The position numbers and the translations under genes are program-made. A stretch of DNA of 64,000 nt, from NCBI RefSeq assembly GCF_023330665.1, contig NZ_CP097127.1, forward strand, positions 2,356,001-2,420,000. The letters run 5' to 3'. Positions 1 through 64,000 of the stretch are shown piece by piece. The first letter of the stretch is position 1. Every line of letters begins with the position of its first letter. Below the pieces are notes generated by a model. It had not been told where the DNA came from. It did not search any database and saw only the letters and a list, made by a program, of their open reading frames with translations. Source of the stretch: Conexibacter sp. S30A1 (GTDB lineage Bacteria; Actinomycetota; Thermoleophilia; Solirubrobacterales; Solirubrobacteraceae).

Positions 1-2
1 GC

Positions 3-944
3 ACGGTGCTCGCCACCGGCCTGACGCGTGACGGGCTGCTGCGCGAGGGCAACGCGCTGATCAACCTCGGGGCGATGGTCGTGATCGCCGGCGGGCCGGC
101 GCTCGCCGGCGTGCTCGCGGCCACCAACGGCACCGGCACCGCGCTGCGCTTTGACGCCGCCACCTTCGTGGTCGCCGCGCTGATCATCGTGACGGCGCGG
201 CACCTGCGCATCGAGAGCGACACCGACGCCGGCTTCGCCGGCCGGCTGCGGGCCGGCCTTCAGACGCTGCGCACCAGCCCCACCGTGAGCCGCCTGGTCG
301 TGGCGATCGCGCTGGCGATCGGCCTGGGCTCGGTGGCGCTGCCGATCGAGGTGATCTTCGCCAAGCAGACGCTGCACGCCGGCGACCTCGGCTACGGCCT
401 GCTGCTCACCGCCTGGGGTGCGGGCATGGTCGCCGGCGGGCTCGGCTTCGCGCTCGCCGAGCGGCGCACGCTGATGGCGGTGCTCGGAACCAGCGCGCTG
501 CTCGAGGCGCTCGGCTACGGCGGCCTGGCGGCCGCGCCGACGCTCGCGCTCGCCTGCGCCTTCTCGTTCCTCGGCGGGATCGGCAACAGCGCCGCCTGGG
601 TGGCGGCCCGCACCGCCCTGCAGGAGCGCATCCCGCTGCGGCGCCAGGCGGCCGTGATGGCGGTGGTGGAGTCCGCCATTCAGACGGCGCCGGCGCTCGG
701 CTTCATCGCCGGCGGCGCCGTGACCGCGCTCAGCTCCCCGCGCGCGGCCTACGCCGTCTCGGCGCTCGGCGTAGCCGCCGTGGTGGCCTGGTTCACGCTG
801 CGCCCGATCGACCGCGTGAGGATCAGCCTCGACGCAGCGCCGGCCGACCCCGACGCCCGCGCGCCGAGCGACCCGCCCGAAGGCCTGCAGGAGATGGCTG
901 CACCGGGACGAAACGATCCCACGCCGAGCCTGCCCACCGGATGA
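3..944 (+). CDS. MFS transporter, 3' part (5' end outside window)
   Basis: The reading frame is open from the left edge, so this is the C-terminal roughly 310 residues of a major facilitator superfamily exporter. Several hydrophobic helices rich in Gly and Ala are visible (for example around residues 20-60, 95-150 and 160-265). They alternate with short basic loops, and a hydrophilic Pro/Asp-rich tail follows the last helix. The general look is that of the MFS_3/enterobactin-exporter-like group, but the substrate cannot be told. A GTG at position 6 could mimic a start, but membrane-protein sequence begins at once without a proper N-terminus, so the gene very probably continues upstream. Its TGA overlaps the ATG of the next gene (ATGA), which suggests translational coupling. 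Confidence 0.8.
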   Translation, partial: TVLATGLTRDGLLREGNALINLGAMVVIAGGPALAGVLAATNGTGTALRFDAATFVVAALIIVTARHLRIESDTDAGFAGRLRAGLQTLRTSPTVSRLVVAIALAIGLGSVALPIEVIFAKQTLHAGDLGYGLLLTAWGAGMVAGGLGFALAERRTLMAVLGTSALLEALGYGGLAAAPTLALACAFSFLGGIGNSAAWVAARTALQERIPLRRQAAVMAVVESAIQTAPALGFIAGGAVTALSSPRAAYAVSALGVAAVVAWFTLRPIDRVRISLDAAPADPDARAPSDPPEGLQEMAAPGRNDPTPSLPTG

Positions 945-3037
945 CCGAGAACCCGCATCCAGACGCCCGCGCGGAGGCACCGCCGGACTCCACGGCACCG
1001 CAGCCGCGCACCCCCGGCCGCGCCCTAGCCGCATTCCAGATCGCCGGCACCGCCGCCGCGCTCGCGCTCGCCGCGGCGCTCTCACTGTTCGCCCCCGGTC
1101 TCGGCGACTGGAACCCGGCCTACCTGGCGATCCTGGTGGTGCTGGCCGTCGGCAGCGAGCTCACCGCCACGGCGCTCCCGTCGGCGACGCTAGCGATCTC
1201 CGGCAGCTTCCTGAGCATCATGCTCACCGCCGTCCTGCTCGGCGGCCCGGCGGCGGCGGCCGTCGGTCTGGCGACCGTCATCTTCGGCTGGCTGCGCTGG
1301 CGCGAGCGGGGCCACAACTTCCGCCACAACCTGCTGGCCTTCAGCTGGTTTCCGCTGCTCAGCGGGCTCTGGTTTCGCTGGGTGTCCGGCCTCGCCGGCG
1401 TTCACCAGCACGGCCCGAGCTACGGGCACCACCAGCCGCTCTACTACCTGCTCGTGTTCGCAACCTTCATCGTCGGCCTCGCGCTGAACCTGGCGATGGC
1501 CGCCGCCTACACCGGCTGGGTCAAGCGCGAGCGCTTCCTCACCAAGCTCGGCGAGCTTCGCCCCTTCATCTCGGCCGAGCTCGCGACCGCCGTGCTGACG
1601 ATGATCGCCGTCTACCTGACAAGCCAGCTCCACATCTGGGGCCTCTTGATGTTCGCGCTGGTGTTGGTGATCTTCCAGTACCTGATCGGCGAGCTGCTGC
1701 TCTCCCAACACCGCGGCAAGGAGCTCGCGAAGCTGGCGCTGACCGACGAGCTGACCGGGCTTGCCAACCGCAAGTGCTTCAACGAGCGGGTCGATGAGCT
1801 GATCGCCGCAGGCGGCGGGCCGGCGGGCTCCTTCGGCGTGCTGCTGCTCGACCTCGACCACTTCAAGGACATCAACGACACGCTCGGCCACCAGTACGGC
1901 GACGACCTGCTCAGGGAGCTCGGGCCGAAGCTGGCGGCGCGGATCGGCGACGACGGCCTGGTGGCGCGCTTCGGCGGGGATGAGTTCGGCGTGCTGCCGG
2001 CCGTGCGAACCGAGAACCTGGCGTCGCTGACGGCGATCGCCGAGGACGTGGTCGCCTGCCTGCGCGAGCCGGTCAGCTTCGACGACATCACGCTGCAGGT
2101 CGACGCCAGCATCGGCGTAGCCCGCTACCCGAGCGACGGCCACGACGCGCAGACGCTGCTGCGCCGGGCCGACATCGCCATGTACGAGGCCAAGGCCGAG
2201 CGCGACAGCCATCGCTTCTACACCCACGGCCAGGACCACCACTCGGCCTCACGGCTGAACCTGGTCGGTGACTTCCGCCGCGCGCTGGACAAGGACAATG
2301 AGATCGTCGTGCACTTCCACCCGATCGTCGACTTGGAGAGCGGCGCGGTGCACGGCGCCGAGGCGCTGGTGCGCTGGCAGCACCCGGAGCTCGGGCTGCT
2401 GCAGCCGGCGGCGTTCCTTGAGATCGTCGAGCAGACCGGCCTGATCGGCGCGATGACAGACCACGTGCTGAAGCTCGCGATCGCCGAGTGCGCTGCCTGG
2501 CACGCGGCCGGGCGCGACCTGACCGTCGCGGTGAACCTTTCGGTGCGCAACCTTCACGACCCGATGCTCTCCTCACAGGTCGCGCAGCTGCTCGACCGCC
2601 ATCACCTCGCGCCCGAGGCGCTGATGCTCGAGATCACCGAGAGCATGATCCTCTCCGACCCCCAGCGGGCGCTGGTGACCGTGGAGGGCCTCAGCGAGAT
2701 CGGCGTGCGCTTTGCGGTCGATGACTTCGGCACCGGCTACTCCACGCTCGCCAACCTCCGGCGCCTGCCGGTGCACGAGCTCAAGATCGACCGCTCGTTC
2801 GTCACGCCGATGCTCAACGAGGCCTCGGACGGGGTGATCGTCCGCTCGACCGTTGACCTCGGTCACGCCCTCGGGCTCAAGGTCGTGGCCGAGGGCGTCG
2901 AGGACCCGGTCACGCTCGCCCGCCTGCGCGAGATCGGCTGTGACCGCGCCCAGGGCCACCACTTCTCCAAGCCGGTCCCGCCAATCGAGTTCATGCGCTG
3001 GATCAGCCGCTACGAGCAGGGGCGCGCGGTCGCCTGA
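941..3037 (+). CDS. Membrane GGDEF-EAL protein (cyclic-di-GMP synthesis/turnover)
   Basis: This is a 698-residue protein with a membrane-embedded N-terminal sensor region (several helices, about residues 25-245), a GGDEF domain (about 265-430) and an EAL domain (about 445-690). The diguanylate cyclase signature is intact (GGDEF near residue 345, preceded by DLDHFKDIND). The EAL domain also keeps its catalytic set: EALVRW, NLSVRN, EITES, DDFGTG, LKIDRSF and VAEGVE. Both activities are therefore possible on paper; many such proteins use only one in vivo. The N-terminus resembles a MASE-type integral membrane sensor but I cannot name its ligand. The start ATG overlaps the stop of the MFS gene. 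A second GGDEF-EAL protein with a different sensor lies at 46 kb. Confidence 0.9.
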   Translation: MTENPHPDARAEAPPDSTAPQPRTPGRALAAFQIAGTAAALALAAALSLFAPGLGDWNPAYLAILVVLAVGSELTATALPSATLAISGSFLSIMLTAVLLGGPAAAAVGLATVIFGWLRWRERGHNFRHNLLAFSWFPLLSGLWFRWVSGLAGVHQHGPSYGHHQPLYYLLVFATFIVGLALNLAMAAAYTGWVKRERFLTKLGELRPFISAELATAVLTMIAVYLTSQLHIWGLLMFALVLVIFQYLIGELLLSQHRGKELAKLALTDELTGLANRKCFNERVDELIAAGGGPAGSFGVLLLDLDHFKDINDTLGHQYGDDLLRELGPKLAARIGDDGLVARFGGDEFGVLPAVRTENLASLTAIAEDVVACLREPVSFDDITLQVDASIGVARYPSDGHDAQTLLRRADIAMYEAKAERDSHRFYTHGQDHHSASRLNLVGDFRRALDKDNEIVVHFHPIVDLESGAVHGAEALVRWQHPELGLLQPAAFLEIVEQTGLIGAMTDHVLKLAIAECAAWHAAGRDLTVAVNLSVRNLHDPMLSSQVAQLLDRHHLAPEALMLEITESMILSDPQRALVTVEGLSEIGVRFAVDDFGTGYSTLANLRRLPVHELKIDRSFVTPMLNEASDGVIVRSTVDLGHALGLKVVAEGVEDPVTLARLREIGCDRAQGHHFSKPVPPIEFMRWISRYEQGRAVA

Positions 3038-3103
3038 GCGCGCACCCCGCCCGGCGTCCATAATGGCAGGCAGGGGTCTCCTACGCCATCAAGGAGCCGT
3101 GCC

Positions 3104-5437
3104 ATGCACCTGCTCGACTCGTTCCCGATCCTGCTCGTCGACGACGGGCTCCACGACGACACCGCCGCCGGCCGTGCGACGCGCGCGCTGGTCGAGCAGC
3201 TGCGCCGCGACGGGACCGAGGTGATCACCGCCACCGAGTCCGTCGACGCTGAGCAGATCATCGCCTTCAACCAGTCGCTCAGCGCCGTGCTCGTTGACTG
3301 GGACGCCCACCACAGAGGCACCGCCGGCGACGGTGCGCGGTCGAACCAGGGCGGCGGGTCACAGGCCCAGCGGCTGATCGCCCATGTCCGGGCGCAGAAT
3401 CTCGCCCTGCCGCTGTTCGTGCTGGCCGATCACTCGACGCTCGACCAGCTGCCGGGCGAGCTGCTGCACCAGATCAACGGTTACGTCTGGAAGCTGGAGG
3501 ACACGCCGGAGTTCGTCGCGCGACGTATCGAGCAGGCGCGCCGGCGCTACCTGCAGCGGCTGCTGCCGCCGTTCTTCGGAGCGCTCGTGAACTTCACCGA
3601 GGAGGCGAGCTACTCCTGGCACACGCCGGGACACAGCGGCGGGGCAGCGTTTCTCAAGAGCCCGGTGGGGGTCGCGTTTCACCGCTTCTTTGGCGAGAAC
3701 ACACTGCGCAGCGACCTGTCCGTGTCGGTCGGGGCGCTGGGTTCGCTGCTTGAGCACTCGGGTCTGGTCGGCGCCGCCGAGGCGGAGGCCGCACAGACGT
3801 TCGGTGCGCAGCGCACGATGTTCGTGACCAACGGCACCTCAACCGCGAACAAGATCGTCTTCCACGCCTCGGTGCGGCCCGGAGACGTGGTGCTCGTGGA
3901 CCGCAACTGCCACAAGTCGATCATGCACGCGATCGTGATGACCGGCGCGATCCCCGTGTACCTGCAGCCGAGCCGCAACGCCCACGGGATCATCGGCCCG
4001 ATCCCGCCCGGCGAGCTCACACCTGAGTCGGTCCAGAGCAGCTTTGCGGCAAACCCGCTGGTTCCGAGCGGCACCACGCACGCCGCCCTGGCGGTGGTGA
4101 CCAACTCGACCTACGACGGGCTCTGCTACGACGCCCAGGGCGTCCTCGACGCGCTCTCGGCCAGCACCAGGCGGGTCCTGTTCGACGAGGCCTGGTTCGC
4201 ATACGCCAAGTTCCACCCCCTGTACTCAGGGCGCTACGCCACCGGCGTGACCCGCCGTCCCGGACAGGCGGCGACGTTCGCGACCCAGTCGACGCACAAG
4301 CTGCTGACCGCTTTCTCCCAGGGCTCGATGCTGCACCTGAGCGACCCTGAAGGGCTGGTCAACGAAACGGCGCTGGCCGAGTCCTACATGATGCACACCT
4401 CAACCTCGCCGCAGTACGGCGTGATCGCCTCACTCGACGTCGCCGCGAAGATGATGTCCGGCGAGCGTGGCCGGGCGATGATCGACGAGGCGATCAGCGA
4501 GGCGCTCGCCTTCCGCCGCGAGCTGACGGCGCTGGCCGACGCCTGCCCGGCCGGTGACTGGTGCCTGCGTCCCTGGCAGCCGCCCGGGCTTGTGCAGAGG
4601 GAACTCGGCGCCCAGCGCGAGGCGGCGCTGTGGTCGCTTGGGCCGGGCGAGCGTTGGCACGGCTACACCGACCCCGGCGACGGCCATGTGCTGCTCGACC
4701 CGCTGAAGGTCACGATCCTCACGCCCGGCGTGCAGGAGAGCGGACGCATGGCGGAGCACGGCATCCCCGCCGCGCTCCTGTCGCGCTTTCTGGACGAGCG
4801 CGGGATCGTCGTGGAGAAGACCGGCTCCTACTCGCTGCTGGTCCTCTTCTCGCTCGGCATCACCAAGGGCAAGTGGGGGACGCTTTTGGCGGAGCTGCTC
4901 GAGTTCAAGCGACTCTACGACTCGGGCGCGCAGCTCGCCGAGGCGATGCCGCAACTCGTGGCCGCACACCCGCAGCGCTACGGCAGGATGACGCTGCGCG
5001 GGCTCGCCGACGCGCTGCACGCCGAGATGCGCGCGGCGGCGGTCACCGAGCTGCAGGGCGCGATGTACGCGGAGCTCCCGGAGCCCGCGACCACGCCTGC
5101 GCTCGCGTTCGAGCAGCTGGTCGCCGGCAGCGCCACGCTGGCGCGGATCAGCGAGCTCCCGGGCCAGGTCAGCGCGGCCATGCTCGTGCCCTACCCGCCG
5201 GGCATCCCGGTCGTGATGCCCGGCGAGCGCTTTGGCGATGCCGGCAGCGCCGTGATCCGCTACCTGGCCGCATCCGAGGCACTCGACGCTCGCTTCCCCG
5301 GCTTCCAGAGCGAGATCCACGGGATCGAGATCCAGACCGACGGTAGCTACCGCATACCATGTCTGAGCAGCGCCGCTCGGCAGCCCGCCGGCGACCGCAG
5401 TTGGATGTCCGTCGGCCTGGCGGGAGTTTCACGATGA
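3104..5437 (+). CDS. PLP-dependent Orn/Lys/Arg decarboxylase family protein
   Basis: This is a 777-residue fold-type I decarboxylase of the inducible lysine/arginine/ornithine type, a length that fits the family (about 710-790). The first 130 residues form a receiver-like wing domain (ILLVDDG near the start). A large PLP domain follows, with the TPGH segment, the SVGALGSLL stretch, FDEAW, and the PLP lysine in STHKLL at K399. The C-terminal domain (PYPPGIPVVMPGE) is typical. These enzymes decarboxylate a basic amino acid in the cytosol to cadaverine, agmatine or putrescine for acid resistance or polyamine supply; the substrate cannot be read from sequence here. The start ATG at 3104 was chosen because the wing domain begins directly after it. 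Its stop overlaps the ATG of the flavoprotein gene downstream. Confidence 0.85.
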   Translation: MHLLDSFPILLVDDGLHDDTAAGRATRALVEQLRRDGTEVITATESVDAEQIIAFNQSLSAVLVDWDAHHRGTAGDGARSNQGGGSQAQRLIAHVRAQNLALPLFVLADHSTLDQLPGELLHQINGYVWKLEDTPEFVARRIEQARRRYLQRLLPPFFGALVNFTEEASYSWHTPGHSGGAAFLKSPVGVAFHRFFGENTLRSDLSVSVGALGSLLEHSGLVGAAEAEAAQTFGAQRTMFVTNGTSTANKIVFHASVRPGDVVLVDRNCHKSIMHAIVMTGAIPVYLQPSRNAHGIIGPIPPGELTPESVQSSFAANPLVPSGTTHAALAVVTNSTYDGLCYDAQGVLDALSASTRRVLFDEAWFAYAKFHPLYSGRYATGVTRRPGQAATFATQSTHKLLTAFSQGSMLHLSDPEGLVNETALAESYMMHTSTSPQYGVIASLDVAAKMMSGERGRAMIDEAISEALAFRRELTALADACPAGDWCLRPWQPPGLVQRELGAQREAALWSLGPGERWHGYTDPGDGHVLLDPLKVTILTPGVQESGRMAEHGIPAALLSRFLDERGIVVEKTGSYSLLVLFSLGITKGKWGTLLAELLEFKRLYDSGAQLAEAMPQLVAAHPQRYGRMTLRGLADALHAEMRAAAVTELQGAMYAELPEPATTPALAFEQLVAGSATLARISELPGQVSAAMLVPYPPGIPVVMPGERFGDAGSAVIRYLAASEALDARFPGFQSEIHGIEIQTDGSYRIPCLSSAARQPAGDRSWMSVGLAGVSR

Positions 5438-6843
5438 GCGTTCAAGCAAACGATTCAGCCCGCACCAGCGACGTTGATGTGGTGGTGATCGGTGCGGGCG
5501 GCGGCGGCTACCCGGGAGCCTTCCTGCTCAACCGCGCTGGCCGGAGCGTGGTGATGGTTGATCCGATCGGCAACCTCGGCGGCGACTGTCTGGCCGAGGG
5601 CTGCGTGCCCTCCAAGGCCGTGCGAGAGGCGAGCCTCGTGCGTGCACGCGCCACGTATCACGCGGACTTCGGCCTCGCCGGCGCAGTCCCGGCGGTGAAC
5701 TGGGCGGGTGTGCTCGCCCACAAGGACCGCGTGCAGCAGACCCGCTACCGCCAGCACGAAACCGAGCTGGCCGCCGCGAAGCTGCGCCTGCACAACGGAC
5801 TCGCGCAGATCGTCGCAGGCAACGCGGTGGAGGTTGTGGAAGCGGACGGCACGGCGCACCGCTACCGCTTCAGGGACCTGATCCTCGCAAGCGGCTCGGC
5901 GCCGAGCCTGCTGCGCGTACCGGGCTCCGAGCTGGCGCTCACCTCCCACGACCTGTTCCGCCTCGGCGCCGACCTCGCGTTCCCGGCGCGACCGGTCATC
6001 ATCGGCGGCGGCTACATCGGCGTCGAGGCCGCGTCGATGCTCGAGAACCTGGGCGCCGAGCCGACGGTGCTCGAGGCGACCGGAGAGCTCCTGCCGGGCT
6101 TTGACGCCGAGCTGGCCAGGGGGCTGCACGCCCAGCTCGGGCGGCGCGTCAAAATCGTGACCGGCGCGTCGGTCACGGGGATCGCGCGCGACGGCCAGGG
6201 GTATCTGGTCAGCTACGACCACGACGGCGCCGTGGCCAAGCTCTCAGGCGACGCGGTGATCATGGCCACGGGGCGCCACGTGGTGCTGCCCGAAGGCGTT
6301 GAGCACCTCGGGCTCGAAGCCCGGATTGCGCCAGTGGTCGACAACCAGCTGCGGACCACCAACCCCCACGTCTACGCGCCCGGAGACGTCAACGGCCGCA
6401 GCATGCTGTTTCATTCGGCCGTTCGCCAGAGCCTTGTTGCGGCTCACGCGATCCTCGCGGGCGGTCAGGCGGTCGATGCGATGGACTTTGAGTCGGTTCC
6501 AATGACCGTCTTCACCGAGCCCGAGGCGGCTCATGTCGGCCTGACCGAAGCGCAGGCCGGCGAGCGCTTCGGGGCGGTCGAGGTCGGACGCTACGACTTC
6601 CACGAGGACTCGCGGGCGCAGATCATGGGCGAGACAGATGGCTACCTCAAGCTCGTCTTTGAGGGACGGCGCGGCACGCTCGTGGGCGCGCAGATCCTCG
6701 GCCTGGACGCCGCCCAGCTGATCGCGCCGCTCGCGCTTGCCGTGCACACCGGCGCAAGCGCGGCGACGCTCGCGCAGATCGCCTTCCCGCACCCGATGCT
6801 CTCAGAGGGCATCGGCACGGCCGCGCGCCAGGTCTCGAGCTGA
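5434..6843 (+). CDS. Dihydrolipoyl dehydrogenase-like FAD/NAD(P) disulfide oxidoreductase
   Basis: This is a 469-residue flavoprotein of the pyridine nucleotide-disulfide oxidoreductase class I family. An N-terminal FAD dinucleotide fold (VIGAGGGG) is followed by the redox-active disulfide GGDCLAEGCVPSK (C52 and C57). A central NAD-binding fold (IIGGGYIGVEAA), an ATGR segment, and a C-terminal dimerisation domain ending in the catalytic His-Glu pair HPMLSE (H453, E458) complete it. The best fit is dihydrolipoamide dehydrogenase or a mercuric-reductase-like relative. No E1/E2 genes are adjacent, and no extra N-terminal metal-binding domain is present. The frame is open further upstream, but the ATG at 5434 overlaps the decarboxylase TGA as ATGA and places the FAD fold at the usual distance, so I chose it. 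The coupling to a decarboxylase is unusual. Confidence 0.85.
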   Translation: MSVQANDSARTSDVDVVVIGAGGGGYPGAFLLNRAGRSVVMVDPIGNLGGDCLAEGCVPSKAVREASLVRARATYHADFGLAGAVPAVNWAGVLAHKDRVQQTRYRQHETELAAAKLRLHNGLAQIVAGNAVEVVEADGTAHRYRFRDLILASGSAPSLLRVPGSELALTSHDLFRLGADLAFPARPVIIGGGYIGVEAASMLENLGAEPTVLEATGELLPGFDAELARGLHAQLGRRVKIVTGASVTGIARDGQGYLVSYDHDGAVAKLSGDAVIMATGRHVVLPEGVEHLGLEARIAPVVDNQLRTTNPHVYAPGDVNGRSMLFHSAVRQSLVAAHAILAGGQAVDAMDFESVPMTVFTEPEAAHVGLTEAQAGERFGAVEVGRYDFHEDSRAQIMGETDGYLKLVFEGRRGTLVGAQILGLDAAQLIAPLALAVHTGASAATLAQIAFPHPMLSEGIGTAARQVSS

Positions 6844-6849
6844 GCGGCG

Positions 6850-7203
6850 CTACTGCAGCCAGGCGGCAAGCTCGGCGAGCACGCCGGGAATGACGAAGTA
6901 ATAGGCCCAGAGGCCTCGGCGCTCGGAGCCGACGATGCCCGCCTCGCGCAGGACCTTGAGGTGGTGGGAGACGGTCGGCTGGGAGAGATCAAAGAGCGGC
7001 ACCAGCTCGCACACGCAGACCTTGCCCGCGTGCAGGCGCAGCACGTCGACGAGCTGCACGCGCACGGGATCGGCCAGTGCCCGCGCGACCGCCGCCATCC
7101 GCACCGCCTGCTCGCGCTGCACGTCGGGGTAGACGACCGGTTCGCAGCAGCGCTCGCCGGCGGCGCGCTTGGTCTTGGGTGAGAACTCCAGATCGACCGC
7201 CAT
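6850..7203 (-). CDS. arsR: ArsR/SmtB-family metalloregulator
   Basis: This is a 117-residue winged-helix repressor. The arsenite-type metal box CVCEL (C63, C65) lies in the helix before the recognition segment SQPTVSHHLKVLREAGIV, which is the classic ArsR arrangement, and an additional CC pair sits at residues 19-20. Binding of As(III)/Sb(III) to these cysteines normally releases the repressor from its operator. It is divergent from an arsB-like efflux gene with about 140 bp between them. This is the standard layout for autoregulated arsenical resistance and supports the assignment. The gene ends 6 bp from the convergent flavoprotein stop. Confidence 0.88.
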   Translation of the reverse strand: MAVDLEFSPKTKRAAGERCCEPVVYPDVQREQAVRMAAVARALADPVRVQLVDVLRLHAGKVCVCELVPLFDLSQPTVSHHLKVLREAGIVGSERRGLWAYYFVIPGVLAELAAWLQ

Positions 7204-7342
7204 CTATATCCGAGACTACCAATTCAACTCATGACTATCAATGCAATACTGTGCCCGTGAGCCGTAGCGCCCCGGCAACCGATCCAGCGCGACCCGGTCA
7301 GGCGCACATCCAGAACCCTCACGGCTCGGTGGCGGCGCGATT
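7204..7342. promoter_or_regulatory. Divergent arsR/arsB promoter-operator region
   Basis: This 139-bp intergenic region separates the divergent arsR and arsB genes. Its arsR-proximal part (about 7204-7250) is strikingly AT-rich compared with its surroundings. It contains a loose dyad (ATTCA at 7222 and TATCAAT ending at 7242) around the palindromic TCATGA (7229-7234), a plausible ArsR operator overlapping the arsR promoter. The symmetry is imperfect, so the exact operator is inferred from context. Confidence 0.5.
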
Positions 7343-8659
7343 GTGCTGAGCCTGGATGGGGCGGCGCTCACAGTCGCCGCGGTGGCGATCTTCCTGCTCA
7401 CCCTGACCCTTGTGATCGCCCAGCCGAGAGGACTGTCGATCGGCTGGTCGGCTGCGGGCGGCGCGGTGGTCGCTCTGGCGCTCGGCGTGGTGGACCTGGC
7501 GAATGTGGCCACGGTGTGGGGGATCGTCTGGAACGCCACGATCACGTTCGTGGCGGTGATCGTGATCTCGCTCGTGCTCGACCGCATCGGCTTCTTCGAG
7601 TGGGCGGCGCTGCACATGCTCGCCTGGGCGAAGGGCGACGCGAAGCGCGCACTGCTCTACCTACTCGGTCTCGGGGCGCTCGTGGCAGCGTTCTTCGCCA
7701 ACGACGGCGCGGCGCTGATTCTCACCCCCATCGTCTACCAGCAGATGCGCGCGCTCGGCTTCGACCGACGCCAGGCGCTGCCGTTCGTCATGGCCGCCGG
7801 GTTCATCGCGGACACCACCAGCCTGCCGCTGGTGGTGTCGAACCTGGTGAACATCGTGAGCGCCAACTTCTTCCACATCGGCTTCGTCACCTACGCGACG
7901 ACCATGACCCCCGTCGATCTTGTCTCGTTGGCCGCCAGCGTGGCCGTGCTCTTCCTCTTCTACCGCCGCTCAATACCCGCCCGCTACGAGACCGGGCAGC
8001 TGGCCGCACCGCAGCGCGCGATCCGCGATCTGAGGCTGTTCCGGGCCGGCTGGGTCGTGCTCGGCGTGCTGCTCGGCGGCTACCTGCTCTCCGAGCCGTT
8101 GCACTTTCCGGTCTCGATCCCCGCCTCGATCGCAGCCGCGGCGTTCCTGGCCCTCGCATCCCGCTCAGACGCCCTGTCGAGCACCACGGTGCTGCGTGAA
8201 GCACCGTGGAGGATCGTGGTGTTCTCCGTCGGGATGTACCTGGTTGTCTACGGCCTGTTCAATGCCGGCCTCACCGTCTACCTCTCGGACGTGATGCGAT
8301 CAGCCGCGACAGCGGGGGTGGTCCCGGCCACGTTCGTCGGCGGGTTTGCCACTGCAGGGCTTTCCGCGGTGATGAACAACATGCCGACCACGCTTGTCGC
8401 GGCGCTCGCGGTCCACGGGGCGCATGTGAGCGGTGCCGCCCATCGCGCCTTGGTCTTTGCGGATGTCGTCGGCGCGGACCTCGGCCCGAAGTTCACCCCC
8501 ATCGGCTCACTCGCCACCCTGCTGTGGTTGCACGTGCTCGACAGCAAAGGCATCAGGATCAGCTGGGGGCAGTACTTCCACCAAGGCGTCATCCTCACCA
8601 CCCCGGTCCTCGCCGTAACCCTGCTTGCCCTGGCCGGCTGGGTCACCATCGTCCGGTAG
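7343..8659 (+). CDS. arsB: ArsB-type arsenite/antimonite efflux membrane protein
   Basis: This 438-residue polytopic membrane protein of the ArsB/NhaD (ion transporter) superfamily has about 11-12 hydrophobic helices. It carries the FFANDGAALILTPI segment, matching the family's conserved FxxNDxxxxxxTP motif, and the second conserved asparagine-rich re-entrant region (NNMPTTLV) followed by GADLGPKFTPIGS. ArsB extrudes arsenite or antimonite, alone or with an ArsA ATPase; no arsA or arsC gene is present nearby. The start is a GTG at 7343, since no ATG fits. Divergence from a cysteine-box ArsR supports an arsenical role over a generic Na+/H+ antiporter. Confidence 0.87.
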   Translation: MLSLDGAALTVAAVAIFLLTLTLVIAQPRGLSIGWSAAGGAVVALALGVVDLANVATVWGIVWNATITFVAVIVISLVLDRIGFFEWAALHMLAWAKGDAKRALLYLLGLGALVAAFFANDGAALILTPIVYQQMRALGFDRRQALPFVMAAGFIADTTSLPLVVSNLVNIVSANFFHIGFVTYATTMTPVDLVSLAASVAVLFLFYRRSIPARYETGQLAAPQRAIRDLRLFRAGWVVLGVLLGGYLLSEPLHFPVSIPASIAAAAFLALASRSDALSSTTVLREAPWRIVVFSVGMYLVVYGLFNAGLTVYLSDVMRSAATAGVVPATFVGGFATAGLSAVMNNMPTTLVAALAVHGAHVSGAAHRALVFADVVGADLGPKFTPIGSLATLLWLHVLDSKGIRISWGQYFHQGVILTTPVLAVTLLALAGWVTIVR

Positions 8660-8685
8660 CTCAACCTGGCCACCTCAGGCCTCCG

Positions 8686-8840
8686 GCCAACCACCTCCAG
8701 CCCCCAAACCTCCGCCACAGAGCGAGCTTTGTGCATCTGGGGCGATGGGAGTGCACAGACTGCACAAAACTCCCAACCGCGAGCAGCTTTGGGGGCTGGA
8801 GGCGGTTGGCTGACAGCGTTGGGGGCGCGAGGCGGTTGGC
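8686..8840. repeat. Long imperfect palindrome with an extra direct copy of one arm
   Basis: Arms at 8686-8708 and 8788-8810 are inverted copies of each other over 23 bases with a single mismatch (A at 8693). Within the 79-base spacer a second, smaller inverted pair is visible (TTTGTGCA near 8728 and TGCACAAA near 8761). A further degenerate copy of the right arm lies directly downstream at about 8818-8840, sharing GGCGGTTGGC, so the pattern is inverted plus direct. It follows the arsB stop and precedes the next gene on the same strand. It could be a complex terminator, a REP/MITE-like element or a structured RNA; nothing in it codes. Confidence 0.7.
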
Positions 8841-8888
8841 AGCAAACATGACACCCACGAGCCCATTCCGGGCCTGTATTTTGGTGCG

Positions 8889-11800
8889 ATGCTCGATCTC
8901 GAGGAGGGGGCTGGGCTCATCGGCACCCCAGCTGTGAGCCTGCGGCGGACGCCCGGCGCCGGCGCAGTCCTAGCGGTCACCTCCCTGTGCGCGGCGATGG
9001 CGTTCATCGACTCGACCGTCGTCAACATCGCGTTCCCAAGCATCGAACACTCCTTCCCCGGCCACTCCGTGGCGGCGGTCTCCTGGGTGCTCGACGCCTA
9101 CAACATCGTCTTCGCCGCCTTCCTGGTGGCGGCCGGACGCATCGCCGACGTGTTTGGGCGCCGCCGCCTGCTGACCGTCGGCGTCACCGTGTTCGTGCTC
9201 TCCTCGGCGATGTGCTCGCTGGCGCCGTCGTTGTCCACGCTCATCGCGTTCCGGACGCTGCAGGCGCTCGGCGCAGCGATGCTCGTACCCACCGCGCTGG
9301 CGGTGGTGCTCGACGCATTCCCGACGGCGCGCCGGACCTCCGCGGTGACCGTGTTCGTGGCCGTCTCGGCGCTCGCCGCAGGCATCGGACCGGCCCTGGG
9401 GGGCGCCCTGGTCACGCTGTCTGACTGGCGGATCGTGTTCCTGCTCAACGTGCCGGTCGGGCTGATCGCCCTGGCACTGGTGCGCACAGTCGTGCTTGAG
9501 AGCCGCGCGCCGGGGCGCCGACGACTCCCGGATCTGCTCGGCAGCCTCGTGTTCGCCGGCGCCGTCGCGGCCCTGGTGGCGGCGATCGTCGAGGGCCGCT
9601 CGTGGGGGTGGCTCAGCGTCCCCACGCTCGCGGCGGTGCTGGTCGCGCTCGGTCTCGGCTGGTTTGCGACGCTGCGCGCACGCAGGCACCCGGTGCCGAT
9701 GTTCGACCTCGCGCTGATGCGCCGTCGCAGCGTCTCGGTGGCCGCCGCGGCCACGACGCTCGCGGCCGCCGGCTTCTACGGCTACACGCTCGTCAACGTG
9801 CTGTTTTTGACGGGCGTCTGGCACTACTCGATCCTCGACGCGGGGCTCGGGATCACCCCCGGGCCGTTCGTGGCCGTCGCCGTCGCTCGGCCCGCGGAGC
9901 GCGTGGCAGAGCGCCTGGGCACGCGGCTGGTGCTGCTGCTGGGCGGCCTGTTCTGGGCCGGGGGCGTGTTCTGGTTTGTGACCGAGACCGGACTGCGGGC
10001 GCAGTACCTGAGCCACTGGCTGCCCGGCATGGTGCTCGCCGGCATCGGCGCTGGGGTCTTCTTCCCGATGATGTCGGGCGTGGCCGTGTCCGAGGCCGAC
10101 GAACAGGCCTACGCCACGGCCAGCAGCCTGAACACGGTCGCCCGCCAGGCGGGCGGGGCGCTCGGCGTGGCAATCGTGGCGGCGATCATCGGCGTCCCTT
10201 CGGCGAGCGGCCTGGAGGGCGCGTTTCACCACGCCTGGAGCTTCAGCGTCTTTGCGCTCGCGGCCGCCGGCCTGTTGGCGGTGGCGGTGGGCCGAGTGGT
10301 CACACCCGAACGCGTCACGGGCCCGCAGCTGGCAAGCCCCGGCGCGCCAGCTGCGGGCGGCGGCTCCCCGCGGACATCGCCACCAGCCACGACGCTCCCA
10401 ACCCGCCGGCTGGTGGCAAACCCGGCCAAACCACAGACCGTCGCCGATTTCCTGGCCGGCGTGCCGATGTTCGCGCAGCTTGAGGCAGACGCGCTCAGGC
10501 ACCTCGCGGCGGCGGCGAGGATGGTCACGCTCAAGCCCGGCGAGTGGCTCTTTCGCGAGGGCGATGAGGGCGATGCGCTGTATGTCGTGACCGGCGGGCG
10601 CCTGGCGGTGCTGGCCGCAGGCTCAAGGCAGCCACCGATCGCAGTCGTCAGCCGCGGCGGTGTCGTCGGCGAGTACGCGCTGGTGACCGCCGAGCCGCGC
10701 TCGGCGTCGGTGCGCGCAACCCGCGCCTGCGACCTGATCGCGATCGCGCACACCGACTTCGACAGGGTCCTGCGAGAGGACGCGACGATCGCCCACACGC
10801 TGATGCGCCAGTTCGCGGGCGCGCTGCGCGCCCGGCGCTCCGCCGACACCGCGCCACGGGCACTCCCGACGACGGTCGCGCTGCTGGCACTCGACGAGCG
10901 CGTCCCGCTTGCGGAGCTCTCAGACGGCCTGCTGGCAGCGCTCGGTGTCCACGCGCACGCCGTCGTCCTGCAGCCGCACGCGGCCCCCAGTGCGCCCGTC
11001 CCGGATGAGGCCGCCGCCGCCTACGGGCCGGTGCTGGACGCAGCCGTGGCGGCCAACGACCTGGTCCTGCTGCCGGTCGCCCACCGCCGCGAGGACGAGC
11101 CATGGTCGCGGTTCTGCCTGCAGCAGGCGGACCGCATCCTGGCGATCGGCTCGGGGCTCACACCGCCGCCGGCCGCTGCCCCGCCGGACCTCACCGGCTG
11201 TGACCTCGTCGCCTGGGAGGTGACGCCCGGATCGGGACGCATGTCCGCCTGGGCGCAAGCGCTCGAGCCACGCGAGACGCACGCCTGGCGTCCCGGACCC
11301 GAGCTCGAGCACGACCTGGCGCGCAGCGCCCGACGCCTCACCGGGCGTTCGGTCGGGCTCGTGCTCGGCGGCGGCGGCGCGCGGGCGCTTGCCCATCTCG
11401 GCGTCATCGAGGAACTGGCGGCGGCGGGCGTCGTGATCGACCGGGTCAGTGCAGTCAGCTTCGGTGCCTTGGTCGGCGGCCTGCTGGCGGCGGGCAGGAC
11501 CACGGCTGAGATCGACGCCATCTGCTTCGAGGAGCTCGTCAGGCGCAGGCCGCTCGGTGACTACACGCTGCCACGCCACGCGCTGCTGCGCGGTCAACGC
11601 GGCGAGGCGATGCTCCGGCGCATGTTCGGCTCGCTCGCGATCGAGGAGCTGCCGCTCTCGTTCTTCTGCCTGACCGCGAACCTGCGCACCGGAGAACGGA
11701 TCCTGCACCGCAGCGGCTCGCTGTTTGAGGCGGTCGCGGCCAGCGTCTCGATCCCCGTGCTCTTGCCGCCACGGCGGTTGCAGGGTGGCCTGCAGGTGGA

Positions 11801-12149
11801 CGGATCACTGATCGACAACCTGCCGGTCGGACCGATGGCAGCACTCGCCGAGGGGCCGATCATCGCCGTGGACATCAAGGCCGGAGGCTCGGAATCCGCG
11901 GCGGGGCCGGCCAGACTGGCGGGCAGGCGCGAGCGCCTGCCGCCCGTGACAGAGACGCTGATGCGCGTCATGTTCTACGGCAGCAAGCTGACCGGCGCCG
12001 AGGAGCACGAGGGAGCCGACCTGATCATCCGCCCGCGTAACAACGGCGTCGGCTTCCTCGAGTTTCACCAGCTTGACAGCGCCCGGGAGGCGGGACGGCT
12101 GGCCGCGCGCCAGGCGCTCGAGCAGCACGCCGACGCCATCCTGCGGTAG
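8889..12149 (+). CDS. Three-domain fusion: MFS (EmrB/QacA type) + cNMP-binding + patatin-like phospholipase
   Basis: This is a 1086-residue protein. Residues about 20-475 form a DHA2-type drug-exporter module (about 14 helices, with FIDSTVVNIAFP and the RIADVFGRRR loop). Residues about 519-650 form a cyclic-nucleotide-binding domain of the CAP/NTE kind (KPGEWLFREGDEGDALY, VVGEYAL). Residues about 820-1010 form a patatin/NTE-like phospholipase. The oxyanion loop GGGGARA and the catalytic Asp (VDGS, D971) are present. The nucleophile elbow reads AVSFG around S857 instead of the usual GxSxG. This architecture is known from mycobacteria (the Rv3239c/Rv3728 group), where its function is unsettled. 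A membrane transporter coupled to a ligand-gated lipid hydrolase is the inferred role. Confidence 0.88.
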   Translation: MLDLEEGAGLIGTPAVSLRRTPGAGAVLAVTSLCAAMAFIDSTVVNIAFPSIEHSFPGHSVAAVSWVLDAYNIVFAAFLVAAGRIADVFGRRRLLTVGVTVFVLSSAMCSLAPSLSTLIAFRTLQALGAAMLVPTALAVVLDAFPTARRTSAVTVFVAVSALAAGIGPALGGALVTLSDWRIVFLLNVPVGLIALALVRTVVLESRAPGRRRLPDLLGSLVFAGAVAALVAAIVEGRSWGWLSVPTLAAVLVALGLGWFATLRARRHPVPMFDLALMRRRSVSVAAAATTLAAAGFYGYTLVNVLFLTGVWHYSILDAGLGITPGPFVAVAVARPAERVAERLGTRLVLLLGGLFWAGGVFWFVTETGLRAQYLSHWLPGMVLAGIGAGVFFPMMSGVAVSEADEQAYATASSLNTVARQAGGALGVAIVAAIIGVPSASGLEGAFHHAWSFSVFALAAAGLLAVAVGRVVTPERVTGPQLASPGAPAAGGGSPRTSPPATTLPTRRLVANPAKPQTVADFLAGVPMFAQLEADALRHLAAAARMVTLKPGEWLFREGDEGDALYVVTGGRLAVLAAGSRQPPIAVVSRGGVVGEYALVTAEPRSASVRATRACDLIAIAHTDFDRVLREDATIAHTLMRQFAGALRARRSADTAPRALPTTVALLALDERVPLAELSDGLLAALGVHAHAVVLQPHAAPSAPVPDEAAAAYGPVLDAAVAANDLVLLPVAHRREDEPWSRFCLQQADRILAIGSGLTPPPAAAPPDLTGCDLVAWEVTPGSGRMSAWAQALEPRETHAWRPGPELEHDLARSARRLTGRSVGLVLGGGGARALAHLGVIEELAAAGVVIDRVSAVSFGALVGGLLAAGRTTAEIDAICFEELVRRRPLGDYTLPRHALLRGQRGEAMLRRMFGSLAIEELPLSFFCLTANLRTGERILHRSGSLFEAVAASVSIPVLLPPRRLQGGLQVDGSLIDNLPVGPMAALAEGPIIAVDIKAGGSESAAGPARLAGRRERLPPVTETLMRVMFYGSKLTGAEEHEGADLIIRPRNNGVGFLEFHQLDSAREAGRLAARQALEQHADAILR

Positions 12150-12170
12150 GGGCCGCCGGAGGCCTGTGGC

Positions 12171-12201
12171 GGCTGGGGCGGCTCACCGTGCCGCCCCAGC
12201 C
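12171..12201. terminator. Bidirectional hairpin terminator between convergent genes
   Basis: A perfect 12-bp GC-only stem (12171-12182 with 12190-12201) and a 7-base loop sit between the stops of the MFS-patatin gene and the radical SAM gene. There is no U-tract, which is usual for high-GC actinobacteria. The position between convergent genes supports a shared terminator. Confidence 0.7.
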
Positions 12202-12212
12202 GGCGGACGCGC

Positions 12213-14021
12213 TCAGCGAGCGCTCGTCACCGCCGTGTCGTAACGACCGCGCAGACGCTCACCCGAGCGGGCCAGCTCACGGGGCAGCGCGCCGGCGACG
12301 TGGCGGGCGAGCAGGCGGGTGACGTGAAAGCCGGTTGAGGCGCGCCACTTGAGCTCGTCGTCTGCGACCAGGCTGGCGCGGTTTGCCTCCGCCACCTCGG
12401 CCGCCAGCTCGGCCAGCGCCGCGCGCTGCTTCGCCTGTGGCAGCGTCTTGATCGCGTCGATCCGCGGCAGCGTCGCCCGCGCGATCTGGAAGTGACGCGC
12501 CACCGTGGCGTGGGTGTTCGCGTCGATCAGCCCGGCCTCGAACTTGAGATCGTTGAGCGCGCCGCCCACCTCATACGTGGTCTCGACGATCTGGTCGCGG
12601 TTCATCCACTCGGTCTCGTAGGAGAGCATCTCCCGCCAGGTCGGGCCGAGCAGCGCCTGGCGGTGCTCCTCGAGCGTCGTGATCCGGCGGTGGTAGCCAA
12701 GCTCGGGCCGCTCAAAGGCGCGGCTGCCGGGATCGAGGAAGGGACCGAGCGGTGCGACGTAGAACTGCAGACGCGGATCGGCCCCAAAGCGCTCCACCAG
12801 GTGGCGGCAGTAGTCGATCGTGCCGCGCGCGGACTCCGGCGTCTGGCCGGAGAGCCCGACCATGAAGAACAGGTCGAGCTTGTCCGCGCCCGCGTCCAGC
12901 GCACGCTCAAGCGTCTCCTCCACCACCGCGTTTGCGACCGGGAACTTGCCGTTGACGCGGCGGATCTCGGGGTCGGCGGACTCGATCGTGATCTGCAGGC
13001 TCCAGCCGTGGGTGCTCTCGCGCACCAGCTCCAGAAACTCGGCCGGCGCCGGATAGAAGAGCTCGATCACCAGCTCGTTGGGGATCTCGGCGGCGCGGTA
13101 GAGCTCAAAGAAGCGCCGTGCCCGCGCCACGCCCCCGACGCGCGGGTCGTGCACCATGAAGATCGGCGCTTTGGAGAAGGACGAGATCAGCTTCGCGTCG
13201 GCAACGAGCTTCTCCGGCGAGCGCAAAGCTGGTCCGCAGCGGTTGGCCACAACCCTGTAGCCGGTGCGCGAACCGCCGCAGATCGCACAGTCGTAGGGGC
13301 AGCCGCGGGAGTTCAGGAGCATCGTCGACGGGTAGCGCAACCACTCGAGGTAGGGCAGGAAGTCCGCGACGCTGCGGTACTTGAAGACGGCGTGGGTCAT
13401 GAAGTCATAGGCGGGCACGTCGATCCAGTCCAGGTCGGCCGGGACGAACGACAGCTCATTGACGACAGCCTGGCCATCCGGGCGCTTCCAGGTGAGGTTC
13501 TCGACCCGCTCGAGCGGCGTGCCGTCACGCAGCGCCGCCAGCAGCTGGCGGGCAGGCTCCTCGGTCGAGTCGCCGCGCAACACGAAGTCGATGAACGGGT
13601 AGGCGATCAGCTGCTCGTGGAAGTAGCTCGCCGAAAGCCCGCCCAGCAGAACCTTGGCCTCTGGGTGCACACGCTTGACCAGCCCGGCCAGCCCGAGCGC
13701 GCCGTGGACGTGCGGCAGCCAGTGCAGATCGATGCCGAACACGGGCGCGTCGATCTTGGCCAGGTGCCGGGCCGGGTCAAAGCGCCGGCTGCGCAACATC
13801 CGGTAGGCGATGTTGACGATCCGCGTGTTGTAGTTGTTGGCCTCCAGGTAGGAGGCGATGCTGGTCAGGCCGATCGGGTACATCTCAAACTGGATCGTCG
13901 ATGGGATCACGTCCGCAAGCGGACCCTCGAGGATCACCTCGTCGCGGAAGTCCCAGACCGAGGGTGCGTGCAAAAGCACCAGGTCCAGCCCGAACACCCG
14001 TTTGCGCACGTCCTCAAGCAT
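12213..14021 (-). CDS. B12-binding-type radical SAM protein
   Basis: This is a 602-residue protein. The N-terminal region (about 1-200) looks like a cobalamin-binding-type domain (YPIGLTSIASYLEANNY, then VLLGGLSASYF). A radical SAM core follows with its Fe-S motif CPYDCAIC (C241, C245, C248) after LLNSRG. Such proteins cleave SAM for methyl transfer or rearrangement; the HGx-type B12 motif is not obvious, so cobalamin use is uncertain. The frame runs upstream to 14231, but that part is low-complexity and overlaps the phosphoketolase leader. The ATG at 14021 is followed at once by typical sequence (MLEDVRKRVFGLDLVLLHAP), so I chose it. No partner biosynthetic gene is adjacent, and the substrate is unknown. 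Confidence 0.8.
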   Translation of the reverse strand: MLEDVRKRVFGLDLVLLHAPSVWDFRDEVILEGPLADVIPSTIQFEMYPIGLTSIASYLEANNYNTRIVNIAYRMLRSRRFDPARHLAKIDAPVFGIDLHWLPHVHGALGLAGLVKRVHPEAKVLLGGLSASYFHEQLIAYPFIDFVLRGDSTEEPARQLLAALRDGTPLERVENLTWKRPDGQAVVNELSFVPADLDWIDVPAYDFMTHAVFKYRSVADFLPYLEWLRYPSTMLLNSRGCPYDCAICGGSRTGYRVVANRCGPALRSPEKLVADAKLISSFSKAPIFMVHDPRVGGVARARRFFELYRAAEIPNELVIELFYPAPAEFLELVRESTHGWSLQITIESADPEIRRVNGKFPVANAVVEETLERALDAGADKLDLFFMVGLSGQTPESARGTIDYCRHLVERFGADPRLQFYVAPLGPFLDPGSRAFERPELGYHRRITTLEEHRQALLGPTWREMLSYETEWMNRDQIVETTYEVGGALNDLKFEAGLIDANTHATVARHFQIARATLPRIDAIKTLPQAKQRAALAELAAEVAEANRASLVADDELKWRASTGFHVTRLLARHVAGALPRELARSGERLRGRYDTAVTSAR

Positions 14022-14154
14022 CAACCACGAGCGTAGGCGCCGGGCACGGTGCGAGCAGCCGGGCATCCGCCCAGGCTGACACGTAGTTATCCGCAGCCAC
14101 GCCTGCGGCAGCGAGCGGGTGCGAGCGGGCGGGCGCGGCTGTGTAATCGGCAGG

Positions 14155-16527
14155 GTGACCAACCCGACCACACACCCCCCGCTTGACCACGCCGAGCTTG
14201 AGCAGCTCGACCGCTGGTGGCGTGCCGCCAACTACCTCTCCGTGGGACAGATCTATCTGCTTGACAACCCGCTGCTGCACGAGCCGCTTAGCGCCGAGCA
14301 CATCAAACCGAGGCTGCTCGGCCACTGGGGCACAACCCCGGGCCTCAACTTCATCTACGCCCACATGAACCGTGCGATCAACGCTCGGGAGCTGGACGCG
14401 ATCTATATCGCCGGCCCCGGCCACGGCGGGCCAGCAATGGTCGCAAGCGCCTATCTGGACGGCACCTACAGCGATACCTACCCTCGGATATCACGCGACG
14501 AGGCCGGCCTTGCGCGGCTGTTTCGCCAGTTCTCCTTCCCGGGGGGAATCCCGAGCCACGTTGCGCCGGAGACACCCGGATCGATTAACGAGGGCGGCGA
14601 GCTCGGCTACAGCCTGCTGCATGCCTATGGGGCGGTCTTTGACAACCCCTCGCTGCTGGCGGTGTGCGTGGTTGGTGACGGCGAAGCCGAGACCGGACCC
14701 CTGGCCGCCAGCTGGCATTCCAACAAGTTCCTGAACGCGGCACACGATGGGGCGGTGCTGCCGATCCTGCACCTGAACGGGTACAAGATCGCAAACCCGA
14801 CCGTGCTGGCGAGGATTCCCGAGCGGGAGCTGAAAGCGTTGCTCGAGGGCTACGGCTACGCCGCCCACTTCGTCTCGGGCGACGAGCCCACGACGATGCA
14901 CCAGCTGATGGCCGCCACCCTCGATCAGGTGCTCGACCGGATCGCTGCGATCCAGGCCCAGGCGCGTGGCGGCGGGCTGGCGGAGCGCCCGGCCTGGCCG
15001 ATGATCGTGCTGCGCACCCCAAAGGGCTGGACCGGCCCCAAGACCGTGGACGGCCTGCCGGTGGAGGGCACGTTCCGCGCCCACCAGGTGCCGCTTGCCG
15101 AGGTGCGCACAAACCCCGAGCACCTGGCGGCGCTTGAGCAGTGGCTGCACAGCTACGCGCCCGAGGAGCTCTTCGACGAGTCTGGCCGCGTCCACGATGA
15201 CATCACGGCGCTCGCCCCGCAGGGCGAGCGCCGGATGAGCGCCAACCCGCACGCCAACGGTGGTGCGCTGACAAGACCACTCGAGCTGCCCGACTTCCGC
15301 AACTACGCCGTGGCAGTGCAGAGCCCCGCGCGCAGCACCAGCGAGGCCACACGCGTGCTCGGCACCTGGCTGCGGGACGTGATCGCCCAAAACCCCGAGA
15401 ACTTCCGCGTCTTCGGGCCGGACGAGACGATGTCAAACCGCCTGAACGCGGTCTTTGAGGCGACCGAGCGCCAGTGGTCGGCCTCGATCCAGCCCGGCGA
15501 CGATCACCTGGCCCCCCACGGCCAGGTGATGGAGGTGCTCTCCGAGCACCTCTGCGAAGGCTGGCTCGAGGGCTACCTGCTGACCGGTCGCCACGGCCTC
15601 TTCAACTGCTACGAGGCGTTCATCCACATCGTCGACTCGATGTTCAACCAGCACGCCAAGTGGCTGAAGGTGACCCGCGGGATCTCCTGGCGCGAGCCGC
15701 TGCCTTCACTGAACTACCTCCTCTCAAGCCACGTCTGGCGCCAGGATCACAACGGCTTCTCGCACCAGGATCCGGGCTTCATCGATCGTGTCGTCAACAA
15801 GAAGGCGGAGGTCGTGCGCGTCTACCTGCCGCCGGACGCCAACTGCCTGCTGTCGGTCGCCGACCACTGCCTGCGCAGCCGCGACTACGTCAACGTGATC
15901 GTGGCGGGCAAGCAGCCGGCGCTCGACTACCTCGACATGGACGCGGCCGTGGCGCACTGCACCCGCGGGCTCGGGATCTGGGAGTGGGCTTCCAACGAGA
16001 CCGGCTCGGAGCCCGATGTCGTGCTGGCCTGCGCCGGTGACATCCCGACGCTCGAGACCGTCGCCGCGGCGGCGATCCTGCGTGAGCGCCTGCCCGAGCT
16101 GAAGGTGCGGGTCATCAACGTCGTCGACCTGATGCGTCTGCAACCGGAGCAGGAGCACCCACACGGTCTCTCAGACAGCGAGTTCGACGCGCTGTTCACC
16201 ACCTCCCGTCCGGTGATCTTCGCCTACCACGGCTACCCGTGGCTGATCCACCGGCTCACCTACCGGCGCACCAACCACGGCTCGATCCATGTGCGCGGAT
16301 ACAAGGAGGAGGGCACCACCACGACGCCGTTTGACATGGTGATGCTCAACGACCTGGACCGCTTCCACCTGGTGATGGACGTGATCGACCGCGTGCCCGG
16401 GCTCGGCGAGCGGGCCGCACTGCTGCGCCAGGAGATGGCCGACCAGCGTCTGGCACACCGCGCCTACACGCGCGAGCACGGCGACGACCCGACCGACGTG
16501 CGTGAGTGGACGTGGCCCGCGTCCTGA
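14155..16527 (+). CDS. xfp: Xylulose-5-phosphate/fructose-6-phosphate phosphoketolase
   Basis: This 790-residue thiamine-diphosphate enzyme cleaves xylulose-5-P or fructose-6-P with phosphate to acetyl-phosphate plus glyceraldehyde-3-P or erythrose-4-P. Family hallmarks are visible: the N-terminal [23 protein letters not shown], the ThDP motif [19 protein letters not shown], and a C-terminal ending in [15 protein letters not shown]. The length is typical (about 790-825). A GTG at 14155 was preferred because an in-frame codon 36 bases further upstream adds only Arg/Gly-rich residues not typical of the family. Its end overlaps the acetate kinase start by 22 bases, which makes a compact phosphoketolase-acetate kinase operon. 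Confidence 0.93.
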
Positions 16528-17537
16528 CCGTAAACGTGGGGTCGACCTCGCTCAAGCTCGCGCTGCTGGCAGAGGGTTCTGAGCAGCCGCTGGCCGCGCG
16601 GGAGCTGCCCGCGCCGGCAGCCGGCGGCAGCCTGGCGCAGCTTGGCGAAGTGCTCGCCGGCGAGCTTTCAGGCGCCGACTGCGTCGCGCACCGCATCGTC
16701 CACGGCGGCGAGCGCTTCCGCACGGCGGCACTCATCGACGCGGAGGTCCGGGCCGAGCTCGAGCAGCTGGCAGCGCTCGCGCCGCTGCACCAGCCGCTGG
16801 CGCTGGCGATACTCGACGCCACAACCAAGGTGCTGCCAGGGCTGCCGGCTGTGGCCTGCTTCGATACCGCCTTTCACTCGACGCTGCCGCAGGCCGCCAG
16901 CACCTTCGCGCTGCCGGCCGCGTGGCGCGAGCGCTTCAGGCTTCGCCGCTACGGCTTCCACGGACTTTCGCACGCGCACGTTGCGCGAGAGGTCGCCGCG
17001 CGGTTGGGGCCGGGGCTGCGGCTGATCAGCTGCCACCTCGGGGCCGGCGCGTCGCTGTGCGCGATCGCGGACGGCCACTCGGTTGACACGACGATGGGCT
17101 TCACGCCGCTCGACGGCCTCGTGATGGCAACACGCTCAGGCAGCGTCGACCCGGGCCTGATCCTGTGGCTGCTCGAGCAGGGCGGGCTGAGCACCGCGGA
17201 GGTGGCAGACGGGCTGGAGCACCAGTCAGGGCTGCGCGGCCTGGCCGCAAGCGCGGACATGCGCACGGTGCTGGCCTCCCGGGCCGCGGGCGACCCGGCG
17301 GCAAAGCTCGCGATCGACGTCTACCTGCACCGGCTGCGCGCCGCCATCGGCTCGATGCTCGCCGCGCTCGCGGGCGTGGACGTGATCGCCTTCACCGGCG
17401 GGGTCGGCGAGAGCTCGCACGAGATCCGCGAGGGGGCGCTCGCCGGGCTCGAGGCGCTGATCGGCGATGCCCGCGTGTTGGTGGTGGCCGCCCGCGAGGA
17501 CCTGGAGATGGCGCGCCAGGCCCGCACACTCCTGTGA
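16506..17537 (+). CDS. ackA: Acetate kinase (short form)
   Basis: This 343-residue ASKHA-fold kinase interconverts acetyl-phosphate + ADP and acetate + ATP. Matches include the N-terminal phosphate loop [45 protein letters not shown], and the adenosine-site FTGGVGESS. It is shorter than the usual roughly 400 residues; the loss appears spread over the middle and C-terminus and not through a frameshift, and all named motifs remain. The start is GTG (16506) or the GTG two codons on. Overlap with the phosphoketolase gene implies co-translation and ATP gain from the phosphoketolase product. Confidence 0.9.
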
Positions 17538-17637
17538 GCGGCGGCGCATGCGCAGAATTACCGATTCAGGTCCGCTGGGCACCCATGGAGCGGCCCACCA
17601 CATAAGTTTTCAATTAGGCTTCGCAATCCGAGAGCCG

Positions 17638-19347
17638 ATGAACAGCGAGAGCGACATTCTGCGGCGGCTTTTTGAGATCGGCCGCACATTGGTCAGCGAG
17701 CGCGACGCGGACGCCGTGCTCGAGCGGATCATGGCCGAGGCGCGCGAGCTGACCGGCGCCCAGTATGTGGCGCTCGGCGTGCTCAACGAGCAGCGCACCG
17801 AGCTTGCGCGCTTCCTGTCCCTGGGTGTTGAGGCCAAGCAGCAGCAGACCATCGGTGGGCTGCCGCGTGGCCGCGGCGTACTGGGAGTATTGATCGAGCA
17901 CCCGGAGCCGCTGCGCCTCGCGCACGTTGCCGCACACCCGCAGAGCTACGGCTTCCCCGTCGGCCACCCGCGCATGGACAGCTTCCTGGGTGTGCCGATA
18001 CAGATCCGCGGGGAGGTCTGGGGAAACCTCTACCTGGCAGACAAGCAGGGGGCACAGGAGTTCACCGACGAGGACCAGCAGGCGGTCACGCTGCTGGCCG
18101 ACGTGGCCGCCACGGCGATCGACAACGCCCGCGCCTACGAGCGCTCCGAACAGCGGCGCGTGGCGCTGGAGCAGGCCGTCCAGGGGCTCGAGGCGGCGCG
18201 TGACATCGCCGACGCGATCGGTTCAGAGGGCGCCAGTGGCGAGCTGGAGCGCACCCTTGAGCTGGTTGTCAAGCGCGGCCGTGCGCTGGTTGAGGCGCGC
18301 AGCGTGCTGATCCTGCTGCAGGAGGGTCATGACCTGGTGGTGGTGGCTGCGGCCGGGCACGTTGGCCAGTCGATCGGGCGGCGCATACCGGTCGCGGCCT
18401 CCACCGCGGGAACGGTGCTCGAGCGGCGGATCGCCGAACGGATCAGCGACACGAAGCGGCGCCTGCGGATCGGCCCCGAGCTGCTCGGCGTGCCCGCCGC
18501 GCGGACCGCGCTGATCGTCCCGATCATCCACGCCGGCGAGGCGCTGGGAGTGCTCTCGGCCTTCGACCGCGGGGATTCTGCAGGCGCGTTCACCGACGCC
18601 GATGAGCGCCTGCTGCGCACCTTCGCCGCGTCGGCGGCCAACGCCATTGCGGTCAGTCGCAGCGTCAGGGCCGATCGTCTGCGCGCCGCCGTGGAGGCGG
18701 CCGACGCCGAGCGTGCCCGCTGGGCTCGCGAGCTGCACGACCAGACGCTGCAGGCGCTGGCCGGGCTGCGCGTCGGTCTCTCCGGGGCGTTGCGGCGCGA
18801 CGACCCCAGCATCTACCTGGAGGTGACGCGCCAGGCGATCGAGGACATCGACTCAGAGATCGCCAACCTCCGCGGGATCATCGCCGACCTGCGTCCCTCC
18901 GCGCTCGACAGCCTCGGGCTCGCCGCCGCGCTGGCGGCGCTGATCGACCGCCGCCGCGAGGACGGCCTCGAGATCGACGCCGAGTTCGAGCTGCCCGACT
19001 GGCTGGACGAGACCAGGCCGGCAGCCGAGTCGCTGGACACAGCGGTGTATCGCGTGATCCAGGAGGCGCTCACCAACATCGTCAAGCACGCACAGGCAAC
19101 CCGCGTGAGCGTGCGCGTCAAAGGTGAAGACGATGCGCTGCTGGTCGAGGTGTCCGACGACGGGGTGGGCTTTGACCCGCACGGCGTCAGTGGCGGGTTC
19201 GGTCTCGGCGGCATGCGCGAACGCGTGTTCCTGCTCGGCGGAACGCTGCAGATCGACTCTGGGGCGGGCGGCAGCCGGGTCGCTGCCCGCCTGCCCCTGC
19301 CGGGGGCCCGCTCCCGGTCAGCAGGAACAGATCAGGCCGTGTCCTAG
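17638..19347 (+). CDS. GAF-domain sensor histidine kinase (NarL-partner type)
   Basis: This 569-residue soluble kinase has two GAF-like sensor regions (about residues 10-165 and 190-345), a HisKA_3 dimerisation segment with phospho-acceptor ELHDQT (H367), and a C-terminal HATPase (QEALTNIVKHAQA, DDGVGFD, GFGLGGMRERV). The layout resembles the DevS/NreB group, and the ligand is not evident. The open frame extends to 17467 inside ackA, but the ATG at 17638 starts the typical sequence ESDILRRLFEIGRTL, so I chose it; the preceding 100 bases are AT-richer and may hold a promoter. Its 3' end overlaps the convergent response-regulator gene by 30 bases. The two are probably partners despite the tail-to-tail arrangement. 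Confidence 0.85.
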   Translation: MNSESDILRRLFEIGRTLVSERDADAVLERIMAEARELTGAQYVALGVLNEQRTELARFLSLGVEAKQQQTIGGLPRGRGVLGVLIEHPEPLRLAHVAAHPQSYGFPVGHPRMDSFLGVPIQIRGEVWGNLYLADKQGAQEFTDEDQQAVTLLADVAATAIDNARAYERSEQRRVALEQAVQGLEAARDIADAIGSEGASGELERTLELVVKRGRALVEARSVLILLQEGHDLVVVAAAGHVGQSIGRRIPVAASTAGTVLERRIAERISDTKRRLRIGPELLGVPAARTALIVPIIHAGEALGVLSAFDRGDSAGAFTDADERLLRTFAASAANAIAVSRSVRADRLRAAVEAADAERARWARELHDQTLQALAGLRVGLSGALRRDDPSIYLEVTRQAIEDIDSEIANLRGIIADLRPSALDSLGLAAALAALIDRRREDGLEIDAEFELPDWLDETRPAAESLDTAVYRVIQEALTNIVKHAQATRVSVRVKGEDDALLVEVSDDGVGFDPHGVSGGFGLGGMRERVFLLGGTLQIDSGAGGSRVAARLPLPGARSRSAGTDQAVS

Positions 19348-20007
19348 CGCGTAGTCGACCAGCTCAGCGCGCGTTCGCAGCCCCAACTTGGCGTGAATGG
19401 TGGCCCGGTGCGAGTCGACGGTGCGCCGTGAGATGTGCAGCTGGCCAGCGATCTCCATGCCCGTGTAGCCGAGCGCGGTCAGGCGCAGAACTTCCGCCTC
19501 GCGCCGGCTCAACCCACCCTGCGCCTGGACGGCGTCGAGCGCCTCGAGCGCGGCGGCGATCTGCGGGCTGACGTAACGCTCGCCACGCGCCGCGGCACGC
19601 ACCGCAGCCACCAGCTCGGCGTCCGCCTGGTCCTTCAGCACATAGCCAAGCGCCCCCGCGTCCAGCACGCGCTGAGCGAAAAACGGTGTCGATTCCATCG
19701 CCAGCACCACCACCTCTGTATCGGGAGCCCGGCGGCGCAACGCCTCCACGGTCAGGAGCGTCGAGCCGTTCGGGAGATCCAGGTCGATCACCAGCACGTG
19801 CGGGGCGTGGGCGTGCACGTGACTCGAGGCCGCGTCCAGGTCCACAGCTTCCTGCACCACCTCGATCCCGTCCTCCGCGTCGAGGAGCCGCCGCAGGGCT
19901 CGACGCACCAAACCGTGGTCGTCCGCCAGGACGACCCGGATCTTGTGCTCACCTGTGCCTTGCGCTTGCTCGCTTGGCCAGGGTGCCAGCTGCAGATGGG
20001 CCCTCAT
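19318..20007 (-). CDS. NarL/FixJ-type response regulator (LuxR HTH)
   Basis: This 229-residue regulator has a receiver domain (about residues 23-140) with the acidic pocket VVLADD, the likely phosphorylated aspartate D75 in VIDLDLPNG, and the conserved lysine in GYVLKDQ. A LuxR-type helix-turn-helix follows (about 163-225: LSRREAEVLRLTALGYTGMEIA, RTVDSHRA). It runs head-on into the GAF histidine kinase, sharing 30 bases at their 3' ends. It lies 93 bp downstream of, and on the same strand as, the acyl-CoA synthetase fusion. Targets are unknown; acetate or phosphoketolase genes nearby are candidates by position only. Confidence 0.87.
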   Translation of the reverse strand: MRAHLQLAPWPSEQAQGTGEHKIRVVLADDHGLVRRALRRLLDAEDGIEVVQEAVDLDAASSHVHAHAPHVLVIDLDLPNGSTLLTVEALRRRAPDTEVVVLAMESTPFFAQRVLDAGALGYVLKDQADAELVAAVRAAARGERYVSPQIAAALEALDAVQAQGGLSRREAEVLRLTALGYTGMEIAGQLHISRRTVDSHRATIHAKLGLRTRAELVDYALGHGLICSC

Positions 20008-20100
20008 TCCTACAGCTTGACCGCCGGCTGCGCCCAGCCCATCCTGGGTAAGGCGTCAAGGCACTGCGGAAAACCTGCAGGACAGACGCGGTGCTTCCCG

Positions 20101-22842
20101 TCAGTTGCGCAGCGCGCCCAGCGGCCGGATCGCCTGGGCAGGGGCCACCCGTACCCGCGCGTCGACGATCACCGCCCCAGCCGCGCTGGCGAGCAGGGGG
20201 TTGGCATCCAGCTCGGCGATCTCCGCGTGAGCCTCGACCATCGCTCCCAACCGCAGCAGCGCGTCGGTGACAGCCGCGACGTCACAGGCCGGTGCACCAC
20301 GGTATCCGTGCAGCAGCGGCGCGATCCGCAGCGACTCGAGCATCTCGGTCGCATCGCGGTCGCTGAGCGGCGTGATCCGCACCGCCACGTCACCGAGTAC
20401 CTCCGCCGTGGTCCCGCCGGCGCCGCAGGCGAGCACGGGCCCGAAGCTCGCGTCGTGAACGACACCGAGCAGCATCTCGACCCCGGCCGCGGCCATCGGC
20501 TGGATGATCAGCCCCTCGAGCTCGTGGCCTGCGCGGGTGACCGCCGCGCGGATCGCATGCGCACCGGCCCTGACCTCGTCATCGCCGCTCAGTCCCGTCA
20601 GGACCGCGCCGCTGTCGCTCTTGTGCACGAGCCACGGCGCGATCCCCTTGAGCACCACGGTGCCGCCCAGCGCCGCCGCGGCGGCGACGGCCTCCTCCTC
20701 GTCGCCCACCACGCGCGTGTCGATCATCGGCAGGCGGTAGCAGCCAAACAGCTCAAAGACCTCGGCCGGCTCAAGCCAGCCAGCGCCATCGTCATCGCGC
20801 GCGAGCGCGCCGCTGATGATCGCCGCGGCCCGATCGCGATCGCAGTCCGTGAAACTCGGCACGACCCCGGTCGGGCGCTGGCGCCACTCGCTGTGGCGCA
20901 CCGCGTTGGCAAGCGCCCGCGCGGCGTCCTCGGGAAACTGGAAGCGGGGAACCACCACACCGTCGCCACCGGCGTTGCGGGGCGCCTGGTGGTCCATGAA
21001 CACCGAGGTCAGGGTGACGCCGTTTGCCTTGGTGGCGGCCCCTGCCAGCGCCGCCGCCACCTCGGCCGCCGTGGTGGCACTGATCGCCGGCACGAACAGC
21101 GCCAGGATCGCGTCACAGACGCCCGCCTCGAGCAACAGCTCCACCGTCTGGCGGTACTGCTCGGCGGACACGGTCGCGACCATGTCGATCGGGTTGCCAA
21201 CCGCCGCGCCCTGGGGCAGCAGGCGACGGAGCTGCTCCTGCAGCGCCGCCGGCAGCACGGGCACGTCCAGCCCAGCGGCGGCACAGGCGTCGGCTGCCAC
21301 GATCCCAGGGCCACCGCCGTTGGTCACGATCCCCACGCGCCGCCCGCGCGGAAGCGGTTGTGATGACATCAGTGAGGCGGTGTCAAACAGCTCGGCGATC
21401 GTGTCGGCCCGGATCACGCCCGCCTGGCGAAACAGCGCGTCGACGGTCACATCCGAGGCTGACAGCAGCGCGCCGGTGTGTGAGGAGCTCGCGCGCACGC
21501 CGGCCGGCGTGCGCCCGCTCTTGACCGCCAGGATCGGCTTGCTCATGCCCACACGGCGCGCCAGCCGACCGAAGCGGCGTGGGTTGCCGAAGGACTCCAG
21601 GTACAGGAGGATCAGGTCGGTGGCCGGGTCGAGCTCCCAGTACTCGAGCAGATCGTTGCCGGAGATGTCGAGCTTGTTGCCGACCGAGACAAACGACGAG
21701 ACACCCAGTCCGAGGCGGTTGGCCTCCTCGATCAGCGCGATGCCGAGGCCGCCGCTCTGCGAGATCATGCCGACGTTCCCGGTCGGCACCCTGGAGACGG
21801 TGAAGGTCGCATCCAGCCGCACCGCCGGGTCGGTGTTGACGACGCCCAGGCAGTTTGGTCCGATCAGCCGCGCCCCCGAGTGCCGGCAGACCTCGAGCAG
21901 CCGCTCCTGGAGCTCCCTGCCCGCCTCGCCTGTCTCCCCGAAGCCGGCCGAGAGCACCAGCATCGCGCGTACGCCGGCGGCCGCACAGGCGGCCGCCACA
22001 TCAGGGACCGCGGGCGCGGGCACCGCTATCACGGCCATGTCAACCGGTCCGGGCACGGCCTCTATCGAGGGGTAGGCAGCCAGTCCGCGCACCCGCTCGG
22101 CGTGCGGGTTGACCGGATAGATCGCGCCGGTGAAGCCGGTACCAAGCAGGTTGTCCATCAGCGCGGCGCCAACCGACCCGGGGCGCTCGGTCGCGCCGAT
22201 CACGGCAACCGAGGTCGGTGCCAGGAAGCGGTGCAGGGCGTTGCGGGTCGCGGCCTGCTCGCGCCGGTCGAACGCCTCAAGCGCCCGCTCGTCGAGCGCC
22301 GTCTCCAGCTCGACCTTCACCACGCCCTGCTCGTTGTGGATGCTGCAGGGCAGGCCGCAGTTGCGGAAGACCTCGATCATCTGGAGGTTGTCGGGCAGCA
22401 CCTCGGCGGTGAAGTGCTCAAACCCATGACGGTTGGCGACGCTCGCCAGATGCATCAGCATGAGCGTGGCGATGCCCTGGCCCTGCTGGCGATCTGTGAC
22501 CAGAAACGCAACCTCGGCGGTGTCCTCGGAGCTTGAGATGTAGGCGCCATGCGCGACGATCTCACGCTCGGCTCCCAGCTCGGCGACGATCGCGTAGCGA
22601 TCCCTGTAGTCGACGTCAACCGCCCAGCGTGCGACCCACTCGATGCTGGCCACGCCGAAGAAGCGGTGGATCATGGAGTCACTCGAGACCCCCTCGAGGA
22701 AGCGGCGCAGGCGCTCCAGGTCCTCGGCCCGCACCGGGCGAAAGTGGATGCTCGTGCCGTCCTGCATGACGACATCGGCGGCCTCCGCGCTCGGGTAGGC
22801 GAGCCTGCTCGTCTGGTCGGCGCCTTCGTCTCTGCTTGCCAT
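20101..22842 (-). CDS. GNAT acetyltransferase + ADP-forming acyl-CoA synthetase fusion (Pat-like)
   Basis: This is a 913-residue protein. Residues about 20-190 form a GNAT domain (FRPVRAEDLERLRRFL, then the acetyl-CoA loop DRQQGQGIATLML). Next comes a CoA-binding Rossmann domain (AVIGATERPGSVGAALMDNL), succinyl-CoA-ligase-like domains with the phospho-histidine motif SSHTGALL (H455), and a C-terminal ATP-grasp domain. ADP-forming acyl-CoA synthetases convert acyl-CoA + ADP + Pi to acid + ATP. The related Pat proteins acetylate lysines of acetyl-CoA synthetase and other enzymes, often with a dead synthetase half. Here the catalytic histidine is kept, so both activities are possible. The start ATG at 22842 has a purine-rich GGAGCAGAG upstream; the open frame further up looks non-coding. 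Confidence 0.87.
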   Translation of the reverse strand: MASRDEGADQTSRLAYPSAEAADVVMQDGTSIHFRPVRAEDLERLRRFLEGVSSDSMIHRFFGVASIEWVARWAVDVDYRDRYAIVAELGAEREIVAHGAYISSSEDTAEVAFLVTDRQQGQGIATLMLMHLASVANRHGFEHFTAEVLPDNLQMIEVFRNCGLPCSIHNEQGVVKVELETALDERALEAFDRREQAATRNALHRFLAPTSVAVIGATERPGSVGAALMDNLLGTGFTGAIYPVNPHAERVRGLAAYPSIEAVPGPVDMAVIAVPAPAVPDVAAACAAAGVRAMLVLSAGFGETGEAGRELQERLLEVCRHSGARLIGPNCLGVVNTDPAVRLDATFTVSRVPTGNVGMISQSGGLGIALIEEANRLGLGVSSFVSVGNKLDISGNDLLEYWELDPATDLILLYLESFGNPRRFGRLARRVGMSKPILAVKSGRTPAGVRASSSHTGALLSASDVTVDALFRQAGVIRADTIAELFDTASLMSSQPLPRGRRVGIVTNGGGPGIVAADACAAAGLDVPVLPAALQEQLRRLLPQGAAVGNPIDMVATVSAEQYRQTVELLLEAGVCDAILALFVPAISATTAAEVAAALAGAATKANGVTLTSVFMDHQAPRNAGGDGVVVPRFQFPEDAARALANAVRHSEWRQRPTGVVPSFTDCDRDRAAAIISGALARDDDGAGWLEPAEVFELFGCYRLPMIDTRVVGDEEEAVAAAAALGGTVVLKGIAPWLVHKSDSGAVLTGLSGDDEVRAGAHAIRAAVTRAGHELEGLIIQPMAAAGVEMLLGVVHDASFGPVLACGAGGTTAEVLGDVAVRITPLSDRDATEMLESLRIAPLLHGYRGAPACDVAAVTDALLRLGAMVEAHAEIAELDANPLLASAAGAVIVDARVRVAPAQAIRPLGALRN

Positions 22843-23035
22843 CTCTGCTCCGGCCTCTCTGGTCGCTCGCGACTTGACGGGATCGACGCGCCACGGTGCC
22901 GCCACGCGCGTGACGCATGCCAATTGATAGCTCACCGGCCAGGCAGGCAAGGACGTGACCAGCCCGCACAGCGCTCGTGGTTAATCCGCTGCGGAAGCCG
23001 GTAAAGCCGTCTACAACTAGCTAGCAGTGCAGTGG

Positions 23036-23041
23036 TATAAT
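23036..23041 (+). promoter_or_regulatory. -10 box of the small membrane-protein gene
   Basis: A perfect TATAAT lies about 30 bases before the DUF2892 start, in an AT-rich pocket of otherwise GC-rich DNA. A transcript starting near 23048 would have a leader of about 19 nt that contains the strong AAAGGAGG ribosome-binding site at 23055-23062. No good -35 box is visible (nearest candidate TACAAC, 23012-23017). Confidence 0.6.
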
Positions 23042-23066
23042 CGAACTCACAACCAAAGGAGGACCC

Positions 23067-23294
23067 ATGAGCAAGAACATGAACACCCTCGACCGTCGCC
23101 TGCGCGCCTTCCTGATCGCCCCTGTGGCAGCCGTAATCGGCGTCCTCGTCGGCCCCGGCAACGTTGCCGCCATCGTGCTGTATGTGGTCGCCGCCGTGAT
23201 GCTCTCAACCAGCGCCGCCGGCTACTGCCCGCTCTACACGCTGCTGCGGCTCGACACCCTCAACGGCCGTCACGGCCGGGCGCTGACCCACTGA
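23067..23294 (+). CDS. DUF2892-like small inner-membrane protein
   Basis: This 75-residue protein has two hydrophobic helices (about residues 15-33 and 36-53) and a short motif AAGYCPLYTLLRL, which matches the DUF2892/YgaP membrane-domain family. These proteins often accompany rhodanese or thiol-redox proteins, and the next gene is a glutaredoxin. A very strong ribosome-binding site (AAAGGAGG) precedes the ATG, suggesting high expression. The function of the family is not established; sulfur or redox stress links are inferred from context. Confidence 0.8.
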   Translation: MSKNMNTLDRRLRAFLIAPVAAVIGVLVGPGNVAAIVLYVVAAVMLSTSAAGYCPLYTLLRLDTLNGRHGRALTH

Positions 23295-23322
23295 ACAGGG
23301 CCTGAGCGAGAGGAGAACACCC

Positions 23323-23622
23323 ATGAGGCTCACAGCAGAACCCAAACCGGCCGCCGCTGCTCACAGCGAGCAGGCTGCGCCGGCACCGCGCGTGCGTGTC
23401 TTCACCACGCCGACCTGCCCGTGGTGCAAGCTCGCCAAGGTCTATCTGCGCAGACACAACGTCGCCTTTCACGAGATTGACGTTTCGCGCGACGTCGCCG
23501 CCGCGCGCGAGCTGGTCAAGCGCACCGGGCAGATGGGCGTGCCGGTGATCGAGATCGACGGCACGCCGGTGGTCGGCTTTGACCGCCGCCAGATCGAGCG
23601 CCTGCTCAAAGCCGCCAGCTGA
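23323..23622 (+). CDS. Glutaredoxin-family protein
   Basis: This is a 99-residue thioredoxin-fold protein. About 22 flexible residues precede the domain, which carries the dithiol active site TCPWCKLAK, the cis-proline segment GVPVIEIDG, and a C-terminal GFDRRQIERLL. It fits the glutaredoxin/NrdH-like single-domain group acting in thiol-disulfide exchange in the cytosol. It follows the DUF2892 gene by 28 bp with its own AGGAG site, so the two are probably co-transcribed. Electron donor (mycothiol, thioredoxin reductase or other) is not determinable. Confidence 0.87.
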   Translation: MRLTAEPKPAAAAHSEQAAPAPRVRVFTTPTCPWCKLAKVYLRRHNVAFHEIDVSRDVAAARELVKRTGQMGVPVIEIDGTPVVGFDRRQIERLLKAAS

Positions 23623-23696
23623 CGCTCCGTGTGGATCGAGCCGACGGTGCCGACCCGGACCAACCCAGCGCCCGCATGGCCTAGGATCGGCACACC

Positions 23697-24905
23697 GTGA
23701 GCCACGCACCACAAATACCCGCGGCGGTTGCGGCCGATCTTCTGCTCGAGCCCTGGCTGGCCTGCCTGCGGGACGAGCTCGGCGGCGTGGCGTTGTTTGA
23801 CTGCCACACGCACATCGGCTGCGCCGATCCCGACGGCTCGTGCTTCGAGGCCGAGGAGCTGCTCGAGGGAATGGAGGTAGTCGGCGAGCGCGCGGTCGCG
23901 TTCCCACTGGCTGAACCGGGTGCCTACCGCGCCGCCAACGATGCTGTGCTCGCCGCCGCCGAGCGCGCAGATGGACGCCTGGTGCCCTACTGCCGCGTTG
24001 ACCCGACGGGCGACGGCTTGGCCGAGCTCGAGCGGGCGGTGGCACGCGGCGCGGCCGGGCTGAAGCTGCATCCACGCGCTGAGCGCTTCAGCCTCGCCGC
24101 GCCCGAGGTGGAGCGCCTGTTTGCGTTCGCGGACGAGCGGCGCCTGCCGGTGATCATCCACGCCGGCCGTGGCATCCCCTCGCTCGGCGTCGACGCGCTC
24201 GCGCTGGCCCGCAGGCACGAGCACACGCCCGTGATCCTGGCCCACGCCGCGATCGCCGACCTCGCCTGGATCTGGCAGCAGGCCGCAGGCCAGCGCAACC
24301 TGTTCTTCGACACCGCCTGGTGGAACACGGCCGACCAGCTGGCGCTCTTCACGATGATCCCGCCGGGCCAGATCCTCTACGCCTCAGACGCACCCTACGG
24401 CCGGCCGGTGGCCAGCGCCACCCTGGCGCTGCGCGCGGCCCTGGCGGTCGGGCTGGACAGCAACCAGATCGCGGCGGTCTTCGGCGGACAGCTCGAGCGG
24501 CTGCTCTCTGGCCTCGAGCCGCTCGCGCTGGGACCCGCTCCCGGCGCGCCGGTGCCCGGGCCGGGCCCGCTGCTCGAGCGCATCCACACGCTGCTGGTTG
24601 CCGCTTCGGCGCGCTTGAGCGCCGGCTATCCGGCCGAGGAGTACCTCGAGCTGGCACGCCTGGCCTGTGCGCTGCCCGACACGCACCCCGACGCGGCCGT
24701 GGCGGCGTCGATCCGTGAGCTGATCGACCGCCATGCCGCGCACCTCGCGAGCGACCCACCGCGTCGCGGGCCGCGTGTCCCGGGCGTACACCTGATCTTC
24801 GTCGCCGCGGCCATCGCCCGCACGCCGTGGCTGCCGCTTCCGGACACAGAAGCGCTGCGCGCCAGCCGCGCGCAGTCGAGCGCCGTGGGCGCGGGGAGCC
24901 GCTGA
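23697..24905 (+). CDS. Amidohydrolase-family (TIM-barrel) protein
   Basis: This 402-residue protein is of the amidohydrolase-2 type. A metal-site motif FDCHTHIG occurs near residue 38, GLKLHPRAERF near 123, VIIHAGRG near 158, LAHAAI near 185, and a final YASDAPYG supplies the catalytic aspartate. The set (HxH, Lys/His, His, His, Asp) is complete enough for an active metal-dependent hydrolase or decarboxylase. The C-terminal 130 residues are extra and of unknown role. The start is a GTG at 23697. The next gene, an OsmC-aminotransferase fusion, starts 2 bp after its stop, so they form an operon. The substrate is unknown. Confidence 0.8.
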   Translation: MSHAPQIPAAVAADLLLEPWLACLRDELGGVALFDCHTHIGCADPDGSCFEAEELLEGMEVVGERAVAFPLAEPGAYRAANDAVLAAAERADGRLVPYCRVDPTGDGLAELERAVARGAAGLKLHPRAERFSLAAPEVERLFAFADERRLPVIIHAGRGIPSLGVDALALARRHEHTPVILAHAAIADLAWIWQQAAGQRNLFFDTAWWNTADQLALFTMIPPGQILYASDAPYGRPVASATLALRAALAVGLDSNQIAAVFGGQLERLLSGLEPLALGPAPGAPVPGPGPLLERIHTLLVAASARLSAGYPAEEYLELARLACALPDTHPDAAVAASIRELIDRHAAHLASDPPRRGPRVPGVHLIFVAAAIARTPWLPLPDTEALRASRAQSSAVGAGSR

Positions 24906-24907
24906 CC

Positions 24908-26734
24908 GTGCCCGCCGACGAGCGCTTCAGCTTCAGCATGCGCCTGGACGAGGACTACCGGTTCGTGGTCGACTTCGACCAGGCGGCGGTGCCGTCGCTG
25001 CTGATGGACGAGCCCGCCCCGCTCGGCGCCGGCTCAGGACCCAACGCGAGCCGCATCCTGGCGGCGGCGGTCGGCAACTGCCTGAGCGCCAGCCTGCTCT
25101 TCTGCCTGCGCCGCGCGCGGGTCGAAGTTCACGACCTGCGCACCACCGTCACCGGCACGCTCGTGCGCAACGAGGCAGGCCGGCTGCGGATCGGGGAGGT
25201 ACAGGCGACGCTCGCGCCCACCATCGACGCGCAGGAGCTGCCACGCATACAACGCTGCCTGGAGCTCTTCGAGGACTTCTGCGTGGTCACCCAGAGCGTC
25301 CGCGACGGCATCACCGTCAGCGTCAACGTCGAACCGACGAGCGCACCCGAGCTGGGTGAGCACAGGCTCGATGTGCTGCGTCGGGACGAGTACGCGCGCC
25401 TGGATGAGGCCGACCATGTTTACATGGATTACACCGGTGGTGGTCTGTATGCGGCCTCGCAGCTGCGGGAGCATATGCGTTTGCTCGAGGCTGGTGTGTT
25501 CGGTAACCCGCACTCGGTGAACCCGACCTCGCATGCGAGCACGGAGCTGGTGGAGCGCGCACGGGCGAGGGTGCTTGAGTTCTTCGAGGCTTCGCCGGAT
25601 GAGTACACGGCGATCTTCACGCCCAACGCGACGGGTGCGCTGCGGCTGGTTGGGGAGTCCTATCCGTTTCAGCCGGGCGACCGTTTCCTTTTGACCTTTG
25701 ACAACCACAACTCGGTCAACGGGATCCGTGAGTTCGCGCGTGCGCGCGGCGCGCAGACGACGTATGTGCCGAGCGTCGCGCCGGAGCTGCGGGTCGACGA
25801 GGATGTGCTTGAGCAGTACCTGTCCCAGACCGCCGGCTCGCACCACAACCTGTTCGCGTTTCCGGCGCAGTCGAACTTCTCCGGTGTGCAGCACCCACTG
25901 GAGTGGATCGGCCGGGCGCAGGCAGCGGGCTTTGATGTGCTGCTCGACGCGGCCGCCTACGTGCCTACCAACCGGCTTGATTTGAGCGCTTGGCACCCTG
26001 ACTTCGTCACGCTGTCGTTCTACAAGATGTTCGGCTGGCCGACGGGTGTGGGCTGCCTGATCGCCCGTCATGAGGCGCTGGCCAAGCTCGAGCGGCCGTG
26101 GTTCTCGGGCGGCACGATCGTGGCGGCGTTCGTGCAGCGCGAGTACCACCGCTCGGCCCCCGGTCCCGCGCACTTCGAGGACGGCACCGTGGACTACCTC
26201 AACCTGCCCGCGGTCGAGATCGGGCTTGACCACCTGGAAAGCGTCGGGGTACAGACGATCCACGAGCGCGTGCGCGAGCTGACCGCGCGCCTGATCGAGC
26301 AGCTTGCCGCGCTGCGCCACACAAACGGGGCGCCAGCCGCCGTGATCTACGGGCCACAGACAACAGCCGCACGAGGCGCGACGATCGCGTTCAACTTCCT
26401 GCACCCCGACGGGCGCATCGTCGATGAGCGCTACGTCGACCGCCTCGCAGGCGAACACCGGATCTCGCTTAGGACCGGCTGCTTCTGCAACCCCGGTGCC
26501 GGGGAGGTCGCGTTCACGGTCGCAAAGGAGACGCTGCTCGGCGGCGAGTTCGGTGACGCGGTCACACTCGAGGACTACGTGCAGCGGATCGGCCTGCCGT
26601 CCGGCGGCGCCGTCCGGGCGTCACTGGGGATCGTCTCCAACGCCAAGGACATCGACCGCTTCGCCGCGTTCACGCGCGCGTTCATCGACCTCGACACCAC
26701 CCCCAGCGACCTGCCACCGCGCACCGTCTGCTGA
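24908..26734 (+). CDS. OsmC-like domain fused to class V aminotransferase (cysteine desulfurase/Mo-cofactor sulfurase-like)
   Basis: This is a 608-residue fusion. Residues about 1-140 look like an OsmC/Ohr domain with the redox cysteine pair C58 (AVGNCLSAS) and C125 (FCVVTQS), spaced as in OsmC. Residues about 150-600 are a class V PLP enzyme: PLP lysine K373 in SFYKMFGWPTG, and the sulfur-carrying cysteine region RTGCFCNPG (C525, C527), both very close to molybdenum-cofactor sulfurase N-domains. The enzyme may move sulfur from cysteine while the OsmC part handles peroxide or persulfide; this is inference. The GTG start lies 2 bp after the amidohydrolase stop. Codon choice between about 25.4 and 26.1 kb has many more T-ending codons than the flanks, hinting at a mosaic gene. 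Confidence 0.82.
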   Translation: MPADERFSFSMRLDEDYRFVVDFDQAAVPSLLMDEPAPLGAGSGPNASRILAAAVGNCLSASLLFCLRRARVEVHDLRTTVTGTLVRNEAGRLRIGEVQATLAPTIDAQELPRIQRCLELFEDFCVVTQSVRDGITVSVNVEPTSAPELGEHRLDVLRRDEYARLDEADHVYMDYTGGGLYAASQLREHMRLLEAGVFGNPHSVNPTSHASTELVERARARVLEFFEASPDEYTAIFTPNATGALRLVGESYPFQPGDRFLLTFDNHNSVNGIREFARARGAQTTYVPSVAPELRVDEDVLEQYLSQTAGSHHNLFAFPAQSNFSGVQHPLEWIGRAQAAGFDVLLDAAAYVPTNRLDLSAWHPDFVTLSFYKMFGWPTGVGCLIARHEALAKLERPWFSGGTIVAAFVQREYHRSAPGPAHFEDGTVDYLNLPAVEIGLDHLESVGVQTIHERVRELTARLIEQLAALRHTNGAPAAVIYGPQTTAARGATIAFNFLHPDGRIVDERYVDRLAGEHRISLRTGCFCNPGAGEVAFTVAKETLLGGEFGDAVTLEDYVQRIGLPSGGAVRASLGIVSNAKDIDRFAAFTRAFIDLDTTPSDLPPRTVC

Positions 26735-26739
26735 GCGTC

Positions 26740-27129
26740 TCAGCCGCGCTCGATCAGCTCGATCCTGTAACCGTCTGGATCTCGCACGAAGCACAGCCGC
26801 GAGCCGCCCGCGCGCACGGAGTAGGGCGGCCTCTCCGGCTCGATCCCCTGCTCGGCCAACCGCGCGAGCGTGCCGTCCAGATCTCCGACGCCGATCGCGA
26901 TGTGGCCATAGCCGCTGCCAAGCTCGTAGCTGCGACCGTCGTGGTTGTAGGTCAACTCGAGCACCGACTCGTGATCGCCGAGTGAGTAGAAGTAGTTGGT
27001 GGCCTCGCGCTCGCCGTCGCGGACGATGTCCATCTCGTGGACGAAGCGGAAGCCGAGCGCCTCGTAGAAGGCGCGGCTGCGGTCGGGATCGGTGATCCGG
27101 ACCATCGTGTGGAGGAAGCTTGCGGTCAT
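26740..27129 (-). CDS. Glyoxalase I-like VOC-family protein
   Basis: This 129-residue VOC-fold protein keeps the four metal ligands in glyoxalase-I positions: His in FLHTMVR, Glu in VLELTYN, His in GHIAIGV and Glu in YRIELIE. The segment DPDRSRAFYEALGF is typical of lactoylglutathione lyases. Bacteria without glutathione use related enzymes with other thiols, so the cofactor is open. It is convergent with the OsmC-aminotransferase gene, with 5 bp between stops. Confidence 0.87.
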   Translation of the reverse strand: MTASFLHTMVRITDPDRSRAFYEALGFRFVHEMDIVRDGEREATNYFYSLGDHESVLELTYNHDGRSYELGSGYGHIAIGVGDLDGTLARLAEQGIEPERPPYSVRAGGSRLCFVRDPDGYRIELIERG

Positions 27130-27166
27130 ACGCCGCAGGCTACCCCGACCGCAGCGTCGGGCGCTG

Positions 27167-27421
27167 TCAGAGGCCGCGTGAAAGCGTGCTTGGAGCGGTC
27201 ATGCCCCGGGCGCGCAGCGACTCCGGGTGATTCGGGTGCCGGGCGTCCTCACGCTGACGGCGACGAGCACGCATCCTGGCGCGGCTCATACGGGCCACAG
27301 ACTGAATCTCTCGTTCGGTCTTGGCCTCGTTGATAAGTGCCACGAGATCCATGTCGAGTTCCGGATCGAAGAGGCTGGTATCCAGCTCATCTGTGGTCTT
27401 GGTGAATTTGAACATGTACAT
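27167..27421 (-). CDS. Small protein of unknown function
   Basis: This is an 84-residue candidate with an acidic first half (DELDTSLFDPELDMDLVALINEAKTE) and a strongly basic second half (ARMSRARMRARRRQRE). No family is recognised. The ATG at 27421 is chosen; a TTG four codons earlier is possible. The start region is AT-rich and a credible promoter lies upstream at 27476-27505. The charge asymmetry and the absence of a better overlapping frame favour a real gene, but it could be spurious. Confidence 0.45.
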   Translation of the reverse strand: MYMFKFTKTTDELDTSLFDPELDMDLVALINEAKTEREIQSVARMSRARMRARRRQREDARHPNHPESLRARGMTAPSTLSRGL

Positions 27422-27475
27422 ACTTTCGACCAAAACTGCTCATAAGTCAAAGACCTATTTGCTAGTTTAGCCATA

Positions 27476-27505
27476 AGTATGCCGTATCAATCAGACAACC
27501 GTCAA
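27476..27505 (-). promoter_or_regulatory. Candidate sigma-70-type promoter for the 84-aa gene
   Basis: Read on the minus strand, TTGACG (27505-27500) and CATACT (27481-27476) are separated by 18 bases. The predicted transcript would start near 27469, about 48 nt before the small-protein ATG. The region is AT-rich relative to its flanks and overlaps the purB stop codon. Confidence 0.5.
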
Positions 27506-28776
27506 TCGATCGCGTCGAGCCGCGCGACGATCTCGCCCGCGTGACGGATGTAGGGCTCGAGGTCGAAGATCGCGTCCAGGTCGAGCCCCTCGCCGGCCGG
27601 GTCGGCGGCCAACAGGGTGCGCAGCGCCACGCGCGTGTCGAGCGCCTGCTGGGCGAGCCGCTGGACGACGCGGTAGGCGTCGTCCCGGCTGGCCCCGCCT
27701 GCCACCAGCGCCAGCAGCAACCGCTGCGAGAACAGGGCACCGTGCGTGAGGTCGATGTTCTCACGCATCCGCGCCTCGTCAACGACCAGCCCGCGGATCA
27801 CGCCGAGCATCCGCCGCTGCATGTGGTCAAGCAGGATCGTCGCGTCGGGCAGCATGATCCGCTCGACGCTCGAGTGCGAGATGTCGCGCTCGTGCCACAG
27901 TGCGACATCCTCGAGCGCCGCCTGTGCGTAGCCGCGCAGGAGGCGCGCGAGACCGCTGATCTGCTCGCTCTTGATCGGGTTGCGCTTGTGCGGCATCGCG
28001 CTCGAGCCCTTCTGGCCGGCTGTGAACGGTTCGCGCGCCTCGCTGACCTCGGTGCGCGCCAGGTGGCGGATCTCGACCGCCAGCCGCTCCAGGCCGGCAC
28101 CGGCCAGCGCGATCGCCTGCACGAGTTCGGCGTGGCGGTCGCGTGGAACGACCTGCGTGGAGACCGGCTCGACCTCGAGCCCGAGGCGGGCGAGCACGCG
28201 GCGCTCAAACTCGGGCGAGGTCGCCGAGTAGGTACCCACGGCGCCCGAGAGCGCGCCCACCGACGCCTGCGCGAACGCGCGCTCCAGCCGCTGCGCGTTG
28301 CGGTGCGCCTCAAAGGCGAAGCCCGCGAGCTTGATCCCGAAGCTCGTCGGCTCGGCATGGATCCCGTGCGTGCGCCCGACACAGAGCGTGTGCACGTGCC
28401 TGCGTGCGGCGGCGGCCAGCTCGGCCACCAGCGCGCGGGCGTCCGGCAACACGAGCTCTCCGACCGCCCTGAGCTGCAGCGCCAGGCCCGTGTCGAGCAC
28501 GTCCGAGGACGTCAGCCCGTAGTGAATCCAGCGCCCCGCCTCACCCGCCGAGGCAGCCAGCACGTCGACGAACGCGGCGGTGTCGTGGTCGGTCACACGC
28601 TCGCGTTCGTTGACGGCCTGCACCGTGAAGGTCGCCTGCCGGATCGCCTCAAGCTCCGCGGCCGTGGGTCCGTCCATCTCCTCGCAGGCCGCCACCTCGA
28701 CGCGGCGCAGCGCCTCGAAGCGGGCGTGCTCAGACCACAGCTCACCGATCTCCCTGCGCGTGTAACGGTCGATCAT
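27502..28776 (-). CDS. purB: Adenylosuccinate lyase
   Basis: This 424-residue enzyme of the fumarase/aspartase superfamily acts twice in purine synthesis, releasing fumarate from SAICAR and from adenylosuccinate. The superfamily signature GSSAMPHKRNPIKSE (catalytic loop) is intact. The N-terminus MIDRYTRREIGELWSEHARF and HYGLTSSDVLDTGLALQL are diagnostic of PurB. The length is normal. It is divergent from purK across 87 bp. Confidence 0.96.
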   Translation of the reverse strand: MIDRYTRREIGELWSEHARFEALRRVEVAACEEMDGPTAAELEAIRQATFTVQAVNERERVTDHDTAAFVDVLAASAGEAGRWIHYGLTSSDVLDTGLALQLRAVGELVLPDARALVAELAAAARRHVHTLCVGRTHGIHAEPTSFGIKLAGFAFEAHRNAQRLERAFAQASVGALSGAVGTYSATSPEFERRVLARLGLEVEPVSTQVVPRDRHAELVQAIALAGAGLERLAVEIRHLARTEVSEAREPFTAGQKGSSAMPHKRNPIKSEQISGLARLLRGYAQAALEDVALWHERDISHSSVERIMLPDATILLDHMQRRMLGVIRGLVVDEARMRENIDLTHGALFSQRLLLALVAGGASRDDAYRVVQRLAQQALDTRVALRTLLAADPAGEGLDLDAIFDLEPYIRHAGEIVARLDAID

Positions 28777-28863
28777 CCCGGCCCGAGTCTACGTCAGCGC
28801 AAGCGCTCTGAAGGGGCCGCGCCCAGCGGGGCGCGGCAACCCATCCGCTAGCTTCTGGCGGCG

Positions 28864-30027
28864 ATGCAGTCGAACCCCCACCCACCCGCGAACCGGCCGG
28901 TCGTGGGTTTGGTCGGCGCCGGCCAGCTCGCGCGGATGGGCTGGCAGGCGGCGATCTCACTCGACGTGGGGCTGCTGTGCCTGGGCGCCGCGGGGGACGC
29001 CGCCGCGCTGGCGGGGGCGCCGGTGATGGCGGGCTCGGCGCGTGACGGCGAGGCGCTCGCCGCGCTCGCGGGGCGCAGCGACGTGCTGAGCTTCGAGCAC
29101 GAGCTCGTCGACCTCGACGCGCTCGCGCGGCTGGAGGCCGAAGGCGTGCGGGTGCGGCCGGGCACGACGACGCTGCGCCTGGCGGTCGACAAGCTCCACC
29201 AGCGCCGCACGCTCGCTGAGATCGCGGACGTGCGGGTGCCGCCGTTTGCGCCGGTCGCCGCGCTGGACGACGTGCACACGTTCGCCGCGCAGCACGGCTG
29301 GCCACTGGTGCTCAAGGCACGCAGCGGCGGCTACGACGGCCGTGGCGTGTGGATGTGCGACGACGCCTCTGCCGCCACCCGCGCCCTTGCCGACGCCGCC
29401 GCGGCCGAGCTCGAGCTCTACGCCGAGCAGGCGGTGCGACTGGCCGGCGAGGCGGCCGTGCTGGTCGCGCGCTCGCCCTCCGGCGAGATCGCCGTCTACC
29501 CCCCGGTCGCCACCCACCAGCGCGACGGCATGTGCCGTTGGGTGACGCTGCCCGCCGGCCTGCCTGAGGCGCTCGAGCAACAGATCGACTCGCTGGCGCG
29601 GACGCTGGCGCGGGCGACTGCTCTTGAAGGGCTGATGGCCGTTGAGCTGTTCCTCGACCGCGACGGTGGGCTGCTCGTCAACGAGCTCGCGCTGCGCACG
29701 CACAACACCGGGCACCTGCACACCGAGGCAGCGGCCACCTCGCAGTTTGAGCAGCACCTGCGCGCGGTGCTCGACCTGCCGCTCGGTGAGACCGCTCCCG
29801 TCGTCGCGGCGGCGGCGATGGTCAACGTCGTCGGTCCCGCCGATGGCTCTGACCCAGCCACGCGCCTGGCGGGCGCGCTGGCCGTGCCGGGCGCGCACGT
29901 GCACCTCTACGGCAAGCTCGCGCGCCCCGGCCGCAAGCTCGGCCACGTGACCGTGTGCGGTCCAAGCCCACAGGCGGCGCTCAGCCTGGCGAAGCAGGCG
30001 GCTGATAGGCTCGAGGGCAATGGCTGA
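28864..30027 (+). CDS. purK: N5-carboxyaminoimidazole ribonucleotide synthase
   Basis: This 387-residue ATP-grasp enzyme converts AIR, bicarbonate and ATP to N5-CAIR. The N-terminus [17 protein letters not shown] and the [11 protein letters not shown] segment are typical of PurK. The ATP-grasp core shows [16 protein letters not shown], and the product-site region ends in [17 protein letters not shown] (PurK normally has NEIAPRPHNSGH), so a few usual residues are changed. It overlaps the start of purE by 8 bases, and together they perform the two-step carboxylation of AIR. Confidence 0.95.
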
Positions 30028-30532
30028 CCCGATCGCCGGGGTGGTGATGGGCTCTGACAGCGACCTGCCGGTGATGGGCCAGGCCGCAGAGGTGCTGGCC
30101 GAGCTCGGCGTCGCGTGCGAGACGCGGGTGGTTTCCGCACACCGCACGCCCGTGGAGATGCTCGCCTACGGCCAGCAGGCACGCGAGCGCGGGCTGCGCG
30201 TGATCATCGCCGGCGCGGGCGGCGCCGCGCACCTGCCGGGGATGCTGGCGGCGGTCACAACGCTGCCGGTGATCGGCGTGCCGGTGGCGCTGCGCCACCT
30301 CGACGGGCTGGACAGCCTGCTCTCGATCGTGCAGATGCCCAGGGGCGTGCCGGTCGCGACGGTGGCGATTGACGGCGCGCGCAACGCCGGCCTTTTGGCC
30401 GCGCGGATCCTGGCGCTCTCAGACCCGGCGCTCGACGAGCGGCTGGAGGCCCTGCGCGAGGCGCAGGCGCAGGGCGCGCGCGAGGCTGACGCGCGCGTGC
30501 GCGAGGCTGACGCGCGCGTGCGCGAGCGCTGA
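30020..30532 (+). CDS. purE: N5-CAIR mutase (PurE class I) with repeat-bearing tail
   Basis: This 170-residue protein rearranges N5-CAIR to CAIR. The conserved [12 protein letters not shown] start, the SAHRTP motif with the catalytic histidine, and [11 protein letters not shown] are intact. The last 20 residues are an Arg/Ala/Glu-rich tail made of two copies of READARV, encoded by a 21-nt tandem repeat (30478-30519). This extends the protein past the usual end of about 150-160 residues. The tail is likely a helical appendage of no catalytic importance. Confidence 0.95.
30478..30527 (+). repeat. 21-nt tandem repeat in the 3' end of purE
   Basis: Two exact 21-nt units (30478-30498 and 30499-30519) and a partial third are present, in frame, encoding READARV twice. 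Unit length is a multiple of three, so copy-number changes would not shift the frame. Confidence 0.85.
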
Positions 30533-30570
30533 CAGGGAGCCGGTCGGCATCCGCGTGGTAAACGATGTGT

Positions 30571-30608
30571 GAACACGTTCAATCCGGACGTCCGGATTGA
30601 GTGTGTTA
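30571..30608. promoter_or_regulatory. Large palindrome after purE
   Basis: The 22 bases 30579-30600 are a perfect palindrome (half-site TCAATCCGGAC). The symmetry extends imperfectly into both flanks through GAACAC on the left and GTGTTA on the right, about 38 bp in all. TCCGGA/TTATCCG motifs recur just downstream (30608-30645). It could end purE transcription or be the operator of a dimeric regulator. The symmetric, loop-less form favours protein binding over a terminator. The remaining bases to 30747 show no gene. Confidence 0.6.
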
Positions 30609-30747
30609 TCCGGACCCGCTGGTTATCCGAACTGTCCGGCGCCATGCGGTATCGCTGCTGAAGAATCCGGCAGCGGGGTCGGCATAACCCGCCGGGTGAT
30701 GATCCAGATCGGCATCGGGTGTGGCGCGCAACTGAGGCGCTGCGCGG

Positions 30748-31158
30748 TCACGTATCGAGCTGGTCTAAGAATTGGCGTGGGGTGAGGACCGGCGGGTGCG
30801 GGTCGGCGAGATCGAGAAGGTGTCGGTCGCCAGAGACCAGGTAGTCCGCTCGCGCGACGCGGGCAAGCGCGATCAGGTAGTCGTCATCGGGATCTGGGGA
30901 GACGCTGGGCGGGTCGGGCGGATCGGTGACGATGATGGCATCGGCGGCGAGTCCGTCGATGAAGGCGACCGCGGTTGCGGTGGTGATGAACCGCCGGAAC
31001 TTCGGGCGGGCGAGGACGTCCGCGAGTTCATCGAGCACAGAGGGGCTGACGATCAGCTCGAAGCGTTCGTTGGTCCATGCGGTGAGGATCTGCCGAGGTG
31101 GGCCGGCCGGCGAGATCGCGGCCGACACCAGCACGTTGGGGTCCAGCACGGCGCGCAC
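30748..31158 (-). CDS. PIN-domain toxin-like RNase
   Basis: This 136-residue PIN-fold protein has acidic metal-binding positions: D6 in VLDPNVLVSA, a glutamate in SVLDELADVL, DPDDDYLIALA and SGDRHLL. This matches the putative-toxin PIN subfamily (PF13470-like) of VapC-type endoribonucleases, which cut RNA when freed from the antitoxin. It lies 6 bp after a Phd-like antitoxin gene on the same strand, the usual antitoxin-toxin order. It is the first gene of the accessory block between purE and purD. Confidence 0.82.
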   Translation of the reverse strand: MRAVLDPNVLVSAAISPAGPPRQILTAWTNERFELIVSPSVLDELADVLARPKFRRFITTATAVAFIDGLAADAIIVTDPPDPPSVSPDPDDDYLIALARVARADYLVSGDRHLLDLADPHPPVLTPRQFLDQLDT

Positions 31159-31164
31159 GCGCCG

Positions 31165-31479
31165 TTATCGACGCGCGGGCGGACGTCGTTCGCGGCGCAT
31201 CGCGTGCAGCTCGCTGTTGGCGAGCTTCATCGCCTCGTCGGCATCGAGCGTGTCAGTGGTCTCGCGCGCTTGCTGTTCGAGCGCGGCGGCGACGCGCTCG
31301 CGGCCGCCGGCGAGTTTGAGGTAGCGCTCGTAGGAGATCACGACCGCCTCGGGGCGTCGGCGGGCGCCGATCACGACCGGTTCGGCGTCAGCGCCGGCCT
31401 GGCGGAACCGCTCGAGCAGCGCGGGTAGTTGCGCGCGCGCTTCGCGGGTGGCGAGCACGTGGTGCGGTTTGCGTTCCAC
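31165..31479 (-). CDS. Phd/YefM-like antitoxin
   Basis: This 104-residue protein has an N-terminal half (ATREARAQLPALLERFRQAG, then PEAVVISYERYLKL) that resembles Phd/YefM antitoxins, which bind their own promoter. The C-terminal half is charged and probably covers the toxin. The start is a GTG at 31479. Directly upstream is an 8-bp palindrome GTGTACAC (31501-31508), a possible autoregulatory operator. The pairing with a PIN toxin 6 bp downstream supports the call. Confidence 0.75.
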   Translation of the reverse strand: MERKPHHVLATREARAQLPALLERFRQAGADAEPVVIGARRRPEAVVISYERYLKLAGGRERVAAALEQQARETTDTLDADEAMKLANSELHAMRRERRPPARR

Positions 31480-31500
31480 CCCGAGAATGGTAGCACGAAC

Positions 31501-31508
31501 GTGTACAC
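31501..31508. promoter_or_regulatory. Short palindrome upstream of the toxin-antitoxin pair
   Basis: GTGTACAC is a perfect 8-bp palindrome about 22 bases before the antitoxin start, within an AT-richer patch that also holds CATATG. Antitoxins of this family commonly repress at such sites; the assignment is positional. Confidence 0.35.
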
Positions 31509-31516
31509 ATATGCGG

Positions 31517-31768
31517 TCACATCCAGCGCGCCCAGCGACGGTAGGCCTCGATCCATTCCCACCCGTCCGGCGCCGGGTCGGGGATGGGCAGGTCCCGGAT
31601 CGGGATCGTCTGCCGATGCCCGTCGCGTGTGCAGATCGCGAGGTGCTCCTCGATCGTCGTGAACAGGCCGGTGACCTGTTCTGAGTCGTTGTAGCAGTCG
31701 ACGGTCGCCTGCTCGATCAGCTCATCGAGCTCGAAGGTGCTGATCGTGGGTCGTGCTTGGCGGGGCAT
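31517..31768 (-). CDS. Short conserved protein of unknown function, apparently internally shortened
   Basis: This 83-residue protein has recognisable blocks DELIEQATVDCYNDSEQVTG and IPIRDLPIPDP, ending in EWIEAYRRWA. From memory these match the two ends of a widespread uncharacterised family whose members carry about 25 further residues between the TIEEHL and the later CTRDGHRQ segments. Here the two are joined directly, so an in-frame deletion is suspected. The ATG at 31768 is preferred over an upstream start because the typical sequence begins right after it. Its start lies 2 bp after the stop of the 256-residue gene, so they form an operon. Confidence 0.55.
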   Translation of the reverse strand: MPRQARPTISTFELDELIEQATVDCYNDSEQVTGLFTTIEEHLAICTRDGHRQTIPIRDLPIPDPAPDGWEWIEAYRRWARWM

Positions 31769-31770
31769 GG

Positions 31771-32541
31771 TCAGAGCAGTGTCGCCTGCGTGGGCTGGGT
31801 CGCTGCCGTCCACTTGCGGACGGTCGCGTTGGTGTCATCGCGCGCGCGGCGACGAGCGACGTCGGGGCCGTCGAGCTCGCAGAGCAGGTCAAGCGCCGCG
31901 AGCCGCGCACCGGACTGCCCGCCGGCCAGGCCGCGGGCGAGGAGCGCTCGCTGCTGTGGCTCGTCGAGAACGCCTGCGGCGTCGAGCAGGCCATGGATCG
32001 CGGCGTCACGGTGGCGGGGCTGGAACCGTTCGGCGGTGCTGAGCAGCTCAGCGAGCCGCTCCGGGCGCGCATGGAGCGCTTGGCGTGCCGCCCAGCGACG
32101 TAGCGGCGGCTCGGGCCGGATGCGGTGCTGTGCCGGCGTGTCTTCGGTCACGGTGTAGGTGCGGCCGGTCCCGTCGCGCAGGTCGATTGCGAGCCATTGC
32201 GGGGAGGCCCACGCCAGTGGGTAGGAGATCACGTGGTCGTTGGCGAGGAACGCGTCGGTCAGCTCGTCGAGCTCGGTGCCGTCGAGTAGGCCGCTGTCGT
32301 GAATGGCAGCGATCAGCTTCGCGGTGACCCGGTCCCACCGCCGACAGGTGCACACCAGCAGGACGGCTAGCGTGAACGGCAGCTCGCCGGTGCCGTGCAC
32401 GCGGGTGAGCAGCTCGACCGCCTCGGCGTGCCGGGTGCTGCAACCCCAACCGCCCGGGTTGCCGAGCAGCAGCCGGCACAGCTCATCGGCGTCGTCGATC
32501 GCGACGAGCTGTTCGACCGCCTCCTGATCGATTCTCAGCAT
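31771..32541 (-). CDS. Protein of unknown function (256 aa)
   Basis: No family is recognised. The protein is rich in Leu and Ala helices (LAELLSTAERFQPRHRDAAI, then LLDAAGVLDEPQQRALLARG), which suggests an all-helical, perhaps HEAT-like solenoid in the second half. Codon use is high-GC like the chromosome, and the start ATG is well placed. It is followed at 2 bp by the short 83-residue gene and belongs to the accessory block. No signal peptide or membrane segment is seen. Confidence 0.6.
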   Translation of the reverse strand: MLRIDQEAVEQLVAIDDADELCRLLLGNPGGWGCSTRHAEAVELLTRVHGTGELPFTLAVLLVCTCRRWDRVTAKLIAAIHDSGLLDGTELDELTDAFLANDHVISYPLAWASPQWLAIDLRDGTGRTYTVTEDTPAQHRIRPEPPLRRWAARQALHARPERLAELLSTAERFQPRHRDAAIHGLLDAAGVLDEPQQRALLARGLAGGQSGARLAALDLLCELDGPDVARRRARDDTNATVRKWTAATQPTQATLL

Positions 32542-32618
32542 CGACCGGGCAGCGTAGGCGCCTCGGCGGACATCGAGCCGCCGGACCGTCAGCGCGCGGG
32601 GATAGATTTCTGGTCGCG

Positions 32619-33314
32619 ATGGCGGACACGGTGACGATCGATCAGGCGCTCGACGCGTTCCTTGGCGACCAGCGCGCGCGGCTGTCGGATCGCACGTATC
32701 GCAACTACGAGGACGTGATCCGGCTGCTGCGCGACAGCCTGAACACGTATGCGTATTCGTCGCTCGACGCGCGCGACTCGAAGCGGTGGCAGAAGGCGTT
32801 CGACGCCGGGGACGAGGAGGCGTTCTGCCATCTGTTCGGGCCCCAGGAGATCCCGCCGCACCTCGGCGAGTTCCTCGGCTATTTCATGGTCCGCAAGGTG
32901 ATCGCCGGCCAGGAGCTGCTCAAGGCCGCGGGAACGGTCACCGCCAAGCTCGCCCGCTGGCTCGAGCAGCAGGCGTATATCGAGAGCGACGCGGCCGAGG
33001 TCGCCGTCGACCGCGCGCGCGACAGCGCGCGCGAGCTTCCCGCAGCAGACCGCCTCACCGACCTGCTCGTCGAGGTCACGATGAAAGCGCCGGACATCGA
33101 TGTTGACGATGTCGGCGAGGAGGACTGGGTAGAGGATCAGCTCATGATCGACCAGGTCGAAGTCGGGAAGATCTGGTTCGAGGGCGGGATCGGCCCGATC
33201 CAGGTTCCCAAGCGCGCGAGCGAGCTCGCCCAGCCGGGGTGGATGGTGTTCATCGTCGCCGCGCGCGTGCGCAAGCGCTGGCATCTGCTCGAGGTCGGCA
33301 CCGTCTACCCCTGA
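32619..33314 (+). CDS. Conserved protein with integrase-core-like N-terminus (unknown function)
   Basis: This is a 231-residue protein. The first 45 residues (ALDAFLGDQRARLSDRTYRN) resemble the SAM-like core-binding fold of tyrosine recombinases, but no catalytic recombinase domain follows. The middle (HLGEFLGYFMVRKVIAGQEL, AKLARWLEQQAYIE) looks like a conserved family seen in various bacteria and archaea; the last 60 residues are probably beta-rich. It is divergent from the 256-residue gene and just upstream of the transposase remnant. A hairpin (33311-33332) overlaps its stop codon. Confidence 0.65.
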   Translation: MADTVTIDQALDAFLGDQRARLSDRTYRNYEDVIRLLRDSLNTYAYSSLDARDSKRWQKAFDAGDEEAFCHLFGPQEIPPHLGEFLGYFMVRKVIAGQELLKAAGTVTAKLARWLEQQAYIESDAAEVAVDRARDSARELPAADRLTDLLVEVTMKAPDIDVDDVGEEDWVEDQLMIDQVEVGKIWFEGGIGPIQVPKRASELAQPGWMVFIVAARVRKRWHLLEVGTVYP

Positions 33315-33332
33315 CCGCTCGGGTGCGGTCAG
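33311..33332 (+). terminator. Hairpin at the stop of the 231-aa gene
   Basis: CTGACCGC and GCGGTCAG form a perfect 8-bp stem with a 6-base loop, including the TGA of the upstream gene. It may serve as a terminator or mark the edge of the transposase remnant that starts here. Confidence 0.45.
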
Positions 33333-34150
33333 AGCGATTCGAGGAACCGCAGCAGCGGATCGGGTGGCCGGTAGCGGCCGGGCTTGCTGCACGGGTTGTT
33401 GTCTATTACGTGTTGGCGTTGGCGTTGTTTCCCGACTGTTCCGATGGGGAGGTGATGCGCCAGCTGGTTGAGGGGCTGGCGTGGGAGACGGGGCGGGAGC
33501 GCTCTTGGAGGGTGCCACCGAAGATGGCGATCTCCAAGGCCCTGACACGGCTTGGCGGGGGCCCAAGTCGTTGTCCCACACGGCGTGCGTGCCGGTCGCC
33601 CTGCCACGCGAAGAGACCATCCCTGACGGCTCCTTCTACCAATGTCAGCACCGATCACCACGGCCGCGAGCGTGCTGATGCCATCCAGGTCCGCGTAAGC
33701 GAGTACCAGCTCAATGACGGCGTCCTGACCGGCGAAGAGCAGCAGCGCTACCGGCTGATCACAACGCTCCTTGACGCTGACAACGCGCCAGCCACGGACC
33801 TGGCCGCGCTCTACCCCGAGCGCTGGACGCTCGAGTCAGCTCTTGACGAGATCAAAACCCATCAGCGCGGCCCCAGAGTCGTGTTGCGCTCCAAGTCCCC
33901 CGACGGCGTCTACCAGGAAGCCTGGGGACACCTCCCGACCCATTACGCGATCCGCCGGCTCATGCACGACGCCGCACTCCAAGCCGACCCGATCCCGCAC
34001 CGATTGTCGTTCATACGCAGCATCCGCGCCGTCCGCCGCTTCACCCGCACCCAGCCAGGCCTTCTCCCCCCGCAACAGCAGCCAGACTCACCAGCGAGCC
34101 GCCGCTGAGATCATCGCAGGGCCGCTCCCGCCACAGCGCCCGGCGCACAG
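33314..34150 (+). pseudogene. Decayed IS4-family transposase
   Basis: Blocks of an IS4-type DDE transposase appear in order but with deletions and frame changes. RVRSERFEEPQQRIG (near 33320) is followed directly by VVYYVLALALFPDCSDGEVM, missing the usual roughly 30 residues between. After LTRLGGGP (about 33560) the central catalytic part, including the first two aspartates, is gone. A short out-of-frame piece (ETIPDGSFYQCQH) follows. The C-terminal part then resumes with RYRLITTLLD, YPERWTLESALDEIKTH (third acidic residue) and ARRLMHDAALQA-like sequence. Near 34070 the frame shifts again, and AAEIIAGPLPP continues in another frame. It cannot encode an active enzyme. Nothing else is recognisable to 34279. 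Confidence 0.8.
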
Positions 34151-34279
34151 CTCCTGCGTGCTGGCAAACAACGTCCCCAGACCCTCGCCGTGCGGCAGGC
34201 TGCCGGTGTGCCGTGCCCCTGGCTGGCCGAAGACGCAATCACGATCTCCGCCGCCTACGTTTACGGTGTTGTGGCCAGG

Positions 34280-35623
34280 CTACGCAGCGCCTTCAACGCC
34301 GGCCCCGATGTCCCGGCGCATCTGCCGGCCGGGGAACGTGATCAGCTCGGCGGCGGCGTAGGCGGCCGCGCGAGCAGCATCGAGGTTCGCGCCGAGCGCG
34401 GTGACGCTGAGCACGCGCCCGCCGGCCGTGACGATGCGCCCCAGCTCGTCGGTGGCCGTGCCCGCGTGGGTCACCGCCACGGCGTCGCCGGCAGCGGCGA
34501 CGCCCATGGCGACCGCGGCGTCCAGCCCCTCGATCAGATCGCCGCTCGAGGAGCTCTCCGGGTAGCCGGCGCTCGCGAGCACCACGGTCACCGCGCGCCG
34601 CTCGTCCCAGTCGAGCACCACGCCGTCAAGTCCGCCGCCACCGGGCGCCGCCGCGCGCAGCAGCGACAGCAGGTCGCTGCGCAGCCGCGGCAGGATCGCC
34701 TGCGTCTCCGGGTCACCGAAGCGCGCGTTGAACTCGAGCACCCTGGGCCCCGAGTCGGTCAACATCAACCCGGCATAGAGCACGCCGTGAAAGACGATGC
34801 CGCGGCGAGCGAGCTCATCCATCACCGGCTGGTGGACCGTCTCACACAGCGCTTGCGCCGCGCGCTCGTCGATCCCGGGGACCGGCGAGTAGGCGCCCAT
34901 GCCGCCCGTGTTGGGGCCGCGGTCACCGTCGAGGATCCGCTTGTAATCCTGCGCCGAGGCGAGCGGCAGCGCGCGGACACCGTCGCAGATCGCAAGCAAC
35001 GAGACCTCGCGGCCGGAGAGGAACTCCTCGACCACGACCCGCTCGGTGCCGAAGCGATGCTCGACCAGCAGCTCATGCAGGGCGGCGCGGGCCTCATCCT
35101 CGCTGCGCGCGATGATCACGCCCTTACCCGCGGCCAGCCCGTCGGCCTTGATCACAGCCGGGTAGCGACCGCCCTGGATCGCGTCGATGGCCGCCAGCCC
35201 ATCAGCGACCGTGGCGACCACGCGGTAGGCGGCGCTCGGCACCCCTGCAGCCTCCATCACCTCCTTGCAGAAGGCCTTTGAACCCTCCAGCCGAGCGCCG
35301 TCGGCGGTCGGGCCGAAGCAGGCGATGCCAGCCTGCGCCAGCGCGTCAGCCAGCCCAGCCACCAGCGGCGCCTCGGGTCCGACCACCACCAGGTCCACAC
35401 GCTCGGTGACCGCGGCGGCCACCAGCCCTGAAACGTCATCGCCTGAAACCGGCAAAAGACGCGCCAGCGCGGCGATACCCGGGTTGCCCGGCGCGCACAA
35501 CAGTTCGGGAGCAGCCGGCGACCGCGCCAGTGCGTGCAGGATCGCGTGCTCGCGGGCACCCGAGCCGACCACCAGCACCCTTGGCGCGTTTGCGTTTGTG
35601 CCCGCCGGCGCAGTGCTCGACAC
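34280..35623 (-). CDS. purD: Phosphoribosylamine-glycine ligase
   Basis: This 447-residue ATP-grasp enzyme joins glycine to phosphoribosylamine. The N-terminus [58 protein letters not shown] and [11 protein letters not shown] are all classic PurD. The C-terminus ends in MRRDIG as usual. The open frame continues past the glgC start, but the GTG at 35623 puts the first conserved residues about 15 codons in and leaves a 94-bp divergent gap to glgC. It faces purE across the accessory block. Confidence 0.94.
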
Positions 35624-35717
35624 GGTCGCTGACTTTAACGAGCTGACCAGCGCCGCGGAGGGCGCCGCGCGGCTCAGGCTTGCAAAGGACCCCGCCCACC
35701 GCAGAGAATGGTGAGCC

Positions 35718-36974
35718 ATGTGGAGCCCCCGACCCGACGCGAACGTGATTGCGATGGTGCTCGCCGGCGGCGAGGGTAAGCGCCTGGCCCCGCTGACGCT
35801 CGACCGCGCCAAGCCGGCGGTGCCGTTCGGCGGCAACTACCGGCTGATCGACTTCGCGCTCTCGAACCTGGTGAACGCCGGCTACCGGCGGGTCGTGGTG
35901 CTCACCCAGTACAAGAGCCACTCGCTGGACCGCCACATCTCACAGACCTGGCGGCTGTCGACCCTGCTCGGCAACTACGTCGCCACCGTGCCCGCGCAGA
36001 TGCGCCGCGGCCCCTACTGGTTCGCGGGCTCGGCCGACGCGATCTTCCAGAATCTCAACCTGCTGCGTGACGAGCGCCCCGAGCAGGTGATCGTCTTCGG
36101 CGCCGACCACATCTACCGGATGGACCCCTCGCAGATGGTTGCCCAGCACATCCAGTCAGGCGCGGGAGTGACGGTCGCGGCCATCCGCGTGCCGATCGAG
36201 CAGGCCAACCAGTTCGGCGTGATCGAGACCGAGCCCGACGGTCGCACCGTCGCCGAGTTCCGGGAGAAGCCCGAGCAGGCGATCGGGCTCCCGGACGCGC
36301 CCCACCAGGTGTACGCGTCGATGGGCAACTATGTCTTTGACGCACAGCGCCTGATCGACATCGTCTCCGAGGATGCCGAGGACCCGACCTCGGCGCACGA
36401 CCTCGGCGCAAACATCATTCCTCGACTGGTCGCCTCCAGCGAGGCGCAGGTCTACGACTTCGCCCAGAACGTGGTGCCGGGGGCGACCGAGCGAGATGCG
36501 GGCTACTGGCGCGACGTGGGGACGATCGACGCCTTCTACGACGCCAACATGGACCTGATCTCGGTCACCCCGATCTTCAACCTCTACAACATGGACTGGC
36601 CGATCCTGACGCTGCCCGAGCCGCTGCCGCCGGCCAAGTTCGTCTTCGCCGAGGACGAGCGCATGGGGCACGCGCTCGACTCGATGGTCTCGCCCGGCGT
36701 GATCGTCTCCGGGGCGACGGTCGATCATTCCGTGATCTCCTCGCGCGTGCACCTGCACGCGCGAGCGCTGGTGACCGACTCGGTGGTCTTCTCGGGCGTC
36801 GATGTCGGCGGTGGCGCCGTGGTGCGCCGCGCGATCGTCGACAAGGACGTGGTGATCGACCCCGGGGCGCGGATCGGCGTGGATCCCGAGGAGGACCGGG
36901 CGCGCTTCACGATCTCGCCCGCCGGGATCGTGGTGGTACCGAAGGGGACGCGCGTGCAGGCGCGCGAGATGTGA
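35718..36974 (+). CDS. glgC: Glucose-1-phosphate adenylyltransferase
   Basis: This 418-residue enzyme makes ADP-glucose for glycogen. The nucleotidyltransferase start [44 protein letters not shown] and [18 protein letters not shown] are diagnostic, and a left-handed beta-helix follows from about residue 295. Length and motifs are normal. It overlaps the glgA start by 4 bases. Confidence 0.96.
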
Positions 36975-38212
36975 GCCCGGCCGCCGGGCGCACCGGGCCG
37001 CCAGCGAGCGCGCGCCGGGTCGCGCTGCTGACCCGCGAGTACCCGCCGGACGTCTACGGCGGTGCCGGCGTGCACGTCGAATACCTTGCGCGCGAGCTGC
37101 GCCGCCTGGTTGAGCTCGACGTTCACTGCTGGGGCGCGCCGCGGAGCGACCCGCAGGTCCACGCCTACAGCGCCTGGCAGGCGCTGTCAGGCAGCGCGCC
37201 GGAGCTGGCGGCGCTCGCGGCGGTGTCGGTGGATCTGCTGATGGCCGCACACGTTGGCGAGGCCGAGCTGGTCCACAGCCACACCTGGTACGCGCAGTTC
37301 GCGGGACATCTGGCCAAGCTGATCCACGGCCTGCCGCACGTCGCGACCGTGCACTCGCTGGAACCGTTGCGGCCCTGGAAGGCTGAGCAGCTAGGCGGCG
37401 GCTATGCGCTCTCCAGCTTCTGTGAGCGCACCGCGCTGGAGGCCGCCGACGCGGTCATCGCTGTCTCAAAGAGCTCCCGCGCGGACATCCTGAGGGCGTA
37501 TCCGGCGATCGCGCCGGAGCGGGTGCAGGTGGTGCTCAACGGGATCGACACCACCGAGTACCGGCCCGACCCCGCCACCGACGTGCTGGAGCGGCTGGGG
37601 GTCGACCCCACCCGTCCCAGCGTCGTCTTCGTCGGTCGCATCACGCGGCAGAAGGGAGTCGCGCACCTGCTGCACGCGGCCGCCGACTTTGCGCCCGAGG
37701 CGCAGCTCGTGCTCTGTGCCGGCGCGCCGGACACGCCCGAGATCGGCGCCGAGGTGCAGGCGCTCACCAGGGCGCTGATGCAGTCACGCCGGGGCGTCTT
37801 CTGGATCCAGGAGATGCTGCCCAAGCGCGACGTGATCCAGCTGCTCAGCCACGCGACCGTGTTCGTCTGCCCATCCATCTACGAGCCGCTCGGGATCGTC
37901 AACCTGGAGGCGATGGCGTGCGAGACGCCGGTGGTCGCAAGCGCCACCGGCGGGATCGTGGAGGTCGTCAAGGACGGTGAGACGGGCCTGCTCGTCGAGC
38001 TCGAGCAGGCGCCCGGCTCGATCGACCCGGTGGACCCGGCGCGCTTTGCCGCGGCGTTCGCGACCGCCGTCAACCGTCTTTTGGCCGACCCGGCGCTGGC
38101 GCGCGAGATGGGCCGCGCCGGGCGCCGGCGGGCGGTCGAGCAGTTCGGCTGGCGCGCGATCGCCGAGCAGACGCTAACGGTCTACGACTTCGCCGCCGCA
38201 CACCGGCGCTGA
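36971..38212 (+). CDS. glgA: Glycogen synthase, actinobacterial GT4 type
   Basis: This 413-residue GT-B glycosyltransferase of family GT4 has [22 protein letters not shown] at the N-terminus and [15 protein letters not shown]. The nucleotide-sugar site is [20 protein letters not shown]. This matches the Corynebacterium/Mycobacterium GlgA-GlgM group, which uses ADP-glucose to extend glycogen or make maltose-1-phosphate; which product applies here is not decidable. The GTG start overlaps the glgC stop (GTGA), so translation is coupled. Confidence 0.92.
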
Positions 38213-38418
38213 GCAGCGGAGTCGGCGTTGAGCGCTTCTGCGCGCTGGTGGCGGAGCGCGCAGAGCGATCTTCCCCGAGGGTCCGCGCGGCGCTGGACAT
38301 CTCGTTGGCGGCCCCGACCCGGCGATGGTGGCCGCCGACCGCTGTTTGGCGGAGGTCGCGGCCATGCCAAGCCCGACGTCACAGAACTGACCGCTCGAGG
38401 CACACCGCGCGCGCGGCC
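38213..38418. other. Gene-free stretch after glgA
   Basis: No convincing gene, repeat or hairpin pair was seen here; overlapping open frames have no protein-like composition. A promoter-like pair begins at 38419 (next entry). Confidence 0.5.
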
Positions 38419-38446
38419 TTGCCCAACCGCGGCCAGGTGGTATCTT
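38419..38446 (+). promoter_or_regulatory. Candidate promoter for a small ORF
   Basis: TTGCCC (38419-38424) and TATCTT (38441-38446) are separated by 16 bases. A strong ribosome-binding sequence GAAGGAGG follows at 38461-38468, so transcription and translation signals are arranged in sensible order before the TTG at 38476. Confidence 0.45.
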
Positions 38447-38475
38447 GCCGACCTTACGACGAAGGAGGCGGTCGC

Positions 38476-38598
38476 TTGAGCAGTGTGGTTCGCGCAGCAA
38501 TCTCGCAGACCGGGCGAACTGGGGACAGGCCGTCAATGCTCGACAAGCACGAGCGCTTTGCGGCACTGGCGCGGGAGCGCCTTACGTGCTCACCCTGA
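38476..38598 (+). CDS. Possible small protein (40 aa) with strong translation signals
   Basis: A TTG start lies 7 bases after GAAGGAGG, a near-perfect Shine-Dalgarno site, downstream of a promoter-like pair. The encoded 40 residues (including MLDKHERFAALARERLTCSP at the C-terminus) match no family I know. The frame ends 72 bases before the 592-residue gene, so this could be a leader peptide or a small co-transcribed protein. An internal ATG could give a 20-residue form. Evidence rests on the expression signals only. Confidence 0.35.
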   Translation: MSSVVRAAISQTGRTGDRPSMLDKHERFAALARERLTCSP

Positions 38599-38670
38599 TC
38601 GCCGTCGCGGGCTTGATCGGGCGCTCGTGCCCGCCCGCCGCCGACGGGGTCCCGTACGTGAAGGACTAGC

Positions 38671-40449
38671 GTGTCCGTCGCCAGACTCTCGATCACCACG
38701 CTCGGCGAGGGCGGCGAGCGCCTCTCGGACGAGGTTGAGCTCTACGAGCGGACCTACTCGACGCTGCTTCGCTCGAGCGGTGAGACCAGGCTGCGCGTGC
38801 TCGAGTCGTCACACCGGGCGATGCGCTCGAGCCTGCACGCGCTGGCCGACAGCGAGCAGATCGACCTGGGCGCCTTCCTGTATGCGGTGGCGCGCCTGCC
38901 GGAGGCGATCGCCGGCGCCCGGCGCGTGATCATGGGCCAGTCGGTTGACTCGCTGGCGGCCGACGGCCTGGACGTCAGTCGCTGGCCGGAGGCCGAGTCG
39001 CCGGCTCGCCGGCGGCGCTGGTACGTGGGGCCCGACGGCACGCTGGCGGTGCTGATCGCAAGCTCCTCCGACGTCGATGACCTCGTGCCCACCCTGGTCG
39101 CCTACCAGATCGAGTGGAACAAGATGCACCTGCACCTGGCGGGCGCCGGCAGCCAGCTGCGCGCTAGCCCCGATCCCGAGACGTGCGCACGCCTGCTGGG
39201 CGGTGGCGACGATGACTGGCAACGGCTGCATGAGGCCTGGGGCAAGCACTTCGCAGAGCGTCTCGAGCTGGTCGGCGCCCGCCGCCTGTCGCTGCGCATC
39301 AGAATGCTCGGCGGCAGCAACGCCGGCTACGCCCGCATGACACGGCGCTGGTGGGCCCCGATCCAGACCGAGCTCGGGCAGATGCCCAAAGAGCATGCGA
39401 GGAGCGCCGCTGAGAAAGCCGGCAGCGGTGCCGCTGGCCAGCGGGCCAGCGGCACCGAGGAAGGCGCGCTCTACTTCGTCTCCTCAAACACGCACAGCCT
39501 GGTCAACATCGCCACCGGCATCGCCCGTGATCGCGAGGCTCAGCTGATCGCCTTCGTGGAGTCGCTGCCGGCGGATGATGTGCTGCGCGAGGAGCTCGAG
39601 CGTTTTCGCGCGGGCGAGAGCGAGGGCTCGTGGGAGAACTTTCTGTACTTCGCGGCCGGACAGTGGTTTGGCAAGCGGGGCGCGCCCGGCGCCGCCGAGC
39701 GGCGTCAGGCGGAGGCCGCCTACGGTGTCAGGCACCTGCGCAGCGCCACGGCGCTGCGCGTCTCCGCCCAGCTGATACCGCTGGCGGCGCTGAGCGTGCA
39801 CTCGCTCGACCCGCGGCTCGGCGAGGTGGACGCGGCGGCACTCGCGGCCAGCCGAGCCCGGATCGTCAACATCGACTACCCGCTCGGGGTGGCGGCCTAC
39901 AACATCCTGCGCGAGGTGGCGATCGACGCGACCTCGCTGCGCGGCGTGTACGTGCTCGGCAAGGCCGCGACGCTCAACGCCGACGTCGGCGACGTGCTGA
40001 TCTCGAGCGTCGTGCACGACGAGCACTCGCGCTCCACCTACTGGCTTGACAACGCCTTCAGCGTCGAGGACCTGGCGGGCGATCTGCGCTTCGGCACCGG
40101 CCTTGACAACCAGCGCGCGGTGACTGTGAAGTCCACGTTCCTGCAGAACCGCGCCTACCTGGACTTCTACTATCGCGAGGCGTTCACCGTGGTGGAGATG
40201 GAGGCCGGACCGTTCTTGAACGCGGTCTACGAGCTCGCCGACCCCGATCGCTTCCCGGTCGGAGAGGCGATCAACTTCTCCAAGCTGCCGATCGATTTGG
40301 GGATCATCCACTACGCCTCAGACACCCCCTACACGCAGGCGCGCACGCTGGGGGCACGAGGCCTCTCCTACTACGGCATGGACTCCACCTACGCTTCGTC
40401 GCTTGCGATCCTCAGGCGGATCCTGAAGCTCGAGGGCATCCTCGGCTAG
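38671..40449 (+). CDS. 592-aa protein with nucleoside-phosphorylase-like C-terminal region
   Basis: I do not recognise a named family with certainty. The N-terminal 300 residues (ELYERTYSTLLRSSGETRLR, EWNKMHLHLAG, SSNTHSLVNIATGIARDREA) are unlike anything I can place. From about residue 385 the order of motifs mimics phosphorylase I enzymes: a GK-A-TLNADVGDVLISS segment like the GDVVI strand, then AVTVKSTFLQNR followed by VVEMEAGPFLNAVYE, where the EMEA resembles the nucleoside-site glutamate. The neighbours are phosphopentomutase and an adenosine-deaminase-like enzyme, so a role in nucleoside or nucleotide breakdown is inferred. The GTG start at 38671 follows the possible 40-aa ORF by 72 bp. 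No membrane segment is seen. Confidence 0.75.
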   Translation: MSVARLSITTLGEGGERLSDEVELYERTYSTLLRSSGETRLRVLESSHRAMRSSLHALADSEQIDLGAFLYAVARLPEAIAGARRVIMGQSVDSLAADGLDVSRWPEAESPARRRRWYVGPDGTLAVLIASSSDVDDLVPTLVAYQIEWNKMHLHLAGAGSQLRASPDPETCARLLGGGDDDWQRLHEAWGKHFAERLELVGARRLSLRIRMLGGSNAGYARMTRRWWAPIQTELGQMPKEHARSAAEKAGSGAAGQRASGTEEGALYFVSSNTHSLVNIATGIARDREAQLIAFVESLPADDVLREELERFRAGESEGSWENFLYFAAGQWFGKRGAPGAAERRQAEAAYGVRHLRSATALRVSAQLIPLAALSVHSLDPRLGEVDAAALAASRARIVNIDYPLGVAAYNILREVAIDATSLRGVYVLGKAATLNADVGDVLISSVVHDEHSRSTYWLDNAFSVEDLAGDLRFGTGLDNQRAVTVKSTFLQNRAYLDFYYREAFTVVEMEAGPFLNAVYELADPDRFPVGEAINFSKLPIDLGIIHYASDTPYTQARTLGARGLSYYGMDSTYASSLAILRRILKLEGILG

Positions 40450-40479
40450 CGCCCGGCGTGTGCGACGCTCGGGACCCGG

Positions 40480-41631
40480 ATGCGCAGAGCCTTCGTGATC
40501 GTGCTTGACGCCTGCGGCGTCGGCGCCCTGCCGGACGCCGCCGCCTACGGCGACAGCCCCGACGCGAACACGCTCGCGCACGTGGCAGAGCTCGCCGGCG
40601 GACTCTACCTGCCGACGCTCGGCGCGCTCGGACTCGGCTCGATCGAGCCGATCAGGGGGGTGGCGCGAGCGCCGGCGCCGGTGCTGCACGGCCGCCTGGC
40701 GCCGCTTGGGCCCGGCAAGGAGTCGGTCACAGGCCACTGGGAGATGATGGGTGTGGTCCCCAAGGCGCCGCTGCCGACCTATCCGGAGGGCTTCCCGGCG
40801 GAGCTTGTGCGGGCACTCGAACGGGCAACCGGCCGGCGCTTCTGCTGCAACCGGCCCTACAGCGGCACGCAGGTGCTCGAGGATTACGGCCCCCACCACC
40901 TGCGCACCGGTGAGCTGATCCTCTACACCTCCGCCGACTCGGTGCTGCAGATCGCCGCACACCACGACGTGCTCTCAGAGCCGGAGCTACAGCGGGTGTG
41001 CGCCGCCGCGCGCGCGGTGATGAGTGGCGAGCACGCCGTCGGGCGGGTGATCGCCCGCCCCTTCACCGGCACGCCGGGCGCGTTCGTGCGCACCGCCGGG
41101 CGGCACGACTATGCACTTGAGCCGCCGGGGCGCTCCTACCTGCAGGAGCTCAGGGACGCCGGCGTGCCGGTGCACGCCGTGGGCAAGATCCGCGACCTGT
41201 TCGCCGGGGTTGGGATCGACGTCGCCCACCGGGGCGCGACCAATGCCCAGGCACTGCAGTCAACCGAGGCCCTGATCGGGGAGCTCGGGAGCGGGCTGGT
41301 CTTCACCAACCTGGTCGACACCGACCAGCTGTTCGGCCACCGTCACGACGTGGCAGGCTTTGCGGCCGCGCTTGCGGAGATTGACACGGCCCTCGGCCGC
41401 TGGCTCGAGCGGCTCGGCGACGAGGACCTGCTGATCCTGACCGCCGATCATGGCGTTGACCCGCTGTCGGGCCACACCGACCACACGCGCGAGCACGCGC
41501 TGCTCTTGGCGCGCTTTCGGGGCGCAGGCGGGCGCCGGCACGACGGGCTGCTGGCCGACGTGGGCGCGAGCGTGCTGCGCTGGCTGGCCGGCACAGACGC
41601 GCCGGCGCTGCCCGGTCGGTCCTTCGTCTGA
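40480..41631 (+). CDS. deoB: Phosphopentomutase
   Basis: This 383-residue alkaline-phosphatase-superfamily enzyme interconverts (deoxy)ribose-1-P and (deoxy)ribose-5-P. VIVLDACGVGALPDA, DANTLAHVAE, GKESVTGHWEMMG, YTSADSVLQIAAH, AVGKIRDLFAGVGI and LTADHGVDP supply the metal and phosphoryl sites. The length is typical. It starts 30 bp after the 592-residue gene, so they are likely co-transcribed, consistent with a phosphorolytic nucleoside pathway. Confidence 0.94.
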   Translation: MRRAFVIVLDACGVGALPDAAAYGDSPDANTLAHVAELAGGLYLPTLGALGLGSIEPIRGVARAPAPVLHGRLAPLGPGKESVTGHWEMMGVVPKAPLPTYPEGFPAELVRALERATGRRFCCNRPYSGTQVLEDYGPHHLRTGELILYTSADSVLQIAAHHDVLSEPELQRVCAAARAVMSGEHAVGRVIARPFTGTPGAFVRTAGRHDYALEPPGRSYLQELRDAGVPVHAVGKIRDLFAGVGIDVAHRGATNAQALQSTEALIGELGSGLVFTNLVDTDQLFGHRHDVAGFAAALAEIDTALGRWLERLGDEDLLILTADHGVDPLSGHTDHTREHALLLARFRGAGGRRHDGLLADVGASVLRWLAGTDAPALPGRSFV

Positions 41632-42202
41632 GGCGCTCCGGCGGGCGATAGCGTCGCGACGGCTTGGTGCCACTGACCGTCGTCGTGGGAGGCCGGGCTC
41701 AGACCGTCTTGGCGCTGTTCGGCCGGACCCCAGTGATGAGCTGGCCGGTGTCGGTCATGTAGGCGTGCCGGTCATGCCTGCTGGAGAGGCCAGTTGGCGA
41801 GTTTCCGACCCCACGAGCATCCCTTCGGGAGTGGTGGTCTTGAACCGCGTCTCGATCGAGAACACGCTCGGCGGGACCGTGAACGCCTAGCCGGCGGCAA
41901 GCGTGGAAAGAACCGGTGCTAAACCGGGTTCGCTCAACGCTCACGCTCCCGCCACCACCTCGTGCTGGATCACGTTCTGTGGCGTGCGAAGCGCCCGCCA
42001 CAGCCACGGAGACCAGGTCACGAGCAACACCACCACCCGACCACAGCGCGTAGCCGTCGGCGGCCGCGACCTCCGGGGTTGGCTCGGCGCCGTCGTAGAG
42101 GTTGCGCAGCAGCGCGAGCCCCTCGACCCCGGCAAGCAGCTCGCACGCAGAGCCGCTCCTGACCATCGCCGTGGCGAGCCTACCAGCGATAATCACGGCT
42201 CG
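41632..42202. other. Decayed stretch between deoB and the adenosine-deaminase-like gene
   Basis: About 570 bp hold no intact gene. Several short frames with mixed codon composition occur on both strands, with stops between them, as expected for degraded coding DNA. The right-hand part contains a probable gene fragment on the minus strand (42029-42166). A palindrome CTCGATCGAG lies near 41852. No transposase or terminator could be recognised. Confidence 0.5.
42029..42166 (-). pseudogene. 5' fragment of a probable methyltransferase gene
   Basis: From the ATG at 42166 about 40 codons read SACELLAGVEGLALLRNLYD and on to YALWS, with almost all codons ending in G or C. I recall similar openings in actinobacterial SAM-dependent methyltransferases, but that match is from memory. 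The codon pattern then breaks abruptly (a run of GGT GGT GGT GTT GCT CGT) and no methyltransferase motif follows, so it is a truncated remnant at best. It is divergent from the adenosine-deaminase-like gene. Confidence 0.3.
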
Positions 42203-43171
42203 ATGTTGCCGCAGGCCGAACTGCACGTGCACCTCGAGGGCACCGCGCCACCAGCGCTGATCGCCCGGATCGCCAAGCGCAACCGGATCGAGCTGCCGCC
42301 CGGCATGCTCGCGCCCGACGGGCGCTTTCACTTCCGCGACTTTCTGCACTTCCTGAACACCTACGACCTCGCGGCAAGCGTGATCCGCACCAGCGAGGAT
42401 TACCGCAACATCACCTACGAGTACCTCTCGAACGTGGCGCGCGAGGGCGGCGTCTACGTGGAGCTGACCGCCTCACCCGACCACGCGGCGCTCGTCGGCC
42501 TGGACGACGATGCGCACTACGGGGGCATCGCCCAGGGGATCGACGACGCCCGCCGCGACCATGGGATCGAGTCGCGCATCCTGGTCTCGGCGGTGCGTAA
42601 CTTCGGCCCCGAGCAGGCCCTGCGGGTCGCCCGTCGCGCCGCGCAGCGACCGCACCCCTACATCGTCGGCTTCAGCCTGGCGGGCGATGAGCGGGTGGCG
42701 CCGGCGCAGTTCGCCCCGGCCTATGAGGTGGCGGCCGCGGCGGGCCTCGGCTGCACGATCCACGCCGGCGAGTGGCAGGGCCCGAGCGCCATTCGCGAGG
42801 CGCTCAAGCTGCCCGTCACCCGCCTGGATCATGGGGCGCGCGCGAGCGAGGACCCCACTCTTCTGCACGAGCTCGCCGCCCGCGGGATGACGCTGAACGT
42901 CTGTCCGACCAGCAACGTGGTGCTCGGTGTCTACAGATCACTGTCCGAGCACCCGCTGCCACACCTCCACGGGTCCGGCGTGCGCGTCACCCTGGGCTCG
43001 GACGACCCGCCCTACTTCGGCGCCAGCCTGGCAGGGGAGTACGCGCTCTGCGCCGAGCACTTCGGCTGGTCTGAGCAGCAGCTGCGGGAGGTCACGGCGG
43101 CGGCGATAGACGCGGCCTTCTGCGACGAGCCGCTGAAGGCCGCGCTGCGGGAGCGGCTGCGAGCGCACTAG
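42203..43171 (+). CDS. add: Adenosine deaminase-family protein
   Basis: This 322-residue TIM-barrel metalloenzyme has the zinc motif AELHVHLEGTA (H8, H10) near the N-terminus, the zinc ligand in CTIHAGEWQGP, RLDHGARA, LNVCPTSNVVLG and LGSDDPPYFGASL, all of which correspond to the ADA/ADAL pattern. It probably removes the 6-amino group of adenosine or a related purine (adenine deaminase is an alternative). The frame is open for 300 more bases upstream but only as decayed sequence; the ATG at 42203 lies 7 codons before HVHLEG. Confidence 0.87.
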   Translation: MLPQAELHVHLEGTAPPALIARIAKRNRIELPPGMLAPDGRFHFRDFLHFLNTYDLAASVIRTSEDYRNITYEYLSNVAREGGVYVELTASPDHAALVGLDDDAHYGGIAQGIDDARRDHGIESRILVSAVRNFGPEQALRVARRAAQRPHPYIVGFSLAGDERVAPAQFAPAYEVAAAAGLGCTIHAGEWQGPSAIREALKLPVTRLDHGARASEDPTLLHELAARGMTLNVCPTSNVVLGVYRSLSEHPLPHLHGSGVRVTLGSDDPPYFGASLAGEYALCAEHFGWSEQQLREVTAAAIDAAFCDEPLKAALRERLRAH

Positions 43172-43181
43172 CGCCCCGGCC

Positions 43182-43235
43182 CGCCGCGCCCCGCCTGACT
43201 GCGCCGCGCCCCGCCTCACTGCGCCGCGCCCCGCC

Positions 43236-43252
<17 letters not shown>
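43182..43252. repeat. 20-bp tandem repeat between add and clpB
   Basis: Three 20-bp units (43182-43201, 43202-43221, 43222-43241; unit CGCCGCGCCCCGCCTCACTG with G for C once) and a partial fourth. The clpB stop codon (43236-43238) lies inside the last full unit. The spacer between the convergent add and clpB genes is otherwise empty. Confidence 0.85.
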
Positions 43253-45839
<2,587 letters not shown>

Positions 45840-45867
45840 CGTTGTATCAGCCTCGTCTCAATGTCAG

Positions 45868-45894
45868 ATCTAAGTCGTTCGGACTTAGATTATG
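45868..45894 (-). promoter_or_regulatory. HspR (HAIR-like) operator and -10 box of clpB
   Basis: ATCTAAGTC and GACTTAGAT form a perfect 9-bp inverted repeat around 5 bases (45868-45890). Counted as CTAAGT-N7-ACTTAG it has the same spacing as the HspR-associated inverted repeat (CTTGAGT-N7-ACTCAAG). A minus-strand CATAAT (45894-45889) abuts it, so bound HspR would block the clpB promoter. The hspR gene is present in the neighbouring dnaK operon. Confidence 0.75.
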
Positions 45895-46025
45895 ACACAG
45901 ACCAGCGCGCTTCGGCAGGGTCTGCCCAAATCACGGATACCGCCCAACAGGGGTGCTCTTGGCCAAGCTAACTAGCTGGATGCCCGATCGCTAAGGCCTG
46001 CGCCAGGCACGCCGATAGGAACTCA

Positions 46026-48278
46026 ATGGCAGCCGCAGCGCCAAGCAGCGACCAACGACTGGCGCTGATCCTCGAGACCCAGCGCGAGATCCTCGGCGCC
46101 GGCGAGGCGCTGCACGCAGCCGCCCAGCTGATCGCGGCGCGGGCCCAGGCGATCACCGCCGCAGACGGCGCGATGGTGAACCTGATCGCCGATGACCAGC
46201 TGCACACCGTGGGCGTCAGCGGCAGCGGCAGCGGCGCACTGGGCTCCCGCCGCCCCATCAACGGCTCGGTGGCGCGCTTTGCAATCTCGGAGCGACGCTC
46301 GATACTCGTGGAGGACTGCCCAAACGATTCGCGCATCGACCAGCAGATGCGTGCGATGGTCGGCGACACCTCCCTGATCTGCGTGCCGCTCCTGCGCGGC
46401 AGCGAAGCACTCGGCACCCTCAACGTGATGCGCTCAGATCCAGCCCGCGCACTCAACCACGACGATCTCGCAACTTTGGAGATGCTCTCAGTCGTGCTCA
46501 CCTCGGCCGTGGCCCGCGCCAGCGAGTCAGAGGCGCGACGTGCACAGGCTGAGGCGGTCAAGCGTTTCAGAACGCTGTTCGACAGCGCCTCGCTCGGGAT
46601 CCTGCGCCTGGACTGCCGCGGTACCACTGTGGACGCCAACCCGGCCATGGAGGCGATCCTCGGACTCAGCCACGACCAGCTGGTTGGGCGACGCTTCGCC
46701 TCACTGGTGGCGCCCGAGGATCGCGGACGACTCGAGGCGATGTTCGCGACATTGACGAGCGAAACCGACAAGCTCCCCGATCTGGAGCTGCGCTGCAGAC
46801 ACAGCTCTGGCGCGACACTGTGGGTGCTTTTGCGCGGCGTGATCGAGGCGGACACGACCTGCGAGAACGGCAGCGTCGTGGCGATGGTCGAGGACATCAG
46901 CGCCCGCAAGCGTACGGAGCTTGAGCTGGAGCGCCAGGCGCAGATCAACCAACACCAGGCTCTGCACGACCAGCTGACCGGGCTGCCGAACAGAACGCTC
47001 TTCAGCGAGCGCATCAGCCAGGCGATCCTGCGCGCGCGCCGGCAGGGGACGAAGCTCGCCGTGGCACTCGTGGACCTCGACCGTTTCAAGGACATCAACG
47101 ACTCCCTCGGCCACAGCGTCGGTGACAGGCTGCTCGTCAAGGTCGGCGAGTTGATGGGGCAGGCGCTGCGCGCCTCCGACACGGTCGCGCGTCTGGGCGG
47201 CGATGAGTTCGGGCTGGTGCTGCCCGAGCTGGCCACGACGGACGCCCTGGTCCCCGTGTTGGACCGTCTGCAGGCTGCGCTCGAGCGACCGATCCAGCTG
47301 GAGGATCTGCCGATCGGGATCGAGGTCTCGATCGGGATCGCGTTCTATCCGGACCATGGAGCCGAGGCCCAAACGCTGATCCAGCGCGCCGACGTGGCCA
47401 TGTACGACGCCAAGCGCAACGGCTTCACGCACGCTGTCTACGACGATGCCGGCCACGCCTACGACGTGATCAACCTCACGCTGGTGGCGGAGCTGCGTCG
47501 GGCGCTGGCCGAGCACGAGCTGGTGCTCCACTATCAGCCCAAGGCGGCACTGGCAAGTGGCGAGGTCACATCCGTGGAGGCGCTGGTGCGCTGGCAGCAC
47601 CCAACACGTGGGCTGGTCTCGCCCGATGCGTTCATCCCGCTTGCCCAGGAGACAAGCCTGATCGGCCCGCTCACGCTGTATGTCATAGAGGAGGCCCTGC
47701 TCCAGATCCGCACCTGGCGGGAGGACGGCATCGAGCTGCGTGTCGCCGTGAACCTCTCCACGCGCAACCTGCTCGACCGAGCTCTACCGACGCAGGTCGC
47801 GGCACTGCTCGAACGCTGCGGTGTCGCCGCCGAGATGCTCGAGCTGGAGGTCACGGAGACCTCGATGCTCGCCAACCCCAGCCGCGCCCGGGCGGTCCTG
47901 AACGAGCTCTCACAGCTGGGCATCAGACTCTCCATCGATGACTTCGGCACCGGCTACTCATCGCTCGCCTACCTGCGGGAGCTGCCCGTCGACGAGATCA
48001 AGATCGACCGCTCGTTCGTCGCGGGCATGGTGAAACAGGCCGGAGACGCGGTGATCGTCCGCTCGACCGTCGACCTGGGGCGCAACCTCGGCCTAGAGGT
48101 GGTCGCCGAAGGCGTCGAGACCGCCGCGCACTGGGACCGGCTGCGCGAGCTGGGCTGCGATACGGCCCAGGGCTACTACCTCAGCCGCCCGATGCCCGGC
48201 CCCGAGATGGGCGACTGGCTGCGGCGATGGCGGGCGCAAGCAACCGACAGCGACGTGCGACAAGCGCCGGCGGCCTGA
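46026..48278 (+). CDS. GAF-PAS-GGDEF-EAL protein (cyclic-di-GMP signalling)
   Basis: This 750-residue cytosolic protein has a GAF domain (about residues 15-170), a PAS domain (about 185-300, LFDSASLGILRLDCRG, ending in EDISARKRTE), GGDEF (about 315-475, with LARLGGDEFGLV-like intact signature and DLDRFKDIND) and EAL (about 490-740). EAL residues EALVRW, NLSTRN, EVTETS, DDFGTGYSS, EIKIDRSFV and AEGVET are present, so both activities may be intact. It is divergent from clpB and convergent with hspR, with 3 bp between stops. The sensed signal is unknown. Confidence 0.9.
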   Translation: MAAAAPSSDQRLALILETQREILGAGEALHAAAQLIAARAQAITAADGAMVNLIADDQLHTVGVSGSGSGALGSRRPINGSVARFAISERRSILVEDCPNDSRIDQQMRAMVGDTSLICVPLLRGSEALGTLNVMRSDPARALNHDDLATLEMLSVVLTSAVARASESEARRAQAEAVKRFRTLFDSASLGILRLDCRGTTVDANPAMEAILGLSHDQLVGRRFASLVAPEDRGRLEAMFATLTSETDKLPDLELRCRHSSGATLWVLLRGVIEADTTCENGSVVAMVEDISARKRTELELERQAQINQHQALHDQLTGLPNRTLFSERISQAILRARRQGTKLAVALVDLDRFKDINDSLGHSVGDRLLVKVGELMGQALRASDTVARLGGDEFGLVLPELATTDALVPVLDRLQAALERPIQLEDLPIGIEVSIGIAFYPDHGAEAQTLIQRADVAMYDAKRNGFTHAVYDDAGHAYDVINLTLVAELRRALAEHELVLHYQPKAALASGEVTSVEALVRWQHPTRGLVSPDAFIPLAQETSLIGPLTLYVIEEALLQIRTWREDGIELRVAVNLSTRNLLDRALPTQVAALLERCGVAAEMLELEVTETSMLANPSRARAVLNELSQLGIRLSIDDFGTGYSSLAYLRELPVDEIKIDRSFVAGMVKQAGDAVIVRSTVDLGRNLGLEVVAEGVETAAHWDRLRELGCDTAQGYYLSRPMPGPEMGDWLRRWRAQATDSDVRQAPAA

Positions 48279-48281
48279 GCT

Positions 48282-48776
48282 TCAAGGGCGGCGGGAGATG
48301 TGCACGAGCGCACCGCCGCGAACGTACGGGACGATCTCGGCGCGCAGCTCGCGGCGTAACGCCTCGAGCCGCTGCACCTCGGCGGTCAGCTCGCTGGCGC
48401 GGCGCTCAAGGGCCGCGACCTTGCGGGACATCAGATCGAGCATCGTCTCGAGCTCGAAGACGCGCTCCACACCGGCGAGGTTGAGGCCGAGCTCGGCGGT
48501 CATCTCCTGGATGCGGCGCAGGCGTTCAACGTCGGCGTGGGAGTACAGGCGCGTACCCTTGGGCGAACGCTTGGGCTCGATCAGGCCACGTGACTCGTAC
48601 ATCCGCAGGGTTTGCGGGTGCATGCCGGCAAGCTCGGCGGCGACCGAGATCATGAACACGCCACGATCGGAGGCAACCTCGATCCGAGCCTGCCCGCGGA
48701 TGCGCACGCCATCGCGCGCCGAGGGTTCCGGGGCCTGCTGCGCACCGGCCTGTGTCCGCGCGCGGTCATCAGCCAT
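48282..48776 (-). CDS. hspR: HspR, MerR-family heat-shock repressor
   Basis: This is a 164-residue repressor. A MerR-type winged helix (about residues 40-110: FMISVAAELAGMHPQTLRMYE, then SRGLIEPKRSPKGTRLY) is followed by a coiled-coil with Glu/Arg heptads (about 110-150). HspR binds HAIR sequences before dnaK and clpB and needs DnaK as co-repressor in streptomycetes. It is the last gene of the dnaK operon, and its ATG shares one base with the dnaJ stop. An N-terminal extension of about 35 residues is longer than usual. Confidence 0.92.
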   Translation of the reverse strand: MADDRARTQAGAQQAPEPSARDGVRIRGQARIEVASDRGVFMISVAAELAGMHPQTLRMYESRGLIEPKRSPKGTRLYSHADVERLRRIQEMTAELGLNLAGVERVFELETMLDLMSRKVAALERRASELTAEVQRLEALRRELRAEIVPYVRGGALVHISRRP

Positions 48777-49930
48777 CAGCGCTCACCCGCCTTCTCACGC
48801 GGCCTGCCATCGGGAAACAGTGCCGCCCGCGGATCGCCGTCGATCACCTGCGACAGGCGCTCAACGGCCTCGCTCTGCTCGCGCGAGAGGCTGGCGGGCA
48901 CATCGATCACGAAGCGGTAGCGGAGGTCACCCCGGCCCTTGCCGCTGAGATGTGGCGGACCCTCACCGCGCAGCCGCTGGACCGTGCCGTGCTTGGTGCC
49001 GGGCGCCACGCGCAGGCGCTTTGAGCCGCTCAGGGTCGGCACCTCGATCACAGCGCCGCGGATCGCCTCGGGGATGCTCAGCGGCACCTCCACCTCGAGG
49101 TTGTCGCCATGGCGCTTGAAGATCGGCGACTCGGCCACGCGCGTGATCACGTACAGGTCTCCGGGGGGCACGCCCCGCACGCCCGCCTCACCCTTGCCGG
49201 CAACCTTGATACGGCTGCCGTCGCGCACGCCGGCGGGGATGTTGACCCGCAGACGCCGGACGCTGTGCTGCGCGCCCGTACCCTCACAGGTGGGGCATGG
49301 GTGCTCGATCACCGTGCCCGAGCCATGGCAGTTGGGGCAGGGCTGGTTGATCGAGAAGATCCCCTGGCTCTGTGGCTGCACACCGCGCCCGTTGCAGACC
49401 GGGCAGACCTTTGGGCTCGTGCCGGGCCGTGCCCCCGAGCCGTTGCAGGTCGGGCAGGGCTTCGAGGTCGGGACCGAGATCGACACCTGCGCACCGTGCA
49501 TGGCCTGGTCGAAGCTGAGCCGCACCTCGGTCTCAAGGTCGCGGCCGCGCGCCTGCGGCGGGCGCTGCCCGCTGCGCTGGCGGGCGGACCCGGCGGCCGT
49601 GCCGCCACCGCCGCCGAACAGGTTCGAGAGGATGTCGCCAAAGCCACCGCCGGCGTTGAAGTTTGAGGCGAACGCCGACGGGTCAAAGCCACCGTTGGCT
49701 CCGATCCCCGCGAACATGCCGCCACGGTCGTAGGCCTTGCGCTTCTCCGGGTCAGAGAGCACGTCGTGTGCCTGTGAGATCTCCTTGAAGCGCTCCTCCG
49801 CCTGCTTGTCGCCGGAGTTGCGGTCGGGGTGATAGCGGCGCGCGAGCTTACGGTAGGCCTTCTTGATCTCCTCGTCGGTCGCGTTCTTGCCGACGCCTAG
49901 AACCTTGTAGTAGTCGGGACGCTCGGGCAT
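48776..49930 (-). CDS. dnaJ: DnaJ co-chaperone (class I)
   Basis: This 384-residue Hsp40 has an N-terminal J-domain with the HPD loop ([11 protein letters not shown]), a Gly/Phe-rich linker (about 75-120), and four CxxCxGxG zinc-finger repeats ([32 protein letters not shown]). C-terminal substrate-binding domains follow. It stimulates DnaK ATP hydrolysis. It is encoded between grpE and hspR, with 15 bp after grpE. Confidence 0.95.
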
Positions 49931-49945
49931 CGCGCCTTCCCCCGC

Positions 49946-50623
49946 TCAGGCCGCCACGAGCACGCGCGCCGGGCGCAGCACGCTGTCGCCCAGGCGGAAG
50001 CCCTGCTGGAACACCTCGGCCACGAGCCCCGACTCCAGACCATCCACCGGCTGCTGGGCAACGGCCTCGTGCAGCTGCGGGTCGAACTGCTCGCCGTCGG
50101 GCGAGAACGGCTCAACGCCGACACGCGCCAGCGCCGCCAGCAGATCCGTGTGCACCAGGCGGATACCGACCGCCAGCTGCGAGTCGTCATCAACCGCGGC
50201 TGCCTTCAGCGCCCGGTCGAGGTTGTCGATCGCCGGCAGCAGCTCCTTGACGAGCTTGGCCACCCCACGTTCCTGGGCGGCGGCCGCCTCACGGGCGGCG
50301 CGCTTGCGGTAGTTCTCAAAGTCAGCCTGGGTACGCTGGGCGAGCGCCAGATACTCATCGGCCCGCTGCGCCTTGGCGGTCAACTCGTCGAGCCCGAGCT
50401 CGGGCTCAGGCTCGGACTCCAGCCCGGGCTGCTCCGCGGCTGCGTGATCTGCTGCCAGTGTCTGGGCATCAGCCACGGGCGGCAACGCCTCGCCGTCCGT
50501 GGAGGGTGCGGCGTCAGCCTGCTCGGAGGCGGCGCCAGCGGGCGCCGCCTCCTCCATCTCGTCCTGATCCAGGCTCGCGTCGGTCAGCTCGACGGCTTCC
50601 TCTGAACGCTCCTGTGCCGTCAT
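49946..50623 (-). CDS. grpE: GrpE nucleotide exchange factor
   Basis: This is a 225-residue protein. A long acidic N-terminal region (about 1-75, Glu/Ala/Asp-rich) precedes the coiled-coil and the GrpE core (DFENYRKRAAREA, LLPAIDNLDRAL, GVEPFSPDGEQFDPQLHEAV, VLRPARVLVA). It releases ADP from DnaK. The start lies 2 bp after the dnaK stop, consistent with one transcript dnaK-grpE-dnaJ-hspR. Confidence 0.94.
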   Translation of the reverse strand: MTAQERSEEAVELTDASLDQDEMEEAAPAGAASEQADAAPSTDGEALPPVADAQTLAADHAAAEQPGLESEPEPELGLDELTAKAQRADEYLALAQRTQADFENYRKRAAREAAAAQERGVAKLVKELLPAIDNLDRALKAAAVDDDSQLAVGIRLVHTDLLAALARVGVEPFSPDGEQFDPQLHEAVAQQPVDGLESGLVAEVFQQGFRLGDSVLRPARVLVAA

Positions 50624-50625
50624 CG

Positions 50626-52551
50626 CTAGCGGCCCTCGTCAACCACTTCGGCGTCGACGACATCCTCGTCCTCGGCGCCGCTCGAGCCGTTGCTTGAGCT
50701 GGCGTCACCGTCAAAGTCAGGTGCGCCACCGGCGCTCGCAGCCTGCTCCTGCGCACGCTGATACATGGCCTCCGAGACCTTGTGGAAGGAGGCGTTCAGC
50801 GCGTCGCGGCGGTTGCGGATCTCGGCCGCATCCTCGCCGGTGAGCGCGTCGCGGACCGCCTTGATCCCAGCCTCGATCTCGCTGCGCGAGGCGTCGTCCA
50901 CCTGGTCGCCCAGGTCCTTGAGCTGCCGCTCGGCCTGGTAGGCGGCGTGCTCGGCCTCGTTGCGGGCTTCGGCCAGCTCGCGCTGGCGACGGTCGTCGTC
51001 GGCGTGAGACTCGGCGTCATGCACCATCCGCTTGATCTCGTCATCCGACAACCCGGAACCGGAGCGGATCTCGATCTTCTGCTCCTTGCCGGTGCCAAGA
51101 TCCTTGGCCGACACGTTGAGGATGCCGTTGGCATCGATGTCAAAGGCGACCTCGATCTGCGGCACGCCACGCGGCGCCGGCGGGATCCCGGTGAGCTGGA
51201 ACTTGCCGAGTGACTTGTTGTAGTGAGCCATCTCGCGCTCGCCCTGCAGCACGTGGATCTCCACGCTCGGCTGGTTGTCCTCAGCGGTTGAGAAGACCTC
51301 TGACTTGCGCGTCGGGATCGTCGTGTTGCGCTCAATCAGCTTGGTCATCACGCCGCCCTTGGTCTCGATCCCGAGCGTCAGCGGCGTGACGTCCAGAAGC
51401 AGCACGTCCTTGACCTCGCCGGCCAGCACGCCAGCCTGGATCGCGGCGCCAACGGCAACGACCTCGTCAGGGTTCACACCGCGGTGAGGTTCCTTGCCGG
51501 TGAGCTCCTTGACCTTCTCCTGCACAGCCGGCATGCGAGTCATGCCGCCGACCATGACAACGTGGTCGATCTTGCCGGCGCCCTTCTCCTTGGCGTCGTC
51601 GAGCGCCTGGCGCACAGGTGCCACGGTGCGCTCGACCAGAGCGGCGGTCAGCTCGTTTAGCTTGGCACGCGTCAGGCGCATGTCCAGATGCTTGGGGCCG
51701 CTTGAGTCGGCGGTGATGAACGGCAGGTTGATCTGCGACTCCTGCGTGGTCGAGAGCTCGATCTTGGCGCGCTCCGCCGCCTCGTAGAGGCGCTGCAGGG
51801 CCATCGGGTCGGCGGACAGGTCCAGTCCCTGTGACCGCTTGAACTCCGCGACCAGCCAGTCCACGATCGCCTTGTCGAAGTTGTCGCCACCCAGGTGGTT
51901 GTCACCGGCGGTGGACTTCACCTCAAAGACGCCGTCGCCGATCTCGAGCACGGACACATCGAAGGTGCCGCCGCCCAGATCGAAGACGAGGATCGTCTGA
52001 TCCGATTCCTTGTCCAGGCCATAGGCGAGCGAGGCCGCGGTGGGCTCGTTGATGATGCGCTTGACCTCGAGGCCGGCGATCGTGCCGGCGTCCTTGGTCG
52101 CCTGACGCTGGTCGTCGTTGAAGTAGGCGGGGACCGTGATCACGGCGCTGTCGACGGTCTCGCCGAGATAGGCCTCGGCGTCGGCCTTGAGCTTGGCGAG
52201 GATCATCGCGCTGATCTCCGGCGGCGAGTACTGCTTGCCCTCGACGTCCACGCGCACGTCACCGCCGGGCCCAGAGGTGACCTTGTAGGGGACGATCGCC
52301 TCCTCGTCGTGCACCTCGGCCTCCTTGCGGCCCATGAAGCGCTTGATCGAGAAGATCGTGTTCTGCGGGTTGGTGACGGCCTGGCGCTTGGCGACTGTGC
52401 CGACCAGACGCTCGCCGCCCTGTGTGAAAGCGACCACGGACGGGGTGGTGCGACCGCCCTCGGCGTTCTCGATCACCGTGGGGTCGCCACCCTCAAGCAC
52501 TGCCATGCAGCTGTTGGTAGTGCCGAGGTCGATACCGATTGTCTTGCCCAT
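50626..52551 (-). CDS. dnaK: DnaK (Hsp70) chaperone
   Basis: This 641-residue Hsp70 has the ATPase signature [14 protein letters not shown] at the N-terminus, [12 protein letters not shown], and [12 protein letters not shown] linker [17 protein letters not shown] and substrate domain follow, with the usual Gly/Ser-rich acidic tail. It is the first gene of the operon. A degenerate HAIR-like site lies at 52584-52606 upstream. Confidence 0.97.
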
Positions 52552-52583
52552 CGCGTTCGTTCTGCTCCTGTTAGCTCACAAAA

Positions 52584-52606
52584 ATCTAAGCCAGAACATA
52601 GCAGAT
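52584..52606 (-). promoter_or_regulatory. Degenerate HAIR-like site upstream of dnaK
   Basis: This 23-bp segment has the same length as the clpB operator and shares its left arm ATCTAAG and the last four bases AGAT, while the right arm is otherwise mutated. It lies 33-55 bases before the dnaK ATG. An HspR site at this place is expected in actinobacteria, but the match is partial, so weaker binding or a second mode of control is possible. Confidence 0.5.
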
Positions 52607-52665
52607 CTACGAAGGCGTCGGGTCACCGTCGCGGTTCGCGGCCACACACCGGAGCGCCGCGTGGG

Positions 52666-54798
52666 CTAGGTGCCGCGGCCGCGGCGCGCCAGCTCACCCG
52701 GCCACCACAGCCAGGAGCCGACGTCGATCGCGAGCGCCGGCACCAAAGCTGAACGGACCAGCACGGTGTCCACGAGCACCCCGAAGGCGACCAGGAAGCC
52801 GACCTCCGTGAGCGCGATCAGCGGCAGCACGCCGAGCACCGCAAAGGTGGCCGCAAGCACGACACCGGCCGAGGTGATCACGCCGCCGGTGACCGCCAGG
52901 CCACGGGTCACGGCCGCGGTCGTGCCGGCCCGCGCCTCCTCCTTGACGCGCGCCATCAGAAAGACGTTGTAATCCACCCCCAGGGCGACCAGGAAGACGA
53001 AACCGAGGATCGGCACCGTCGGGTCAAATCCCGGGAAGGCGAAGATGTAGCGGAAGACCAGCGCCGAGACCCCGAGCGATCCCGCGTAGGAGAGCAGCAC
53101 CGTGGCGACCAGCAAAAGCGGTGCCACCAGCGAGGAGAGCAGCACTCCCAGCATCACCATCACCACAGCCAGGATCACGGGCAGCAACAGCTCGCGATCA
53201 TGGCTGGCGGCCGCGGCCAGGTCGACGTTGGTCGCGGTCTCGCCGCCCACCAACGCCCGCTGGCCGACGGCGTGCACGAGCCTGCGGCGCAGCGCAACCA
53301 CGGTGCGCTGAGCCGCAACCGATGTGGGCGCGGCCGCGAGCGTGGCGTCTATGAGGCGCGCCCCCGTGCCAACCGCGACGGGCTTGGAGACGAATTTCAC
53401 GCCGGGCGTCGCGCTTGCCGCCGCCGCTGCGGCGGCGCCAGCCGCAGGCCGCACCAGGATCTCCGCTGGCGCTGCCGTACCCGCGGCGAAGTTGGCGGCC
53501 AGGATCTGCTGAGCGGCGACCGAACCGACGCGGCCACGGAACCCGTTCTGCTGGCTCACACCACCGCGGTAGGCGATGAGGCCAAGCGCGCCGACGGCCA
53601 GCACAGCCGTCACCACAACCCAGATCGCGCGCCGGTGGCCCGGGATCGAGCCGGCGATCCTCTCCCACAGTCCGCCGCCCGCCGCGTACTCTGCACTGGG
53701 CCGCGGTATGAAGGGCCAGAACACGCGCCGTCCCAGCGCCAGCAGCAGCGCCGGCAGCACCACCAGCTGCGCCATCAGTGCGCAGAGGATGCCGCCGGCG
53801 CACGCCGGACCGAGCGCGGCGATGTCGTTGAGCCGCGCCAAGAGCAGGCAGATCAGCGCGAGCACGACGGTCAGCCCGGAGGCGAGGATCGCCGGCGCGC
53901 TGCGGCGCAGCGCCACCGCCATGGCATCGCTCGTGCGCTCGTGGCGACGCAGCTCCTCTCGGTAGCGGGCAAGCAACAAAAGCGCGTAGTCGGTGCCGGC
54001 GCCAAAGACCAGCACCGTGAGGATGCCGACCGTCATGCCGTTGATCACGAAACCGGCCTTGGCCAGCAGATAGGCGACGCCCTGAGACCACCCGGCGGCA
54101 AACAGGACCGAGACCAGCGGCACCAGCCAGAGCACGGGGCTTCGGTAGACCAAGAGCAGGATCAGCGCGACCACCGCGACGGTCACGCCCAGCAGCTTGC
54201 CGTCGATGCCCGAGAAGGCGTTCAGCGCGTCCGCCGCGGCGCCGGCCGGTCCGCCGACGGCGACGCGCAGCCCGCGGGCGGCCGTGGCGCTGGTCGCGGG
54301 GGTCGCAAAGCGCTCGAGCAGCCTGCGCATCGCCAGCACGTCGTTGGCGCTCGTGGCAGCCGAGGCGTGCGCCGCTACCGGCACCACAAAGTAAGCCGCC
54401 CGCCGATCTTGGGAGACCACCACCGGGCCCGGGCTCCCGACGCCCGCAAGCCCCCGCGCCGCGAGCGCGCGGCGCGCGGCCGCGACCGTCCCGAGCGCCG
54501 CGGCGCCAAGACGCCCCGGCGCCGCGAAGACCACCACGGCGGGGCTGCCCGATTCCCGTGAGTGCGCAAGGAGGTAGGTGGTCACGACGGTGGAGGCCGC
54601 GTGCGCGGGCAGGAAACTGGTGGGCGAGTTGTCCTCCAGCGGCGCCAGCTTGCCGGCCAGCGGGCCGGCCACGCCGACGAGCGCGACAGCCAGCACAAGC
54701 ACGAGCCACCGGGACCGCCGGCCGATGATCACGGATACGAGCGTGGCGCCCAGCGAGCGCGCCGCCTCCAAGGGGTATCGTCTAGTACGGTCAGTCAC
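52666..54798 (-). CDS. MmpL-family (RND) transporter
   Basis: This is a 710-residue membrane protein. One helix at the N-terminus, a large extracytoplasmic loop (about 55-195), a cluster of helices, a second loop and a final helix cluster give the duplicated MmpL layout. MMPL signatures include GAGTDYALLLLARYREELRR and the repeat VALGVDYNVFLMARVKEEAR, both carrying the proton-relay Asp-Tyr pair. Substrate may be a lipid or a hydrophobic drug. It is divergent from a TetR gene with only 12 bp between the chosen starts; the start is a GTG. Confidence 0.88.
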   Translation of the reverse strand: MTDRTRRYPLEAARSLGATLVSVIIGRRSRWLVLVLAVALVGVAGPLAGKLAPLEDNSPTSFLPAHAASTVVTTYLLAHSRESGSPAVVVFAAPGRLGAAALGTVAAARRALAARGLAGVGSPGPVVVSQDRRAAYFVVPVAAHASAATSANDVLAMRRLLERFATPATSATAARGLRVAVGGPAGAAADALNAFSGIDGKLLGVTVAVVALILLLVYRSPVLWLVPLVSVLFAAGWSQGVAYLLAKAGFVINGMTVGILTVLVFGAGTDYALLLLARYREELRRHERTSDAMAVALRRSAPAILASGLTVVLALICLLLARLNDIAALGPACAGGILCALMAQLVVLPALLLALGRRVFWPFIPRPSAEYAAGGGLWERIAGSIPGHRRAIWVVVTAVLAVGALGLIAYRGGVSQQNGFRGRVGSVAAQQILAANFAAGTAAPAEILVRPAAGAAAAAAASATPGVKFVSKPVAVGTGARLIDATLAAAPTSVAAQRTVVALRRRLVHAVGQRALVGGETATNVDLAAAASHDRELLLPVILAVVMVMLGVLLSSLVAPLLLVATVLLSYAGSLGVSALVFRYIFAFPGFDPTVPILGFVFLVALGVDYNVFLMARVKEEARAGTTAAVTRGLAVTGGVITSAGVVLAATFAVLGVLPLIALTEVGFLVAFGVLVDTVLVRSALVPALAIDVGSWLWWPGELARRGRGT

Positions 54799-54810
54799 AG
54801 TCCCAACACT

Positions 54811-55449
54811 ATGTCAGAGTCTGAACACCTTGTAAAGGGCCTTGCCGCGAGCCGCTGGGCCGACACGCTCGACGAGCACCGCGCCGCCCAGCGCGACCAC
54901 ATCCTCACGGTGGCCTTCGAGCTGCTGCGCGAGCGCGGGATGACGACGATGAGCATGTCCGCGGTGGCCGCGCGTGCGGGCATCTCGAGGGCGACCCTCT
55001 ACCACTACTTCCCTGACATGGACGCGTTGCTCAGCGCCTGGATCGGGCGGGAGATCGGCGCCTCCGTCGCCGAGCTGGTGCGCAGCGCCCGCGCAATCCC
55101 TGACCCGCTGGCGCGCATCGAAGAGCTCGTGAGCGCCCAGACAACGCTCTTTGCAAGCAGCGATCACCGCCTTTCGGTCGACCACCTGGAGTCCGAGGCG
55201 GGCTCACCCGCGGTGCGCCGCGAAGTGGCCGCCCAGATGGCGCCGCTGCGCGAACTGCTGGCCGACACGCTGAGGCAGGCCGACACCGACGGGCTGCTGC
55301 GCGCGGAGCTCGAGCCGACGCTGGCGGCCGACCTCCTGCTCGGGATGCTGGGCGCGGCGCGGCGCCACATCGTGGCCGGCAACGTGGCGGCGCCGAGCGC
55401 CGCCGCCACGATCACCGGGCTAGTGCGACGCGGGTGGTTTGGCGCGTGA
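54811..55449 (+). CDS. TetR-family repressor
   Basis: This 212-residue regulator has an N-terminal TetR helix-turn-helix (about residues 27-75: LTVAFELLRERGMTTMSMSA, then ARAGISRATLYHYFPDMDAL) and an all-helical ligand domain. Its place beside the divergent MmpL transporter predicts that it represses that exporter and itself. The ATG at 54811 is chosen because the open frame upstream lies over the mmpL gene. Its stop overlaps the GTG of the HAD gene (GTGA). Confidence 0.88.
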   Translation: MSESEHLVKGLAASRWADTLDEHRAAQRDHILTVAFELLRERGMTTMSMSAVAARAGISRATLYHYFPDMDALLSAWIGREIGASVAELVRSARAIPDPLARIEELVSAQTTLFASSDHRLSVDHLESEAGSPAVRREVAAQMAPLRELLADTLRQADTDGLLRAELEPTLAADLLLGMLGAARRHIVAGNVAAPSAAATITGLVRRGWFGA

Positions 55450-56141
55450 TCGACCCCGGCACTGAGCCCGCTGGGTCCGCGACCGACCTTGCGCATCCTG
55501 ACGCGGTCCTGTTCGACCTCGACGGGACGCTGATCGACTCGCGCGCGGCGTTCGTGCACGCCATGAACCACGCCCTTGAGGCCGTTGGCCTGTCGCCGCG
55601 TACGGCGGCGGAGCTGCACGGCTATCTGGGGCCGCCGATCCACGAGACCCTGACCGAGCACATGCGCGTGCCAGACGAGCTGGTCGAGGCGATCGTCGCC
55701 GGCTACCGCGAGCACTACGCCGCCCACGGTGCCGCCGAGACGACCGTCTACCCCGGAATCGCCGAGCTTCTCAAGCGGCTGCATGGGCGCACGCGCCTCG
55801 CGGTTGCGACCTCCAAGCCTGAACCGACCGCAGCACAGATGCTGCACGAGCTCGGCCTGGATGCGTTCTTCGAAACGATCTGCGGCCCCCGGCTCGAAGC
55901 CACAAGCGAACCAAAGGCCGCCACCGTCGGCCGGACGCTCAAGACACTCACGCAGCGGGCCGCGGTCAGGCGCGCCGTGATGGTCGGCGACCGTCTCTAC
56001 GACGTGATCGGCGCGCGTGAGCACGGCCTGCCGACGATCGGCGTGCTGTGGGGCGTCGGCAGCGAAGCCGAGCTGCGCGCCGCCGGCGCCGCAGCGCTGG
56101 TGGCCTCGCCGGGAGCGCTCCCGGCGCTGCTCGGCCTGTAG
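55446..56141 (+). CDS. HAD-superfamily hydrolase, phosphoglycolate-phosphatase-like
   Basis: This 231-residue HAD phosphatase has motif I LFDLDGTLIDS, motif II region VATSKP, the Lys of motif III in SEPKAATV, and motif IV VGDRLYDVIGAREHG. The helical cap makes it a subclass I member like Gph, so it likely removes phosphate from a small phosphometabolite. The start GTG at 55446 overlaps the TetR stop. Substrate is not determinable. Confidence 0.86.
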   Translation: MIDPGTEPAGSATDLAHPDAVLFDLDGTLIDSRAAFVHAMNHALEAVGLSPRTAAELHGYLGPPIHETLTEHMRVPDELVEAIVAGYREHYAAHGAAETTVYPGIAELLKRLHGRTRLAVATSKPEPTAAQMLHELGLDAFFETICGPRLEATSEPKAATVGRTLKTLTQRAAVRRAVMVGDRLYDVIGAREHGLPTIGVLWGVGSEAELRAAGAAALVASPGALPALLGL

Positions 56142-56159
56142 CGGTGCGGCCGAGCGAAC

Positions 56160-56210
56160 GCTGGGGGCGGACACAGCGACCGGGGCCTTGGTCACGTGTC
56201 CGCCCCCAGC
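56160..56210. terminator. Strong hairpin between HAD and fasciclin genes
   Basis: A perfect 15-bp stem, left arm GCTGGGGGCGGACAC (56160-56174) and right arm at 56196-56210, with further pairing outside (AGCGA/TCGCT). A second, weaker inverted pair (GAGTCTC at 56220-56226, GAGACTC at 56248-56254) follows. The position between convergent genes fits transcription termination on both strands. Confidence 0.75.
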
Positions 56211-56276
56211 TCGCTGATCGAGTCTCGGTTTTGGCTGGGGGTCCGCGGAGACTCGGATCAGATCCCGTTCACTTGA

Positions 56277-56786
56277 TCAGGCGGGGATCAGCACCCGGTT
56301 GATGATGTGAACGATGCCGTTTGACGCCATCACGTTGGCCTTGATCACCTCGGCGTTGTTGACGAACACGTGCCCGCCCTTGACCTTGAAGTGGACAAGC
56401 TGCCCCTCGAGCGTCTTTGCCGAGTGCAGCATCTCCACCTTCGCCGCCGGGAACAGACCGGGGACGACGTGGTACTCGAGCACCTTGACGAGCAGCGCCT
56501 TGTCCTTGCCGAGCTTGGCGAGGGTGGCCTTCGGTACGAGCTTGAACGCCGCGTTGGTGGGGGCGAACACGGTCAGCTTGGTCTTGCGGCTGAGTGCGCC
56601 CACCAGGTGAGCCTTCTTGATCAGCGAGACCAGCGTGGACAGCTGCGGGTCGGACGCGGCCAGCTTGACGATGTTGGGCTTGGCCTTCATCATCGACGAG
56701 GCCTGCGCCAGCCCTGGCGCAGCGATTGCCCCGACAGGAACAGCGACCGCGGCGACCGCGGCCAGTGAGATCAGTAGACGCTTCAT
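56277..56786 (-). CDS. Secreted fasciclin (FAS1) domain protein
   Basis: This is a 169-residue protein. An N-terminal signal peptide (MKRLLISLAAVAAVAVPVGA, cleavage probably after an AxA around residue 28) is followed by a single FAS1 domain (LSTLVSLIKKAHLVGALS, then LTVFAPTNAAFKLVP, EYHVVPG, ASNGIVHIINRVLIP). This matches the MPT70/MPT83-like secreted adhesion-type proteins. A GGAGG site precedes the ATG at 56786. It is divergent from an ECF sigma/anti-sigma pair, the same gene set controlled by SigK in mycobacteria. Confidence 0.9.
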   Translation of the reverse strand: MKRLLISLAAVAAVAVPVGAIAAPGLAQASSMMKAKPNIVKLAASDPQLSTLVSLIKKAHLVGALSRKTKLTVFAPTNAAFKLVPKATLAKLGKDKALLVKVLEYHVVPGLFPAAKVEMLHSAKTLEGQLVHFKVKGGHVFVNNAEVIKANVMASNGIVHIINRVLIPA

Positions 56787-56844
56787 TTGTCCTCCACAGG
56801 AGTTGTTGGATGTTGCATTTGTGGATACGGACAAACACACCGTG

Positions 56845-56858
56845 CGGTTGATCAACCG
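56845..56858. promoter_or_regulatory. Palindrome in the divergent fasciclin/sigma promoter
   Basis: CGGTTGATCAACCG is a perfect 14-bp palindrome in the 101-bp gap between the divergent fasciclin and sigma-factor genes. It could be an operator for an additional regulator. No clear ECF-type -35/-10 pair could be fixed by eye. Confidence 0.4.
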
Positions 56859-56887
56859 ATCGCCCCGTCGCGCTCGTATACATCCAG

Positions 56888-57502
56888 ATGGCCCTCTCCG
56901 GCACAGCCAGACTGAGCACACACCGCGACCCCGGCTCTGCGCGTCAGCGCCGCCGCCAGGACCAGCGCACCGTGAGGGCCCTGCGCGAGCGCGCGCCGGA
57001 GGCGATGGCCTACGTGATGGAGGCTCACGGGCGTGCGCTGCTCGGCTTCCTGAGCAACATCCTGGGCAACACGGCGACCGCGGAGGACGTGCTTCAGCAG
57101 GTGCTGCTCGAGGTCTGGCAGCGCGGCGCAGATTACGACCCCGAGCGCGCCGGCCTGCTCACCTGGCTGCTCACGATCGCGCGCTCGCGCGCGGTCGACG
57201 AGCTGCGCCGGCGCACACCCGAACCCGTTGACCCGACCACCGACACGCTCGAGACCGGCGTGGAGGCCGACAGCGAGATCGACCAGTTGCTCGAGCAGTG
57301 GCGCATGGCGGGCCTCCTCGCGCGGCTGCCGCGCGAGGAGGCCGAGCTGCTACGCCTGCGCTTTTACGAGGGGCTGTCGCAGACGGAGATCGCCGACAGC
57401 ACCGGCGTCGCGCTGGGCACGGTCAAGGCCCGCATGGTCAAGGGTCTCTGCCAGCTGCGCTCGCTACTAGAACTGGAGGAGGGATTGGGAGTCCAGCCAT
57501 GA
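56888..57502 (+). CDS. ECF-type RNA polymerase sigma factor (SigK-like)
   Basis: This 204-residue protein has region 2 (about residues 37-105: GFLSNILGNTATAEDVLQQV, then LTWLLTIARSRAVDELRRR) and region 4 (about 140-190: LPREEAELLRLRFYEGLSQT, then EIADSTGVALGTVKARM), with no region 3, as in ECF sigma factors. Its stop overlaps the start of an RskA-like anti-sigma gene, and a fasciclin gene is divergent. This context mirrors mycobacterial sigK. The first 35 residues are Arg-rich and may indicate that translation starts later. Confidence 0.88.
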   Translation: MALSGTARLSTHRDPGSARQRRRQDQRTVRALRERAPEAMAYVMEAHGRALLGFLSNILGNTATAEDVLQQVLLEVWQRGADYDPERAGLLTWLLTIARSRAVDELRRRTPEPVDPTTDTLETGVEADSEIDQLLEQWRMAGLLARLPREEAELLRLRFYEGLSQTEIADSTGVALGTVKARMVKGLCQLRSLLELEEGLGVQP

Positions 57503-58221
57503 ACGCACCACGCCTGACAATCAAACGGCGCCACACGTCGCGTGCACGACGGGCGGCGGCGGCCCGCGTAGCCGCGGAGCTGGAGCTCGGGCTGCCGGCC
57601 GCCACCTCCGGACACGACGGCGACCAGCTGGATAACGAAACCGCGCAGATGCGGCGGATCGCGACGATCCTGGGAGCGCTGCCCGAGCGCGCCTGGCCGG
57701 AGCTGGCGGCGACACCGGCACGAGCGCCGCGCGGTGCGCACCGGCGGTCGTGGCTAGGACCGGTCCCAGGGGCAGCGGTGGCGCTCGCCTGCGCAACGCT
57801 GGCGCTCGCCTTCATCGTCGGCTCGCTCACCCATCCGCTGACCGGATCGGGCAGCCCTTCGGGCACCACCGCGACCGGGCGCCAAGCTCCGCACGTGGTC
57901 CTCGCCCCGCTGCCCGCGAGCGGCCTCGCACACAGCACCGCGGTCGCCTACATGACCGGTGGTGCGCACATGACACTCACGCTCAAGGGGCTGCCGCGCT
58001 CGGCCCCCGGGACCTACTACGAGCTGTGGCTGATGACCAGCTACACGCGGCTCGTGCCCGTCACAAGCTTCCGGGTGGGCGCGAGCGGTAGCGGTACGCT
58101 GCGACTGCTTCTGCCGGACAACCCCCACGCCTACCGTTACCTGGACATCTCCGTGCAACGCCTGGGTGCGGGCAGCGCGATCTCGCAGCAGAGCGTGCTG
58201 CGTGGCGCGATCCCGGCCTGA
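57499..58221 (+). CDS. Anti-sigma factor, RskA-like
   Basis: This 240-residue protein has a basic cytoplasmic N-terminus (about 1-88), one membrane helix (about 92-113: VALACATLALAFIVGS) and an extracytoplasmic C-terminal domain. The blocks GTYYELWLMT, LVPVTSFRVGASGSGTLRLL and YLDISVQRLG match the RskA C-terminal family. It would hold the sigma factor at the membrane until cleaved. No zinc-binding HxxxCxxC motif is seen in the N-terminus. The ATG overlaps the sigma stop (ATGA). Confidence 0.85.
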   Translation: MNAPRLTIKRRHTSRARRAAAARVAAELELGLPAATSGHDGDQLDNETAQMRRIATILGALPERAWPELAATPARAPRGAHRRSWLGPVPGAAVALACATLALAFIVGSLTHPLTGSGSPSGTTATGRQAPHVVLAPLPASGLAHSTAVAYMTGGAHMTLTLKGLPRSAPGTYYELWLMTSYTRLVPVTSFRVGASGSGTLRLLLPDNPHAYRYLDISVQRLGAGSAISQQSVLRGAIPA

Positions 58222-58281
58222 GCAGCGGCGCGCCGGCCGCTTACCGCCCGCCCCGTCAGGGCTTGCGGTAGCGTGCGCAGA

Positions 58282-59613
58282 ATGTCGCTCGGCGAGCTCG
58301 AACAGCGGGTCTCTGATGCGATTCGCGAGCGCTCAGACGAGCTCGTGGAGCTGGCCGGCGCCCTGATCGCGCTCGACACCACCGCGCGCGAGGTGGGCGA
58401 CCCGCCCCGCCAGGAAGCGGCGCTGCAGGAGCTGCTGGCCGAGCGCCTGCAGGCGGCGGGCGCGAGCATCGACCTCTGGGAACCCGACGGTGCGGCGCTC
58501 GCCGGCATGCCGATGGTCCCGCCGGGGCTCAGCTTCGAGGGCAGGCCCCAGCTGATCGCCCGCTTCCCGGGCGCGGGTGGCGGCGCATCGCTGATCTACA
58601 ACGGCCACATCGACGTGGTCTCAGCCGAGCCTCGCGCGGCCTGGACAAGCGACCCGTTCACGCCCACCGTCCGCGACGGCAGGCTCTACGGGCGCGGGGC
58701 CTGCGACATGAAGGGCGGTGTCGCGGCGATGGTGTTCGCGGCGGAGGCACTCGCGCGACTGGGCATCGGGCTGCGCGGCGAGCTGATGCTCGCCACCAAC
58801 ACAGACGAGGAGTCCTCGGGGGCGGGCGGCACCGCGCTTGTTGCGCGTGGTCTGCGGGCGGACGCCGCGATCGTCACCGAGCCGACCAACTTCCGCACCT
58901 GGGTAGCCTGCCGCGGCTCCGAGTATGGCGTGATCCATGTCCCTGGCCGCCCCGGCCACGCCGAGGTGCGCCAGCCGGACTGGCGCCAGGGTGGCGCGGT
59001 CAACGCGATCGACAAGGCGGCCGTTGTGCTCGAGGCGATCGCGGCGCTGCGCGCAGAATGGGAGACGCGGCCCGAGCATGCGCACCCGTACCTCTCGCCG
59101 CCGGGCCTGCTTGCGACGATGGCGCGCGCCGGCGAATGGCCGGTCACCTACCCGGCCTCCTGCGAGCTGACGATCGCGGTCATGTTCCTGCCCGTCCAGG
59201 CTGACGCCGACGGGGGCGGCGCACACGTCCGCCGGGAGGTACAGGAGCGGATCCTCGCCTTCTGCGCCGCCCACGACGACTGGCTGGCCGAGCACCCGCC
59301 CAGCTTCGACTGGTGGCCGAACCCGGTGATGCCGATGGAAACCTCCGAGCACCAACCGATCGTCGCGACGCTGCGCGCCGCCAGCGCCGACGTGGGGCGG
59401 CCCAGCGCGCTGGGCGGCCTTGACTCGTGGTTTGACGGGGCGACGCTCACCCAGCTGGCCGGCATCCCGGCGGTCGGCTACGGGCCGCCGGGCTTTGACC
59501 CCTCCGGCGTGAGCGTCGCGCACATGGTCGATGAGCACGTCCCGGTGGATGGCCTCATCGCCTGCGCGCAGGCGCTCGCGGTCGCGGCGATGCGCCACTG
59601 CGGCCTGGCCTGA
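58282..59613 (+). CDS. M20-family metallopeptidase/deacylase (ArgE/DapE type)
   Basis: This 443-residue zinc hydrolase has the metal site NGHIDVVSAEP, YGRGACDMKGGVAAM and the catalytic TNTDEESSGAGG. A dimerisation domain follows (about 200-320). A late histidine occurs in VAHMVDEHVP. This suits amino-acid deacylases or related amidohydrolases; the precise substrate is unknown. The ATG at 58282 was taken over a GTG three codons earlier. Confidence 0.85.
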   Translation: MSLGELEQRVSDAIRERSDELVELAGALIALDTTAREVGDPPRQEAALQELLAERLQAAGASIDLWEPDGAALAGMPMVPPGLSFEGRPQLIARFPGAGGGASLIYNGHIDVVSAEPRAAWTSDPFTPTVRDGRLYGRGACDMKGGVAAMVFAAEALARLGIGLRGELMLATNTDEESSGAGGTALVARGLRADAAIVTEPTNFRTWVACRGSEYGVIHVPGRPGHAEVRQPDWRQGGAVNAIDKAAVVLEAIAALRAEWETRPEHAHPYLSPPGLLATMARAGEWPVTYPASCELTIAVMFLPVQADADGGGAHVRREVQERILAFCAAHDDWLAEHPPSFDWWPNPVMPMETSEHQPIVATLRAASADVGRPSALGGLDSWFDGATLTQLAGIPAVGYGPPGFDPSGVSVAHMVDEHVPVDGLIACAQALAVAAMRHCGLA

Positions 59614-59649
59614 GCGCTCAGCTGCCAGCGTGCGGTCCGCGCGACGGCC

Positions 59650-59679
59650 CTTGCCCGCGGGCAGCGGCCCGCGGGCAAG
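59650..59679. terminator. Bidirectional hairpin terminator
   Basis: CTTGCCCGCGGGC (59650-59662) and its exact reverse complement (59667-59679) form a 13-bp stem with a 4-base loop in the gap between the convergent M20 peptidase and metallophosphoesterase genes. Confidence 0.8.
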
Positions 59680-59693
59680 CAGCGCAGGCGTCC

Positions 59694-60650
59694 TCAGCCC
59701 TCAACCCGCTGCGCGAGCTCGATGCCCTTCTTGCCGATGTCGATCAGGTAGCCGCGCAGAATTCCGTGGTTGGCCTCGCTGCCCGGGTTGATCGCCAGCG
59801 TCTCACCGATCCGCCGCTCGCCGCCGGACTCGTGGATGTGGCCGTGCACCGAGAGCAGCGGCTGATAGGCCTCGATGATCCGCCGCACCGCGGTTGAGCC
59901 GACCGGGCCGCGCAGCACATCACCGGCGGAGATCGTCGGGCGCAGGTTCTCGTCAAGCAGCGGTGCCTCGTCAAGCCCCGAGTCATACGGGGGCACGTGG
60001 ATCATGAAGATCGCGCGCCGCGGGTCGCGGACCTGCTGGGCCAGGGCGTCGAGGCGGGCATAGAGCGCCTCCTCCGACTCCTCGCGCGGCGTGTTCCAGG
60101 GCGTGTTGTTGGACCAGCCGCTGGCCAAAAGCTGCAGTCCGCCGGGGATGTCGAGCACGCGCCCGTCGGCGTTGACCGGCAGGTGGCCGGGCGTCGCGAG
60201 CGCCTGATCGATCGTGAACTCGTCGTCGTTGCCGGGGATCAGATAGAGCGGCACCGAGCCGCCCGACAGCCGCTCGGTGGCAAGCGCCATCCACTCGTTC
60301 ACGCGCTCGGTCATCAGCCGCTCGAGCAGCTCGTCGCGACCGGCCTCGTCGCCGGCCAGGCGACCGGCCTCCTCGCTGCTGGTCACAAACGAGTAGAAGC
60401 CGACATCGGCGATGTCACGGCGCAGCGTCGCGAGCTCCTGCTCGCCGCGGGCGCGGCGGCGCACACCCAAAAGCTCGGTCTCATATGTGTCACCGGAGGC
60501 GATGATCGGCACGATCGCCTTGCCGGTCAGATCGCCGGCCAAGAGCGCCACGTCGGCGTGGTAGACGTTGCCCTTGATCGCGTTTAGGAACTTGCGCCAG
60601 GCCTTCTCGGCGGCGTGCAGGTCGCTGGCTATGTAGATGCGGGTCGCCAC
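59694..60650 (-). CDS. Calcineurin-like metallophosphoesterase
   Basis: This 318-residue protein has the five metal motifs of the family: IASDLHAAE (DxH), LLAGDLTG (GD), YLIPGNDDEF (GN), MIHVPPYDS (H) and SVHGHIHESGG (GHxH). It likely hydrolyses phosphomonoesters or diesters, perhaps a nucleotide. It lies 6 bp after an APC permease on the same strand, so the two share a transcript; a functional link between them is not evident. Confidence 0.88.
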   Translation of the reverse strand: MATRIYIASDLHAAEKAWRKFLNAIKGNVYHADVALLAGDLTGKAIVPIIASGDTYETELLGVRRRARGEQELATLRRDIADVGFYSFVTSSEEAGRLAGDEAGRDELLERLMTERVNEWMALATERLSGGSVPLYLIPGNDDEFTIDQALATPGHLPVNADGRVLDIPGGLQLLASGWSNNTPWNTPREESEEALYARLDALAQQVRDPRRAIFMIHVPPYDSGLDEAPLLDENLRPTISAGDVLRGPVGSTAVRRIIEAYQPLLSVHGHIHESGGERRIGETLAINPGSEANHGILRGYLIDIGKKGIELAQRVEG

Positions 60651-60656
60651 GGACCT

Positions 60657-62399
60657 TTAGTCCGGCGGCAGCTCGGTGAAGAGCATCTTCGTATCCACCC
60701 CGGCCGCCTGCGAGCGGTAGCGCATCACCAGGTACACCACCAGCCCCAGCAGATAGAAGATGCCGGCGTCGATGATCCCGTTGGTCTCCAGGTAGGTGAG
60801 CGCGCTGCCGCCCTGCACCCCGTTGACGATCGGCTTGATGACCGCGAAGACGTAGATCCACACCGGGAAGATCAGCCAGCCGAGCCCGAGCCACGGCAGC
60901 GCCCGGCGGAACGGGGCGTTGCGGACCAGGTCGGGGCGACGGACCTTCACGAGCATCGCGTTGACACCCGGCAGGCACCAGCTGAGCAGCGCCATCGCGA
61001 TCGAGAACCAGGCGGTGCCGGCGAGGTTGAGCTTGTGGCCGCCGTTGGCCAGGAACGTCGGCAACAGCGGGAAGCTCTGCAGCAGCAGGAACAGGGCGGT
61101 CAGTCCGATCGTCGCGAGGATCGCGTTGAGCGGCGCGTGCAGCCGCTCGTTGACCTCACCGAACCACTCGGGGACCTGGCGGTCGAGGCTCCAGGCCAGC
61201 TGCATGCGGCTGATCAGGTTGATGTAGACCGGGCACAACAGGAATGGGAACACGGTGCCGCCAAGGCTGATCAGCGCCCACAGCGGCCAGGCCCCCTTGT
61301 TGGCAATCACCGCCAGCAGCGCCATCGAGTTGGGCTGCCCGAGCGGCAGCGCCGGCTTGGTCAGAAAGCCCCAGTAGCTCGCACCCCAGCTGACCTGGGC
61401 ATCGAAGCCGAAGTGGCTTGAGATCGCATCGACGTAGACCGAGTTTGCGAACACGCCAATCGCGAGCGCGCCGAGCAGCGCGATCATCACCCCGCGGCGC
61501 ACGTTGCCGCGCACCTCGCCGGCGATGTAGGCGGAGTACTGAAAGCCGATGTACTGAAACAACAGCAGCGACAGCACCAGCGGAAAGGCCGAGGTCGAGA
61601 AGATGCGCCCGAGGAAGCTGCCGCCGGTGGTCGCGATCTCGCCGCCCTTCTTGCCGGCGGCGACCAGCTGGGCCGCGGTCACACCGCCGTCGTAGTGCGG
61701 CAGGTGCGCGTTGAAGCTGCCCTTGCTGGTGAGCAGCAGCCCGAAGATGAACATCGCTGCAAAACAGGCGACGCCGTAACCGGCAAGCAGGGTTACGACC
61801 CGGTGAAAGGTCCTGGTCGGCAGCACGCAGATGGCCGCGATCCCAAGCAGCACAACGATCGAGGCGATGAACCCCGGTGTGCCGGTGATCGAGCCGGAGC
61901 TGTTGGTGAACCAGCTGTTGGCGCCGGTGAAGAAGGAGCCGCCCACGCCGATGCCGACGATCCGCGCGGTCAGCTGCAGGTTGCGCAGCACCAGCGGCAC
62001 CTCAAAGGCGATGATCAGCACCGAGGCGATCACCAGCGTCCAGGACTCGAGCCAGCCCAGGAACGGGTGGATGATGCGGCTGGTGAACACGTAGTCCCCG
62101 CCGGAGCGGGGCATCACCGAGGTCAGCGACGAGAAGATCAGCGCCAGCAGGATGCAGAACAGCCCGGCGATGATCGCCGCCCAGCCGTAGGTGGAGAACG
62201 GGCCGGCCTTCCACATCGGTACGCCCGCCAGCGAGTAGAAAATCGGGTACAGGGTGAGGCCGACGCCCACGAACGCGGCCACGTTGAAGAAAAGCGCGTT
62301 GGTGACGCTGACGTTGCGTACCAGTCCCGAGGACTGGCGCACGAACAGCTTCGCCGAGGTGCTCCGCTGTGCCTCTTGCCCACCGGTTGCTTCAGCCAC
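60657..62399 (-). CDS. APC-family amino acid/polyamine permease
   Basis: This 580-residue transporter has about 12-14 hydrophobic segments. The N-terminal helix SVTNALFFNVAAFVGVGLTL and SVMPRSGGDYVFTSRIIHP fit the APC superfamily (the family's usual G-[SG]-[AG]-x-P-x-[SA]-GG-x-Y segment). A GTG start at 62399 preceded by GGAGGG was chosen over the upstream open frame. It is followed by the metallophosphoesterase. A transported amine or amino acid is inferred by family only. Confidence 0.87.
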   Translation of the reverse strand: MAEATGGQEAQRSTSAKLFVRQSSGLVRNVSVTNALFFNVAAFVGVGLTLYPIFYSLAGVPMWKAGPFSTYGWAAIIAGLFCILLALIFSSLTSVMPRSGGDYVFTSRIIHPFLGWLESWTLVIASVLIIAFEVPLVLRNLQLTARIVGIGVGGSFFTGANSWFTNSSGSITGTPGFIASIVVLLGIAAICVLPTRTFHRVVTLLAGYGVACFAAMFIFGLLLTSKGSFNAHLPHYDGGVTAAQLVAAGKKGGEIATTGGSFLGRIFSTSAFPLVLSLLLFQYIGFQYSAYIAGEVRGNVRRGVMIALLGALAIGVFANSVYVDAISSHFGFDAQVSWGASYWGFLTKPALPLGQPNSMALLAVIANKGAWPLWALISLGGTVFPFLLCPVYINLISRMQLAWSLDRQVPEWFGEVNERLHAPLNAILATIGLTALFLLLQSFPLLPTFLANGGHKLNLAGTAWFSIAMALLSWCLPGVNAMLVKVRRPDLVRNAPFRRALPWLGLGWLIFPVWIYVFAVIKPIVNGVQGGSALTYLETNGIIDAGIFYLLGLVVYLVMRYRSQAAGVDTKMLFTELPPD

Positions 62400-62487
62400 G
62401 GTCCCTCCGATCCGCTCCGGACGCTCCCACACGCCCCGTTGGCGGGATCCTATTGCGCGGCGGTCGCGCTCGCAACACCCGCATGAC

Positions 62488-62527
62488 CCGCCGGGCCGCC
62501 GGGCCGCCGGGCCGCCGGGCCGCCGGG
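62488..62527. repeat. Five perfect tandem copies of CCGCCGGG
   Basis: Five exact 8-bp units followed by a partial unit lie in the 209-bp gap between the divergent permease and aminotransferase genes. The gap shows no gene. Such a repeat can change in copy number by slippage and would then alter promoter spacing. Confidence 0.9.
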
Positions 62528-62608
62528 CCGGCGCACCGCCGGAATGTAGAGGCCGAAGGCGGACGGTTGGCAGCGCTGTCCAACCACGACGCCATTAGAG
62601 TGCCCGCC

Positions 62609-63862
62609 ATGGAAGAGAGAGCCGAGACACGCTTCTGGCACCCGTTCGCCGACATGGGCGCCGTACGCAACCACGAGCTGGTCATAACGCGCGGCGAGGA
62701 TGTGTGGGTCTATGACAGCGACGAGCGCCGCTATCTGGACGCCACCGCCAGTCTCTGGTACTGCAACGTCGGTCACGGGCGCCCGGAGATAGCGGCAGCG
62801 GTCGCAGAGCAGTTCAAGCAGCTCGAGGCCTACTCGGCGTTTGGCGACTTCGTCACGCCCGTGGCGCGCGAGCTGACCGACACGCTCGCAGACCTCGCGC
62901 CGATGCCTGCCAAGATCTTTCTGACCAGCGGGGGCGGCGAGGCGATCGACTCAGCGGCGAAGATCGCCGTGCGCCACTTCTCGGCGATCGGCCAGAGCGA
63001 CCGCACCCTGCTGATCAGCCGCAGCGCCGGCTATCACGGCACCAACGGCTTCGGCACGGCGCTGGCTGGCATACCCGCAAACCGTGAGGGCTTCGGCCCG
63101 CAGGTGCAGACCATTCAGGTTCCGCACGACTCACTCGAGGGTCTTGAGGACGCGATCAACCAGGCGGGCGCCGAGCGTGTGGCGGCCGTGTTCGTGGAGC
63201 CGGTGATCGGCGCCGGTGGCGTCTACCCGCCGCTACCCGGATACATCGAGGGCGTGGCCGAGATCTGCAAGCGCAGCGGCGCTCTGTTCGTGGCCGACTC
63301 GGTGATCTGCGGCTTCGGCCGGCTCGGCACCTGGTTCGGCGTGGAGCGCTTCGGCGTGGAGCCCGACATGATCACCTTCGCCAAGGGTGTCAGCAGCGGC
63401 TACCTGCCGCTCGGCGGCGTGGTCGTCTCCGACCGGGTCGCCGAACCGTTCTGGCGCAGCCCCGGCGGCCCGATGCTGCGCCACGGCGCGACCTACGCCG
63501 CGCACGCAGCCTGCTGTGCAGCGGCTCTCGCGAACATCGAGCTGCTCGAGCGCGAGGGACTGATCCCGCGGGGCCGCGAGCTCGAGGGCGCACTGCACGA
63601 CGCGCTCGCGCCGCTTGCCTCAGATCACCGGGTCGCGGAGGTGCGCGGCGGCGTGGGCACGATGGCCGCTGTGGAGTTCAGCGCGGATCTGCTGGGAAGC
63701 AACCCCGGCGCGATCGGCCAGGTCGTGATGGGCGCTCGGGAGCGGGGTGTGCTGGTGCGCGGACTGGGGTCCGGCATCGCCGTCTCACCGCCGCTGACCG
63801 CCACACCCGAGCACTTCGCGATGATCCACGACGCGGTCTCAGGCGCGCTTTCGGCGCTCTGA
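62609..63862 (+). CDS. Class III PLP-dependent aminotransferase
   Basis: This 417-residue fold-type I aminotransferase of the omega-amino-acid:pyruvate/diamine type has FWHPFADMGA at the start, the PLP lysine K259 in ITFAKGVSSGYLPLGG, and GGEAIDSAAKIA around residues 110-122. The ring-binding aspartate is in ADSVICGFGR, where most relatives have DEVI(T)GFGR, so a Ser replaces the usual Glu. The ATG at 62609 follows poorly coding repeat-rich sequence. The amino donor is unknown. The adjacent divergent permease might import it. Confidence 0.87.
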   Translation: MEERAETRFWHPFADMGAVRNHELVITRGEDVWVYDSDERRYLDATASLWYCNVGHGRPEIAAAVAEQFKQLEAYSAFGDFVTPVARELTDTLADLAPMPAKIFLTSGGGEAIDSAAKIAVRHFSAIGQSDRTLLISRSAGYHGTNGFGTALAGIPANREGFGPQVQTIQVPHDSLEGLEDAINQAGAERVAAVFVEPVIGAGGVYPPLPGYIEGVAEICKRSGALFVADSVICGFGRLGTWFGVERFGVEPDMITFAKGVSSGYLPLGGVVVSDRVAEPFWRSPGGPMLRHGATYAAHAACCAAALANIELLEREGLIPRGRELEGALHDALAPLASDHRVAEVRGGVGTMAAVEFSADLLGSNPGAIGQVVMGARERGVLVRGLGSGIAVSPPLTATPEHFAMIHDAVSGALSAL

Positions 63863-64000
63863 GCCGAAAGCGCCGACGCCGGCGCTCGGGCACATGCGGG
63901 CGAGCGCACACTCACCGCAGGCGGGGCGCTGCGCATGACAGGTGCGCCGGCCGTGGCGCAGCAGGTTCAGGTGCAGCTCCCACTCCTGCCCGTGCGGCGT
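63839..64000 (-). CDS. nth: Endonuclease III, 3' part (start outside window)
   Basis: On the minus strand from the right edge, 53 codons end at a TGA (63841-63839). They contain LHLNLLRHGRRTC followed by the iron-sulfur loop CHAQRPACGECALARMC, i.e. C-X6-C-X2-C-X5-C, the hallmark of the Nth/MutY [4Fe-4S] cluster. Nth removes oxidised pyrimidines and nicks the DNA. No start codon occurs in the visible part; the gene continues to the right. Its 3' end overlaps the aminotransferase gene by 24 bases, tail to tail. Confidence 0.85.
   Translation of the reverse strand, partial: TPHGQEWELHLNLLRHGRRTCHAQRPACGECALARMCPSAGVGAFGSERRKRA
63845..63873. terminator. Hairpin at the convergent aminotransferase/nth ends
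   Basis: GCGCTTTCGGC (63845-63855) pairs exactly with GCCGAAAGCGC (63863-63873), with a 7-base loop that includes the aminotransferase stop. It is symmetric and probably serves both directions. Confidence 0.7.

Follow-up and report, generated by a model that had tools for sequence, protein, structure and literature searches.

The window (the whole stretch of DNA analysed, 64,000 nucleotides) encodes a 592-aa protein which is probably a nucleoside-cleaving enzyme. It is a member of DUF6909, a large family of uncharacterized bacterial proteins; judging from structure prediction and profile comparison, this is likely to be a new family with the nucleoside phosphorylase-I (NP-I) fold. In several close relatives the gene order is importer, DUF6909, DeoB. 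As the gene thus lies between a likely nucleoside importer and a phosphopentomutase, and as its product combines the predicted fold with the catalytic residues, scavenged nucleosides are likely to be cut by DUF6909. Our preferred reading, to which we give a probability of roughly 55%, is that the NP-I domain would split nucleosides into base and sugar, probably using phosphate, and that the pentose-1-phosphate would go to DeoB. The features concerned, in window coordinates, are:

38580..38669, + strand: remnant consisting of the final 29 codons plus stop codon of an ABC-importer permease gene which relatives have in full upstream of DUF6909 (tblastn, E 1.2e-11, 93% over 29 aa)
38671..40449, + strand: DUF6909 gene, 592 aa, GTG start (open reading frame; Pfam PF21850)
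38719..39336, + strand: N-terminal domain, residues 17-222, no significant fold match
39007..39015, + strand: R113-R115, three invariant arginines of the N-terminal domain (201/201 sequences), possibly an anion site
39337..40446, + strand: C-terminal domain, residues 223-592, predicted NP-I fold (structure prediction, profile alignment)
39958..39978, + strand: GKAATLN (430-436), with K431 placed by eye on DeoD Ser90
40189..40206, + strand: VVEMEA (507-512), the NP-I sugar-binding E-M-E, aligned to VEMEA of DeoD
40318..40329, + strand: SDTP (550-553), with D551 matching the proton-donor Asp of DeoD, aligned to VSDHIR at low probability
40480..41631, + strand: deoB, phosphopentomutase (TIGR01696, 363.6 bits, cutoff 341.2)
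42203..43171, + strand: adenosine deaminase gene, start re-assigned to ATG 42203 (TIGR01430, 301.2 bits, cutoff 216.55)

The 592-residue open reading frame at 38671, described in the initial annotation, is present and is a real gene, since it matches PF21850 over the full length of the model (residues 41-586, model positions 1-535 of 535, E = 1.5e-198, 660.9 bits against a curated cutoff of 27 bits) and since 7060 of 7998 scored database candidates passed E 0.001 in a protein search. Its start position is common to the window gene and 13 aligned relatives. PF21850 was the only Pfam family found at E ≤ 1, with no match to PF01048 (PNP_UDP_1), and no NCBIfam model matched the protein. Weak PDB sequence matches (alpha-synuclein, cadherin-related, folliculin and others; best E 0.019) were rejected as chance, their folds being different from the predicted one. 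In the library searched there was no paper on DUF6909, and none that combined nucleoside phosphorylase, a domain of unknown function and phosphopentomutase.

The window genome is one contig of 3.46 Mb with a single DUF6909 copy. A scan of genome contigs confirmed at least 507 relatives, and 80 loci among the matches listed were used for our survey, with L150-L155, L157-L159, L161 and L162, which were taken to come from the same genomes as loci already surveyed because their contigs are equal in length, counted once. The listed relatives belong to Solirubrobacterales, Patulibacter, Dormibacterota, Ktedonobacteria, Thermomicrobia and others. The spread of the family is patchy: only 1 of 296 genomes sampled across the phylum carries it, the window genome itself, vs 45 of 232 genomes of the order, 44 of them above the cutoff (G391, at 19.9 bits, fell below it and was excluded). 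In its own genus DUF6909 was found in 14 genomes besides the window genome.

The predicted model has the NP-I alpha/beta fold over residues 223-589, so the phosphorylase I resemblance proposed in the initial annotation stands. The boundaries it gave have to be moved, however: the enzyme-like part, which it began at residue 380, begins near 223, and the N-terminal part that cannot be placed is for this reason about 220 residues long rather than 300. We compared a profile of DUF6909 residues 264-592 with NP-I profiles made from E. coli DeoD, Udp, Mtn and Amn and proteins from the sampled genomes. A 37-sequence profile scored 35.2 (hhalign probability 45%), vs a mean of 14.6 and a maximum of 24.0 for 150 column-shuffled controls; a 16-sequence profile scored 34.8 (probability 39%; maximum of 150 column-shuffled controls 23.0). 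GDVLI (440-444) and VVEMEA, the two motifs on which the resemblance had been based, are both present, and in the profile alignment GDVLI and VEMEA each pair with the corresponding motif of DeoD. An earlier comparison with the four E. coli proteins only gave a probability of 0.3%, its best local alignment placing VVEMEA on the DeoD E-M-E and ASDTPYTQ on VSDHIRTHEQ at low probability; with Amn alone the profile comparison gave nothing, and untrimmed profiles gave P = 0.005 vs 0.5 for the reversed profile.

Conservation was assessed in 201 partly redundant sequences, of which 80 came from the loci and 121 were database proteins, counting that of the window. E509, E511 and D551 are invariant (201/201) and M510 is kept in 200/201, so that the active-site Met, Glu and Asp of the NP-I superfamily are all found in DUF6909 (M510, E511, D551). 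The available text of PMC6193948 gives Asp204 as the proton donor of DeoD and Arg24, Arg87 and Ser90, with Arg43 from the neighbouring subunit, as its phosphate ligands. By-eye alignment with a two-residue gap indicated that Arg24, Arg87 and Ser90 are not kept in the 201 DUF6909 sequences: Arg87 corresponds to Val or Ile at position 428 (199/201), Ser90 to K431 (kept in 200/201), and SSNTHSLVN has no counterpart of Arg24. As far as conservation can indicate, K431, R382 (201/201), R113-R115 and R558 (Arg or Lys in 196/201) are residues from which an anion site could have been rebuilt. The loop after D551 (555-564) was modelled with low confidence; mobile segments are described for DeoD in the available text of PMC6193948 and, past the catalytic Asp, for Amn in that of PMC9584410.

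DUF6909 shares features with each of the known NP-I enzymes that we compared it to. Like the hexameric purine and uridine phosphorylases DeoD and Udp (PF01048) it has the predicted fold, the GDVLI strand, the E-M-E and a catalytic Asp of the Asp204 type, and like E. coli deoD its gene has deoB as a neighbour. It differs from DeoD and Udp in lacking both a PF01048 match and the phosphate ligands, in its large extra N-terminal domain, and in a long helical stretch (272-353) that separates the first strand of the NP-I domain from the second, where the corresponding loop of DeoD is shorter. AMP nucleosidase (Amn) also carries an extra domain before its NP-I domain and an S-D-x-P motif (SDKP in E. 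coli Amn, SDTP here), and its conserved, mobile loop past the catalytic Asp, described in the available text of PMC9584410, may be likened to loop 555-564. However, the comparisons did not link the two N-terminal domains to each other; that of Amn is described there as variable, whereas 33 positions of the DUF6909 one are invariant across 45 sequences, and DUF6909 differs from Amn in having deoB as a neighbour. The top Foldseek match of the model was MTAN (E = 7.7e-6), AMP nucleosidase being the other of the best two. MTAN has the same catalytic Glu, Met and Asp, but it is only about 230 residues long, without the N-terminal domain, and K431 stands where E. coli Mtn has the Ser that comes after the Gly of its fourth strand.

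The phosphopentomutase gene 30 bp past the DUF6909 gene was confirmed, with the TIGR01696 score above cutoff. The gene which follows it does belong to the adenosine deaminase family, as had been proposed, but is not tightly linked, since its family match begins near ATG 42203 and not 41903, leaving 571 bp between deoB and the probable start. The phosphoketolase gene noted at 14 kb was found at 14119-16527, and a route of carbon to phosphoketolase is possible, given that both genes are in the window. An acetate kinase gene (16506-17537, 343 aa) overlaps the end of the phosphoketolase gene and may be shortened, as its PF00871 match starts at profile position 80.

In the genus of the window genome, tblastn placed the end of an ABC permease within 16 bp of the matched DUF6909 start in 9 of the 14 other genomes, and DeoB 16-110 bp downstream in 5 of the 14 and 5.4 kb off in a sixth; G422 and G426, which are contig-edge fragments, were scored as misses. 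The permease is also there in G505 (L009), from another family. The importer pairs a Bmp/PnrA-like binding protein (PF02608) with an ABC ATPase and two permeases of the BPD_transp_2 type. The same loci carry DeoC (L002, L003, L005, L008, L013 and G413), uracil phosphoribosyltransferase (Upp; L002, L005, L008, L011, L013 and G413), thymidine phosphorylase (DeoA; L005, L008 and L013), PunA (L005 and L013) and dihydropyrimidinase (L002 and L013). Homologues near deoB or other nucleoside genes, on which the initial annotation had made its proposal depend, thus do occur. L011 has a LOG-family gene, Upp and adenosine deaminase without the importer, and L010 and L012 have neither the importer nor these nucleoside genes. 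Two further gene arrangements were observed in these loci. A thymidylate-synthase-like protein (235 aa, below NCBIfam cutoffs) is encoded beside aldehyde dehydrogenase genes in the nucleoside locus of L002 (12591-13295) and of L003, and upstream of the importer a dihydropyrimidinase gene (TIGR02033) adjoins one for an F420-type LLM oxidoreductase (TIGR03842; L002:3-2766).

In the window lineage the importer has apparently been lost, by deletion or rearrangement, with DUF6909-DeoB retained, as a permease remnant adjoins the gene and no PF02608 match was found in the window genome (93.8% complete). The remnant is the end of the second importer permease, with 93% protein identity to L002, and blastn showed 91.7% DNA identity to L002 over 120 bp extending into DUF6909. 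Farther upstream, a search against 15 loci returned only matches of about 30 bp (E 0.005) to unrelated places of L002 and L013. The same genome has no DeoC match and no pyrimidine-nucleoside phosphorylase over cutoff (best 21 bits).

The nucleoside-salvage neighbourhood proposed for the gene is found in its own genus but is narrow, as DeoB adjoins DUF6909 in only 6 of the 44 genomes of the order, all 6 from the own genus, with many contigs being short. Across the order, DeoB was present in 38/44 genomes with DUF6909 vs 59/188 others (Fisher p = 2e-11, uncorrected for phylogeny), after removal of DeoB matches with E above 1e-10 (G382 and G460). Within the genus DeoB did not track DUF6909 (13/15 with vs 12/13 without). 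Loci from outside the order mostly have neighbours other than nucleoside genes. In 19/81 loci (the 80 plus the window) DUF6909 is closely followed by a cation-efflux gene on the opposite strand, and in 12/81 (L029:6892-7953 and 11 other Dormibacterota/Chloroflexota-type loci) a PfkB kinase gene, also on the opposite strand, lies upstream at a distance of up to about 200 bp. For an example of this kinase the nearest NCBIfam models were nucleoside kinase and ribokinase, both below cutoffs. Pfam gave 12 PfkB and 6 DNA methylase matches among 100 of 135 neighbour ORFs, those omitted being mainly repeats from one Dormibacterota/Chloroflexota clade.

DUF6909 would not be the sole phosphorylase of its genome, as the window genome also has a DeoD/Udp-like (L082) and an MTAP-like (L083) NP-I gene, both below NCBIfam cutoffs. 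L013 encodes a PunA-type PNP and thymidine phosphorylase besides DUF6909, so the obvious substrates are already covered there, which suggests a different substrate for DUF6909 or an overlapping use. The window genome also encodes a 548-aa fusion (L084:1324-2970; G000:C1 near 366989) of a region like HpnG (hopanoid-associated phosphorylase), below the model cutoff, with an IspH domain that scores higher than the cutoff of TIGR00216.

In the mechanism that we favour, residues 223-592 would split the base from a nucleoside, probably with phosphate: E509 and E511 would hold the sugar, D551 would protonate the leaving base like Asp204 of E. coli DeoD, the rebuilt anion site would hold phosphate, and the pentose-1-phosphate would be handed to the neighbouring DeoB. 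The phosphorolytic route of the initial annotation is partly supported. Phosphorolysis is plausible, as the adjoining DeoB favours a pentose-1-phosphate product. Since no DeoC (deoxyribose-phosphate aldolase) was found in the window genome, that product would most likely be ribose-1-phosphate; and since the importer has apparently been lost, the substrate in this lineage would be nucleosides made in the cell or imported by another transporter. The absence of DeoD's phosphate residues speaks against a phosphorylase of the standard kind, and the chief alternative is hydrolysis. A hydrolase would use water to split either nucleosides or, in the manner of AMP nucleosidase, 5'-nucleotides, giving free pentose or pentose-5-phosphate. 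The two best Foldseek matches are both hydrolases, E. coli Amn shares the S-D-x-P motif and an extra N-terminal domain, and the nucleoside kinase/ribokinase-like PfkB beside the gene in 12 loci would fit free ribose. Despite these points, we consider hydrolysis rather unlikely.

The protein could also be a nucleoside-binding sensor or regulator with a retained NP-I pocket, its adjacency to the importer reflecting regulation and not breakdown. The altered phosphate site, the canonical phosphorylases already present in some loci and the mostly non-nucleoside neighbours in other phyla would agree with this. However, binding alone would not need the chemistry residues, proton donor included, to be invariant, and Pfam found no DNA-binding domain; we regard a sensor as unlikely. 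A more elaborate form of the cleavage reading, which we judge doubtful, is that DUF6909 forms a new nucleoside-cleaving class whose N-terminal domain is a worn-down half NP-I copy lending R113-R115 to the catalytic anion site, much as Arg43 of DeoD is supplied by the adjacent subunit, and which handles nucleosides that PunA and DeoA of the same loci cannot.

Taken at its present strength, our reading gives a testable function, likely nucleoside cleavage, to a family with thousands of database members, none of which has one assigned. The permease remnant indicates that DUF6909 and DeoB can persist together after loss of the importer. If nucleoside cleavage is correct, DUF6909 would add to the NP-I superfamily a branch set apart by a novel N-terminal domain and by an anion site of another kind, and a protein listed as hypothetical or as DUF6909 in Solirubrobacterales, Dormibacterota and Chloroflexota could be given a name.
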